DNA of 44,310 bases. It comes from a virus. The notes below the pieces were generated by a model, which was given only the letters and a program-made list of their open reading frames with translations, was not told the origin of the DNA and made no database searches. The stretch spans positions 1-44,310 of the IMG/VR virus record IMGVR_UViG_3300050139_000071; one strand, written 5' to 3'. A program made the position numbers and the translations under genes. This document shows, one piece after another, positions 1 to 44,310 of the stretch. Numbering within the stretch: the first letter of the stretch is position 1; the number at the start of each line of letters is the position of its first letter.

Positions 1-127
1 CTCGATCATGGGTTGGTTCTCTTGGAACATCTGCAGCACTTTCTTAGTATTATCAAGTTTCTTAATCAGGGCAAAAGGAGAATAGAAAAAGGTATCCGGG
101 GCCACACGGTCCCGGGAATACTGACAA
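1..127. repeat. terminal direct repeat, left copy
   Basis: Bases 1-127 are identical to 44184-44310, beginning CTCGATCATGGG and ending ATACTGACAA. The left copy contains the last codons of the capsid gene that is complete at the right end, so the sequence closes into a circle through this overlap. The length of 127 equals a common maximum k-mer of short-read assemblers, so this is most likely an assembly overlap of a circular or permuted genome rather than a biological terminal repeat. Confidence 0.95.
92..121 (+). other. GC-rich hairpin in leader after capsid gene
   Basis: GTAT-CCGGGG-CC pairs with GG-TCCCGG-(GA bulge)-ATAC around an ACAC loop. It lies between the capsid stop (44230 in the right copy) and the fibre gene at 152, and is repeated at 44275-44304. 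No T-tract follows, so it is more likely an mRNA processing or stabilising hairpin, or a partial terminator, than a simple intrinsic terminator. AGGAG at 76-80 lies too far upstream to serve the ATG at 152. Confidence 0.5.
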
Positions 128-151
128 TCTGTACCCCCAGTCCTTAATAAA

Positions 152-2497
152 ATGACTATTAACGGAAAATCATATTCGGATGTGCGAAACCTAAATCTAA
201 AAGGTGGAGCAACCGGAACAGGTCTATTACGTTGGAAAGCTCCTCAAACAGGCGCTACTAGCTTATGGGCTTCAAATCCATTTTCAACTGATGATTATGG
301 TCTCTATCTAAATGCTTCTGGTTCTCTTGTATTTTCTTCTCTAGGAAGTACAACAATTCTTGGAGTAGCAGGTGGTGGAGGTGCAGTCCCTACATGGGAA
401 CAAATATTCGCAAATGATAAAACATTAACTGTTACTGGTACTACTTTCACCGTCAATGACGCTGGAACTGGTGCTAATGACATATTTACTGCTTCATCAA
501 CTGCTAATGGTTCTGGTAGTATTATTCAAATCACAAACGGAGGTTCCGGGAAGGATATTAATGGTACTTCAGGTACTTGGTCTGTTACCAAACTCGGCGC
601 TGGAGCATTTCTTTCACTTGCTACAGCAACAGTTAATGGAGCAGGATCAGGTATCACAATCGGAGATTCAGGAGCTAATGTGGTAACTATTGGTACAAAC
701 TCCAATACCATTACTCTTGCCAAGGCGGCAACATTTAGTTCTACAGTCACGGTTACTGATGGATTGGTTACTTTAATTAGTTCATCAAACATAGCAGCTT
801 CAACATTAATAACAAACAATACAGTATCAACATTTGGTGCATCTGCAGCAAGCGCTGGTGTATTGGTTGTTCGTTCAACTTCTTTAACAACTGGATCTCT
901 TTTGAGACTTCAGCTTACAGAAGGAACACTTACAACCGGTAATTATATTGATTGTTATGATGTTAGTGGATCAGCAATAGTATTTGAAGTTGGTAAATAT
1001 GGTGCTATCACTCAAGGTGGAGCAGGTGGTTCAAATATCCAAACAATTACAGCTGGAGATTTCTTGATGTCTGATGGTTCGATTACGATGGTGGATGCAG
1101 ATAACGCTGCAACATTATCTATAACCAACGATACAGCAACAACCAACTCAGTATTTGTATTTGCAGGTTCAGGAGTATTTACTGGAACGACAACAACGTC
1201 ATTTATGACATTGACTCCTTCTGGTCTTACAACTGGTACAGCATTGTATATTGCAACGGCTGGAGCAACAACTTCAGTTGGTGTAGTAGATATTGCTGTA
1301 GCTGGATTAACATCCGGTTCTGCATTGAGAATTACAAGTACTACTACCGTCTTAACGACTGGTGGTAAACTTATAGAACTTAATGGAGCAGCAACTGTAG
1401 CTGGTAATCTTCTTACTGCTACAACTACTGGCGCTTACACAGGTACAGGTATGATTCTTGTCACTGCCGGCGCAGCAACAACTGGTGTTCTAGTATCAGT
1501 AGTTTCAACCACTGGTCTTACATCAGGATCGTTGATTCGTGCAACATCTTCAACCGCAGGTGCCGTAGCAACAAATGGGGCAATCTCATTTACGGCTACT
1601 GGTGCTTTTACTTCTACCGCTTCTACTCTTGGATTCTTACATCTTGGAGTAGCTACTACCGTCACAGGTACTGGTATGAGTATTCTTGGAGGTGCCATGA
1701 CGACTGGTATTGCTCTTAACATTACAGACCCAAGTACAGGTATGACATCAGGTTCACTCTTGAGAGTCATCACTGCTACAACAGGTGCAGTTGCAACTAA
1801 TGGTATTATTTCTTTCCAAGCATCTGGTGTATTTACTTCAACTTCAAATGCTGGATTTGTAAATATTACTGCTAACTCAACTACTGCTGGTACTGTTCTT
1901 GCGGTTAATGCTACTGGTCTAGTAGACGGAATTGGAATTTACTCTCCTTCCGCTGAAGCTGGATTAACTACTGGTAAGTATATGAGTCTTGGTGGAAAGT
2001 TTACTGTTGCTAAATTTGGTGCAACAGTAATTGCAGGTAGTGCGGCAGGTACAGCGGCTCTTACATTAACAGCTGGTGATATTCTAGTCAGTGCAGGTTC
2101 TATCAAGTCAGCATCTGCTTCAGCTTCGGGTGGAGTTGGATATGCTACAGGCGCGGGAGGAACAGCAACACAGGGAACAAATCGTTCAACTGGGGTTACT
2201 GTATCTCCTAATCCTTCCCTTTGTGGAACGATTACGACTGATACAACTTCTCTTGCAGCAGGAGCTAGTGCAGAATTTGTAGTTACAAACTCAGCGGTTG
2301 CTATTGGAGATGTGGTTGTTGTTTCACAACGATCAGGTTCTTCAACTGTAGCCGGTGTAGCTGGAACTACGGTTGTAGAAGTGGTTACTGTTACTAATGG
2401 TACATTTACCATTTCAGTAAATAATAACTCTTCGACTACTGCAGAGACAGGTGCAATCATCATCAATTACTTGATTTTGAAAGCGGTTACAAGCTAA
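152..2497 (+). CDS. repeat-rich tail fibre / virion surface protein
   Basis: A 781-residue Thr/Ser/Gly/Ala-rich protein made of degenerate repeats of the form TTG(S/T)xLxxxxxT with alternating hydrophobic residues, typical of elongated beta-structured phage fibres. The last ~140 residues (from about GGVGYATGAGG) form a distinct domain ending in a run of beta strands (EFVVTNSAV, VVVVSQRSG, FTISVNNNS, INYLILK). I know this type of C-terminal domain from many environmental phage structural proteins, where it is thought to be a surface or receptor-binding head domain. It is the first gene after the capsid gene on the circular map and heads the tail module. The ATG at 152 has no clear Shine-Dalgarno sequence. 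The structural role is likely; receptor binding is inferred. Confidence 0.7.
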   Translation: MTINGKSYSDVRNLNLKGGATGTGLLRWKAPQTGATSLWASNPFSTDDYGLYLNASGSLVFSSLGSTTILGVAGGGGAVPTWEQIFANDKTLTVTGTTFTVNDAGTGANDIFTASSTANGSGSIIQITNGGSGKDINGTSGTWSVTKLGAGAFLSLATATVNGAGSGITIGDSGANVVTIGTNSNTITLAKAATFSSTVTVTDGLVTLISSSNIAASTLITNNTVSTFGASAASAGVLVVRSTSLTTGSLLRLQLTEGTLTTGNYIDCYDVSGSAIVFEVGKYGAITQGGAGGSNIQTITAGDFLMSDGSITMVDADNAATLSITNDTATTNSVFVFAGSGVFTGTTTTSFMTLTPSGLTTGTALYIATAGATTSVGVVDIAVAGLTSGSALRITSTTTVLTTGGKLIELNGAATVAGNLLTATTTGAYTGTGMILVTAGAATTGVLVSVVSTTGLTSGSLIRATSSTAGAVATNGAISFTATGAFTSTASTLGFLHLGVATTVTGTGMSILGGAMTTGIALNITDPSTGMTSGSLLRVITATTGAVATNGIISFQASGVFTSTSNAGFVNITANSTTAGTVLAVNATGLVDGIGIYSPSAEAGLTTGKYMSLGGKFTVAKFGATVIAGSAAGTAALTLTAGDILVSAGSIKSASASASGGVGYATGAGGTATQGTNRSTGVTVSPNPSLCGTITTDTTSLAAGASAEFVVTNSAVAIGDVVVVSQRSGSSTVAGVAGTTVVEVVTVTNGTFTISVNNNSSTTAETGAIIINYLILKAVTS

Positions 2498-2517
2498 TTT
2501 AAATTATTATTAATTTG

Positions 2518-2567
2518 GTTTTCCATTCTATCATTCTTGAACTTCAAGGATGGTAGGGTTGGAAAAC
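2518..2567 (+). other. long intercistronic hairpin
   Basis: GTTTTCCA at 2518-2525 pairs perfectly with TGGAAAAC at 2560-2567. Inside it, CTATCATTCTTGA pairs with TCAAGGATGGTAG with a few G-U pairs and a 3-base loop. The result is a stem of about 21 bp between two virion genes. It is not followed directly by a T-run, so it could protect or process the mRNA, or attenuate transcription. Confidence 0.7.
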
Positions 2568-2580
2568 TAATAAAACTAAA

Positions 2581-2916
2581 ATGTTCGTACTAGATGAGGC
2601 GTTAAAAAAAGCAGATATAAATATAGCAACAAGTGGAGACAACACTCTCATTGCCGCTCAAGGAGTAGGTACTTATATTGCTATTGATTTTATTAGTATT
2701 CTTCCTACAACTGCAGTGGCAGTTCAGTTCAAATCCGGATCGACTAATTACGGCGGTCCTCTTCCATTGGCTACTCTCCAGGCTCTTACTTGGGAAAATT
2801 CTTCAAGAAATCAATATGGAGTGATAACTTGTGGAGACAATGAAGCGTTTGTGATTAATCTTGGAGGAAATGTGCAGGTGGGTGGAATGATAAGATATCG
2901 TATAGTTAATAAATAA
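2581..2916 (+). CDS. small beta-rich virion protein
   Basis: A 111-residue protein. The sequence ADINIATSGDNTLIAAQ near residue 11 followed by alternating hydrophobic strands and a Gly-rich end (LGGNVQVGGMIRYRIV) resembles small single-domain beta-sandwich proteins that recur in phage structural modules, often beside fibres. I do not know a defined function. It lies 83 nt after the fibre gene, past a long hairpin, and 11 nt before the coiled-coil gene, so it is co-transcribed with tail genes. It may be a minor decoration or fibre-associated protein. Confidence 0.6.
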   Translation: MFVLDEALKKADINIATSGDNTLIAAQGVGTYIAIDFISILPTTAVAVQFKSGSTNYGGPLPLATLQALTWENSSRNQYGVITCGDNEAFVINLGGNVQVGGMIRYRIVNK

Positions 2917-2927
2917 TAAAAAAATAT

Positions 2928-3800
2928 ATGTCTGACATACAAAAAATAAAAGAATCCATTGACGAACTAGATCGCCTCAATGGTGAAATAGGGAGAGTTA
3001 AAGGTGTTTTGGATTCTTTAAATAAAGATATTCAAGACATTGAAGTTGTAAAAGCTAATGCTCAAGTTGATTTTAATAAAGACATGTCTTTAAAGGATGG
3101 TCAATCAAAAAGATTGGATAATCAAATTCAAAATAAAACTGCGGAATTAAATGAAGTTGAAGTATCAATCGGTAAAAATAAATTAATCCTTGAAGATCAG
3201 GAGAAGGCTACAGAAATTCATATCAAAGCGATGGATGCTGATATTGCTCAAGAAAAAGAAAATAAAAGAATTTTAAAGGAACGTAAAGATAGTTTGGATT
3301 CTTTTGAAAAATTACTTAAAGATAGAGAAATTAATATCCTTTATAAGGAAAAAACTATTGTAGAAAAAGAAAAATTATTGGATAATCGTGAAGAGAGTCT
3401 AAACATTCAGACTACTAATTTGGATTCAGGACGTAATGATTTGCTTGGAAAGATTTTAAAGGTTAAAGAAAAGGAGGATAAGGCAGATGAAACCATAAGA
3501 ATTTTTACCGGTAAAAATAGTGAACTTGATAAACAAGAAATTAACCTTAAGATTAAATCAGAAGAAGTATCTACAAGAGAAATTAATGTCCATGATAAAG
3601 AACTTCAAAATTCTAAAAAAGAACAAGATTTGAAAGTAATTCAAGAATCTTTGATTGCTAGAGATAGCGATATGAGTAAAAAAGAAGCGTCTTTAATAAA
3701 GAGAGAAACGGATGTGATATTACGAGAAGCTGAATGTCGGGTACGAGAGAAGACCCTTAACATCGCTAATCGAGAGAAGCAACTCGATGAACAAGTATAA
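2928..3800 (+). CDS. long coiled-coil protein
   Basis: A 290-residue, highly charged protein with heptad-like spacing of Leu/Ile/Val through almost its whole length (for example IKESIDELDRL and LLKDREINIL). It has no Cys, no membrane segment and no recognisable enzyme motif. It is predicted to be one extended coiled coil. The stop codon TAA overlaps the ATG of the next gene (TAATG at 3798-3802), so it is translationally coupled to the tail adaptor gene. In a virion module it could be a structural rod, tail chaperone or scaffold. No family is recognised. Confidence 0.6.
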   Translation: MSDIQKIKESIDELDRLNGEIGRVKGVLDSLNKDIQDIEVVKANAQVDFNKDMSLKDGQSKRLDNQIQNKTAELNEVEVSIGKNKLILEDQEKATEIHIKAMDADIAQEKENKRILKERKDSLDSFEKLLKDREINILYKEKTIVEKEKLLDNREESLNIQTTNLDSGRNDLLGKILKVKEKEDKADETIRIFTGKNSELDKQEINLKIKSEEVSTREINVHDKELQNSKKEQDLKVIQESLIARDSDMSKKEASLIKRETDVILREAECRVREKTLNIANREKQLDEQV

Positions 3801-5221
3801 TGCAAGCACCCAGCATACGAGTAAAAACAAACAGTCCTATCGGTAACGATATATTTTTTGCATTACCTAATTTACAAGGTAATAATCAATCATTTTTAGA
3901 TGCTAATTTAGCAGTTGGAGGAACTGCGATTACAGCAAATGGTTCTTTTTTCTCAGCGAATCAATATATTATTCTTGGTCAACCCGGACAGGAAAAAAGT
4001 GAAATAGTAAAAATTTCTTCGGTAAATAATACTACTATAAATATAGGTGCTTGTGTATTTTCTCATAATCGCGGGGATGTAATAACCTTCATAGAATATA
4101 ATCAGATTGAAGCACAGCGTTCTACGGATGCCGGTGCTACTTTTTCGGCTCTTGCAATAGTGGATATAAATCCTCAAGTACCAGAAACATATTTACAGCG
4201 AACCGGTGATGCTACAACTGATGTATATAAATTTAGATTTTATAATTCTACATCTGCTTTATATAGTGGATATTCGGACAATGTAACAGCTTCCGGATAT
4301 GCGGATAATACGGTGTATGCAATCAAGAAAAGAGCATTGGATCAGATGGGAGAAAAAATAACTGATTTAATAACTGATGATTTTTTAAATGATTCTTTAA
4401 ATGAAGCTAGGAGAATAGTGGACCAAGATCCGCGAGTGTTCCGATGGTCTTTTAGAACAAAATTCAATACTGATATAGGCGATATTATTCCTGGTAGATA
4501 TAGCATTTCTGCTCCAACGGATTTAAGAGACAGGAATACCAATAAAAATATACTTGGTTTAAGACTTGGTAGAATGAATCGACAAGTTTTTTATCAGGAT
4601 GAAAATAGATTTAATCAGAATTACTGGAACATAGCTCATTCAACTTTGAATGGAGCAATAACTGCAGGTTCAACAGATATTATTCTTACTTCTTCCGGTG
4701 ATTTTGATGATTCAGGAAATATTACAATAGGAGCAGAAACTATCTCTTTGCCAAAAGATGCTGTGGCTTATACTGGAAATACCTTAGCGACAAATACTCT
4801 TTCTGGAGTAACTGGAATTACTGCTGCCGGCCATGCTACCGGAAGAGACGTGTGGCAAAATGCAAATTTTGGCATACCAACATGGTATACGATAAATAAT
4901 GGAATGGTTTATTTTAATCTTCCTTTTGATGATAGTTTTGCCGGAGAAAATATCGTTATGGATTATTATGAGACATTGACACCTGTCGATTCTGATAGTG
5001 ATGTTCTTGATGAACCTGTATATGATTTTTATGTAAATTATCTAAAGTTTAAAATTAAAGGAAAGAAGGTTAATGGTGCTTTAAATCCTACTTCTGATGG
5101 AGATTATACTCTATTCCAATCCGGAGTAACTGCACTTGTTACTCAAGAAATTTTGGGTCAGACGATACAATTTATTCCAACTATGGGCCGAAGTTGGGGA
5201 GGTGGATATAATCGATACTAA
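3800..5221 (+). CDS. putative head-tail adaptor / tail structural protein
   Basis: A 473-residue protein. Residues 1-165 are a beta-rich module similar in composition to phage baseplate or fibronectin-like domains. It is followed by a helical stretch (about 170-215: YAIKKRALDQMGEK, FLNDSLNEARRIVDQDPRVFRW) like those of podoviral adaptor proteins, a beta insert, and a C-terminal helical part ending near YDFYVNYLKFKIKGKKVNGA. It sits immediately upstream of the tail tube/nozzle protein with a 2-nt gap, the usual place of a portal-proximal adaptor in short-tailed phages. The assignment rests on layout and the helical pattern, not on a signature motif. It could also be a minor tail protein. Confidence 0.5.
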   Translation: MQAPSIRVKTNSPIGNDIFFALPNLQGNNQSFLDANLAVGGTAITANGSFFSANQYIILGQPGQEKSEIVKISSVNNTTINIGACVFSHNRGDVITFIEYNQIEAQRSTDAGATFSALAIVDINPQVPETYLQRTGDATTDVYKFRFYNSTSALYSGYSDNVTASGYADNTVYAIKKRALDQMGEKITDLITDDFLNDSLNEARRIVDQDPRVFRWSFRTKFNTDIGDIIPGRYSISAPTDLRDRNTNKNILGLRLGRMNRQVFYQDENRFNQNYWNIAHSTLNGAITAGSTDIILTSSGDFDDSGNITIGAETISLPKDAVAYTGNTLATNTLSGVTGITAAGHATGRDVWQNANFGIPTWYTINNGMVYFNLPFDDSFAGENIVMDYYETLTPVDSDSDVLDEPVYDFYVNYLKFKIKGKKVNGALNPTSDGDYTLFQSGVTALVTQEILGQTIQFIPTMGRSWGGGYNRY

Positions 5222-5223
5222 AA

Positions 5224-6681
5224 ATGGCAATACAAGCGATCCAACCCGTATCACGAAACAAACTTTCCTCAGGATTAATTTGTTTTGGAGCAGTGGCAGA
5301 AAATGCGTATCCTATGGATGCGGTTCTTGAATCATTGAATTTCAATTTTGATACTATTGGTAAAATGACATTAAGAAAAGGTAGTCCGCAACTTGGAAAC
5401 ACTATGGTTGCTTCTGATATTCTTGGCCTTTTTAATTTTCGTGATAGTGGTGCAGGTTCTAATAATCAGCTTTTAGCTGTGAATGGAACGACTGTTTATT
5501 ACCTTGTAGGTGGAACATGGACATCAAAAAGAACTGTGACAACAGGATTAAAGTCAAGATTTTCCACCTTTGTAGATTTTGTTTTTATGGTAAATGGTAC
5601 TGATGCGACAGCTATTTGGGATGGAAATCCATCTAATAGTTTTATTACTACTGGAAATGCAGCTTCTGCACCAATAGGTAAATTTATAGAAAATTACCGT
5701 GCACGCATGTGGATAGCAGGAAATTCTACTTATCCGGATAGAGTTTATTATTCTTCAGTTCCTAGCTCCGTTACTACACCAGTTATAACATGGGATACAA
5801 ATGTAACAACAGGCCAATGGATAGATATTTCTCCTTCTGATGGTGAAAATATAACAGCTTTACATAGAACAAAAGGTTCGTTATTAGTATTTAAAAATAA
5901 TCATTTATATCGTATTTATAGCATCAATCAAACAGACCCTGATCCTCAATTTAATGTCGGAACTTATTCACAGGAATCGGTAGTAGAAACAAAAAATGGT
6001 GTTTATTTCCACCATCCTACTGGGTTCTATCGTTATGATGGAAATGTCACAGAGATATCAAGACCTATTATTGATATTGTTCGTGCTATTACTCTTGCAA
6101 ATTACTCCAAAGTATCAGGATATGTTGAAGCCGATGGTGACCATGTATGCTGGAGTGTTGGAAATTGTACGGTAAATGGGGTAGATTATACTAATCTAGT
6201 GGTACGTTATACTATTTCATCTCAAGTTTGGACTCATTATTCTTATCCTTCGCAGTTTTTAGTAGGAACTTCTTATAACAATGGAAGTAATATTGTGACT
6301 GTTGTTGGAGATAATGCTGGACAAATATTTACAACCGAATCAGGATTGACTGATAATGGAAGTGAAATAATGTATTCAATTATTCATCCACTTGATGATA
6401 TTGATGGATCACATGCAACACTTAAAATAATAAATAAAATGTTCTTTATGCACTCGGGTATGACTGGAACTAATATAAATTACCAAACACCTGAGGATAT
6501 ATTAAACGATTTTAGAAAATCGGTAGGGCAGATGAAAAGTAGTGAAACAGGATTTAGTAATTTGGCACTTCGCGGAAGGAAAATTAGAATCAAATTGAGT
6601 GGGTCGAGCAAGGGGCAGCCAATTTCATACGAGGGATTTCAGTGGGTTTCTGGAAGTACCCAAGAAATCAATTTTACGTGA
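5224..6681 (+). CDS. tail tube / nozzle (P22 gp10-like stabilisation) protein
   Basis: A 485-residue protein with the sequence pattern of short-tail nozzle or 'phage stabilisation' proteins: an N-terminal strand region ending in TLRKGSPQLGN, then successive four-strand blades (LLAVNGTTVYYL, FVFMVNGTDATAIWDGN, RMWIAGNSTYPDRVYYS, GSLLVFKNNHLYRIY, GVYFHHPTGFYRYDGNVTEIS). Such beta-propeller-like repeats are known for P22 gp10 and T7 gp12 relatives, which form the tail tube below the adaptor. The stop overlaps an extended -10 promoter at 6679-6687. This is the strongest hint that the virion is a podovirus. The fold is inferred by pattern. Confidence 0.65.
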   Translation: MAIQAIQPVSRNKLSSGLICFGAVAENAYPMDAVLESLNFNFDTIGKMTLRKGSPQLGNTMVASDILGLFNFRDSGAGSNNQLLAVNGTTVYYLVGGTWTSKRTVTTGLKSRFSTFVDFVFMVNGTDATAIWDGNPSNSFITTGNAASAPIGKFIENYRARMWIAGNSTYPDRVYYSSVPSSVTTPVITWDTNVTTGQWIDISPSDGENITALHRTKGSLLVFKNNHLYRIYSINQTDPDPQFNVGTYSQESVVETKNGVYFHHPTGFYRYDGNVTEISRPIIDIVRAITLANYSKVSGYVEADGDHVCWSVGNCTVNGVDYTNLVVRYTISSQVWTHYSYPSQFLVGTSYNNGSNIVTVVGDNAGQIFTTESGLTDNGSEIMYSIIHPLDDIDGSHATLKIINKMFFMHSGMTGTNINYQTPEDILNDFRKSVGQMKSSETGFSNLALRGRKIRIKLSGSSKGQPISYEGFQWVSGSTQEINFT

Positions 6682-6687
6682 TATAAT
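6679..6687 (+). promoter_or_regulatory. extended -10 promoter
   Basis: TGATATAAT (TGn plus TATAAT at 6682-6687) overlaps the stop codon of the nozzle gene. The transcript would start near 6694, about 60 nt before the next ATG at 6757. No good -35 is visible, which is normal for extended -10 promoters. Confidence 0.6.
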
Positions 6688-6756
6688 ATACATATCTGGG
6701 AACACGAAATAAACAAATCGGTCGAAGAATGTATTGATAAAGTTTTAATTTAATTT

Positions 6757-8229
6757 ATGGCAGACATTTACGAAACGTTTGATAAAACACTTTATAGATT
6801 AAACACCGCAGTTTATCAAACTGATGCTCTTTCAGATATAACGGCAGTTCCGGCTGTTTCTGTTCCTGATATTAGTGCTGGTATTGATCCTGCCCAAGCT
6901 ACTTCGGGTCCGACTACTACGACTCAAGAATTAGTACAAGGAGCATTGCAAAGCGGTAACTTTTTAACCGGAGTCCGCGGATGGATAATCAAAGCCAACG
7001 GTGATGTGGAGTTTGGTAGTGGAAAATTTAGAGGCGATATTACAGGTGCAACAGGTACATTTTCAGGAACAGTTACAGTAGCTTCTTTAAACATTCCTGA
7101 TTCAACTACCGCTAACTCAATGCACGTAGATTCTTCAGGTAACACTTGGTGGGGAGCTAATGTGGCAGGAGGATATACTTCAGCTAATGCTTACGTTCTT
7201 GCAACAGGAGTAACTTCGTTTAAAAATGTTTTGATTGGTGGAACAAGCACTCAATATCAAATAGGAAATGGTGGAATGTTTACCTTTGGTGATGGTTCAG
7301 ATGGAGCTGGAGTAGCAGATGGTACTACTGCATTAGCAGGGGCAACACTTGCCGCCAGTGTTTATACTCTCACTCGTGATGTTTATTATACTGATTTGAC
7401 AGTCAGCACAGGGGTAACGATTAAACCTTCAGGATATAGAATATTCGGTATTGGAACTTTAACTTTAAATGGAACAGCAATAATATCAAGAAATGGAAAT
7501 GCTGGAAGTGATGGTGTGAATGATAATGGATTACCTAATGCAGGAGGATTAGGAGGTGTTGCTTTAGCTAATGGATATTTAAAAGGTTCTATTGCAGGAG
7601 GAAATGGAGGAGCATCTGTCGGTTCACCAAATCCTGCAGGTGCGGGCGTAGCAGGAGGAAATACTACAAATTCTCTAGGTACAAATGGTGTGTATGGAGG
7701 TAGTGGAAGAACAGGAACTAATGCTGCTGGTGCTGCTGGTGCTGGTGGAACTGCAACTGCTTCAAATGTAAAACTTATCGCCAACTGGCATTTAGCTACC
7801 TTACTTGATATTGGTTCAACTGGCTCAACAGTTAAGTTTGATAATTCTGCTGCTAGTGGTGGAGGAGGAGCTGGTGCGAATAGTTCATTTGGTAATGGTG
7901 GTTCTGGAGGAGGTGGAGGAAGTGCTGGTGGAATTATTGCAATTTATTTTAGGTCTATAATAATAGGAGCATCTGCTTCAATTACTACTAATGGAGGAAA
8001 CGGAGGGAAAGGAGGAAATACAGCATTATCTGGTTGTGGTGGAGGAGGTGCTGGTGGTGGAGGAAATGGAGGTCAAATAATTCTTGTTTATAATTTAATA
8101 ACAAACAGTGGAACATTATCAGCGTCAGGAGGAGTAGTTGGTGTTCAAAGCACAGGGGGGGGTGCACCATCAGGCTCAGGAGAAAATGGCACAGCAGGCA
8201 CAGTTAGACAATTTTTAATAAGTATGTAA
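6757..8229 (+). CDS. glycine-rich tail fibre / adhesin
   Basis: A 490-residue protein in three parts. An N-terminal ~100 residues (VRGWIIKANGDVEFGSGKF) are typical of fibre attachment regions. The middle is beta-rich (LTRDVYYTDLTV). The C-terminal half is extremely Gly-rich with GGxGG tracts separated by hydrophobic strands (GGIIAIYFRSIII, GGQIILVYNLI), ending TAGTVRQFLISM. Alternating Gly tracts and strands recall the polyglycine-II sandwich tips of T-even gp38-type adhesins, which bind host surface receptors. The fold is inferred from pattern only. It is driven by its own extended -10 promoter. Confidence 0.7.
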   Translation: MADIYETFDKTLYRLNTAVYQTDALSDITAVPAVSVPDISAGIDPAQATSGPTTTTQELVQGALQSGNFLTGVRGWIIKANGDVEFGSGKFRGDITGATGTFSGTVTVASLNIPDSTTANSMHVDSSGNTWWGANVAGGYTSANAYVLATGVTSFKNVLIGGTSTQYQIGNGGMFTFGDGSDGAGVADGTTALAGATLAASVYTLTRDVYYTDLTVSTGVTIKPSGYRIFGIGTLTLNGTAIISRNGNAGSDGVNDNGLPNAGGLGGVALANGYLKGSIAGGNGGASVGSPNPAGAGVAGGNTTNSLGTNGVYGGSGRTGTNAAGAAGAGGTATASNVKLIANWHLATLLDIGSTGSTVKFDNSAASGGGGAGANSSFGNGGSGGGGGSAGGIIAIYFRSIIIGASASITTNGGNGGKGGNTALSGCGGGGAGGGGNGGQIILVYNLITNSGTLSASGGVVGVQSTGGGAPSGSGENGTAGTVRQFLISM

Positions 8230-8233
8230 TTTT

Positions 8234-8407
8234 ATGGATACAATTTTAAGACAAAAAATAATAAACAAACTGACTTCTTTTTTAAATAGAGAACCAACTG
8301 AAGACGAAATTGTAAACGGTCAGTCAGATACTAATTTAATGGGCTGGATTCGAGATGATGATCAGAAAATTTTACAAGAAAAAATTGATAGTTTATTAAA
8401 AATTTAG
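8234..8407 (+). CDS. small hypothetical protein, 57 aa
   Basis: ATG at 8234, 4 nt after the fibre stop, and TAG at 8405-8407. The product begins MDTILRQKIINKLTSF and ends DSLLKI. It is charged and helical with no Cys or membrane segment. Tight spacing after the fibre gene supports it as a real gene; it could be a fibre assembly chaperone, but nothing in the sequence proves that. Its 3' end carries the -35 of the next promoter, and its stop abuts the TATAAT. Confidence 0.65.
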   Translation: MDTILRQKIINKLTSFLNREPTEDEIVNGQSDTNLMGWIRDDDQKILQEKIDSLLKI

Positions 8408-8413
8408 TATAAT
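8385..8413 (+). promoter_or_regulatory. sigma70-type promoter
   Basis: TTGATA at 8385-8390 and a perfect TATAAT at 8408-8413 are separated by 17 bp. The predicted start is near 8420, only about 4 nt before the ATG at 8424, so the transcript would be nearly leaderless. Confidence 0.7.
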
Positions 8414-8423
8414 ATATAGATAT

Positions 8424-9692
8424 ATGGCACAATTAGGCACTACACAATATTATAAAGTAAATACAAATGGCATAGATCAATATTTATCTATGCCTTATGG
8501 AGGTAATACACCAACAGGATACCAACCCATTTCTAAACAAGATTATATTTCTGGTTTACAATCTAGAATAGCACAACAGCAATCTTTACAACAACAAGGA
8601 TTAGTTTTTGGAGGTGGACCAAAACAACTTTCAAATGGTCAATGGTATCAAGGTGAAGTAGCTGATCCAAATACATTAAATAAACTACAAACAGAATTAC
8701 AAGGTGTACAATCTGGAACTGGAATACATGCACAAGGTTATATAGACCCTCAGTATACTCGTTATAATGCTAATGCTACTACACCTGACAATAATAATTT
8801 AACACCTGAAGCAAAAGCTGAATATGATACTTCTAACGCTGCATACCAAAAAACTTTAGCATATCAACAAGCAAATCCGTTAACACAAAACAATACTCAA
8901 AATAAAATAACTCCTGCAGGTCAAAATCAAGGTGTAGGAACAACCAACAATCTAGCCGGAACCGGACAAAATCAAAATACATCAACAACTAATACTGCAA
9001 ATACATCTAATACCTATAATACCGGCGATCCAAAACAGGATGCTTTACTTCAACAATTAAAGGATTATATAACACAACAACAGGCAACAGGCAACCAAAT
9101 AAATCCTGCTTTAAATTTAGACCAATCAACGATTGATGCTTTTTTAACACAAGCTCAAAAAGAAATACATCCATATTATGCTCAACAAATAGGTACAATA
9201 AAACAAGATGTATTGCGCCAAGTTCCGCAATTGGCACAAAATTATCAGAATGATGTAGCCGGAGCACAAGCCAAGTTTCAACAGAATCTTGGCAACTATC
9301 GAGAGAATCAGGCTGATGCTGGTACTGCTTTTTCTGGCGCTCGAGCACAAGGAGAACTTGGTCAGCAATCTTCACAAGATAGAAGTCTCCAAAATTTAAG
9401 TCAGACTTATGGAAATAGTCTTTATGATTTAGGCAGAACCGCAGAAAAACAAATAGGAGCTGGAAATGTTGATTATACTTTGCCTTCCGTAACTAATTAC
9501 TCATCAAACCTTGGAGGTAATGGCTCTTTTGATCAAGGAGCATCTACAACACCGTATACTTCAGGAAGTTATCAAATGGGCGAGATACCCATGGCAGAAA
9601 ATCAAAATGCTCAGCAACTTCAGAGTCAATTGGTTTCAGAAGCTTATCAACGTAGTGCGAATGGTCAATCGTACCAAGATTTATTTAAATAA
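8424..9692 (+). CDS. Gln/Asn-rich virion protein
   Basis: A 422-residue protein rich in Q, N and T. Residues ~130-200 are low-complexity (NTANTSNTYNTG). A helical region from about 200 to 340 (DALLQQLKDYITQQQ, QTYGNSLYDLGRTAEKQ) contains FSGARAQGELG, a motif I have seen in proteins encoded between podoviral tail tube genes and the large ejection protein. It is probably an internal or ejected virion protein, inferred from position. No enzyme motif is seen. It starts almost at the transcription start of its own promoter and is followed by the LysM gene after 5 nt. Confidence 0.55.
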   Translation: MAQLGTTQYYKVNTNGIDQYLSMPYGGNTPTGYQPISKQDYISGLQSRIAQQQSLQQQGLVFGGGPKQLSNGQWYQGEVADPNTLNKLQTELQGVQSGTGIHAQGYIDPQYTRYNANATTPDNNNLTPEAKAEYDTSNAAYQKTLAYQQANPLTQNNTQNKITPAGQNQGVGTTNNLAGTGQNQNTSTTNTANTSNTYNTGDPKQDALLQQLKDYITQQQATGNQINPALNLDQSTIDAFLTQAQKEIHPYYAQQIGTIKQDVLRQVPQLAQNYQNDVAGAQAKFQQNLGNYRENQADAGTAFSGARAQGELGQQSSQDRSLQNLSQTYGNSLYDLGRTAEKQIGAGNVDYTLPSVTNYSSNLGGNGSFDQGASTTPYTSGSYQMGEIPMAENQNAQQLQSQLVSEAYQRSANGQSYQDLFK

Positions 9693-9697
9693 AATTT

Positions 9698-10648
9698 ATG
9701 ACAGTAGTAACAAACACAAACGGTCAATACACAGTCAAACCCGGAGATACATTAAACCAGATAGCTTCTTCTCAAGGCAGAAGTCTTTCTTCTTTACTTG
9801 CGAATAATCCGCAGTTTCAAGGTAATCCAAATATGATTCAGCCTGGGCAGACAGTTAGTTACGGTTCGCTTACTCCGCAAAAAAATCTAGCGCCAGCACC
9901 TGCTCCTGTAATAACAAATACTAATACACAAACATCAAATCAAACCGGCAATAATACTGGAAATGTAAATTATTCTAATTTAACCAATACAAATACACAG
10001 AATACATCTAATCAAAATTCTAACACTTCCTTTACCGATGCTCTTATGAAAATTCTAAAGGATGCGCAAGATAGTCAGCAACAAGGTCAAAAAGGATTGA
10101 TGTTGCAAAAACAAGGAATAACCGGTACAGGTCTTAATCTGGCTAATAATAGCGATTACAGTATGGTAAACCCTAATGCTATCGCCGGCCTACGACAAGG
10201 AGCTATCAATGCGGTAAATCCCGGTGAATTGTCCGTAGAAAATCAGATAAAACTAAGCAACGCTGGATTTGCTAATGTAAATGATCTAGTAGATAAAACT
10301 CTTTCTGGATATAATAATGCGCAAGATAATGCCAGACAACAAGATCAGCTTAATGAAACTATCCGACATAATAAAGCAGATGAGGCAAATAGTGCGAATA
10401 AAACATCTTCTACTTTTGATACAAGCGCCAATACTGCAGCTACATCAGCTAAAATGCAATCCTTGACTGGTAAAGCAAAAGGTGACCCAAATGGTGATAA
10501 TTACATTGCCCCTGAAGATTGGATAGCAATGAGAAATCTATGGCAATCTCATGGAGGTTCTGATTCATCTTTTGTTTCTAACTTTAAACATTATCTTAAT
10601 CCGGAGAGTTATGATATGGCCGGTCTTGGAACAGGTGCAGGAGCATAA
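9698..10648 (+). CDS. LysM-domain virion protein
   Basis: A 316-residue protein. Residues ~10-55 form a LysM domain (YTVKPGDTLNQIA, then LLANNPQF, then MIQPGQTV), a peptidoglycan-binding fold. Residues 60-115 are an Asn/Thr-rich linker, and the remaining ~200 residues are helical and polar. It lies between the Q/N-rich protein and the 1225-residue putative ejection protein, so it is probably a virion component that docks to or passes through the cell wall during DNA entry. No catalytic domain is visible, so wall binding is well supported and hydrolysis is not. Confidence 0.75.
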   Translation: MTVVTNTNGQYTVKPGDTLNQIASSQGRSLSSLLANNPQFQGNPNMIQPGQTVSYGSLTPQKNLAPAPAPVITNTNTQTSNQTGNNTGNVNYSNLTNTNTQNTSNQNSNTSFTDALMKILKDAQDSQQQGQKGLMLQKQGITGTGLNLANNSDYSMVNPNAIAGLRQGAINAVNPGELSVENQIKLSNAGFANVNDLVDKTLSGYNNAQDNARQQDQLNETIRHNKADEANSANKTSSTFDTSANTAATSAKMQSLTGKAKGDPNGDNYIAPEDWIAMRNLWQSHGGSDSSFVSNFKHYLNPESYDMAGLGTGAGA

Positions 10649-10664
10649 AAAGTAATAAAAAATT

Positions 10665-13600
10665 ATGGGATATCTTGAAGATCTAAATAATGTAATAAAT
10701 AAAGGTATCGTAACTCCTATTCAACAACCGAAAGTAGGTTCTGTTACTAGTCCATATCAAGCACCGACTCCAACTGGACAACCAATACCTCAGAAATCTA
10801 GCGGAAATTATATTGATAATCTGAATAATCTTATAAAAAGCACACCAAGTAAAATAGCTAGTCTTGGAAGTACAGTACCAAGTCCTTCACCGGTGAAACC
10901 TTATATGGCACCCACACCTAATGGACAACCAATAACTCCACCTCTATCTTCAATTCTTAATTTCAATGATCCGAGATATAATAATGTAAAAGAATTAATC
11001 CAATTACCTTCAAGACTTGCTGGGCAAATTATTCAACCAGCATATAATATGGCTTCTTCGGCAACAGAACTTGCTACTGGAAATCCACTACCTAGATTTA
11101 AATCTGGATCACTCTTTCCAGAAACGGGTGGTGGGGATTTTATAAATAGTAGTAGTTATCAGCAAAAATATAATGATGCAATCGCTTCTGGAGTTCCAGA
11201 GAAAGATGCTTATCAACAAACACTTACAGGTGGAATTGTTGATGCTATAATGTTGGCTGAACCAATAAAAGGAGGATTTAAAGCTGGATTAAAAACTTTA
11301 GCTCCTGAAACATTAGTAAAACCTTCTGTAACATCTATTTCAAAAGAAACTTTAGCTGATTATTTCTCTGGTAGAAAAACTGCTGGAGAACTTGGTATTA
11401 CTCCAGAAATGAAAGCAACTATTACTGATCAAATGAAAGGAATGGATACTGTACAAAAAGCAAAATTTCTTCAAGGATTTGATTTATTAAATTCTAAACC
11501 ATCTCTTGTTGGAAAAATGCTTGGAATTACTGAAGAAGAAGCTAAAGCAATGTTAAAAAGTTATGGAGGACAAGTTCGTGAAACTCCTGCTGGTGCTCTT
11601 CCTGGTTATAAAATGAACTATCAAGCAGGAGGTATAAACATAAAAGGTGAACCAGTTGGATTTAGTAAAGAACCAATTCCCGGAGAAACTCCCGCCCAAG
11701 CCCTCGCCCGAAGTGAAGCGTATGCGAAGCAAGTGCATCCAAGTGTATCTTTAAAATCCGACATAAACACCGGCAAACCAATCCGTCTTACTGCACAAGA
11801 ACAGGCGTTAGTTGGAACAGGAAAAAAAGCGGTACCGTTTATGACTAATAAATCATCAACCCCGTCCACCCTGCCGCCACTGCCACAAAAAGGGCAATAT
11901 GAGCCACCAGCAACACAATTAGAAAGTCGTTTGTCTCCATCTACACAAGATACCACAAACAAGGTGAATTATCAAGTGACAGGAGATACGCCAAAAGAAA
12001 AAATACAAAGTGCAATAACTAATTCTGAAAGAATAAAAAATGAAATAACATCTACTGGACAAGATGCTTATTCGGCTGGAAATAAACTTTCTCCTAGTGA
12101 TATCAAATTAGCAGAAGGATATGAAACAGGGACTACGTCTGTGCCTGATTTAGTCAAGCAAGCAGAAAATCCACAACAGATGCAAAAGTTTATGGACAAA
12201 CTTATTAATTACTATGATTTTCGTCTTGCGGCTGATCGAGGAGCCGGAGGTACAACAGCACAAGTATCAAATTATGTACCTCACCAATGGGATTTGAGCA
12301 AGCCTAAAGACCTTGAAAGATTCAATAACCTTGCTATGCAAAAAGGATTACAGCCTTATAAAGGATTCCGTTCACAACCGAGAGTTTTTGATACTTACGC
12401 GCAAGGAGAAGCAATGGGATTTAAGCGCGCTAATCCTAATATTGTGGAAGACCTAAAACATGATTATGGTTCTGCTGCAGATACCATCAGTAAACAAGTC
12501 CTTAAAAAGGGGTTAAAAGAAGGCGTACCAGGAATGATAACAACTAAAGGATTTGGACGTACTCCAACTGGTAAACCTTATGTCAATAGCAATATAAAGG
12601 GTCTTGAAGGTATGTCTTATGATCCTTTAGTACATAAACAATTGGCAGGATATCAACCACGAAACGATACTAATCTTTTTAATGTTATTAAAGAAAATGG
12701 GGCTAAAACTCCTAAGGAAATTTGGAGTGCTGTTAAAGATATTGGCGTACTTGATACTGCGGCAAGTCTTTATGATGTGGCAAATAAAAATCTTAAGACT
12801 ATGATTCTTAATTTCTCCGGTTTCCACTCTATAAACATATCTCTAAGTTATGGCGGCCACGCTTTATTTGCTGATCCTCTTCGTGGTATTACCGGTATAG
12901 CAAAATCTTTGCGCGCAATGGTGGATGAAGGATATACTCAAAAACTTATTGAAGGATACAAAAAAGACATGATCCCTGGAACAAAAATGAGTGTATTTGA
13001 TGCAGGCCTTCGTTCCGGAGTGAACATGGGCCGCGCTTTAAATCCTACTGGAGGTGCTAAATACAATCCTCTTACCCAATCATCTCACTTAATATTTGAC
13101 CGAGAACTTCATATTCTTAAAATGGAAACTGTTAAGATGGTTTTTGGTGATGGGAAAATTAATCCCGAATCTACTAAAGGACATGACTTGGGCAAGGAAA
13201 TAAATATGCTTATGGGTGAAATGAATACTCATACGCAAAATATTGACCCTAACATCCAGAAATGGATGTCGCGTACTCTTCTTGCACCTTCATTTACTGA
13301 AAGTAAATTTAAGATAGTCGGAGATGCCGCTTTAAAATGGGATAAAGAAAAAGGAGCCGGAGGATTTGCACGAAAAGCAGTGATAGGAAAATCTATCATT
13401 GTCGCATTAATTGCTACTTTTGGAACACTTCTTGCTACCGGTAAATTCCCAAGTCTTCAACAAATAGCATTGAATAGTACTATTGACCCAGGAACTCAAA
13501 CTAATCTAACTAATCCAAAGGGTAAAAAACTTGATATAAAGTATCCTAAAACATTTGTTAGCGAAGCATCTGGATTTTTTACTGATCCAAAACAATATGC

Positions 13601-14342
13601 AATGAATAGATTATCTCCGGCATTATCTACCGGATTAAAAGTATTTACAGGAACAGATCAATTGGGTAATCCTCTTGTGGATCCTAATGTTAAAGAATCA
13701 AAAGCAATGCAAATAACTAAAAACCTAGGAACTGGATTTCTTCCTATTGGTGCTCAAGCTGTAATAAGTGCTGCTCAAGGGAAAACATCTAAAACTCAAG
13801 CGGGTATAAGTATCGCCGGTCTTTCTACAAAAATAAATCCGAATGATCCATCAGTGCTTAAATACAAAGGCATAGACGATGCTAAAAAAGCTATTGATAA
13901 CATAGGTCCGGCTGACCCGCAAAGAACGCAGAAAATACAAGAAATATACAATGGATTGGATACTGCGCAAAAGAAAAATCTTAATTATCAATTACTTCTT
14001 TCCGGAGTAAGCACAAAGGGTGTATTGTCTTCTGATGCCGGTAAAATGAAACCGCTTTATGACCAATTACAAGTAATGAAACAAGCCGGACAGACTGAAC
14101 AAGCAAATGCTATTTGGGCAAGGCTTTCTGCTGATGATAAAAAACTATACGCTAAAGTAAAAACATACTATAAAAAGTCAGATACCAGTCAATCCGAGAA
14201 AGATTTTCAGCCAACATTTCAATCAATACGAGATATGAAAACATCCGGTGATCCTGCTCTTGAAGCGCAAGCAGATACGCAGTATAATGAATTAAACGCA
14301 AGCGACAAACATATTTATCAATTATTAAAAGCTAAAGAATAA
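10665..14342 (+). CDS. large putative ejection / internal virion protein, 1225 aa
   Basis: The longest gene of the window. The N-terminal ~100 residues contain a duplicated segment (YQAPTPTGQPIP and YMAPTPNGQPIT) in a Pro-rich linker. Residues ~130-330 and ~450-900 are mostly helical. Residues ~905-925 (KSIIVALIATFGTLLATG) form a hydrophobic membrane-like segment, followed by further helical sequence to the end. Size, membrane segment and position after LysM and tail tube genes fit podoviral ejection proteins that build a channel through the envelope. No lysozyme or protease motif is seen. The part encoded near 11680-11960 is clearly richer in G/C than its surroundings, suggesting mosaic origin. 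Confidence 0.6.
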   Translation: MGYLEDLNNVINKGIVTPIQQPKVGSVTSPYQAPTPTGQPIPQKSSGNYIDNLNNLIKSTPSKIASLGSTVPSPSPVKPYMAPTPNGQPITPPLSSILNFNDPRYNNVKELIQLPSRLAGQIIQPAYNMASSATELATGNPLPRFKSGSLFPETGGGDFINSSSYQQKYNDAIASGVPEKDAYQQTLTGGIVDAIMLAEPIKGGFKAGLKTLAPETLVKPSVTSISKETLADYFSGRKTAGELGITPEMKATITDQMKGMDTVQKAKFLQGFDLLNSKPSLVGKMLGITEEEAKAMLKSYGGQVRETPAGALPGYKMNYQAGGINIKGEPVGFSKEPIPGETPAQALARSEAYAKQVHPSVSLKSDINTGKPIRLTAQEQALVGTGKKAVPFMTNKSSTPSTLPPLPQKGQYEPPATQLESRLSPSTQDTTNKVNYQVTGDTPKEKIQSAITNSERIKNEITSTGQDAYSAGNKLSPSDIKLAEGYETGTTSVPDLVKQAENPQQMQKFMDKLINYYDFRLAADRGAGGTTAQVSNYVPHQWDLSKPKDLERFNNLAMQKGLQPYKGFRSQPRVFDTYAQGEAMGFKRANPNIVEDLKHDYGSAADTISKQVLKKGLKEGVPGMITTKGFGRTPTGKPYVNSNIKGLEGMSYDPLVHKQLAGYQPRNDTNLFNVIKENGAKTPKEIWSAVKDIGVLDTAASLYDVANKNLKTMILNFSGFHSINISLSYGGHALFADPLRGITGIAKSLRAMVDEGYTQKLIEGYKKDMIPGTKMSVFDAGLRSGVNMGRALNPTGGAKYNPLTQSSHLIFDRELHILKMETVKMVFGDGKINPESTKGHDLGKEINMLMGEMNTHTQNIDPNIQKWMSRTLLAPSFTESKFKIVGDAALKWDKEKGAGGFARKAVIGKSIIVALIATFGTLLATGKFPSLQQIALNSTIDPGTQTNLTNPKGKKLDIKYPKTFVSEASGFFTDPKQYAMNRLSPALSTGLKVFTGTDQLGNPLVDPNVKESKAMQITKNLGTGFLPIGAQAVISAAQGKTSKTQAGISIAGLSTKINPNDPSVLKYKGIDDAKKAIDNIGPADPQRTQKIQEIYNGLDTAQKKNLNYQLLLSGVSTKGVLSSDAGKMKPLYDQLQVMKQAGQTEQANAIWARLSADDKKLYAKVKTYYKKSDTSQSEKDFQPTFQSIRDMKTSGDPALEAQADTQYNELNASDKHIYQLLKAKE

Positions 14343-14348
14343 AACAAA

Positions 14349-16331
14349 ATGTCACATGTTTCAGTAAAACCAAATAGTTCAGACGAATTTGATGTAACAG
14401 ATTCTTTGTTGAATCTGGCTGTTTCCGGTGTAAACCAAGGCATATATAAAATAAGTGCTACTACTTTTGGTAATAGAACTTTTAGTGTCGGAATCACAGA
14501 CGACACCACCACCAACGCCACCATGTATCCTTTATGGGTTACAGCCAATACCGGCAACCTTCCTGCCAAAGTTTCTTCAACGAAATTATCTTTTAATCCA
14601 AGTACGGGATTGTTGTCTACTGTGGGAGCGACATTGACAGGTAATCTTACTTTACCAGCTACAACAGGAAGCACAGTTGGAGTTTATATGAGTGGAGCAA
14701 ATAGATTTATTCATAACTATGGTTCAGATAACTTTTTCGCAGGTTCATTAGCGGGTAATTTTACAACCACAGCAGACCATAATGTTGGAGTAGGTGTTTC
14801 ATCGCTTGAAAGCGTTTCAAGTGGGCAATATAATACTGCAATAGGAATGAATAGTCTTGTTTTTACTACAACAGGAGCAAAAAATTTAGCTGCTGGATAT
14901 GCTTCGTTATATACTAATGTTGGAGGAGGAAATAATGTTTCTCTTGGATTTTTTGCAGGATTTAATTCAATAGGAAGTAGAAATATTTTCTTAGGAGTTT
15001 CATCAGGTGCATACGAAACTGGCTCAAACTCATTCTACCTAAACAACATAGACCAAGTAAACACCGCAGGAGACAAGGCATACTCTTTGATGTATGGAAC
15101 ATTTGCGGGGACTGCGGGGACTGTAGCGGGGAATGCTTTGACGGTGAATGGAGCATTGACTGCAGTTACTTCTACGACTTCTCCGATAATTTATGGAGGA
15201 ACAGCAGCAGGAAGTTCGCTCTCGCTTGTCAGTACCAGCGGTACTGGTTCCAACGATGCTGTCTATATCAAAGGTGGCACAAATGGCGGTACAACCATTG
15301 CCAGTTTCTTTGGAGCAGGAACTTATGCTGGCAACGTCGGTATCGGGACGGTGAGTCCAGCTAAAAATCTAGAGGTTTCTTCAGCAGGAAGTACTGTCTT
15401 AAGAATAACTTCTGCTAGTGGCTATGGTGGTAAATTAGAATTTGATGCAACATCAGCAGCAATACAAGGTTACGATGGTGCAGGAGTTGCGGCCAATAGG
15501 TACATGTACTTTTCTGTTGGAGGTAGTGATAAAGTTGCGATTTTAAACAACGGCAACGTTGGCATCGGGACGACGACGCCTACTGCTGGAAGTAGACTTG
15601 ATATTGATGGCGGTAATTTAACTTTCCATACTGACAATACCTATGACATCGGAGTAAACGGAGCTACACGACCTCGCACAGGGTATTTCGGAACATCTGT
15701 TATATCTCCACTCTTTAACGCCACAACAGGTTTCCAAATCGGCGGAGCAGCCACAACAGGAACAATACTAAGAGGCAACGGTACAAACTATGTCGCCTCC
15801 ACAATGACATACCCAGACACCATAACCTCTGGCTACATTCCTTATGCTACAGGGGCTAACGCACTTGGTTCATCAGCTGAACTTACTTACGGAGCAACTG
15901 CTGGATTTTTAACTATAACAAAAAGTCAAAATGCTACAACTGCCTTTACTATCAACAACACAACATCAGGAGCAAATGCTGCTGGTCTTGCCGCCTTTAC
16001 ATATAATACTGGTTCTACTTATGTTGGTGTAGGTGTATTAAATCCAGGTTTCTCTCCAACTGGAATGTTCCAAGCTGATGTAGGTATACTCTATTCCCAA
16101 GTAACAAATGGTTTAAATGTCGGAACAAGTAATGCAACTGAATTAAAGTTTTGGACGAATAATACGCAACAAGTTAAAATTAACGCCGCTGGAGGAACAA
16201 TAATCCTCGGAGCGAATAATCTATATATGAAATCCACAGGCACAAGCATAAACTACTGGAAAATATCCGTAGTCAATGGAGCATTAGCATTAACAGATAC
16301 TGGTGCAGCGACAGTGCCAACAACGCAATAA
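14349..16331 (+). CDS. tail fibre with YadA-like and GNVGIGT repeats
   Basis: A 660-residue protein. Residues ~135-225 contain repeats such as NVGVGVSSL, NTAIGMNSL, NLAAGYASL, NVSLGFFAG and NIFLGVSSG, like the left-handed beta-roll head of trimeric autotransporter adhesins. Two GNVGIGTxxP motifs follow (near residues 330 and 400), a hallmark of trimeric phage fibres. I see no S74 intramolecular chaperone at the C-terminus. It ends the tail module immediately before the lysis genes and has a 6-nt gap from the ejection gene. It is likely a trimeric receptor-binding fibre or appendage; the receptor is unknown. Confidence 0.7.
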   Translation: MSHVSVKPNSSDEFDVTDSLLNLAVSGVNQGIYKISATTFGNRTFSVGITDDTTTNATMYPLWVTANTGNLPAKVSSTKLSFNPSTGLLSTVGATLTGNLTLPATTGSTVGVYMSGANRFIHNYGSDNFFAGSLAGNFTTTADHNVGVGVSSLESVSSGQYNTAIGMNSLVFTTTGAKNLAAGYASLYTNVGGGNNVSLGFFAGFNSIGSRNIFLGVSSGAYETGSNSFYLNNIDQVNTAGDKAYSLMYGTFAGTAGTVAGNALTVNGALTAVTSTTSPIIYGGTAAGSSLSLVSTSGTGSNDAVYIKGGTNGGTTIASFFGAGTYAGNVGIGTVSPAKNLEVSSAGSTVLRITSASGYGGKLEFDATSAAIQGYDGAGVAANRYMYFSVGGSDKVAILNNGNVGIGTTTPTAGSRLDIDGGNLTFHTDNTYDIGVNGATRPRTGYFGTSVISPLFNATTGFQIGGAATTGTILRGNGTNYVASTMTYPDTITSGYIPYATGANALGSSAELTYGATAGFLTITKSQNATTAFTINNTTSGANAAGLAAFTYNTGSTYVGVGVLNPGFSPTGMFQADVGILYSQVTNGLNVGTSNATELKFWTNNTQQVKINAAGGTIILGANNLYMKSTGTSINYWKISVVNGALALTDTGAATVPTTQ

Positions 16332-16352
16332 TTATAAATTAACAAGAATAAA

Positions 16353-16565
16353 ATGGAACAAGAAATAACAAACGAAGGACTAGCCATACATTTAAAATAT
16401 ATAAGGGACGAACTTGCTGCAATTAAGCAAACCTTAGAAGATTTTAAAAGTAATTATGTAACCAAAGAGGAATTTGCGTTGGTTAAAAGTCTGGTATATG
16501 GATTTGCGGGAATAATTTTAACAGCAGTAATATTATCATTGGTATATTTAGTAGTTAAAAAATAA
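16353..16565 (+). CDS. XhlA-like small membrane protein (lysis accessory)
   Basis: A 70-residue protein with an N-terminal heptad helix (IRDELAAIKQTLEDFK), a short linker, and one C-terminal transmembrane helix (YGFAGIILTAVILSLVYLVV) ending in KK. This coiled-coil plus C-terminal membrane anchor is the architecture of XhlA-type proteins, which assist holin and endolysin in Gram-positive phages. It is placed 1 nt before the lysin gene. The function is inferred from architecture and neighbours. Confidence 0.65.
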   Translation: MEQEITNEGLAIHLKYIRDELAAIKQTLEDFKSNYVTKEEFALVKSLVYGFAGIILTAVILSLVYLVVKK

Positions 16566-16566
16566 T

Positions 16567-17538
16567 ATGGAAGAAAAATTAGGTACCGGAGCCGATCATT
16601 CTATACAAGACAATCGAACTATTTCTCATAGTGATTTAGCAACTGCAACACCGGAACTTTTTGTTTCTGGTGGTTATGAATATACTATCAATGAAGTTGA
16701 ACATCAGCACATGGTTGGAATTTGTACTGCTATTTCTTTGATACAAAACAGAGAGAAAGCAAATGGAAAAAAATACTCTCCGGAATTTCAATATTTATTA
16801 CAGAAAACTCTATATGATATGAACTGGGTAGAGGGTTCGTCTATTTTTAATGCACTCAAAGTTGGTAAAAGTATCGGATTTCTACCAGCAGAATCTTGGA
16901 TTCACACAACTGAACAAGATAGGTATTTGCCTTATGACCAATATATAGCAAAATTACAAGCAATACCAAGTGCTGAAATCGAACGTCTAAAATCGCTTTG
17001 TATCGACAAAATTGCTGGATATGCGTCAGTAGATGTTTCAGACCCTCAAAGCATCGCTAGAGCAATTGTGGCAAGCGAATCGGGTATATTATGCCGATAT
17101 GGATGTCAAAAAAACTGGTGGACACCTTCTTGGCTTGCTAGAGACATAGACCCATTACGAAATGGAATTGAAACAAGTGGTCATGCAATAAATATGTGTT
17201 CTTTTGATTATTCTAAAGGCTCAAATATGCAAATGCTTGCGAATACATGGGGAGTAACTTGGTGTTTAAATGGTTCAGCTCATATCAATTGGGATAATTA
17301 CAAAATGACAGAAGCTTGGATAATTCTAAAGTCTAATCCATTATTTAAATTCAACACAGATATGCACTTCGGACAAATGAATAGTGATATCAGGGAATTG
17401 CAAAAAAGACTAGGAGTGATACAAACTGGTTTCTTTGGATTACTTACAAAAAATGCGGTAATGCTATTTCAGTCAGCTAATCATTTATCAATCGATGGTG
17501 TAGTCGGACCATTAACTCGTGCAGCATTAAACAAATGA
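16567..17538 (+). CDS. papain-like (C1) cysteine peptidase lysin with peptidoglycan-binding domain
   Basis: A 323-residue protein. In residues 1-260 the papain triad can be aligned: Q47 six residues before C53 (QHMVGIC, the same spacing as Q19/C25 of papain), H206 in GHAINM, and N226 in NTWG. Residues ~270-322 are a PF01471-type peptidoglycan-binding domain (LQKRLG, TGFFGLLTKNAVMLFQ, VVGPLTRAAL). It lies between the XhlA-like gene and the holin, with its stop overlapping the holin start (ATGA). This strongly suggests an endolysin that cuts peptide bridges, although C1 peptidases are unusual in this role. A virion-associated protease is the alternative. Confidence 0.7.
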   Translation: MEEKLGTGADHSIQDNRTISHSDLATATPELFVSGGYEYTINEVEHQHMVGICTAISLIQNREKANGKKYSPEFQYLLQKTLYDMNWVEGSSIFNALKVGKSIGFLPAESWIHTTEQDRYLPYDQYIAKLQAIPSAEIERLKSLCIDKIAGYASVDVSDPQSIARAIVASESGILCRYGCQKNWWTPSWLARDIDPLRNGIETSGHAINMCSFDYSKGSNMQMLANTWGVTWCLNGSAHINWDNYKMTEAWIILKSNPLFKFNTDMHFGQMNSDIRELQKRLGVIQTGFFGLLTKNAVMLFQSANHLSIDGVVGPLTRAALNK

Positions 17539-17759
17539 CATATACAAATATAAAATCAGCTTTCGTATCAGGAATCATCACAGGTATTTTAGGAATGGCA
17601 GGATATATCATAGGAGTAGGTGACATCTTTAAAATTGACGTTCATACTATCTTAAATGTCGGAGCAATATCAGCTTTGACTGTAATTGTATCTTTAATTA
17701 AAGCGTCACTCACAACACCAATCGGACAACTCGCAGGTACATCTATTACTATTAAATAA
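17535..17759 (+). CDS. holin, r1t-like
   Basis: A 74-residue protein with two hydrophobic segments (FVSGIITGILGMAGYIIGVG and ILNVGAISALTVIVSLIKASL) and the short C-terminal pattern ASLTTPIGQLAGTSI, similar to the end of r1t-family holins (…GTASL…). The ATG overlaps the lysin stop. It would form pores in the cytoplasmic membrane and time lysin release. The family call is moderate; a membrane protein of the lysis cassette is certain. Confidence 0.7.
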   Translation: MTYTNIKSAFVSGIITGILGMAGYIIGVGDIFKIDVHTILNVGAISALTVIVSLIKASLTTPIGQLAGTSITIK

Positions 17760-17769
17760 ATGTAAATTT

Positions 17770-17884
17770 ATGATTTCACTTACCTGCACCATTCCCAACA
17801 ATAGTAAAAGTAATCTTCATTCTGATTGCTGTAGTAGCACTATTGAATGCTTTTGGATTTGCGCCAGGTTTAAGTCTTAGATAG
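17770..17884 (+). pseudogene. possible frameshifted small membrane protein
   Basis: The frame 17774-17884 encodes LPAPFPTIVKVIFILIAVV followed by ALLNAFGFAPGLSLR, a convincing Pro-Phe head plus one transmembrane helix, but it has no start codon and begins just after a TGA. The ATG at 17770 is one base out of frame; removal of one base near the fourth codon would give a 37-residue membrane protein starting MISL. It could be a decayed second holin-like gene or a sequence error. Confidence 0.35.
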
Positions 17885-18026
17885 TATCTCCGGGACGTTC
17901 TGCGCTTCGGCTGGGGCTATCCCTTTTGGAGAATCTCGCAATCTAAAGCCAATCTTAGAAATAAAACCTTTAAGATTTGTGAGAGCAAACAGTACCCTTA
18001 ATTTCTCGCAAGAGTGGGTATTTTTT
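17885..18026 (+). ncRNA. candidate structured RNA, three stem-loops ending in terminator
   Basis: Stem 1 is TCTCCGGGA (17887-17895) with TCCC-TTTT-GGAGA (17920-17932), and encloses a C-TTCG-G tetraloop hairpin at 17904-17911. Stem 2 pairs CTCGCAATCTAAAG (17935-17948) with CTTTAAGATTTGTGAG (17968-17983) with two one-base bulges. Stem 3 (17991-18022) is GTACCC with GGGTAT enclosing CTC-GCAA-GAG, followed by a T-run. There is no matching protein reading frame. It may be the processed 3' end of the late transcript or an independent RNA; I see no clear promoter of its own. Confidence 0.5.
17991..18026 (+). terminator. terminator of the late operon
   Basis: GTACCC (17992-17997) pairs with GGGTAT (18016-18021), with an inner CTC/GAG stem capped by a GCAA tetraloop, then TTTTTT to 18026. 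It is placed downstream of the lysis cassette. Confidence 0.6.
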
Positions 18027-18031
18027 GTTTG

Positions 18032-18040
18032 TGATATACT
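18032..18040 (+). promoter_or_regulatory. extended -10 promoter for small RNA
   Basis: TGATATACT, lying directly after the late terminator. No protein gene follows before the next terminator at 18092-18118, so this promoter seems to drive a short untranslated RNA starting near 18047. Confidence 0.5.
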
Positions 18041-18046
18041 ATATGC

Positions 18047-18118
18047 AGATGTTCTGTCTCCACATAAAAGATGTTTTTGAAAAGCATAGGAGCACCTACT
18101 CTAAGGACAGGTGCTTTT
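18047..18118 (+). ncRNA. candidate small RNA (about 72 nt)
   Basis: It is bounded by an extended -10 promoter (18032-18040) and an intrinsic terminator (GCACCT 18092-18097, AGGTGC 18109-18114, then TTTT). Internal pairing ACAT-AAAAG-ATGT at 18062-18074 is weak. No credible ORF is seen. The promoter-to-terminator layout is the evidence; a target is not known. Confidence 0.45.
18092..18118 (+). terminator. intrinsic terminator
   Basis: GCACCT and AGGTGC with an 11-base loop, followed by TTTTGTGTT. The extended -10 of the next promoter begins within the tail. Confidence 0.65.
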
Positions 18119-18119
18119 G

Positions 18120-18128
18120 TGTTATAAT
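18120..18128 (+). promoter_or_regulatory. extended -10 promoter for zinc-finger gene
   Basis: TGTTATAAT with TATAAT at 18123-18128. The start would be near 18135, giving a 17-nt leader to the ATG at 18152. Confidence 0.65.
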
Positions 18129-18151
18129 AGAGTAAACTAAAACTTGTTACC

Positions 18152-18358
18152 ATGACAAAAATCATCCGCACAGTTTACTGCAATTTCTGTGTCCGTTATA
18201 CAATGCAAACTATTGAGCAGATAGCCAATGAACCTTCAAAGAAAATAAAGTATTCAAGGGAATGCTCTATGTGCCAAAGAAGCACCATCGAAGAAATCGG
18301 CTATTCTAAATGGTTCAGAGTTTTCACTAACAAAAGTGATGCACACGAATTGCCGTAA
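18152..18358 (+). CDS. small zinc-finger protein, 68 aa
   Basis: Two CxxC pairs (CNFC at residues ~10-13 and CSMC at ~38-41) set about 25 residues apart form a four-Cys zinc site, with basic surroundings and a Trp near the C-terminus. It is a lone monocistronic gene with its own extended -10 promoter and a hairpin plus terminator downstream, set among small-RNA-like units at the end of the late operon. A nucleic-acid-binding regulator is plausible; no family is recognised. Confidence 0.65.
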   Translation: MTKIIRTVYCNFCVRYTMQTIEQIANEPSKKIKYSRECSMCQRSTIEEIGYSKWFRVFTNKSDAHELP

Positions 18359-18363
18359 AAACT

Positions 18364-18403
18364 AACCTGAAACAGGTTGCCCCATTCTTTGAGTGGGGAT
18401 TTT
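18364..18403 (+). terminator. hairpin pair and terminator after zinc-finger gene
   Basis: AACCTG-AAA-CAGGTT at 18364-18378 is a perfect hairpin. It is followed at once by CCCCA (18380-18384) and TGGGG (18394-18398) around a 9-base loop, then ATTTTATTT. The second hairpin is a good intrinsic terminator. Confidence 0.65.
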
Positions 18404-18410
18404 ATTTGTA

Positions 18411-18419
18411 TGGTATAAT
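18411..18419 (+). promoter_or_regulatory. extended -10 promoter pointing at a convergent terminator
   Basis: TGGTATAAT with TATAAT at 18414-18419. The only downstream element before the opposite-strand gene is a pair of hairpins ending in a T-run, so the product would be an RNA of about 55 nt. Confidence 0.5.
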
Positions 18420-18425
18420 ATAAGG

Positions 18426-18480
18426 GCAGTCAGATATGATTGCTCCAAATCCCAAAAGCTCTAGCTCTGCTAGGGTTTTT
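18426..18480 (+). ncRNA. candidate small RNA (about 55 nt), two hairpins
   Basis: The first hairpin GCAGTCA-GATA-TGATTGC (18426-18443) has 7 pairs, extendable by two. The second is a 12-pair terminator hairpin at 18454-18480 ending in T. A perfect extended -10 sits just upstream. The two ordered hairpins with little spare sequence look like a compact sRNA. Confidence 0.5.
18454..18480. terminator. bidirectional terminator between convergent transcripts
   Basis: AAAAGCTCTAGC (18454-18465) pairs with GCTAGGGTTTTT around a TCT loop, 12 pairs including G-T. A-tracts and T-tracts flank both sides, so it can end rightward RNA and the leftward early operon whose last stop codon is at 18484. Confidence 0.7.
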
Positions 18481-18483
18481 GCT

Positions 18484-19137
18484 TTACCATAATTTTTCAG
18501 AAGGTTTTACATGAGCAACCCAGCATAATTCGATCTCTTTCGCTACGCGAATAGTATCGGCCATACAAACAAGAATATCTGCTAATGTAAAGGTAACTTT
18601 AAATGTCTCAACATGGCCGGTAGGTTTGATACCTTCAGGATAAGATATTAAATCATCAGTATCTTCTGTTTGGATCCAAATAAGTTTTGTTTCATTCAAA
18701 ACTATTCCGTAGGTCAGATATATTAAAAGTGCATAGAATAAAAGTTGTGGGTGCTTCTGGGCCTTTGCGAGGGTCCATTTTCCTTTTCCTGTTTTAAATT
18801 CTATAAAATTCTTTGTTTTACTATCTAAACTATCCGGTCTACCAAGAATATCAAAACAACCATCTTTAGTTTTTATGGTAGTACGGATCTCTTTATCGGC
18901 GACATCATATTTAGGTAATAACAACATCGCAGCGTCCGTAAGGAGATCTCCGGTTTCGATACCTTTTTCCAAAGCATCGGCTACAAATTTTCCATAAGAT
19001 AATCCACTATTATTAAGGCGCATAGCTTGGTTGTCATTCATGTAAAGTTCTATATAGCGTTTTGGATTACTTTTCCATAATTCTTTTTGGGAATTACTTA
19101 AATATCCCTTTGGCAATTGTATGTATTTTTTCTTCAT
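18484..19137 (-). CDS. PD-(D/E)XK exonuclease, RecB/Cas4-like
   Basis: A 217-residue protein with the full RecB-nuclease pattern: D102 in GRPDSLD, E113 and K115 in EFKTGKG, and Q131/Y135 in QLLFYA (QxxxY). Only the nuclease domain is present, with no helicase and no Cys cluster for an Fe-S site, so it is a phage-type recombination exonuclease rather than a true Cas4. It is the last gene of the leftward operon, ending at a bidirectional terminator. It would resect DNA ends for phage recombination, perhaps with the ssDNA-binding protein at 26.3 kb. Confidence 0.8.
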   Translation of the reverse strand: MKKKYIQLPKGYLSNSQKELWKSNPKRYIELYMNDNQAMRLNNSGLSYGKFVADALEKGIETGDLLTDAAMLLLPKYDVADKEIRTTIKTKDGCFDILGRPDSLDSKTKNFIEFKTGKGKWTLAKAQKHPQLLFYALLIYLTYGIVLNETKLIWIQTEDTDDLISYPEGIKPTGHVETFKVTFTLADILVCMADTIRVAKEIELCWVAHVKPSEKLW

Positions 19138-19138
19138 A

Positions 19139-19594
19139 TTATCCTAAATTAGCAAACTTACCATGATATTTAATACATGCTTTACAATAAGCTTTATAAG
19201 CTTCTTCTTTTGAATCAAAATATCCAAGATGTATCGATTTATAATTTACTTTAATCTTAGCTACCCATTTATTCATTTTTTTATACCATGAAACTCCTTT
19301 GTATCCAGATTTATTATCTTTTGATAGTTTTCGATTTTTACCGTTTTCTTCATGTGTACATATTCTCAAATTCTTTTTTTGATTATTTAAAATATTACCG
19401 TCTTTATGATCGACCTCCATACCTTTTGGACAATCCATTATTTGACGATGTATTTTTATTCTCTTGTTATTTGATCCTCTTATATAACGACATACACTTC
19501 TTAAATCAAGATGCCATTTATACTGATTTAATTCATCAAAATCTTCATTATCAACTAGAACATATTTACCTTTTGTTGTTTTAATTTTTTTCAT
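19139..19594 (-). CDS. HNH homing endonuclease with AP2 domain
   Basis: A 151-residue protein. Residues ~48-85 contain the HNH core (IHRQIMDCPKGMEVDHKDGN, then LNNQKKNLRICTHEENGKN), and the C-terminal part has an AP2-type DNA-binding domain (SGYKGVSWYKKMNKWVAKI, then HLGYFDSKEEAYKAY). This combination is typical of free-standing phage homing endonucleases. It is inserted between the protease and exonuclease genes; its ATG overlaps the protease stop (ATGA). It is probably a selfish element rather than part of the replication machinery. Confidence 0.85.
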   Translation of the reverse strand: MKKIKTTKGKYVLVDNEDFDELNQYKWHLDLRSVCRYIRGSNNKRIKIHRQIMDCPKGMEVDHKDGNILNNQKKNLRICTHEENGKNRKLSKDNKSGYKGVSWYKKMNKWVAKIKVNYKSIHLGYFDSKEEAYKAYCKACIKYHGKFANLG

Positions 19595-20427
19595 TTTATA
19601 ACAAACGAAGACTTTAAAATTCTTCCCATCGACTCAGCACTTCCGATAACAGCAGCACTAGGAATGCCTAACCAACAGTCATCTTTGAGTAATATTGCTG
19701 CACCTCCTGAATTGCCGTGCTCGATCTTGGCGCTCGTAACATAATAATCCTGCTCTATACCTGAAACTATGCCTTCTGTGGCTGTAATACCATCATTAGA
19801 CCCTATTCCAGGGTAACCTAAGACTACTAATTTATCGCCTATATTTACTGAGGTGCAGAGCTTAAGAGGTTGATTGATGTATTTCATCATGCTTGTTTCT
19901 GTAGTATCTATCCTAATGTATCCGTAATCTTCTAGTGTTCCAGGATAATATGGATTTAGATAAGTGCTGACACCATTTGTCCAATCGATAGTATATGAAT
20001 CACTACCAACTGCGATGATGCATTTATTTGGTATATATGTTCCATCTACAATAACATGCTTGTTTGTGATAGCTGAGATACCTACATCACCAAGATAGCC
20101 TAACGTAGCCGATCCTGAGGCTATATCACTACCCCAACGGCAAATAACGAAGGCCACACGGGGCGTCCATTCGGCTATGATGGCAGATAGGTCCGGCTCT
20201 GCATTGGAAGGAGAAGCTTGATAAACAGTTTTTGTTTCTCTTATTATCTGTGGCGCAGGAGCTATTGGTGCTGGTTTGTTTTCTAGTTGGATTATCTTTG
20301 ATTGAAGATCAGCGAAGGCCTTTTGTTGGCGTAACTGTGAATCATTGTAAGTGCCATATAAAGTAAAAAATATGGCCATTACGCCTAATCCTGCTATTAT
20401 GTATAAAGTTATAATTATTTTTTTCAT
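19591..20427 (-). CDS. membrane-anchored trypsin-like serine protease
   Basis: A 278-residue protein. Residues 4-24 are one transmembrane helix or uncleaved signal, residues 30-75 are a helical Pro-rich stalk, and the rest is a trypsin/DegP-like domain: H124 in TNKHVIV, D167 in EDYGYI, S240 in GNSGG, and VLGYPGIGS before the catalytic serine. There is no PDZ domain. The protease would face the outside of the membrane. Such an enzyme is unexpected in a phage early operon; envelope remodelling or superinfection control are possible roles. The upstream zinc-ribbon gene overlaps its start (ATGA). Confidence 0.8.
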   Translation of the reverse strand: MKKIIITLYIIAGLGVMAIFFTLYGTYNDSQLRQQKAFADLQSKIIQLENKPAPIAPAPQIIRETKTVYQASPSNAEPDLSAIIAEWTPRVAFVICRWGSDIASGSATLGYLGDVGISAITNKHVIVDGTYIPNKCIIAVGSDSYTIDWTNGVSTYLNPYYPGTLEDYGYIRIDTTETSMMKYINQPLKLCTSVNIGDKLVVLGYPGIGSNDGITATEGIVSGIEQDYYVTSAKIEHGNSGGAAILLKDDCWLGIPSAAVIGSAESMGRILKSSFVIK

Positions 20428-20591
20428 GTTATTTTCCTTAAATGTTTGAGTCTCCTATCTGCTGCTTCCTGCGGACTTTCTCCAACATATCGTTGATTAT
20501 CTGCTACATCACAATATGCACCGCAATACAATTCACCTGTTCGGATTCTCTTTACTTTTAATATTTCTTTGTGACAAGTTTTACAGGTCAT
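20424..20591 (-). CDS. small zinc-ribbon protein, 55 aa
   Basis: Starts at ATG 20591, 5 nt after the previous small gene ends (an upstream TTG at 20624 is unlikely). It contains CKTCH near the N-terminus and YCGAYC 20 residues later, a zinc site, then a basic helical tail ending RLKHLRKIT. It ends with a TGA that overlaps the protease start. The function is unknown; it is likely nucleic-acid binding. Confidence 0.65.
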   Translation of the reverse strand: MTCKTCHKEILKVKRIRTGELYCGAYCDVADNQRYVGESPQEAADRRLKHLRKIT

Positions 20592-20596
20592 ATATT

Positions 20597-20689
20597 TTAT
20601 CCTGCTGCTGGATATCCTGTGCAATCACAGAAATATCCACCTAACGCTATCCATATTATCTTACCGCATTTTTCGCATTTGTTTTCCAT
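20597..20689 (-). CDS. tiny zinc-ribbon peptide, 30 aa
   Basis: ATG at 20689 to TAA at 20597. The product begins MENKCEKCGK and ends with CDCTGYPAAG, giving four Cys in two pairs. Close spacing (10 nt from the previous gene and 5 nt to the next) and the Cys pattern support a real gene although it is very short. Confidence 0.5.
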   Translation of the reverse strand: MENKCEKCGKIIWIALGGYFCDCTGYPAAG

Positions 20690-20699
20690 ATTCTTTACT

Positions 20700-20852
20700 T
20701 TATAAACTTTTAATACAATCAATTATTACACCGACCAATGCTAAACCCATTCCAATTACAGAAATATAACCGACAGAAGAATGCAAATAAAATGTTAGTT
20801 TTGATACTTCACTTTCGTTCCCAAATATATCTGTTATGTAATATCTTTTCAT
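20700..20852 (-). CDS. small single-span membrane protein, 50 aa
   Basis: ATG at 20852. The N-terminal half is polar (MKRYYITDIFGNESEVSK); residues ~26-46 are hydrophobic (VGYISVIGMGLALVGVIID). It lies in the leftward operon before two zinc-ribbon genes and the membrane protease, which suggests an envelope-related cluster. No family is recognised. Confidence 0.55.
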   Translation of the reverse strand: MKRYYITDIFGNESEVSKLTFYLHSSVGYISVIGMGLALVGVIIDCIKSL

Positions 20853-20921
20853 ATATTTATTTACACTTTACTTTATAATGTGGCTTCTTTTATTTCTACT
20901 AAATCATCTTTCATCTCATTC

Positions 20922-20948
20922 TTCAAGACTATAAGCCTAGTCTTTGGC
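20922..20948. repeat. hairpin repeat, copy 1
   Basis: TTCAAGACTATAAGCCTAGTCTTTGGC, read in parts: AAGACTA pairs with TAGTCTT around a short loop. A nearly identical copy is at 22869-22897. This copy encodes the last residues (QRLGL) and stop of the gene at 20929. Confidence 0.7.
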
Positions 20949-21297
20949 TGTTAGTTCTCTCCCCCTTTATTGCTGGGGAGGGGGTTAATAATGCATTGAT
21001 TTCTTGTGGAATTTCTTTTAACCTACTGTCAAAGTAGCTTTTACGAGTAGATTGAAATTGAGATTTTTGGGCTAAAACTTTTAAGTCTAGCCACATCTGG
21101 TGTTGTTCTGTTGAAAATGTAGCCACTAACTTATCTTCTGAATTACCCATTTCTTCGCCAAACGCTACTAACTTTGAAAGAACCTCCATATACTCCCTTT
21201 GTATAGATTGTAATTCTTCCTCTCTATATTTTACTTGGTCGTCCTTTGTAGGTAAGAACCAATAAACTTTTTTCGCCCATTCTTGAGATATGTTCAT
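20929..21297 (-). CDS. helical hypothetical protein with repeat-encoded C-terminus
   Basis: A 122-residue protein, mostly helical and charged (YREEELQSIQREYMEVLSKL). The last ~25 residues are encoded by two dispersed repeats: the CCCC-AGCAATAAA-GGGG element (20958-20992) and the AAGACTA hairpin (20922-20948). The ancestral protein therefore probably ended near EINALL. No family is recognised. It follows the methyltransferase gene by 15 nt and could be a partner of it, but nothing in the sequence proves that. Confidence 0.6.
   Translation of the reverse strand: MNISQEWAKKVYWFLPTKDDQVKYREEELQSIQREYMEVLSKLVAFGEEMGNSEDKLVATFSTEQHQMWLDLKVLAQKSQFQSTRKSYFDSRLKEIPQEINALLTPSPAIKGERTNSQRLGL
20958..20992. 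repeat. GC-rich dispersed repeat, copy 1
   Basis: The 21-nt block TCTCCCCCTTTATTG followed by CTGGGG is identical to 21320-21340, and the next 12-13 nt are nearly the same. The C-run and G-run can form a hairpin. Confidence 0.75.
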
Positions 21298-21312
21298 ATA
21301 TCTTTATATTAG

Positions 21313-22050
21313 TTAATAATCTCCCCCTTTATTGCTGGGGGGGGTTGATAATCTCTTGTTAATAATGTCGATGTATTCTTGGCTTATTTCTATACCTATG
21401 TAATTTCTATTATTTTTCTTTGCCATTTTTAGAGTTGTGCCACTTCCTGCCATTGGGTCGAGTATAGTATCATTTTCTTTTGAACAACTTAAAATTATAT
21501 TTTCAACTAATTCTTCAGGGAATGGGGCGGGGTGTTCCTTCATCGGTTTAGCATTTATTCTCCATATTTCTTTTTTGTGATTGATTTCCTTGTTGTTGAA
21601 ATAAGGTTGTGTTGCTGTTTTTGAAAACCAAAATATGAGTTCTGTGGTCGGGTAAAATCTACAAGGATTTATCTGTGGCGAACTTCCCCTATCCCAAGTA
21701 ATTATCTGCTTCAAGGGAAAATCAAAAACATATTTAGGATAGACGAGTAAGTGTTTGTGGGAAAATGCTTTGTGATTATAAAAAAGACTTCCTTTTTTAT
21801 TCAAAACTCTGAGACATTCTGTTATTATTTCTTTCTGCCAAGATATATATTTCTCTGGTTCAAGATTGTCTGAAAATGTCGCATATTGAATCTTCCTCTG
21901 TTTCCACACATCATTTATACCCCCCTGTTTTTTTCTTTTGTCATAGAATGACTTATTATAAGGAGGCGAAAATATAATCAGGTCAACGGAGTTTTCCGCC
22001 ATTCCTTTCATTACTTCGAGGCAATCTCCTTGTATTACTGTGTTTTTCAT
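21313..22050 (-). CDS. DNA methyltransferase, beta class (N4-C or N6-A)
   Basis: A 245-residue protein with catalytic motif IV SPPY at residues 28-31 (IIFSPPYNKS) and the SAM-binding motif I DPMAGSG at 198-204, followed by NYIGIEISQEYIDII. Motif IV before motif I is the beta-class order of the PF01555 family. No restriction endonuclease is adjacent, so it is an orphan methylase, probably protecting phage DNA against host restriction or marking it. The last residues (PPSNKGGDY) are encoded by the dispersed GC repeat. The specificity cannot be read from sequence. Confidence 0.85.
   Translation of the reverse strand: MKNTVIQGDCLEVMKGMAENSVDLIIFSPPYNKSFYDKRKKQGGINDVWKQRKIQYATFSDNLEPEKYISWQKEIITECLRVLNKKGSLFYNHKAFSHKHLLVYPKYVFDFPLKQIITWDRGSSPQINPCRFYPTTELIFWFSKTATQPYFNNKEINHKKEIWRINAKPMKEHPAPFPEELVENIILSCSKENDTILDPMAGSGTTLKMAKKNNRNYIGIEISQEYIDIINKRLSTPPSNKGGDY
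21320..21352. repeat. GC-rich dispersed repeat, copy 2
   Basis: Identical over 21 nt to 20958-20978, then GGGGTTGATAAT against AGGGGTTAATAAT. It sits in the 3' end of the methyltransferase gene in a different reading frame from copy 1. Confidence 0.75.
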
Positions 22051-22098
22051 ATCTCATTCCCTCTCTCATTAACCCATTTTACGACTATGGGGTGATTA

Positions 22099-22416
22099 CT
22101 ATTCTAATTTAATACCTTTTTCTTCTAAATTCCAATTAGGGAAAAAACCAACTTCTTCCCATATATTTACACTTGCATCTACATAACCATCTTTTTGTAT
22201 TTCGTTTATATAAGATTGTTCAATTTTCCAGCCACTTCTTTCAAAATCAAAAGAGATTCTTATGTTATCAGTTGCACGAGTATCACACATACCGACTTCA
22301 ATGAATTTTATTTGATTATTTCTAGGATATAAAAATTCAGCTACTATAGTATTATTTCTTTCCATTACAGATATACCTTTTTCATAATCTTCAATTTTTA
22401 TAGTTTCTTCTTTCAT
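22099..22416 (-). CDS. hypothetical protein, 105 aa
   Basis: An acidic, mixed alpha/beta protein (MKEETIKIEDYEKG, then TIVAEFLYPRNNQIKFIEVG and VNIWEEVGFFPNW). It has no Cys cluster, membrane segment or known motif. It is flanked in the leftward operon by a broken Dam methylase and the intact methyltransferase, with small hairpins in both spacers. I do not recognise the family. Confidence 0.55.
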   Translation of the reverse strand: MKEETIKIEDYEKGISVMERNNTIVAEFLYPRNNQIKFIEVGMCDTRATDNIRISFDFERSGWKIEQSYINEIQKDGYVDASVNIWEEVGFFPNWNLEEKGIKLE

Positions 22417-22489
22417 ATCTTTTCCCTCATCTTTTTCTACACCTATGTAATCATAGGTTGTTTTCAGGGTGAGGAACTGTATTATTCTT

Positions 22490-22868
22490 TTAATTGAATA
22501 TTACTATCATCGATGGAAATGGTGCTGAATTTTTACTATTTCCGAATTTTAATCGACCTTTAATAAATCTTATCTCTACATTCGGTTTATTGTAAATATA
22601 TTGATGGAAGTATTTTGTGTCTGTTCTTGCTGGTATAAGCATTACTACTACTCCCCCCTGTGCCTCACTTGCTTTCCTCACCCAGTCTTTTAGGACTGTC
22701 CCGTAAGGTGGGTTGCAAAAAACTCGCAATAGCACATTTATGATTTTCTGTATTTGCACAAGGATCAAGATTGAAATCAAACTCTTTATTTAACTCATCA
22801 AAGAACGCTTGCGGTGTAGCCCATTCTGGTGTATTGCTAGTGAATAGTCCTTTGTTAATCATTCTCAT
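22490..22868 (-). pseudogene. dam: phage Dam-type N6-adenine methylase, frameshifted and shortened
   Basis: The first frame (from ATG 22868) reads FTSNTPEWATPQAFFDELN, then EFDFNLDPCANTENHKCA, the N-terminus of the PF05869 phage Dam family. After about 22730 the other frame takes over with VFCNPPYG (catalytic NPPY), WVRKASEAQGGVVVMLIPARTDT and the expected C-terminus NSAPFPSMIVIF. Between the two the usual linker of roughly 15-20 residues is missing, so a deletion not divisible by three is the likely cause. No intact Dam can be made from one frame. It is either a pseudogene or an assembly error. Confidence 0.75.
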
Positions 22869-22897
22869 TCAAGACTATTTAAGCCTAGTCTTTGGCG
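22869..22897. repeat. hairpin repeat, copy 2
   Basis: A near copy of 20922-20948 (AAGACTA, TTTAAGCC, TAGTCTT, TGGC), in the spacer between the hexapeptide-repeat gene and the Dam remnant. It is followed by GGGGGTTAATCT, which contains the stop codon of the upstream gene on the minus strand. Confidence 0.7.
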
Positions 22898-22901
22898 GGG
22901 G

Positions 22902-23606
22902 TTAATCTACTTTCTTAATATCTTTTAATGCTTTCTCAACTTCGTTTTTGTCGTATTTTATTCCTCCAATTTCATAGGTTTCAACTACTTTCTTCTCATC
23001 TTCAATCGGTGTGATTTCGTAGTCGCCTAATACATATTGATTTTTCCAATAATCTGAGCCTGTTTTGTCTGTTATGTTTGTGATTTTATCGCTATCACTT
23101 CCACCTATAAACCAACCTTTTGTGAAAGAGGCTTTTAGAGAGACCCAAGCATTGCCATAGACCTGAGCATTACCATAGACCTGAGCATCACCAGAGACCC
23201 AAGCATTGCCATAGACCTGAGCATTGCCATAGACCTGAGCATTGCCATAGACCTGAGCATCGCCAGAGACCCAAGCATTGCCAGAGACCCAAGCATTGCC
23301 AGAGACCTGAGCATTGCCATAGACCCAAGCATTGCCATAGACCCAAGCATTGCCATAGACCTGAGCATTGCCATAGACCTGAGCATCGCCAGAGACCCAA
23401 GCATTGCCAGAGACCCAAGCATTACCATAGACCTGAGCATCACCAGAGACCCAAGCATTGCCATAGACCTGAGACAAATTTTCTTCCTTTTCTATCCAAC
23501 CTCCTAAATCTCCTTTTGATACATTTCCAAATGACATTTCTGCCTTAATTTGGAATAATGTAATTCCGCACCATTGTTTTGTATTTTTTGTTAGTGAGTA
23601 TTTCAT
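22902..23606 (-). CDS. hexapeptide-repeat (YGNA) protein
   Basis: A 234-residue protein. Residues 1-45 are a conserved head (KQWCGITLFQIKAEM, then FGNVSKGDLGGWIEKEENL). Residues 46-153 are 18 perfect-register hexapeptides of the type (Q/W)V(Y/S)G(N/D)A plus a degenerate 19th, and the C-terminal 75 residues are non-repetitive. Such six-residue periodicity predicts a left-handed beta-helix solenoid. I have seen similar proteins in phages and host-associated bacteria with no known function. Repeat copies are nearly identical in DNA, so copy number is likely variable. It lies directly downstream of RtcB. Confidence 0.75.
   Translation of the reverse strand: MKYSLTKNTKQWCGITLFQIKAEMSFGNVSKGDLGGWIEKEENLSQVYGNAWVSGDAQVYGNAWVSGNAWVSGDAQVYGNAQVYGNAWVYGNAWVYGNAQVSGNAWVSGNAWVSGDAQVYGNAQVYGNAQVYGNAWVSGDAQVYGNAQVYGNAWVSLKASFTKGWFIGGSDSDKITNITDKTGSDYWKNQYVLGDYEITPIEDEKKVVETYEIGGIKYDKNEVEKALKDIKKVD
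23148..23471 (-). repeat. 18-bp tandem repeat, 18 copies
   Basis: The DNA unit (minus strand CAGGTCTATGGCAATGCT or TGGGTCTCTGGCGATGCT) encodes one hexapeptide. Units differ mainly at CAG/TGG, TAT/TCT and AAT/GAT. There are no unique spacers, so it is a coding minisatellite and not a CRISPR. Confidence 0.9.
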
Positions 23607-23647
23607 ATTTTAATTCCACCAGTTTTATATCTTGGTGAGGATGGGGG

Positions 23648-24805
23648 TTAGTCTCCTTTACAATTTAATATTTGCTTTAGTGTGTATTCGACCTTTACCA
23701 AATCTTTTGCATATTCAATCGTTTTATCTATGTCCTTATAAGCTCCTGGAATCTCGTCAATGAGAACATCTGACTTTCTGTATTCAATTCCTTCCATAGC
23801 TTTCTCAAGGTCTGCCATATTAAATTTTTCTGATGCTTTCTTTCGAGACATAGTTCTACCTGCTCCGTGTGGTGCTGAACAGAATGATTGCTCGTTTCCA
23901 AGCCCTGAAACAATATAACTGTTTGTTCCCATAGAACCAGGAATCATGGCTTTCTTTCCAATAGAAGCCTCAATAGCACCCTTGCGAGTTATCCAAGAAT
24001 TACCTCCCATGTGATTTTCAACTTGAGTAAAATTATGATGACAATTTATTCGTTCAACTTCAAAATCTGATTGATGACCATTTTCTCCATAAACTGCATA
24101 ACTAACATCCTTAAGAACTCTATCCATCATCTCATCACGATTAAGCATTGCAAAATGTTGAGACCAGTGTAAGTCAGTCATATAGTCATCAAATGACTTT
24201 GTTCCAGGAATTAAATAAGCCAAATCCTCATTAGGTAATGTAATAAACATATCCTTACATAATTCTTGTGCAATTTTTATATATGTATTTCCAACTTTAT
24301 TCCCAACACCACGAGAACCAGAATGAAGTGTTACCCAAATAGTATCTTCTTGGTCAAGACAAATTTCTATAAAATGATTTCCACCACCAAGTGTTCCAAG
24401 TTGTTCGTGCCAATTTCCTACCACCTTATCTGTGTGTGGCATTGCTTCAAGTTCATCAATTCTTTTTTGTGCTGATTCAGTAATTTTATTATTAAATCTT
24501 CCTGCACTCATAGGAACTGAACGCTCAATAGATGCACGAAGTTTTGCTAAATCTCCGAGTTGTTCTTTTTTAAGATTAGTCTTTACTGCTATCATTCCGC
24601 AACCAATATCAACACCAACGGCAGCTGGAATAATTGCTCCTTGTGTTGCTAATACAGTTCCAACAGTAGAACCTTTACCATAATGGCAATCAGGCATGAC
24701 AGCCACATGACGGAATATAAAAGGCATAGAAGCAGTATTTTTAATTTGCTCTTGTGCCTCTACTTCTATTTCTTCCCAAGGTATGAATGTTTTTATTTTA
24801 TCCAT
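23648..24805 (-). CDS. rtcB: RtcB-family RNA ligase
   Basis: A 385-residue protein matching RtcB over its full length: MPDCHYGKGS (38-47), GVDIGCGM (64-71, metal-binding D66 and C69), GGGNHFIE (140-147), LHSGSRG (160-166), HHNF (256-259) and the guanylylation-site region APHGAGRTMSR (311-321). RtcB joins RNA 2',3'-cyclic phosphate or 3'-phosphate ends to 5'-OH ends using GTP. In a phage it could repair tRNAs cut by host anticodon nucleases. No archease and no tRNA gene is nearby. It overlaps the upstream gene by 8 nt. Confidence 0.93.
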   Translation of the reverse strand: MDKIKTFIPWEEIEVEAQEQIKNTASMPFIFRHVAVMPDCHYGKGSTVGTVLATQGAIIPAAVGVDIGCGMIAVKTNLKKEQLGDLAKLRASIERSVPMSAGRFNNKITESAQKRIDELEAMPHTDKVVGNWHEQLGTLGGGNHFIEICLDQEDTIWVTLHSGSRGVGNKVGNTYIKIAQELCKDMFITLPNEDLAYLIPGTKSFDDYMTDLHWSQHFAMLNRDEMMDRVLKDVSYAVYGENGHQSDFEVERINCHHNFTQVENHMGGNSWITRKGAIEASIGKKAMIPGSMGTNSYIVSGLGNEQSFCSAPHGAGRTMSRKKASEKFNMADLEKAMEGIEYRKSDVLIDEIPGAYKDIDKTIEYAKDLVKVEYTLKQILNCKGD

Positions 24806-25142
24806 AAATTTTTAGGATTTCTTCCATTTTTTCTACTAATACTTTTTCTATGTCTTCATCAACATTATTTATAGTGAATGTTTTTTTAGTATTTAATAAA
24901 AATTCTTCAGGTATACTAGTTCCGTCTTCATAAGAATTACAACTACAATGAGATTGATATTCATATCTTAATTTTCCTTCTTTATCAATTCCATATTGTT
25001 CTTGTGAACCTTCGTAATCTTCTTCGTTGTCTGTAACTAAAATCCATATAATATTTGGATTATCCCACCAAAGAGGACTTGGCTTATAATCTTTTTTTAT
25101 TTTGTCCCAATTTTTTATTATGTTTTGTATTACTTCTTTCAT
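24798..25142 (-). CDS. hypothetical protein, 114 aa, coupled to rtcB
   Basis: Starts MKEVIQNIIKNWDKIKK and contains WWDNPNIIWILVTDNEEDY, an acidic middle, one Cys pair (CSCNSY), and a helical C-terminus (DEDIEKVLVEKMEEILKIYG). The 3' end overlaps the rtcB start by 8 nt, so the two are probably co-expressed. No family is recognised; the strict coupling makes it a candidate cofactor of the ligase. Confidence 0.6.
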   Translation of the reverse strand: MKEVIQNIIKNWDKIKKDYKPSPLWWDNPNIIWILVTDNEEDYEGSQEQYGIDKEGKLRYEYQSHCSCNSYEDGTSIPEEFLLNTKKTFTINNVDEDIEKVLVEKMEEILKIYG

Positions 25143-25188
25143 CTCTATAATTCTTCCAATCTTTTATAATAATGACCCGATTGGGGGA

Positions 25189-25404
25189 TTAATCTGTTAC
25201 TTCATGCCACTCTCCGCACTCGCAATTACACCCAACTCTTCTGCAATTTCCTGAACAGATGTGATCACAGTCATCTTTATTCATAAATCCTTCAAGTTCA
25301 TCTTCAAATGTCATATCCGGATGTTCAAGCCAGAAATGGATGAATTTCATGCCTAGGTCTACGATTTGAGATTGTCTATCTGCTGACGATTGTTTTTTCA
25401 ACAT
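25189..25404 (-). CDS. hypothetical protein with Cys-rich tail, 71 aa
   Basis: The best start is ATG 25404 (MLKKQSSADRQ) with AGGGA 8-12 nt upstream; a longer frame from a TTG at 25476 overlaps the previous gene too far. The body is helical (FIHFWLEHPDMTFEDELEGF), and the tail has six Cys and two His within 25 residues (CDHICSGNCRRVGCNCECGEWH), a likely zinc-binding knuckle. It overlaps the upstream gene by 29 nt. Its stop is followed by CCCCC and a hairpin. Confidence 0.55.
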   Translation of the reverse strand: MLKKQSSADRQSQIVDLGMKFIHFWLEHPDMTFEDELEGFMNKDDCDHICSGNCRRVGCNCECGEWHEVTD

Positions 25405-25966
25405 AAGTTTCAATCCCTGGAATAATAATACCTTTTCTAAGTATAGATTCAGTGATAAGCGCCATGTTTGGCACAAGATACTCCCTTGGAATCATCGTCT
25501 CATCAATTATTCTAATTTTCTTTACTTCCCGGATAGATGATTTACCTACTTCACCGGCGGATTTCTTGGGCGCTTCACCAATAACTTCTAATTTATTGGC
25601 GGCGGTATCGGCGCGCATTGTTCCTTTTTCAACCCTAGCGGCAATGCGATCCTTTTCTTTGTTTACTCTATCATCTTCCTGGATCTGCCATGCTAGCATT
25701 TTAGCTTTGATGATTTTATTAGCGTCTGCGAGTTGAATCTCTAAAGGTTTGAAGAGGTCCCGGATAGCGCTAAGTGATTTCATTAAAGGTCTGGTAATTT
25801 CTGTTTTCTTTTCGTCAATGTACTTCTCGGCTTGTCTGACGTTGTGCAAGGCATCTGTAGCCTTGGCCATATCTTCAACTGTTTCAACAATGACAGCATT
25901 GGCGGCTTGTTGTACAGTGAGTACTTGTGTTTTAATTTCTGCTAGTTCTTGTTGTTTTATTTCCAT
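25376..25966 (-). CDS. conserved phage early protein, helical, 196 aa
   Basis: Residues 1-120 are a long helix-rich region (MAKATDALHNVRQAEKYIDE, KTEITRPLMKSLSAIRD, LFKPLEIQLADAN) and the C-terminus is the characteristic tail MIPREYLVPNMALI, then KGIIIPGIETYVEKTI. This protein type recurs in phage recombination operons next to ssDNA-binding proteins and nucleases, but a biochemical role is not established to my knowledge. Here it lies two genes downstream of the ssDNA-binding protein candidate, consistent with a recombination or replication role. Confidence 0.7.
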   Translation of the reverse strand: MEIKQQELAEIKTQVLTVQQAANAVIVETVEDMAKATDALHNVRQAEKYIDEKKTEITRPLMKSLSAIRDLFKPLEIQLADANKIIKAKMLAWQIQEDDRVNKEKDRIAARVEKGTMRADTAANKLEVIGEAPKKSAGEVGKSSIREVKKIRIIDETMIPREYLVPNMALITESILRKGIIIPGIETYVEKTIVSR

Positions 25967-25969
25967 ACG

Positions 25970-26149
25970 CTAATTCTTATGTTTTAAATCTATTATAAGA
26001 TTATTTTTTAATGATTCAATTTCAAATAATATATTTAATCTAGTAAACTCCATAAGATTTTTAAAATCTTTATTTGATAATTTTTCTCTATACTCACTAT
26101 GAAGTGTTAATATTTTATTTTGTAGTTTTATGTATTCTTCTTTTTTCAT
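25970..26149 (-). CDS. small helical protein, 59 aa
   Basis: Start chosen at ATG 26149 (MKKEEYIKLQNK); an upstream TTG at 26188 would run through a structured leader. The product is Lys/Asn/Leu-rich and wholly helical, ending LIIDLKHKN. It is 3 nt from the next gene. No family is recognised. Confidence 0.5.
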   Translation of the reverse strand: MKKEEYIKLQNKILTLHSEYREKLSNKDFKNLMEFTRLNILFEIESLKNNLIIDLKHKN

Positions 26150-26163
26150 ACGATTTTTAATTC

Positions 26164-26296
26164 CATAAGAGCCTAAAGGGGAATACAATTCGCTTCCCTA
26201 GGAGAATAAATTATCTAGCTTATCCGAGATTTCCACTCGCTTTACTCAACGTATAGTGAGACTAAGCGCTTCCCCCTTTAGACCCTCATGGGTCTA
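26164..26296 (-). other. structured leader between early genes
   Basis: A long spacer without a gene contains TAGACCC-TCAT-GGGTCTA at 26279-26296, and CCTAAAGGGGAA with TTCCCTAGG (26172-26203), which can pair. CGCTTCCC occurs twice (near 26191 and 26268). On the minus strand these structures precede the ATG at 26149. This may be a terminator-antiterminator or an mRNA processing site. Confidence 0.4.
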
Positions 26297-26306
26297 GGTT
26301 AAATTA

Positions 26307-26831
26307 TTAAACTACTTTAAACGGATCAGCACCATTGAATAATCCTTCAAGATTTACTGGACGAGCTTCATAAGCTGCTTTTATAGCATCACTTATTTCT
26401 GTATGAGGATTTGGCATTACAGAATATTCTGTATCATTCATGGTTGTTCCTTTTCGATTAATAGTAATATCATAGCCCTTTGGTGATCCCCACTTGGTAT
26501 TGTCCACGAGAGCCTTGATAGCTGTCATGATTGACTTCTGTGCTATTTCAAGAATCTGTACTCTTTCCGCTTCATAATTCCAAACAACACAAGCCCAGAA
26601 ATGCTTGGGTGTGCCACCATCTTTAATATCCGCTGGTGCAGTAGTGAATTGTTCTTTTTGTCTAATTGGTTTGTTATCTTTGTTAAAATATTCGTATCCT
26701 ATAACTACTGAAGAAAGTACTCTAAAGGTAGTATCGCCCTGAGGAAACTTGTTCAAGTAATCATTGGTAACGGGAACTTTATAATCGTCTGTTGGGAAAA
26801 AATTATCTTCTTGGTTTGTTTTTTTTGTCAT
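26307..26831 (-). CDS. putative single-stranded DNA-binding protein
   Basis: A 174-residue protein. Residues ~28-150 resemble phage gp32-like or OB-fold SSBs: GDTTFRVLSSVVIGYEYF, then KHFWACVVWNYEAERVQILEI, then AIKALVDNTKWGSPKGYDITINRKG. The C-terminus is NGADPFKVV, preceded by acidic residues but less acidic than in classical SSBs. In many phages proteins of this pattern coat ssDNA during replication. It is transcribed with helicase, primase and nuclease genes, which fits. The assignment is by pattern and context. Confidence 0.65.
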   Translation of the reverse strand: MTKKTNQEDNFFPTDDYKVPVTNDYLNKFPQGDTTFRVLSSVVIGYEYFNKDNKPIRQKEQFTTAPADIKDGGTPKHFWACVVWNYEAERVQILEIAQKSIMTAIKALVDNTKWGSPKGYDITINRKGTTMNDTEYSVMPNPHTEISDAIKAAYEARPVNLEGLFNGADPFKVV

Positions 26832-26903
26832 ATATTTTTTAATTTGTGTTAATTGTTTTTAATGTTTTTTCATATCCACTAATCGATCGTAGTGGGATTA
26901 TGA

Positions 26904-27092
26904 CTATATATTTACTACTGTCGGCATGTAATGGGTGTATTCAACTCCGGCACGGCTCTTTGTTTTAATTTCTGCATAAGCAATTGCTTTAGTAGCCCCA
27001 GATATTTTAGGCCTCAAACGCATATCGGAATTGTTTTTCTTTGGATTAAACTTATTCTCTAATATTGTTTTTTGTGAATGATTGTATTTCAT
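26904..27092 (-). CDS. small basic protein, 62 aa
   Basis: Starts MKYNHSQKTILENKF, is Lys/Arg-rich, and ends in an apparent beta hairpin (RAGVEYTHYMPTVVNI). It begins 1 nt after the ribbon-helix-helix gene and precedes the ssDNA-binding candidate. Nucleic-acid binding is possible from its charge; no family is recognised. Confidence 0.55.
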   Translation of the reverse strand: MKYNHSQKTILENKFNPKKNNSDMRLRPKISGATKAIAYAEIKTKSRAGVEYTHYMPTVVNI

Positions 27093-27093
27093 A

Positions 27094-27267
27094 TTATTTT
27101 ATCTCCTCTAACATTTTGCTAATTTTATCGCTCATGCTTGGCTCTTCAAATCCTGAAACTAATTCATCAATAATCTCGGTAATACGCCGGTTTTGTTTGT
27201 ATGCCGCCAGCCGGAGCTTTTCGTGAGTGGCGCGGGAGATTCTAATTGTGGTGGTGGGGTTTAACAT
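27094..27267 (-). CDS. ribbon-helix-helix DNA-binding protein, 57 aa
   Basis: ATG at 27267 overlaps the stop of the zinc-ribbon gene. The product starts MLNPTTTIRISRATHEKLRL, then AAYKQNRRITEIIDELVSGF: a beta strand with alternating polar residues followed by two helices, the CopG/Arc ribbon-helix-helix pattern. Such proteins act as dimeric repressors. It could bind the repeated operator sites at 33.6-33.8 kb or autoregulate, which is speculation. It is too short for many gene callers, but the fold pattern is clear. Confidence 0.7.
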   Translation of the reverse strand: MLNPTTTIRISRATHEKLRLAAYKQNRRITEIIDELVSGFEEPSMSDKISKMLEEIK

Positions 27268-27389
27268 TAAATTTTATATTTAATAAACTGCTTACAGAAA
27301 CTACAGCACTTTGGTTTCTCTAAACGACTATTCCACTTATAACCACATTTTTTGCAGACTTGCTTATATACTATCTTTTTCTTATTCAT
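27267..27389 (-). CDS. zinc-ribbon protein, 40 aa
   Basis: ATG at 27389. The product MNKKKIVYKQVCKKCGYKWN continues with CCSFC after 13 residues, a rubredoxin-like or treble-clef zinc site, and ends in a basic tail. Its ATG coincides with the predicted start of a TTGACA promoter, so the mRNA would be leaderless. Its stop overlaps the next ATG. Confidence 0.6.
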   Translation of the reverse strand: MNKKKIVYKQVCKKCGYKWNSRLEKPKCCSFCKQFIKYKI

Positions 27390-27396
27390 ATAGCTT

Positions 27397-27425
27397 ATTT
27401 TATAAAATTATTATTATTATGTCAA
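27397..27425 (-). promoter_or_regulatory. early promoter with consensus -35
   Basis: On the minus strand a perfect TTGACA (27425-27420) and TAAAAT (27402-27397) are 17 bp apart. The start would be near 27390, next to the ATG at 27389. This would drive the zinc-ribbon, ribbon-helix-helix and downstream genes independently of the helicase transcript. Confidence 0.55.
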
Positions 27426-27445
27426 CAATTAAACTGTTAATAACT

Positions 27446-27832
27446 TTACAATGGTATTTTAAAAAGACAAGGACTATCAAATCGCGCGCCTTTCCAGTCG
27501 TCTATGTCGAAGACAAGGCAGATGCCGTGAGCCGTATAGCAGGCCACTACGAAGGCTTGTGATCCCCGAAGCATAAAAGCATCGAATGGAAGTCTTGTTT
27601 TGTTGTCAGCAATTTTATGTATAATAGTGCCATGCTTAGCCGACAAAAGCGCTTGCCTCTGATGAGGTTGAAGCGCTTTTTCTGGGATTGTATTTGTTTT
27701 TGTAGCTTTGATTTCTATTGCACAACTAGAAAGGTTCGGATTGTTCCGAAAATACGCTAGCACCTTCGGGGTCACTCCCGCCTCGCGCTTGTCTAGTTTC
27801 CGAGGTAGTTCCGGCAAGGTATTCAATGACAT
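27446..27832 (-). CDS. VRR/RecU-like nuclease (Holliday junction resolvase candidate)
   Basis: The start at ATG 27832 is preferred for its upstream GGAAAAG; ATG 27850 is also possible. The 128-residue product has KVLAYFRNNPNLSSCAIEIKATK, read here in two parts (KVLAYFRNNPN and SCAIEIKATK), then LQPHQRQALLSAKHG and LPFDAFMLRGSQAFVVACY. The E-x-K after a strand, the HQ...AL helix and the final strand pair match VRR-NUC/RecU-like PD-(D/E)XK nucleases. It overlaps the helicase gene by 107 nt in another frame. An extended -10 (TGCTATACT, minus strand, 27866-27858) inside the helicase gene may serve it. Confidence 0.65.
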   Translation of the reverse strand: MSLNTLPELPRKLDKREAGVTPKVLAYFRNNPNLSSCAIEIKATKTNTIPEKALQPHQRQALLSAKHGTIIHKIADNKTRLPFDAFMLRGSQAFVVACYTAHGICLVFDIDDWKGARFDSPCLFKIPL

Positions 27833-28961
27833 CAAAATCTTTTCCGGCATTAACTTGAGTATAGCATGCCTTGTCGCATTTGCCTCCAAGAAGATAGAAA
27901 AAAGTATTCTCGTGAAGATTATGGATGCGTTTAACTCGGAATTTCATCTGTGCGTGGTCTATGTACTTGAAAGACAATGACGCAAACACTACCACCGAAA
28001 ACTTATCTGCATCAAATCCGGCGCCCATTGAGGCCTGCACGAAAAACACGCAATCGTCCGACTCTTGCGCCTGCCTAATAACATCGTCCTGATCCTTTGT
28101 CTGACCGGATAAGACAAAAACCTGCCTGTCCTCGCCTATCCATTCAGAATAGTTTTTAATCTGCTCTGTGTAGTAGCATACAACGATTACTTTTCTGTAT
28201 TTATTCAGTATCTCCTGAAGTACACTAAACTTCTCCTTGCCGTTTTCAGCTCGGTGACGAGCGTGCCATTCAGCGCTGGGCTCGAGATATTGACTGCCTA
28301 GCGTTTCTTCTTGCTTCTTCGTCCATTTTACTATCACCGGTGGTGGCGTGTGCTGTATAGGCACATCCACAACATCCGACATAAGCACTATATCAGATAT
28401 ATTTTCTATGTAAGGCCTGATCTTTGTCCGCCAGTCTTTGTTTTTCTCGTAATGCAACCGCCCGAATTTGTCCGTAAGGTGAAAAAACTCCTCCCGGAAT
28501 TTCTTTACATCCCAATAAACGCCAAGATAACATGCAAGCGTGTGTATATTCCATGGAGTGGATCTAACCGGCGTAGCTGTAAGAAGCAATATATGCGCCT
28601 CTGGGTGTGCTTTAACGTAATTATAAAGCACTGTGGTGCGCTGTGAGCGCGCTTTATCAAAGATAGGCGAAGCATGATCTTGCGCCTCATCCAAAATAAG
28701 TGCCTGATATTGATTGAGGTCTATCTTTTTTATCTCATCCCTGGAGCATACATCAGCAACTGCGCCGTCTTCTTTTAGATCGCGTTGCCATTTGCCTATG
28801 ATTGCCTTAGGGCATACCACAAGCGCTTTTAGTCCTTTGCGTTTGTTTAACCACAAAGCGCCGGCAAATGTCTTGCCAAGTCCGCCTTCCCATACCAAGA
28901 GATCGCGGTTTTTGTTGCGGTCTATAAATGCTTGTTGATGTTTATATGGTGTTTTTTTCAT
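27726..28961 (-). CDS. SNF2/superfamily 2 DNA helicase
   Basis: A 411-residue protein with motif I WEGGLGKT (24-31), motif Ia VVCPKAIIGKW, motif II DEAQ (91-94), motif III LLLTATP (125-131), and in the second RecA domain VVCYYTEQI, VFVLSGQTK and a motif VI-like QMKFRVKRIH. It is small for an SNF2 helicase and carries no extra nuclease. It starts 1 nt after the primase stop. It probably remodels forks or branched DNA together with the overlapping nuclease. Confidence 0.85.
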   Translation of the reverse strand: MKKTPYKHQQAFIDRNKNRDLLVWEGGLGKTFAGALWLNKRKGLKALVVCPKAIIGKWQRDLKEDGAVADVCSRDEIKKIDLNQYQALILDEAQDHASPIFDKARSQRTTVLYNYVKAHPEAHILLLTATPVRSTPWNIHTLACYLGVYWDVKKFREEFFHLTDKFGRLHYEKNKDWRTKIRPYIENISDIVLMSDVVDVPIQHTPPPVIVKWTKKQEETLGSQYLEPSAEWHARHRAENGKEKFSVLQEILNKYRKVIVVCYYTEQIKNYSEWIGEDRQVFVLSGQTKDQDDVIRQAQESDDCVFFVQASMGAGFDADKFSVVVFASLSFKYIDHAQMKFRVKRIHNLHENTFFYLLGGKCDKACYTQVNAGKDFDVIEYLAGTTSETRQARGGSDPEGASVFSEQSEPF

Positions 28962-28962
28962 A

Positions 28963-31044
28963 TTAAAATGGAATTTCTTCCTGATTATTATTTTTCAATA
29001 AGTCAACCAATTCTTCCAATGCTGGTATAACTTTTTTTGAAGGATTATCTTTTAATTCTTTTTGTTTCTTTTCTGATATATACCAACGATTTTTTTGTTC
29101 TCCATCTACCATTTTTCGTATTTTCTCAAGTCCTAATTGGTTTCTAAATATATTTGCTATTCTCATTTCATGTTTGCGATCCAGTCGGAGTACATGTTCA
29201 TTCGTAAAAATTCCGGTAAATACTTCTATTACAGTAGTGCTAAAATTTTCACTACCTTCGCAATAGTCTGCGTTCTTTCTTACTTCATTAATAATAAGTT
29301 CAGCCCAAGAATCATCCGGTAAATGATCCTGCTGTATTCTTTCTGCCTCGTCTTTAGGAACCTGTGGCACCATGTCAGGATTATCTTTATACTTTAGCCA
29401 ATGTAATGCTTCGGCAAACAACTGCTCGCGATTGTCTTCCAGCCATTTAAAATTTACCATTGTCTGTGGTAAATCTACTGCCCAATACCTACGATTACCT
29501 GTAGCATCAACAAAAGGCTCAATGTTGTTGGTACTCATTGAGAATATAAAACGACGTGGAAATTTTTTCGGCACTCTGTCATACGGCGCGCGGAATTCGT
29601 CATCTCTCTGTGTGATCATTGTCTTTAGTTTTAATACCTCTGCTTTATATAGCGTTGCACCTTCGTCTAGGTCTATAATTAAAGCACCACGGAGTGAAAG
29701 ATAAAAATCTTTATTCTCCACCGATCCAGAAAAAGACTTATACCACTTGCCACCAATAATACGGAACAAGCTGGTTTTCCCAATTCCTTGGCCCCCAACC
29801 AAAACAAGCATATAGTCTGCAATACATCCCGGATTCATTATTCTGTCTGCAATCTGTATAAACCATTGAGCACCAACTCCGCGATTGTAATCATTATCTT
29901 CAACACCAGTAGCAGTTGTTAGCCAAGTAAAAAGGCGCTGTTGTCCATCCCATTTTAAATCAGTCAACCAGTCTTTTGCCTCATCGTAGCGATTATCATA
30001 GGCACAATGGACTAAGGCGGAGAATACTGCGTCTTTAGTGATCGCATGCAAGCCAAACTTGGTCTGTAATGTATATTGTATTTTTATAATATCATTATCT
30101 TCTATTGGTACTCCGTCAATCTCTATCTCCTGTCTGAAAAGGTTATAGCGTATCTTATCGCGGAAGTCCGGATGCGCTTCCAATATGGCCACCACATTAG
30201 ACATATTCATAAATGGAATACCAGATCTGCTTTTCTTTATTGCCATTGTTTCTCCGGTGTGAATATCATCTATTATCACCGGCGTTTCTTCTGTAAGGGA
30301 TATCCTGCGCTGTTTTTCTTTCTTGGCAATACTATTAAACACAGTTAGCACTTCGCTATCGGGAAGAGTTGGCGTATATGTCATATTTGCTCGCTGCACT
30401 GCCGGCAGTATCTCTGTATACCAATTATTCTCGTTAGGCTCGGCTTGCAATAGTTTGCCAGCAAAACTTGCAAGGGTTGCATTTCTCGCGCCGGCTTTCG
30501 CTGTTGTTAATTCCGTAATAGTTTTCCTCTGTTTTTGTTTAGGAAATAAATGAATAGGAAATGGCGCAATCGGTATATTGTTTATTACTTTATATTCTCC
30601 GCCTGCTTTCTTGCCTTGCTTATCTATGTAGTCTGTTATTGAGCCGGAGGCGATAACATAACCGCCGTCTGAGCGAAGATCCACGAATGGCATAGAAGGA
30701 TAACCAGATGCTGATATAGTAAAGCCCTCTGTATATTGATAATATTTTTGTAGTCCTCCGTTGCCAGTCTGGACAGTAAAAGTCTCAGGGAAAATATCTT
30801 TCGCTCCCTTGTAAGTGTCTATATCTATTACAATTATACCGGAGAGCTTACCTGTCGCTATGGCAATAGTCCTATTAGGAATAGAAAACCATTCTAGCAC
30901 TTTCTCTTCAGAGGCTTGCGCTGTTTGGTATGGCTTCCATTCTTTTAGCGCTGGTGTCTTATCTAGATTGCACGGGAAAATACTGTATCCATTGGCATGG
31001 AGAGCTAGGGCTTGTTGTTGGATTGTAGTTAGTGTTTGTTCCAT
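28963..31044 (-). CDS. primase-polymerase / VirE-type replicative helicase
   Basis: A 693-residue fusion. Residues ~8-165 are a bifunctional primase-polymerase domain (ALALHANGYSIFPC, then the metal-binding D74 and D76 in IVIDIDTYKG, then FVDLRSDGGYVIA). Residues ~340-600 are a VirE/D5-like ATPase with Walker A GGQGIGKTS (417-425), Walker B LIIDLDEG (455-462), and the arginine-finger region FSMSTNN...TGNRRYW. It is the central replication protein: it primes and unwinds DNA, with synthesis left to a host polymerase because no phage polymerase gene is present. It has a structured 120-nt leader. Confidence 0.9.
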   Translation of the reverse strand: MEQTLTTIQQQALALHANGYSIFPCNLDKTPALKEWKPYQTAQASEEKVLEWFSIPNRTIAIATGKLSGIIVIDIDTYKGAKDIFPETFTVQTGNGGLQKYYQYTEGFTISASGYPSMPFVDLRSDGGYVIASGSITDYIDKQGKKAGGEYKVINNIPIAPFPIHLFPKQKQRKTITELTTAKAGARNATLASFAGKLLQAEPNENNWYTEILPAVQRANMTYTPTLPDSEVLTVFNSIAKKEKQRRISLTEETPVIIDDIHTGETMAIKKSRSGIPFMNMSNVVAILEAHPDFRDKIRYNLFRQEIEIDGVPIEDNDIIKIQYTLQTKFGLHAITKDAVFSALVHCAYDNRYDEAKDWLTDLKWDGQQRLFTWLTTATGVEDNDYNRGVGAQWFIQIADRIMNPGCIADYMLVLVGGQGIGKTSLFRIIGGKWYKSFSGSVENKDFYLSLRGALIIDLDEGATLYKAEVLKLKTMITQRDDEFRAPYDRVPKKFPRRFIFSMSTNNIEPFVDATGNRRYWAVDLPQTMVNFKWLEDNREQLFAEALHWLKYKDNPDMVPQVPKDEAERIQQDHLPDDSWAELIINEVRKNADYCEGSENFSTTVIEVFTGIFTNEHVLRLDRKHEMRIANIFRNQLGLEKIRKMVDGEQKNRWYISEKKQKELKDNPSKKVIPALEELVDLLKNNNQEEIPF

Positions 31045-31071
31045 AGACTTGTTTCTTTGTTCACATACAAA

Positions 31072-31125
31072 AGTCCGCCAACAGATGCATGAAGCTCACT
31101 AAGTGATCCTCGCTGTTGACGGACT
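31072..31125 (-). other. long hairpin in the primase leader
   Basis: On the minus-strand RNA AGTCCGTCAACAG (31125-31113) pairs with CTGTTGGCGGACT (31084-31072), 13 positions with one mismatch. An inner TCAC/GTGA hairpin lies in the loop. The loop also contains CTTCATGCAT, complementary to ATGCATGAAG at the 5' end of the predicted transcript (31163-31154). Confidence 0.7.
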
Positions 31126-31169
31126 ATTAAATGCGAATTTTTTAATTGTTTTACTTCATGCATATTATT

Positions 31170-31198
31170 ATTATACTCCCCTAATTATTGTTTGCAAA
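31170..31198 (-). promoter_or_regulatory. promoter of the primase operon
   Basis: On the minus strand TTTGCA (31198-31193), 17 bp, TATAAT (31175-31170). The start is near 31163, giving a 119-nt leader before the ATG at 31044. TTTGCA is also the core of the 33.6-33.8 kb repeats. Confidence 0.6.
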
Positions 31199-31219
31199 TT
31201 AAAAAGGGGATAACCTTGT

Positions 31220-31381
31220 TTATTTTGTGTATTGTTCTAATTCACTTTCTTTTATCCTATATTCCCTGCCGATTTTAATTGCTTTTATCTTCTTTTCTCT
31301 AATAAAACGCAAGACTGTTTGTTTGTCTATTTTTAATATTTTTGCTACTTCTTCTGCGGTATATAGTAATGGTATTGTCAT
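31220..31381 (-). CDS. HTH_17 / excisionase-like DNA-binding protein, 53 aa
   Basis: ATG at 31381. The product MTIPLLYTAEEVAKILKIDK continues QTVLRFIREKKIKAI, then KIGREYRIKESELEQY. This is the winged HTH_17 pattern (YTxEEVAxxLxIxxxTVxRxIRxxxIxAxKIGxxxRI) shared by excisionases and MerR-like regulators. There is no integrase in the genome, so a transcription or replication-initiation role is more likely than excision. It is just upstream of the primase promoter, which it may control. Confidence 0.8.
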   Translation of the reverse strand: MTIPLLYTAEEVAKILKIDKQTVLRFIREKKIKAIKIGREYRIKESELEQYTK

Positions 31382-31388
31382 ATAGTTA

Positions 31389-31589
31389 TTACGGATTAAG
31401 CTCTGCTAATAGGCTGATAAGTGCTGGAATGTAGGCTGTGGAGCGTTTAAAGGCTTCGGGCTGATAGATAGGCGTTGGTATGCCATAAGAGGCTGGATCA
31501 TTGCGGTGTTCCCACTCGGCTTGCGCGTTTACGCACTTTTGAAAGATAACGGCTGGGGTTTCATCGGCACGGATTTTTAGGGTTTGCAT
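31389..31589 (-). CDS. hypothetical protein, 66 aa
   Basis: Starts MQTLKIRADETPAVIFQKCV and continues with a helix and a Pro-rich middle (ASYGIPTPIYQPEAF), ending with a helix SLLAELNP. It lies 5 nt after the clamp-like gene and 7 nt before the HTH gene. No family is recognised. Confidence 0.55.
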   Translation of the reverse strand: MQTLKIRADETPAVIFQKCVNAQAEWEHRNDPASYGIPTPIYQPEAFKRSTAYIPALISLLAELNP

Positions 31590-31594
31590 ATATG

Positions 31595-32041
31595 TTAATT
31601 CATCGGCATTAGTAATGCCATAATGTCTTTGTTATTAGTAAATACGACCGGCTTGTTTTTGGCATACATTTTTACAGTGATACGCGGATATCCCTTAAAC
31701 GCTTTGCAAATTGCTTCAAGGTGTTCCGGTGATAAGTCTATCTCAAAGACTGGTTCTCCTTGCGGGATCACTTTCTCATACTCCGGAAAAGCGTCTTCCA
31801 TAATACTATTGGAGCATATCGTGCCATACTTTGCTATAAGTCCGGTATCATTGGCGGTTTCAAAAGTTTTGAAACCTTTAACCATTTTAAACACCGTTGG
31901 CTTTTGTATATCGCTGGCTTGCTTGATCTCAATCAGTTTAAAAGAGTCGGTTGCTACTATTTTATCCGGCGTGACTAGCACGCCATTGATTGAGCGTTCC
32001 ACTGGTCCCTTGCTTATAAAGTCTGTTATGTTTTTTATCAT
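31595..32041 (-). CDS. minimal beta sliding-clamp-like protein, 148 aa
   Basis: Features of bacterial DnaN are present in compressed form: GVLVTPDKIVATDSFKLIEI (the clamp strand GxxxxxxxxxATDxxRL), AFPEYEKVIPQG (the FPxYxxVIP motif), EIDLSPEHLEAICKAFKG, and a final strand pair with VVFTNNKDIMALLMPMN. DnaN has three such domains (~365 residues); here only about one to one and a half remain. It could form a higher-order ring, act as a decoy that binds host polymerase or clamp loader, or replace part of the host clamp. It lies in the early operon before the primase. Confidence 0.65.
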   Translation of the reverse strand: MIKNITDFISKGPVERSINGVLVTPDKIVATDSFKLIEIKQASDIQKPTVFKMVKGFKTFETANDTGLIAKYGTICSNSIMEDAFPEYEKVIPQGEPVFEIDLSPEHLEAICKAFKGYPRITVKMYAKNKPVVFTNNKDIMALLMPMN

Positions 32042-32042
32042 T

Positions 32043-32336
32043 TTATTTTATGTTAGGCTTGTTATAATAAGAAATTGCTATTTCGTTTATCTCTCCAACT
32101 ATTTCATTACACTTAAAAAGAAAATCTGCAAGGCTATCTGTATTTTTATATTGCTTTTCAATATAGGCGATTATTTTCTTTTTTGCTTTATTTTTTTCCA
32201 TTGTATTATTGCCGGATTGTGCTTCCGGCGGAGCTGTTTTAGTTTTTAATCTTATATAATGTAATGGACATAGACATCCTTTTTTTATTCCTCCAATACA
32301 TTTTCCATTACATAGACATCTTATATGTTTTTTCAT
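32043..32336 (-). CDS. zinc-binding small protein, 97 aa
   Basis: Starts MKKHIRCLCNGKCIGGIKKG and continues CLCPLHYIRLK, a four-to-five Cys cluster with His. The middle is Lys-rich (NKAKKKIIAYIEKQYKN) and the C-terminus helical. It ends 1 nt before the clamp-like gene starts, so coupling is likely. Nucleic-acid binding is probable; no family is recognised. Confidence 0.6.
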   Translation of the reverse strand: MKKHIRCLCNGKCIGGIKKGCLCPLHYIRLKTKTAPPEAQSGNNTMEKNKAKKKIIAYIEKQYKNTDSLADFLFKCNEIVGEINEIAISYYNKPNIK

Positions 32337-32373
32337 GTATAGTTTATGTATAGTTTATGTATAACTATATATA

Positions 32374-32574
32374 TTATCTTTTAATATTTGGTAATAGTAT
32401 TTTTTTTGCATTATTCCATCCGTCCATATAACATAAAAACATTTTTTCTACGATACATATTTGCAAATCACAATCTAAATCTCTAAAAATAATATCATTG
32501 TCTATTGATTCAGCTATTGCTTTTACAATTATATTTTTTTCTCCTTTGTAGTAGTTTTTAAGTTTTGATTCCAT
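32374..32574 (-). CDS. small helical protein, 66 aa (start uncertain)
   Basis: The start at ATG 32574 (MESKLKNYYKGEKN) is favoured by GGGAA 5-9 nt upstream and by no overlap with the gene before it; ATGs at 32643 and 32670 would extend into the previous gene. The product contains IIVKAIAESIDND and a Cys-containing helix IVEKMFLCYMDGWNNAKKIL. No family is recognised. Confidence 0.5.
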   Translation of the reverse strand: MESKLKNYYKGEKNIIVKAIAESIDNDIIFRDLDCDLQICIVEKMFLCYMDGWNNAKKILLPNIKR

Positions 32575-32626
32575 ATATTCCCGCTCTATTGTTTGCCGGA
32601 GCGGTGCGGAGCTTAGGGGTTTATAA

Positions 32627-32815
32627 TTATGCTTCGTATACATCGCCAAAGTTTTTATGTCCGATAACATAGAAACCTGCTTTCTCTGATCTCATTTCCA
32701 TTTCTTCTGCCTCTGATATTTGAGGGCAATTTCTGATCATGTTTGCTACTTCTAAGCCGTTTAATTTGTTCTCGTTTTCAATGTGTTTATCTAACCAGTG
32801 TTTTTTGTTTTCCAT
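32627..32815 (-). CDS. hypothetical protein, 62 aa
   Basis: Starts MENKKHWLDKHIENENKLNG and continues LEVANMIRNCPQISEAEEME, then ends in a short strand region FYVIGHKNFGDVYEA. It is acidic and helical. It lies in the run of small early genes close to the origin candidate, and may be an anti-host protein by position; no family is recognised. Confidence 0.55.
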   Translation of the reverse strand: MENKKHWLDKHIENENKLNGLEVANMIRNCPQISEAEEMEMRSEKAGFYVIGHKNFGDVYEA

Positions 32816-32825
32816 ATATTTTTAA

Positions 32826-33029
32826 TTACACTATTCTTATAATTTCCCCGGCTTCTGCTTTCTTTTCTAGTTCTGTTATTTTTGCGGTGTCTTTTTCTTT
32901 TATTGCTTGATATAAGCTTTTTTCTCCTAGTTCTACCTTTTCATTTATTCCAACGGTGTTATAGTAGCAATTTTCGCATCCTCCATATTGGCTAGGCTTT
33001 CCGCAAACATTGCAAGGTGTTGTTTTCAT
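32826..33029 (-). CDS. small zinc-finger protein, 67 aa
   Basis: The ATG start at 33029 (MKTTPCNVCGKPSQYGGCENC) is preferred over a TTG at 33050. Two CxxC pairs are 10 residues apart, followed by a charged helix (KSLYQAIKEKDTAKITELEK). A zinc ribbon plus helix suggests nucleic-acid or protein binding. It is one of at least five tiny Cys-rich proteins encoded by the early operon. Confidence 0.6.
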   Translation of the reverse strand: MKTTPCNVCGKPSQYGGCENCYYNTVGINEKVELGEKSLYQAIKEKDTAKITELEKKAEAGEIIRIV

Positions 33030-33055
33030 AATATTGCAGATAAGTTGCAAGCTGT

Positions 33056-33220
33056 TTAATTGCTAGTTGTTTTTAATTTTAATGTTATCAAGTCCTGGAT
33101 CATTTTTAGCGTGCCATATCTACCAATGTTTGCAAAAGTTGTTTGGTATTCTCTTCTTGTGCCGTTGTAGTGGTATTCTATCTTGATCCCTTTGTACATT
33201 CTAAAGTTATTTTTTTCCAT
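33056..33220 (-). CDS. hypothetical protein, 54 aa
   Basis: ATG at 33220. The product MEKNNFRMYKGIKIEYHYNG continues TRREYQTTFANIGRYGTLKM and ends LKLKTTSN. It is strand-rich and basic. Tight spacing in the early cluster supports it. No family is recognised. Confidence 0.5.
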   Translation of the reverse strand: MEKNNFRMYKGIKIEYHYNGTRREYQTTFANIGRYGTLKMIQDLITLKLKTTSN

Positions 33221-33234
33221 AGTGTTTTTATTGA

Positions 33235-33384
33235 TTAGTATTTTAATAATGCTATGCGAGATAGTGCGGTGGTGATTGCTTCTTGTCTTGTGGGCTTTAC
33301 GGCGATCATTGAGGGCTTGCCGGTTGCTTTGCGGTTTATTGTCGCTATGTAGCCTTTGAGGAGGGTTGAGTAGGTTATGGTCAT
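33235..33384 (-). CDS. hypothetical protein, 49 aa
   Basis: ATG at 33384. The product MTITYSTLLKGYIATINRKA continues TGKPSMIAVKPTRQEAITTA and ends LSRIALLKY. It is basic with a C-terminal helix, and its base composition is richer in G/C than its neighbours. It lies 4 nt after the leader membrane peptide. No family is recognised. Confidence 0.5.
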   Translation of the reverse strand: MTITYSTLLKGYIATINRKATGKPSMIAVKPTRQEAITTALSRIALLKY

Positions 33385-33388
33385 AAGA

Positions 33389-33472
33389 TTATGATAATAT
33401 CGCCAATGCCAAACCGAGAAACAGTAGACAAGTTACAGCTATGAGTTCGCTTTTTGTTCTTTGTGTTTGCAT
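33389..33472 (-). CDS. tiny membrane peptide, 27 aa
   Basis: ATG at 33472. The product MQTQRTKSELIAVTC is followed by LLFLGLALAILS, a short basic head plus one hydrophobic helix. It is the first ORF of the leftward early operon. It might be a genuine host-takeover peptide or only a leader; the evidence is limited to spacing and composition. Confidence 0.35.
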   Translation of the reverse strand: MQTQRTKSELIAVTCLLFLGLALAILS

Positions 33473-33526
33473 AAATTTGATATTGTAGACTTAAATTGAT
33501 AATATCGACCTTTGTTTTATGTATAC

Positions 33527-33554
33527 AGTATATACTATTATAAAGTATTGTAAA
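33527..33554 (-). promoter_or_regulatory. first early leftward promoter
   Basis: On the minus strand TTTACA (33554-33549), 16 bp, TATACT (33532-33527). A nearby TATAAT (33542-33537) may be an alternative -10. It reads into the run of small early genes starting at 33472. Confidence 0.5.
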
Positions 33555-33584
33555 GTTAAAATGTGGATAACTTTTTTTTTAATT

Positions 33585-33843
33585 GGTATGCAAATTGGTA
33601 TGCAAACTGATTTCAGGCTTATTTTTAAAGGTTTTTTTGGCTGTTTGCATACCTTGTAAAAAAAGGGCAAAACATTTTGTCTGTAGAGTACTACTACTAC
33701 TACTACTACTCTTATATATAATTATATATATATAAAGGTATACTAGGTATGCTAATAGTTGGTAATATGCTTATAAAAAAAGGGTAAAAAAAAATTTGCA
33801 TACCTTTTGCATACCTTTATATTTGCATACCTAGGTATGCAAA
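33585..33843. repeat. iterated GGTATGCAAA / TTTGCATACC sites: origin or operator region
   Basis: Exact 10-mers occur at 33585-33594 and 33597-33606 (direct, 12 bp apart), 33644-33653, 33795-33804, 33806-33815 (11 bp apart), 33822-33831 and 33834-33843. The last two are inverted around TA, forming a perfect 22-bp palindrome. A degenerate copy is at 33746-33755. Between the clusters lie seven TAC repeats (33689-33709) and an alternating A/T tract (33712-33736). Clustered iterons with an AT-rich tract between divergent operons suggest a replication origin; repressor operators are the alternative. Confidence 0.75.
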
Positions 33844-33855
33844 CCAGCAACGCAA

Positions 33856-33892
33856 GCCTATGATCAATGCTAGCCTATAATCAACGCCAGCC
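33856..33892. repeat. 17-bp degenerate tandem repeat
   Basis: GCCTATGATCAATGCTA is followed directly by GCCTATAATCAACGCCA and then GCC, next to the last iteron palindrome. It may be another protein-binding array in the origin candidate. Confidence 0.6.
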
Positions 33893-33894
33893 GA

Positions 33895-33923
33895 GGGCTT
33901 GCGCGCGGAACGCGCGCGGGCTT
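33895..33923. other. very GC-rich hairpin in AT-rich origin region
   Basis: GCGCGCG (33901-33907), GAA loop, CGCGCGC (33911-33917), extended outward by CTT/GGG-type wobble pairs to about 13 pairs. It is an extreme contrast with the surrounding AT-rich DNA. It could be a cruciform, a primase or termination structure, or the barrier between leftward and rightward control regions. Confidence 0.6.
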
Positions 33924-34089
33924 ATCTGGTGCGTAGCACTCCGTTTGTCATGGTTCTATACTTTCCAACCAATCCCCCCAATCTTTCACTAAAAAATTTT
34001 GCGTCTTAAATTATTCTATATCATTATATGTATTGCATTTTCTTTTATTCTATATCCTAATATTATTTATTGTCTTGCTTTCTTATTTA

Positions 34090-34098
34090 TGGTATACT
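34090..34098 (+). promoter_or_regulatory. rightward extended -10 promoter for packaging genes
   Basis: TGGTATACT at 34090-34098, with the start near 34105, about 120 nt upstream of the first rightward gene at 34224. It is the first visible promoter of the rightward operon. Confidence 0.5.
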
Positions 34099-34223
34099 TA
34101 TTTTACTGTTATCTTATCAGAACCGAAAAATGAAAACAGAATCTCGAAACGTGTATATAGAATTTACCTGACCCATAGAATTTTTAAGCCAAAAAGCATT
34201 GTAGATTTGTTTCAATAAATATT

Positions 34224-34412
34224 ATGCCAACTTTACCACCACAACGACCAAAATGGAATATGTTTGCAGACAACGATTATTTAGATTATTCTAAGGACGT
34301 TGTATCACCAGCAATTTTTCATAAAGAGCAACAACCCAAACCAAAAGAACAAAGAGATAAGATAACAGCCGCTCGTTCATTAGCTTGGCGTAGAAAAAAA
34401 GAAAATATATGA
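34224..34412 (+). CDS. small basic protein before terminase, 62 aa
   Basis: Starts MPTLPPQRPKWNMFADNDYL and ends TAARSLAWRRKKENI, a Pro-rich head with a strongly basic C-terminus. Its stop overlaps the next start (ATATGATAG at 34409). It is the first gene of the rightward packaging operon. It may be a DNA-binding packaging accessory; no family is recognised. Confidence 0.55.
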   Translation: MPTLPPQRPKWNMFADNDYLDYSKDVVSPAIFHKEQQPKPKEQRDKITAARSLAWRRKKENI

Positions 34413-34840
34413 TAGAAGAAAATAATCCAACAGAAGAAATTAAGCCTATAAAAAATAAGTCTCGTATGACAGACGAGCATAAAATGAAATTGTCTAATGC
34501 TCGTGATAAGTATTGGAAAAAAATTCGTGAGATGAAAGCATTGGCACCAGAGATACAAAAACTAAGCAGTGATTTGAATGATCATATAGGCAAAGGAAAA
34601 TTAATTGAACCTGCTGAAGCAAGAGAACATGTTATCAGAAAAATATTTAGTAAAAAGGATAAAATTCTTGATGCGCAGATTGATGCGGCTACTGGGATTT
34701 GGACATGTATGGATGGGAAAAGGGTATACCAAAAAGCACCTAATGTTTCTTCTGGTGAATATCTTATAAACCAACTTATCGGTAAGGCTACGGAATCAAT
34801 GGAAGTAAAACAGATTACTAAAATTTTGGTCGATTTATAG
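34409..34840 (+). CDS. putative small terminase subunit
   Basis: A 143-residue protein, highly charged and helical (MTDEHKMKLSNARDKYWKKI, then EAREHVIRKIFSKKDKILDA) with a short C-terminal region (VSSGEYLINQLIGKA). The size, basic helical composition and position two genes before the large terminase fit a small terminase, which recognises packaging sites and regulates TerL. I see no clear helix-turn-helix motif, so the call rests mainly on synteny. Confidence 0.45.
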   Translation: MIEENNPTEEIKPIKNKSRMTDEHKMKLSNARDKYWKKIREMKALAPEIQKLSSDLNDHIGKGKLIEPAEAREHVIRKIFSKKDKILDAQIDAATGIWTCMDGKRVYQKAPNVSSGEYLINQLIGKATESMEVKQITKILVDL

Positions 34841-34859
34841 AATAAGTTTTTAATAAATT

Positions 34860-35009
34860 ATGCCGATATATATATCTAGTAAAGGAGAACAAAAAGATAC
34901 AAGTAATATGCCTATTGAATACATTCAACGGGCTTTAGCAAAGGCAAGAGCGGAAAACAACCAAGCGAATATAAGTGCTTTGGAAGAAGAAATAGCGTCA
35001 CGACAATAA
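34860..35009 (+). CDS. small protein coupled to large terminase, 49 aa
   Basis: ATG at 34860. The product MPIYISSKGEQKDTSNMPIE continues YIQRALAKARAENNQANISA and ends LEEEIASRQ. The stop TAA overlaps the terminase ATG (TAATG). It is a helical acidic peptide; translational coupling supports a real gene. No family is recognised. Confidence 0.6.
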   Translation: MPIYISSKGEQKDTSNMPIEYIQRALAKARAENNQANISALEEEIASRQ

Positions 35010-36415
35010 TGGCTAACGAAAAAACAGTTTCTATAAAGGAATTAATGCACTTTACACCTAAGCAAGTAGAGGCTACTTTGACGGCGGATGCACATAAATA
35101 TACTCTTTTTGGTGGTTCAGCAGGTCCTGGAAAAAGTTATTGGTTGCGCTGGTATATGGTTAGAACTTTGATTAAATGGGGGAAGGAATATAATCTTACG
35201 GGGATACGCGCTGCTATGTTTTGTGAAGATTATCCTACGCTTAAGGACCGTCAGATTTCTAAGATGGAGGTGGAATTTCCTAGGTGGTTGGGAGAGATTA
35301 AGGATACAAAGACGGATGGGTTAGCTTTTTATATTGATAAGCAGTTCGGCGGCCATGTGTTGATGTTAAGAAACTTGGACGATCCGTCTAAGTACTTGTC
35401 TTCGGAGTTTGCCATGATAGGGGTGGAGGAAATGACACAGAATGAGGAGATGAAGTTTCACAGGCTTCGTTCCCGTTTACGATGGACAGGGATACCGGAG
35501 CCTAAATTTATTGCTGCGACAAACCCGGGCGGTGTTGGCCATGATTGGGTAAAGAAATATTTTGTGGATAGGGAATTCCCGGACCACGAAATGGAACGGG
35601 AGAAGTTTGCTTATGTTCCGGCTAAGCCAACGGATAATCCGCACTTGGCCGCCTCTTATATTCTTACACTTCAGTCTTTGCCGGAGAGGATGCGTAAAGC
35701 ATACCTTGAGGGTTCTTGGGATATTTTCGAGGGGATGTTTTTTACGGAATGGGACCCGAACATTCATGTGATTGATCCTTTCGAGATACCGGAGAGTTGG
35801 CCGAGGATTAGAGGGATTGACCCTTCTGGAAGGTCGGGAACTACATCAGCTCACCTTTATTCTCTATCGGATGATGGAACTATCTATGTGACGCATGAAC
35901 ATTTTAAGGCTGGACTTGATACGGATCAGCATGGGCGGGAGATATGCGCTATGTCGGAAGGGAAGGATATAAAATATACGGTTATTGATTCGGCGGCATT
36001 TTCTAAGTTGGGGATGCCAGAAAGTCAGGCGGAAATCTTTGAAAGGTATGGGATTACTGGACTTGTTCCGGCTGATAAACACAGGATTATTGGGTGGAAT
36101 GTGGTGCATCAGTATTTACGTCCTAGGGAGGATGGACAACCACGTTTGAAGATATTTAGGAATTGTCTTGGATTAATAAAGACTATACCGAAAGCAATGC
36201 ATGATACTCGGGATGGTAGTAATCCTGAGGATGTTATGGATTTTTGGGATGGGGCGGACCATTTGGATGCGTTGGATGAATTGCGGTATGTGCTACAGAC
36301 GGTGCGTGAACAGGTGGCGGTAAAACCAATGAATAAGATGGAGAAGATATTCGAGAAACTAAAACAGCAAAAGGAAGGAAGTTGGGATTATTCATATAGG
36401 AACAGTCGGAGATAG
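35009..36415 (+). CDS. terL: large terminase subunit
   Basis: A 468-residue protein with Walker A GGSAGPGKS (35-43), Walker B FAMIGVEE (134-141), coupling motif AATNPGG (169-175), and RNase H-like nuclease acid D271 in RGIDPSG with the second strand YTVIDSAAF near 325 and a later acidic site (DFWDGADHLDAL). These are the ATPase motor and headful or site-specific nuclease of tailed-phage packaging. It starts in overlap with the preceding small gene. The family type (headful or cos) cannot be told from sequence alone; circular permutation favours headful. Confidence 0.93.
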   Translation: MANEKTVSIKELMHFTPKQVEATLTADAHKYTLFGGSAGPGKSYWLRWYMVRTLIKWGKEYNLTGIRAAMFCEDYPTLKDRQISKMEVEFPRWLGEIKDTKTDGLAFYIDKQFGGHVLMLRNLDDPSKYLSSEFAMIGVEEMTQNEEMKFHRLRSRLRWTGIPEPKFIAATNPGGVGHDWVKKYFVDREFPDHEMEREKFAYVPAKPTDNPHLAASYILTLQSLPERMRKAYLEGSWDIFEGMFFTEWDPNIHVIDPFEIPESWPRIRGIDPSGRSGTTSAHLYSLSDDGTIYVTHEHFKAGLDTDQHGREICAMSEGKDIKYTVIDSAAFSKLGMPESQAEIFERYGITGLVPADKHRIIGWNVVHQYLRPREDGQPRLKIFRNCLGLIKTIPKAMHDTRDGSNPEDVMDFWDGADHLDALDELRYVLQTVREQVAVKPMNKMEKIFEKLKQQKEGSWDYSYRNSRR

Positions 36416-36447
36416 TTATCAACACCCTATTTTTATTTTGATACAGG

Positions 36448-36456
36448 TGGTATAAT
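36448..36456 (+). promoter_or_regulatory. extended -10 promoter before portal gene
   Basis: TGGTATAAT, with the start near 36463 and a 24-nt AT-rich leader before the ATG at 36487. No Shine-Dalgarno sequence is seen. Confidence 0.6.
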
Positions 36457-36486
36457 TTAAGTAATTATTTTTAATAAAATTAAAAA

Positions 36487-38826
36487 ATGCAAAATATAAA
36501 AGAACTCGAAAAACCACAACAAGTAGTAGAAACTTTTACTCCGGATACGGAAGAAAAAATAATTCAAACTTATGTTAAGAAGCGCGTGCGTGAAATGCAA
36601 GAGCACCGCCGTGAATTAAAGATTGAAGATAAATGGAAAGAGGCGGATAGAGAATATGTTCCAAGAGAAATGGATTTTGGCGCTAATGGAAAAAGATTTG
36701 AGACAGACCAGACTGATGGGTATCGTACACGATTGGTTCCGATTGGTGATAATACTCAGAACTGGCGTTCAAATAATTCCGCACCAACATTATTGCAAAA
36801 AATACAGACTGCTATTTCTTTGATTATTGATAATAATCCGGAAGCAGTTTTTACCGCGTTGCAAAGAAAATATGAATCAACATCTGATTTAGCAAATTCT
36901 CTTTGGAAAAGAAATTGGCAGATTACTGGTGGTAAGGAAATTTTAAAATTATTTGTGTTTAACTTGGTGAAATATGGTACTGCTTATGGAAGATCTTATC
37001 CAAGAGTAATAAAATATAACAAAGAAGTCTTGACGGAATTTGATACGGAAGATCCTACAAAAAATAAATATGAGAATAAGGAAGTTGTTTGGTTTAATGA
37101 TGTAGCCAAACAAAATCTTGATCCATTCCGAACATGGATTGATGAACAGTCAAAACCGTATGATATGTATACTACGAATGATTGTTATTATGAATTGGAT
37201 TTTTCTTATGATGCAGCCGAGATAGAATTTGGGCAATATCCAAACTGGAAATATGTTAAAAAAGATTCTAAGTCTATTCCAACAAATGATATAAAAGACA
37301 AAGATGATGACAAACAGATTCGCAAGGATATTGTTACGATAGGATTTTACGAAAATAGATTAAAGGATATGTATGTTATCAAAGCAGTAAAGGATGATAT
37401 TATTTTGCATTCTTGTCCTTTGCCTAATGATGAAGGATTGCTTTCTGTGTGGTATGGAATGTGGGTAATGCGTTCAGCGGATAGACCGGACGGTATTTCT
37501 CTATGGGAAATTATTTGTCAGGATAAATGGACGTATGACAAGTGGATGAATATGGGCAGTGACCAGTTAACATTGTCTATTATGAAATTTGGATATTACA
37601 CCGGTACACAAGCGCTTACCGGAGATGGACGTATGGATATTGTTCCTGGAATGGCTAAACAAATTACCAATGGAAAAATAGATTGGATGGCAATAGATGG
37701 TCCAGGAAAAGATTGGTGGGAAGGAATAAAAATGATCCAATCAAAAATGGAAGACAGTTCCGGTATTACTCCTACAATGGAAGGAAGTGTCACTGGTAAA
37801 ACTCTAGGAGAAATACAAATGGCAAGAGAAGCTTCACTAAAGCGTTTAAAAATTCCGCTTGAAAATATCGCATGGGCTATCGAACAGGATGCTTATCTTA
37901 CTCTCTCTTGGATGAGTCAGATTTATTCTACTCCTGAAGTAAAACAATTTGCGAACGAAAGAGAAATGCTTGTTTATGAAAAAGAAAATGATGTCCAGCA
38001 TAATGAATTATTTCAAGAAACAGATCCTAATACATTATTAAAAACAGATCCTTTGACAGGTATGCCGATACCGGATGATCAAGCTGGTAAACCAACACCT
38101 CCACAAATGGGACCGGATGGAAAACCTATGCCAGCACAGCAACCTCCTCAAGGATTGACGGCAACATATTTGCCTCAACTTTCTTTACACTTGCAAGATA
38201 GGAATGGACAGCTTTTTGAATCTGATCAATCACGATATTTCCAAGTAGGGAAAGATATTCAGGTTACTTCTATGAAATGGAAAGGAATGATAAAAGTAAT
38301 TCCAAAATCTCTGGTTGGAACTTCAGAAATAATTATGAAGCAGACAAAACAAGAAATGATAAATCTTCTTGTTCCTCTTCTAAAAGGAAGTCCGCTTATA
38401 AATAAGAAACCTGCAATACAACTTTTGAAAATTAATGAAGAAGATCCTCAGGATTGGTTGCCAGATATTGCTGGATGGAATGATGCTCCTTATCAGATTA
38501 TTCCTCCACAACCTGAACCGCCTACCTTTAGAATAACTGCTGGATGGGATGATCTTGTTTCTGATCCTGAATTTAAGGTGGCTATTGCAAAGAAGATTGG
38601 TATTGATTTACCGCCTCCACTACCTGTCGCTCCGCCAATATTTATTCCTAAAGGAGGAACAGAAGTTGGAACCGGAACACCACCTGCTGATCAGGGAGGT
38701 GCACAGGGAACGGGAAATAATGGCCAACAAGCACCGACATTAATACCTCGAGCTAATATTTCATCACCGATGCCTCAAAGTAAATCTACTCTTGGTGGAG
38801 TAGGAAGTATCTTTAAGAAAGGATAA
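36487..38826 (+). CDS. portal protein
   Basis: A 779-residue protein directly after the large terminase. Residues ~100-480 have the portal pattern of helical core (LLQKIQTAISLIIDNNPEAV, LFVFNLVKYGTAYGRSY), a wing with WFNDVAKQNLDPFRTWIDEQ, and the later helix TLGEIQMAREASLKRLK followed by LENIAWAIEQDAYLTL. The C-terminal ~230 residues are Pro-rich with low-complexity PPP and GGAQGTG tracts, as in podoviral portals with long barrel or crown extensions. It forms the dodecameric DNA channel at the capsid vertex. The stop overlaps the next start (TAATG). Confidence 0.88.
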   Translation: MQNIKELEKPQQVVETFTPDTEEKIIQTYVKKRVREMQEHRRELKIEDKWKEADREYVPREMDFGANGKRFETDQTDGYRTRLVPIGDNTQNWRSNNSAPTLLQKIQTAISLIIDNNPEAVFTALQRKYESTSDLANSLWKRNWQITGGKEILKLFVFNLVKYGTAYGRSYPRVIKYNKEVLTEFDTEDPTKNKYENKEVVWFNDVAKQNLDPFRTWIDEQSKPYDMYTTNDCYYELDFSYDAAEIEFGQYPNWKYVKKDSKSIPTNDIKDKDDDKQIRKDIVTIGFYENRLKDMYVIKAVKDDIILHSCPLPNDEGLLSVWYGMWVMRSADRPDGISLWEIICQDKWTYDKWMNMGSDQLTLSIMKFGYYTGTQALTGDGRMDIVPGMAKQITNGKIDWMAIDGPGKDWWEGIKMIQSKMEDSSGITPTMEGSVTGKTLGEIQMAREASLKRLKIPLENIAWAIEQDAYLTLSWMSQIYSTPEVKQFANEREMLVYEKENDVQHNELFQETDPNTLLKTDPLTGMPIPDDQAGKPTPPQMGPDGKPMPAQQPPQGLTATYLPQLSLHLQDRNGQLFESDQSRYFQVGKDIQVTSMKWKGMIKVIPKSLVGTSEIIMKQTKQEMINLLVPLLKGSPLINKKPAIQLLKINEEDPQDWLPDIAGWNDAPYQIIPPQPEPPTFRITAGWDDLVSDPEFKVAIAKKIGIDLPPPLPVAPPIFIPKGGTEVGTGTPPADQGGAQGTGNNGQQAPTLIPRANISSPMPQSKSTLGGVGSIFKKG

Positions 38827-39053
38827 TGGATAAATTTAACCGACAGAAAATTCGTTCCCTATTGCAAGATGACCGTTTTCGGGCTGTAGAAATGTTGAAA
38901 AAGTTGATTATTCAGCAATATCAGGAGGATCAAGTAAAGGCCGATACGGAGTTTGAGACTTTATGGAGATGTGCCCAGCGGGAAGCAAAGGTCGAAGGGT
39001 TACATGAATTTTTTAACAAAATGATAGAAGAAGCAGCAAAATCAGATGATTAA
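38826..39053 (+). CDS. small helical head-module protein, 75 aa
   Basis: Starts MDKFNRQKIRSLLQDDRFRA and contains VEMLKKLIIQQYQEDQVKA and WRCAQREAKVEGLHEFF. Coupled to the portal (TAATG overlap) and overlapping the next gene by 8 nt. It is highly helical and charged. A portal-associated or packaging accessory role is possible; no family is recognised. Confidence 0.6.
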   Translation: MDKFNRQKIRSLLQDDRFRAVEMLKKLIIQQYQEDQVKADTEFETLWRCAQREAKVEGLHEFFNKMIEEAAKSDD

Positions 39054-39456
39054 AACAACTGCAAGAGCAATTCTACAGGACCAAGAAGGCATAAATAACG
39101 TCACTTTTGATGTTAATTTTAGTAAGGATCACAAGGATTTTGTGAAAATTACTATTGGAAACAAGATTTCTGTGATAAAAAGGGACGAACTATGGAATTT
39201 TGTGTTTTCTATAGTGACTGCGGACAAACAACAACAGATGGTTCCGGTCATTAAGCAAGAAATGCTACAGTATGTCAAACAACATACAGTCGAACTTCAA
39301 AAGGACATGAAGAAAGGTGAGGTCGTGGCCGTTAACTGCAAAGTGAATGTCCCTGAGTTAGTAGTCGATGCGATAAAAAGAGATTTGGAAGCGGAAAAGA
39401 GTTATCCACAGCCTGATGTTCCAACACCCTATTTGGATAAAGAATCGGATATGTGA
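39046..39456 (+). CDS. hypothetical head-module protein, 136 aa
   Basis: Alpha/beta protein starting MIKTTARAILQDQEGINN and containing VTFDVNFSKDHKDFVKITI and VIKRDELWNFVFSIVTA, with a long helix in the second half. It overlaps the previous gene by 8 nt, and its 3' end contains a promoter (39454-39462 spans the stop). No family is recognised. Confidence 0.6.
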   Translation: MIKTTARAILQDQEGINNVTFDVNFSKDHKDFVKITIGNKISVIKRDELWNFVFSIVTADKQQQMVPVIKQEMLQYVKQHTVELQKDMKKGEVVAVNCKVNVPELVVDAIKRDLEAEKSYPQPDVPTPYLDKESDM

Positions 39457-39462
39457 TATAAT
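39454..39462 (+). promoter_or_regulatory. extended -10 promoter with partial -35
   Basis: TGATATAAT with TATAAT at 39457-39462, overlapping the stop of the previous gene. TTGGAT at 39433-39438 is an 18-bp-spaced -35 candidate. The leader contains CTTCC/GGAAG hairpin at 39483-39501 and the motif GTAAAATT. Confidence 0.65.
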
Positions 39463-39527
39463 ATAGTTATTATAAGCCAAGTCTTCCTATCTTTTGGGAA
39501 GTAAAATTAAAAAAAGTAAAAAAATAT

Positions 39528-39974
39528 ATGGCAGAACAAGAAGTAGTATCGCGGGAGGAGTTTGATGGTTTGAAACAAGAGATGTCAAAATCTTTTGAGC
39601 AAATCATTAGTTTGATTAAGGAAAAACCTAAGACAGTCGAAGAGGTGAAGAAGGTTGAAGCAAAAAAGGTGGTGGATAAAACCGCCGAAGCGAATGATGC
39701 TTATTTAGAACCTGTGCATCCTGATTGGACAGCGGATGCTAAGACAAAAATAGGTGAAGCGCTGGATCATTGTGAGGTAGATTATCCTAAGAATGGAAAT
39801 CCACGATACACAATAGTCATTAAAAATGAATTCAGTAATGCATCATCCTCGCATTTACAATATTATAAAATTGATAAACGAACAGTAGCTGTGACTAATG
39901 GATTTGAAACAGTAAAAGCATTTAATTCATTGGTAGCTCAGAATTTAAGAATTAATCCTAAGAAGTTAGATTAA
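39528..39974 (+). CDS. hypothetical head-module protein, 148 aa
   Basis: N-terminal half is a coiled coil (EVVSREEFDGLKQEMSKSFE, then KVEAKKVVDKTAEA), followed by a folded part with YPKNGNPRYTIVIKNEFSNA and a final strand-helix. It has its own promoter and a structured leader, so it may be produced in high amount, as a minor capsid or scaffold-like factor would be. No family is recognised. Confidence 0.6.
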   Translation: MAEQEVVSREEFDGLKQEMSKSFEQIISLIKEKPKTVEEVKKVEAKKVVDKTAEANDAYLEPVHPDWTADAKTKIGEALDHCEVDYPKNGNPRYTIVIKNEFSNASSSHLQYYKIDKRTVAVTNGFETVKAFNSLVAQNLRINPKKLD

Positions 39975-39978
39975 ATAT

Positions 39979-40257
39979 ATGGCAAATATGATGACAAAAA
40001 TAGCAATGTCTAAACCAGTAGGAAAAATCCTAGATAGTTCTATGGGTAAAAAAATGGTTGGCGTTGGTAATGCAGTCATCAAAGGAGCAGGAGTAGCTAA
40101 AAAGTTTTTAACTACTTATCCGGATGAGGGTAAATTAAATCAAGCACAAGATGCAAAAAACAGAGCAAACGCACCAGTCGGCGCAGTTGGCGGAACTAAT
40201 AAAGGTGATAGCGGACCTTCTAGTTTTAAATATGGAGTTCAATTAAATAAAAAATAA
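39979..40257 (+). CDS. small cationic head-module protein, 92 aa
   Basis: Starts MANMMTKIAMSKPVGKILDS, with an amphipathic basic region (GKKMVGVGNAVIKGAGVAKK) and a Gly/Asn/Ala-rich tail. It lies 4 nt after the previous gene. It might be a membrane-active or DNA-condensing virion peptide; no family is recognised. Confidence 0.55.
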   Translation: MANMMTKIAMSKPVGKILDSSMGKKMVGVGNAVIKGAGVAKKFLTTYPDEGKLNQAQDAKNRANAPVGAVGGTNKGDSGPSSFKYGVQLNKK

Positions 40258-40261
40258 ATAT

Positions 40262-40507
40262 ATGAAAACAACATTAAAACCAACTAAAGCAGGACAGAAA
40301 AAAATTACTTTTACAAAAGGCGGTCTTCATAAATCTACTGGAACTCCTATGGGAGAAAAAATTCCATCAGATAAATTAGAAGAAGCGAAAGAAGGTAAAC
40401 TAGGTCCTAAAGCGCAAAAGCAAGAAGAGTTTAGAGAGAATGTATTAACTGGTCCTAAAAAAAAAGCAAAAAGCCCATACGGATACATGAAGAAAGGACA
40501 GGCTTAG
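40262..40507 (+). CDS. Lys-rich head-module protein, 81 aa
   Basis: About one fifth Lys (KTTLKPTKAGQKKITFTKGG, then GPKKKAKSPYGYMKKGQA), with no hydrophobic core. It is probably disordered and DNA- or capsid-binding. It lies 4 nt after the previous cationic protein, so the pair may act together. No family is recognised. Confidence 0.55.
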   Translation: MKTTLKPTKAGQKKITFTKGGLHKSTGTPMGEKIPSDKLEEAKEGKLGPKAQKQEEFRENVLTGPKKKAKSPYGYMKKGQA

Positions 40508-40545
40508 ATGGAATTATTAGCAATTATTATAATCAACCAAAAAAT

Positions 40546-40953
40546 ATGAAATTAATCGAATTAGTAAATAGTATAGAAGCATTAAATAAATTATCAGAAA
40601 CAAAACTAACCGCAGGTGTTGCTTTTTCTCTTGGTAAATTTTTAAAAGAAATTACTCCGGAAGTAGAAATGTACTCTAAAGTTAGAAGTGAAAAGATAGT
40701 GGAGTACGGTATTCCTATGGTAGATGAAAAAGGAGTAGTTGTTACAGATGATAAAGGTAATACCAGATATTCTTTCTCGGATAAAGGAAGTACTGAATTG
40801 AATGAAAATGGAAAAAAGTTTGTTTCAGAAATGAATGAAGTAGAAGAAAAAGAAGTCAGTGTAAAAATACCTGAAATAAAAATATCTGATTTGGGAACTT
40901 CGGCTATCGAACCAAAGTACCTGTTAACCTTGTCGTGGTTAATTAAGGAATAA
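40546..40953 (+). CDS. hypothetical head-module protein, 135 aa
   Basis: Alpha-helical start (LIELVNSIEALNKLSETKLT), then a conserved-looking middle VRSEKIVEYGIPMVDEKGVVV and KDKGSTELNENGKKF-like charged turn, ending with YLLTLSWLIKE. This pattern resembles small phage proteins found near portals that I cannot name with confidence. It follows the cationic genes by 38 nt. Confidence 0.55.
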   Translation: MKLIELVNSIEALNKLSETKLTAGVAFSLGKFLKEITPEVEMYSKVRSEKIVEYGIPMVDEKGVVVTDDKGNTRYSFSDKGSTELNENGKKFVSEMNEVEEKEVSVKIPEIKISDLGTSAIEPKYLLTLSWLIKE

Positions 40954-40974
40954 TTATTAATTAATTTGAAATTT

Positions 40975-41145
40975 ATGGAAGATAATAAATGTGAGAATTG
41001 TGGTGGTGAAGGATTAGTGCATCAAGGTGAAAGTATTAAGAAAGTTTGTGAAAGTTGTGCAGGTACAGGAAAATCAATTGATTCTGTAGTTACAGCTTCA
41101 GAACCGGTTGAGGTTGAAGAAGAAGTTGTGGAAGACGAAGAGTAA
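40975..41145 (+). CDS. DnaJ-type zinc-finger protein, 56 aa
   Basis: ATG at 40975. Two CxxCxGxG motifs (CENCGGEG at 6-13 and CESCAGTG at 25-32) are those of the DnaJ Cys-rich domain, followed by a very acidic tail (EVEEEVVEDEE). It carries only one half of the DnaJ zinc domain and no J domain. Close to the scaffold gene it may help capsid-protein folding or assembly. Too short for common gene callers. Confidence 0.65.
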   Translation: MEDNKCENCGGEGLVHQGESIKKVCESCAGTGKSIDSVVTASEPVEVEEEVVEDEE

Positions 41146-41163
41146 TTTGACAATTTATCAGTA

Positions 41164-41290
41164 AATCCGCGAACCTTGTGAGAGCTATTAGCTCTTGTAG
41201 AGTAAAATTTTCTTCGCGGATTAAATTATTTTACAAGAACTAATAGCCCCCATAAGGGGCTATTTTTAATTCTTGTCAGTCTTCGACAAG
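41164..41290 (+). promoter_or_regulatory. nested RNA structure and terminator in scaffold leader
   Basis: AATCCGCGAA (41164-41173) pairs with TTCGCGGATT (41213-41222) around an inner AGAGCT-ATT-AGCTCT hairpin (41181-41195). Next is a terminator hairpin AATAGCCCC-CATAA-GGGGCTATT plus TTT (41242-41267), flanked by ACAAGAA (41233-41239) and TTCTTGT (41270-41276), which pair. TTCTTGTC can instead pair with GACAAG (41285-41290). The mutually exclusive pairings just before the scaffold gene suggest attenuation. Confidence 0.65.
41242..41267 (+). terminator. intrinsic terminator before scaffold gene
   Basis: Perfect 9-bp stem AATAGCCCC / GGGGCTATT with CATAA loop and a T-run overlapping the stem end. 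It would separate the small head genes from the scaffold-capsid genes unless read through. Confidence 0.75.
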
Positions 41291-41316
41291 TAAAATAAGG
41301 AAGTAAAAATTTATAT

Positions 41317-42150
41317 ATGGCAAATGAAAATGAAGCGGAAGTAAAAGAATTCAATGAAACGATAGTCATCGAACCATCTAACGATGGAGATAATGAAATA
41401 ATCGAACCCATTGAATCGGAGACGGAAACTCCAACCCCCTCTTCCGAGGAAGATAAACCAGAACCGGAACTAGAATCTGAGCCAGAAATTACAGATGATA
41501 AGCCAGAACAAGTACCGGAAGCAGAAGTACCAACAGAAGAAGTTAAAGAACCAAAACCAGTAGATGGTGAAACTCCTCGAGAAAGAGCGTTACGAATGGA
41601 AACAAGCCGATTGAAAGGATTGCTCCGTAAGGAACGCCAAGATGAATTGTTTGTTAAACAACCAACAGTGAAATCTAAAGAGGAAGACTTGTCTGAATAT
41701 GATCCTGAAGAAGTAAAGCGTCTTGAAACATTGGTAAGCAAATTGGGATATGTGAAGAAAAATGAGTATGTCCAGCAAAGTGTCTTAGAAAAGAATAATG
41801 CTGAATTTGATACATTTATCGAAGAACATCCGGAATATAGTGCTGAAAATGATAAAGATGGAATTCTTTGGAATCAATTTAAGGCAGAATTCGGCCTCTA
41901 CCAACCTCCTCAGGATCCACGTACTCTTAGGAAGGTTTTAAATAAAGTTCATAACGAAATCTATGGTATAAAGCCTGCAATGAACCTTAATAAAATTAAC
42001 GCTCAGCAGCAAAAGCTAAAAGTAGCTTCGCACACGGGCACAATGGGTTCCAAGGCTTCAATCTCTTCACCTCAAGCTCCAAATCCTAATATTAGGAGAG
42101 ATATGCTTAAAGGTTTTGACGAAGAGGACTTGAAAGAAATGGGACTCTAA
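41317..42150 (+). CDS. capsid scaffolding protein
   Basis: A 277-residue protein. The N-terminal 90 residues are extremely acidic and Pro-rich (ESETETPTPSSEEDKPEPEL), the middle is helical (ERALRMETSRLKGLLRKERQ, then EEVKRLETLVSKLGYVKKNE), and the C-terminus has a basic helix-turn-like tail (NIRRDMLKGFDEEDLKEMGL). This layout and the place two genes before the capsid protein are typical of podoviral scaffolds, which are removed from procapsids. The gene follows a complex attenuator-like leader. Confidence 0.8.
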   Translation: MANENEAEVKEFNETIVIEPSNDGDNEIIEPIESETETPTPSSEEDKPEPELESEPEITDDKPEQVPEAEVPTEEVKEPKPVDGETPRERALRMETSRLKGLLRKERQDELFVKQPTVKSKEEDLSEYDPEEVKRLETLVSKLGYVKKNEYVQQSVLEKNNAEFDTFIEEHPEYSAENDKDGILWNQFKAEFGLYQPPQDPRTLRKVLNKVHNEIYGIKPAMNLNKINAQQQKLKVASHTGTMGSKASISSPQAPNPNIRRDMLKGFDEEDLKEMGL

Positions 42151-42157
42151 TAAAAAA

Positions 42158-42598
42158 ATGGCTTTAAAATTAATAAAGGACACTCAGGAAACTGAATATC
42201 TTAAAGTCCGTATTGCTTCACAGGCATACACTATCGGAGATTTGGTTTACCTAGATCGAACAGCAGATGCTATCGATGTTCTTCCTGCTTCAGTAGGAAA
42301 TGGAACACCTAATAGTATTTACGGAGTAGCAATGGAAACAGTAACTTCTGCAGCAACAGAAATGTTGGTAGCTGTTATTCAGTCTTGGCAAGTATGGCAA
42401 GCATTAGCAACTAATGCTTCCGTAGTAAATGATAAGTATCAGAGAATGATAATCGGCGCAACAGCTGGAACTATCAATAATTCTCACACAGACGTAGCAG
42501 GGTCGACAGCAATATTCCAGCAAACTGGAGTAGTAGGAGCATTATCTGACAAGCAAATTGTCGGTAACTTCCTAAAGATTAACGGAATTTCGGTCTAA
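42158..42598 (+). CDS. head decoration-like protein
   Basis: A 146-residue protein. The start (MALKLIKDTQETEYLKVRIA) and the strands TIGDLVYLDRTADAIDVLPA and ATEMLVAVIQSWQVWQALAT, ending KQIVGNFLKINGISV, resemble small beta-rich capsid-stabilising or decoration proteins placed between scaffold and capsid genes in several podovirus lineages. It was probably the immediate neighbour of the capsid gene before the homing endonuclease was inserted. The call is from pattern and position. Confidence 0.6.
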   Translation: MALKLIKDTQETEYLKVRIASQAYTIGDLVYLDRTADAIDVLPASVGNGTPNSIYGVAMETVTSAATEMLVAVIQSWQVWQALATNASVVNDKYQRMIIGATAGTINNSHTDVAGSTAIFQQTGVVGALSDKQIVGNFLKINGISV

Positions 42599-42602
42599 AT
42601 AG

Positions 42603-42611
42603 TGTTATAAT
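42603..42611 (+). promoter_or_regulatory. extended -10 promoter before homing endonuclease
   Basis: TGTTATAAT, 40 nt upstream of ATG 42651. It could also supply extra transcription of the downstream capsid gene. Confidence 0.55.
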
Positions 42612-42650
42612 TAATAGATTAATAAGTTGATATTGTTTGTTTAGCTACTT

Positions 42651-42944
42651 ATGCGACCTGGAACTTACACAAGAACACCTAAGATTTTAGAAAAACAACG
42701 TAATGCTCAAAAAGGGCGACCTGCTAAAAATAAAGGGGTAGTATATTCTCAAGAAATTAGGGATAAAGTAAGTAAGGCCACAAAGAAAGCAATGACTCCA
42801 GAAAGATGTTTGAAAATAAGTCTTTCTAAAATAGGTAAAAAAATGCCAGAAGGGACAGGATTAAAAATCTCTCTAGCAAATAAAGGTAAAACAAGAGGTA
42901 TTAAGCATTATAAGTACAAAGGTAATTATGAAATAAATAAATAA
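42651..42944 (+). CDS. NUMOD3-type half of a homing endonuclease
   Basis: A 97-residue frame with repeated NUMOD3-like motifs (GRPAKNKGVVYSQEIRDKVS, then SLSKIGKKMPEGTG, then SLANKGKTRGIKHYKYKG), the DNA-binding part of GIY-YIG/HNH homing endonucleases. It stops at TAA 42942-42944 within an (AAAT)3 tract; the HNH catalytic part continues in another frame. As it stands the gene makes a DNA-binding fragment only. Confidence 0.7.
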   Translation: MRPGTYTRTPKILEKQRNAQKGRPAKNKGVVYSQEIRDKVSKATKKAMTPERCLKISLSKIGKKMPEGTGLKISLANKGKTRGIKHYKYKGNYEINK

Positions 42945-43227
42945 ACAAATAAGAAGTTGCTTTGAATATCGTCAATGGCGCTCAGATGTTTATACAAAAA
43001 ATAATTATACTTGTCAGGATTGTGGTGAAAAAGGAATACAATTTCAAGCTCATCATATAAATCCACTTTCAGTAATAATTGAAAGATATAATATTAAAAC
43101 TTTAGAAGATGCCTTAAAATGTTCAGAATTGTGGAATATAAATAATGGAATTACTTTATGTAATCCTTGCCACAAAAAAACTGAATCCTATGGACTGAAT
43201 AAACAATACTTGACAAGAATAAAATAA
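42937..43227 (+). pseudogene. HNH catalytic half of the same homing endonuclease (out of frame)
   Basis: This frame has no start codon but encodes CFEYRQWRSDVYTKNNYTCQ, then DCGEKGIQFQAHHINPLS, then LWNINNGITLCNPCHKKTE, a complete HNH domain (HH-N-H with two CxxC pairs). Removal of one AAAT unit from 42931-42942 joins it exactly to the NUMOD3 half as NYEINKQIRS. It ends 1 nt before the capsid start. Confidence 0.75.
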
Positions 43228-43228
43228 C

Positions 43229-44230
43229 GTGTCAGCTCCCATGAACATAGCGCAAGCCGCAGATACAGTAGATCTATCAATCCAGAAAATGTGGATTAAA
43301 TCTTCTGATCCGGAACCGCTTTACAAAAAGTATTTTAACTACAGAAAGACGGAAGATCTTTATGAAAAAGATTCTTCTATCACAGGTCTTGGTGTAGCAG
43401 ATTTCACTCAAGAAAATGCTGTCATCGTTGCCGATGTGCCTGTACAAGGTTACAAGAAAACTTACACACAGAACCAGGTTGGTATGATGACTTCATACAC
43501 TGCAATGATGTGGAGGTTTGGTATTAAGAAGAGAGATCTTCAAAATATCGTTGATGAATTGCGAACTTCTGTCAATCGTATGCGCGAACAACTTTGCGCA
43601 GAGAGACTAGATAATGCAACTGCAGTTTCTTACACCCACACTGGTCCTAGTGGTAACACTACCATTACTACCACTGGTGGAGATGGATTACAGTGGTTGA
43701 CATCTGCTCACACTCGTGAAGATGGTGGAACAAACATGAACAATGGTGTCTATGATGGTACTACTTACAATCTTCCTTTCGACTATGCTGGCCTAAAAGC
43801 TGCTAATCGAACTGCAAGCTTGATGGTAGATGGACGCGGAAATCCACGCCCAGCAAATCTTGATACTCTTGTTTGTAAACTTGGTTCTGCTGTCCACATG
43901 AAAGCAAAGGAAATCAAGCGAGCAATTGCGAATAATAAAATCCCAGAGTCCTTCGATAACGATGGTGCTGGTGTTGAAGACTTCACAATCCTTGCGCTTC
44001 CTTATCTTCAGAACGCTTCACAGTGGTACATGTTTGATTCATCTCGAGCATTGACTGACAAAGAAGGATTCCAATTTGTTGAGGCTATGCCTACAACTTT
44101 GGCTCCACAAAACATTGTTTTTAAAACTGATGAAATCCAATACAAGGCTACTGCAATTTTTGATCTTGGATTTAATGACGTAACTCGATCATGGGTTGGT
44201 TCTCTTGGAACATCTGCAGCACTTTCTTAG
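43229..44230 (+). CDS. major capsid protein
   Basis: A 333-residue protein placed after scaffold and decoration genes. The pattern includes an N-terminal helix (NIAQAADTVDLSIQKMW), a long spine-like helix (LQNIVDELRTSVNRMREQLC) followed by the AERLDN segment, a beta-rich domain with KLGSAVHMKAKEIKRAI, and C-terminal strands FKTDEIQYKATAIFDLGFNDV, read here in one stretch of under 21 residues after FKT. This is the HK97-fold capsid layout. The start used is GTG 43229 (MSAPMN); ATG 43241 is the alternative. There is no Shine-Dalgarno; translation may be coupled to the homing-endonuclease frame. Confidence 0.8.
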   Translation: MSAPMNIAQAADTVDLSIQKMWIKSSDPEPLYKKYFNYRKTEDLYEKDSSITGLGVADFTQENAVIVADVPVQGYKKTYTQNQVGMMTSYTAMMWRFGIKKRDLQNIVDELRTSVNRMREQLCAERLDNATAVSYTHTGPSGNTTITTTGGDGLQWLTSAHTREDGGTNMNNGVYDGTTYNLPFDYAGLKAANRTASLMVDGRGNPRPANLDTLVCKLGSAVHMKAKEIKRAIANNKIPESFDNDGAGVEDFTILALPYLQNASQWYMFDSSRALTDKEGFQFVEAMPTTLAPQNIVFKTDEIQYKATAIFDLGFNDVTRSWVGSLGTSAALS

Positions 44231-44310
44231 TATTATCAAGTTTCTTAATCAGGGCAAAAGGAGAATAGAAAAAGGTATCCGGGGCCACACGGTCCCGGGA
44301 ATACTGACAA
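44184..44310. repeat. terminal direct repeat, right copy
   Basis: Identical to bases 1-127. It includes the end of the capsid gene and the following GC-rich hairpin (44275-44304), and shows that the gene after the capsid protein is the fibre gene at 152. Confidence 0.95.

Follow-up and report, generated by a model that had tools for sequence, protein, structure and literature searches.

Why should the place at which two convergent phage operons end hold a cluster of promoters and terminator-like hairpins around a single small gene? The question is raised by positions 17885-18480 of the IMG/VR virus record IMGVR_UViG_3300050139_000071, which we analysed over its whole length (positions 1-44,310, hereafter the window) and which, as its 44,310 bases carry an exact 127-bp terminal repeat, probably represents a complete circular phage genome. 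The late genes run on the plus strand to 17759 and the early genes on the minus strand from 18484, and the interval sits between the two operon ends. An earlier note had described it as a compact small-RNA locus. We consider that 17985-18486 is probably a cassette of moron type that closes the late operon, with three autonomous plus-strand units, two of which would make small RNAs. The genes that frame it are as follows:

16567-17538, plus strand: peptidoglycan-binding endolysin, the penultimate late gene, before the holin-like protein
17535-17759, plus strand: holin-like membrane protein, the final lysis-cassette gene and our syntenic anchor, placed by protein identity to relatives
18484-19137, minus strand: PD-(D/E)XK nuclease (PF12705 match) at the convergent end of the early operon

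Papain-like motifs (GICTA, SGHAI and NTWG) can be picked out by eye in the N-terminal part of the endolysin (16567-17280), and profiles from Pfam and PDB recognized the C-terminal peptidoglycan-binding domain alone. Immediately 3' of the holin-like gene there is a start-less open frame (17777-17887, plus strand; LPAPFPTIVKVIFILIAVVALLNAFGFAPGLSLR), which resembles a membrane-peptide gene whose start is broken or frameshifted.

Between these genes we located the following features:

17892-17923, plus strand: weak terminator-like hairpin followed by TTTTGG at the late-operon end (dG -10.6; z -0.08, no better than shuffles)
17985-18028, plus strand: T0, terminator-like hairpin (dG -12.0 with T-run; 17940-18030, z -2.5)
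18032-18040, plus strand: promoter 1 (P1), extended -10 motif TGATATACT, in a 14-nt repeat of the promoter 2 region
18046-18122, plus strand: RNA1, predicted transcript of ~77 nt (z -3.07)
18085-18121, plus strand: T1, RNA1 terminator, overlapping promoter 2 (dG -16.2)
18120-18128, plus strand: promoter 2 (P2), extended -10 motif TGTTATAAT, predicted to serve the zinc-finger gene
18152-18358, plus strand: small moron-like zinc-finger gene, an open reading frame of 68 aa with two CxxC motifs (CNFC...CSMC)
18364-18378, minus strand: weak terminator-like hairpin, the sole one near the early-operon end, found by a looser scan and missed by a stricter one
18380-18405, plus strand: T2, zinc-finger gene terminator (dG -11.0; 18359-18405, z -4.47)
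18411-18419, plus strand: promoter 3 (P3), extended -10 motif TGGTATAAT
~18424-18486, plus strand: RNA2, predicted transcript of ~61 nt (z -5.14, with 0 of 200 shuffles as good)
18456-18486, plus strand: T3, RNA2 terminator from the terminator scan (stem CAAAAGCUCUAGC/GCUAGGGUUUUUG)

All three extended -10 promoters that had been claimed at 18032, 18120 and 18411 are present on the plus strand, and their number exceeds the shuffle expectation. The motif TGNTATA[AC]T occurs ten times on the plus strand and once on the minus strand of the window, mostly in intergenic positions. Within the interval the three copies compare with a mean of 0.04 in shuffles, and at least three were obtained in 0 of 2000 dinucleotide shuffles; three copies within 400 nt were reached by one of 100 block-shuffled genomes. 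None of the three promoters has a good -35 element, and a scan for 9 of 12 consensus positions includes none of them.

At least four terminator-like hairpins had been proposed and we found five on the plus strand, ending at 17923, 18028, 18121, 18398 and 18478. In a sliding scan at dG ≤ -10.5 the interval was the sole 600-nt position with five plus-strand hairpins; a looser energy cut gives equally dense stretches elsewhere, so that the hairpin count alone is only moderately unusual. The late-operon end itself folds with z = -2 to -2.5, and T0 is likely to be the late-operon terminator. When 80-nt sliding segments were examined from 16 to 20 kb, most of the strong folding signals fell within 18060-18520. 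The claim of more regulatory structure than an operon end requires holds statistically. The order of the parts is T0, then P1-RNA1-T1, then P2-zinc-finger gene-T2, then P3-RNA2-T3, with T0 4 nt before P1, T1 overlapping P2 and the tail of T2 ~6 nt before P3; the junctions are alike in sequence, P1 and P3 agreeing at 25 of 32 bases.

Such an arrangement could also be a stack of tandem terminators which keeps the late operon insulated against the early operon that converges on it, in which case promoter 2 would serve the zinc-finger gene, promoters 1 and 3 would be chance or inert sites, and RNA1 and RNA2 would not exist as separate transcripts. This is the main competitor of the cassette reading, and we regard it as possible but doubtful. 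All five strong hairpins are oriented with the late operon, as it would have them, whereas the three extended -10 sites are beyond what chance placement provides.

The middle unit of the cassette holds the one small zinc-finger gene of the interval, as the earlier note had it (18152-18358, 68 aa, with its CxxC motifs). Its product matched no family in Pfam or PHROG and had no homologue in IMG/VR, and a single-sequence structure prediction was of low confidence (pLDDT 59) and uninformative. A moron is a single gene with its own promoter and terminator, for which a differing base composition is usual but not obligatory (PMC4378225). The zinc-finger gene resembles morons in having its own promoter and terminator (P2 and T2) and in lying in a stretch whose content varies among relatives. 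It differs in that two of the three units of the window are without a protein gene and in that base composition is the same as that of the genome, the GC content being 37.7% for the gene, 38.4% for the module and 36.9% for the genome.

The outer units were assessed for folding and for coding potential. RNA2 consists of an 8-bp 5' hairpin, GGGCAGUC(AGAUAU)GAUUGCUC, at its predicted start, a linker and a 13-bp terminator hairpin, and is convincing as a predicted RNA unit; its additional 5' hairpin is not needed for termination, which speaks against the insulating stack. RNA1 is weaker as a candidate RNA unit, with z = -3.1 and a terminator that overlaps promoter 2. It can be folded either into the terminator hairpin or into an H-type pseudoknot (UCUGUCU/GGACAGG together with ACAUAAAAG/CUUUUGUGU), a pseudoknot matched by 10 of 300 shuffles, and for RNA2 the same comparison with 300 shuffles gave no pseudoknot beyond chance. 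The best reading is of one well-supported small RNA and one plausible one, both predicted. The claim that two promoters lead into short hairpin RNAs without an ORF is supported for RNA2 (z -5.1), but RNA1 folds only moderately and small frames overlap both. These frames, each opening with ATG, span 28-30 codons in RNA1 (from 18043 or 18049 to 18135) and 18 codons in RNA2 (18436-18492), and they could be taken to mean that RNA1 and RNA2 are very small genes and not RNA genes, the more so as the genes of this phage are mostly without a Shine-Dalgarno sequence and often have ATATATG-like start contexts. We find this very improbable, since both frames cross the predicted terminator hairpin and stop beyond it, which makes coding unlikely, and no such frame occurs in the corresponding RNAs of two related phages (G002 and G004, below).

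A further possibility is a role in cis for RNA2, and perhaps for RNA1, as an antisense to the 3' end of the early mRNA, or a block of early transcription by collision from its promoter, so aiding the early-to-late switch. No strong terminator faces the early transcripts ahead of the module or inside it, only the weak one at 18378-18364, so that they probably cross RNA2 and their 3' ends are probably complementary to it. As an account of function we nevertheless hold this to be improbable, because the genes that come after the corresponding RNA in G004 and G002 are co-directional with it, and antisense to a convergent operon cannot be its general role.

Scans of IMG/VR by portal, terminase, endolysin and nuclease yielded only a handful of relatives, and scans of prokaryote genomes found none. 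G001 (3300037155_000033) has a terminase and portal 78-80% identical with those of the window and a nuclease of 64-67% identity; G002 (3300032333_000142) and G003 (3300020045_014001) were both found via the endolysin; and G004 is 3300021077_000048 (locus L045). The holin-like protein, which served as the comparison anchor for the window, G004 and G001, has 44% identity with the G004 protein (E 9e-16) and 34% with that of G001.

The whole RNA-gene-RNA layout of the window recurs in G004. There the order past the holin gene is terminator, TATAAT site, ORF-less RNA1 stretch and terminator running into TGATATAAT; next come three small genes, one of them for a zinc-ribbon protein, and then a strong terminator and a TATACT site ahead of an RNA2 which folds into a three-way junction with U8 (z = -6.2). 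That so strongly folded an RNA comes after a strong terminator, although the next genes are co-directional, is again at odds with an insulating stack. In G002 a weak terminator, a TATAAT site and a strongly folded RNA (z = -6.5) lie 3' of the last late-type gene, and in G001 a folded unit starts 4 bp past the holin gene, its terminator likewise running into TGATATAAT. The terminator-promoter junctions of G001 and G004 agree at 27 of 34 bases. G003 has structural genes 3' of its holin gene, and no such module was seen there; a promoter 1 match in this genome lies upstream of the endolysin gene, a non-comparable position, and was set aside. Position and strand recur among the relatives, as do the architecture of the unit and the terminator-promoter junction, whereas RNA sequence differs. 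The insulating stack draws support from this lack of conservation and from the G001 unit, which abuts the holin stop and may itself be the late terminator; similarly, only a weak terminator precedes the G002 unit, which may represent the 3' end of that phage's last late gene. As regards the protein-coding content of the site, the zinc-finger gene is absent from G001, where other small frames separate the holin and early genes, G004 holds other small genes there, and an empty site was seen in neither.

No sequence homologue of RNA1 or RNA2 was detected in the related genomes, and there is consequently no covariation to draw on. Rfam gave no gathering-score match in the window and nothing credible at a relaxed threshold in the module or the relatives, and a search of GenBank phages for DNA similarity to 17500-19200 returned no match. 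A likeness between the RNA2 5' hairpins of the window and G004 (AGUCA/UGAUU) was not significant. With regard to structure, H-type pseudoknot potential equal to that of the G002 RNA and of the second G004 copy was reached by 0 of 300 shuffles, and that of G004 RNA2 by 6 of 300, whereas G001 RNA1 showed nothing beyond chance (300 shuffles). In the four pseudoknot-capable RNAs (those of G002, the second G004 copy, G004 RNA2 and window RNA1) the second stem uses the 3' tail beside or including the U-run, and a pseudoknot fold shared across the RNAs of these phages is a lead from the predicted structures. Separately, a conserved non-coding element (GTCGTGGGGGTTAACTGGGCGAC ... GGGGGGTAGGGGGGTCGTAAC) occurs at L003:8645-8795, L045:7200-7375 and L058:16860-17015, 3' of the G002 RNA unit and of both G004 RNA units, where the preceding RNAs are without sequence conservation; this element was not found in the window.

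We scanned the window and the four relatives on both strands for any TATA[AC]T box with a terminator in the next ~125 nt, keeping units with z ≤ -3 and calling convincingly folded those with z ≤ -4 and MFE ≤ -20. The strongest convincingly folded unit lies just past the holin gene in the window (-10 at 18414), in G001 (43608) and in G004 (7401), RNA2 being the best unit of the scan in the window genome; in G002 the strongest unit is at 20834, ~1.3 kb past the holin gene. In these four genomes the post-holin units are on the same strand and begin 4 to ~1270 bp after the holin gene. G004 has a second convincingly folded unit at 36744, near the terminase genes, and the scan of G003 gave none. In sixteen shuffled window genomes two units passed z ≤ -4, but their folding was weak, and no unit had MFE ≤ -20. 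Because we fixed the thresholds, like the combined z/MFE cut, with the module already known, this evidence is strong but not blind. The small-RNA reading of the earlier note is partly supported. It gains support from an ORF-less folded unit that recurs past the holin gene in three other genomes, from the whole layout in G004 and from the fold of RNA2; it is weakened by the want of any sequence homologue and by the lesser standing of RNA1.

Among known systems, lambda 6S RNA is a short terminated transcript of PR', and the predicted RNAs resemble it as short terminated RNAs with their own promoter in a phage late region. A leader of this kind was rejected for the window: no plus-strand gene follows RNA2, which cannot therefore be an attenuated leader, and the gene after RNA1 has its own promoter. 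In type III toxin-antitoxin systems a ToxI RNA with tandem repeats has a ToxN endoribonuclease gene downstream; RNA1 is likewise pseudoknot-capable, and after it come a terminator and a small gene, that of the zinc-finger protein. This candidate was also rejected, the module having no such tandem repeat and the 68-aa protein being neither ToxN-like nor matched by any family.

The closest analogy is with the anti-sRNAs of lambdoid prophage moron sites, AgvB and AsxR, which are 51-60 nt long and adjoin a moron gene at a constant position in the phage, where related prophages carry different RNAs; they form convergent pairs downstream of PR' with a conserved 3' region in common, and their expression and Hfq binding have been demonstrated (PMC4104026). 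Similarly, RNA2 is predicted to be ~61 nt, adjoins a moron-like gene and occupies a position that recurs after the holin gene in four genomes. Unlike AgvB and AsxR, the RNAs of the window are co-directional, flank the gene on both sides, stand after the lysis genes and are predicted from sequence alone; no convergent pair with a conserved 3' region was found, and no sequence is shared with the relatives. By this analogy the cassette is best filed as a new, predicted variant of moron-site phage small RNAs.

In the cassette as we propose it, each of the three units would have its own extended -10 promoter and its own terminator, which touches or nearly touches the next promoter, the middle unit giving the small zinc-finger protein and the outer units RNA1 (~77 nt) and RNA2 (~61 nt). 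The promoters would fire, the RNAs would accumulate, and RNA1 and RNA2 would act in trans on host RNAs or proteins, as the moron-site RNAs of E. coli prophages do. Among the translation starts of the phage itself RNA1 and RNA2 found targets no better than shuffled RNAs did, and since no phage mRNA is a better-than-chance target, and the sequences change fast while the position persists, we infer, with low confidence and by analogy with the lambdoid anti-sRNAs, that the trans-acting RNAs may be directed at host RNA or protein.

More tentatively, these units might belong to a hypervariable class of phage small RNAs, in which a post-lysis slot holds autonomous, strongly folded and often pseudoknotted units that change in sequence more rapidly than the flanking genes do, a wider proposal that we think unlikely as it stands. 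If true, this is the pattern that an arms race with RNA-based defence or with the RNAs of the host would be expected to leave. Most known phage small RNAs come from prophages whose hosts are well studied, and RNAs without sequence conservation escape homology searches; should a fixed slot with units of promoter, folded RNA and terminator prove general, position and architecture could serve RNA discovery in metagenomic phages.

Three other regions of the window deserve mention. The phage encodes an RtcB-type RNA ligase (23648-24805, minus strand; PF01139, E 2e-117). At 33580-33945, with divergent early and late operons on either side, many copies of TTTGCATACC / GGTATGCAAA are followed by a GC-rich hairpin, which looks like an iteron-type replication origin. 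Finally, a strongly folded leader (41150-41290, z -6.1) between two late genes, 5' of a 277-aa gene at 41317, can adopt either of two long pairings that exclude each other and contains a terminator hairpin (41242-41264), and from this predicted folding looks like an attenuator; the counterpart intergenic place in G001 (L015:362-490) is equally structured (z -6.7) with a different sequence.
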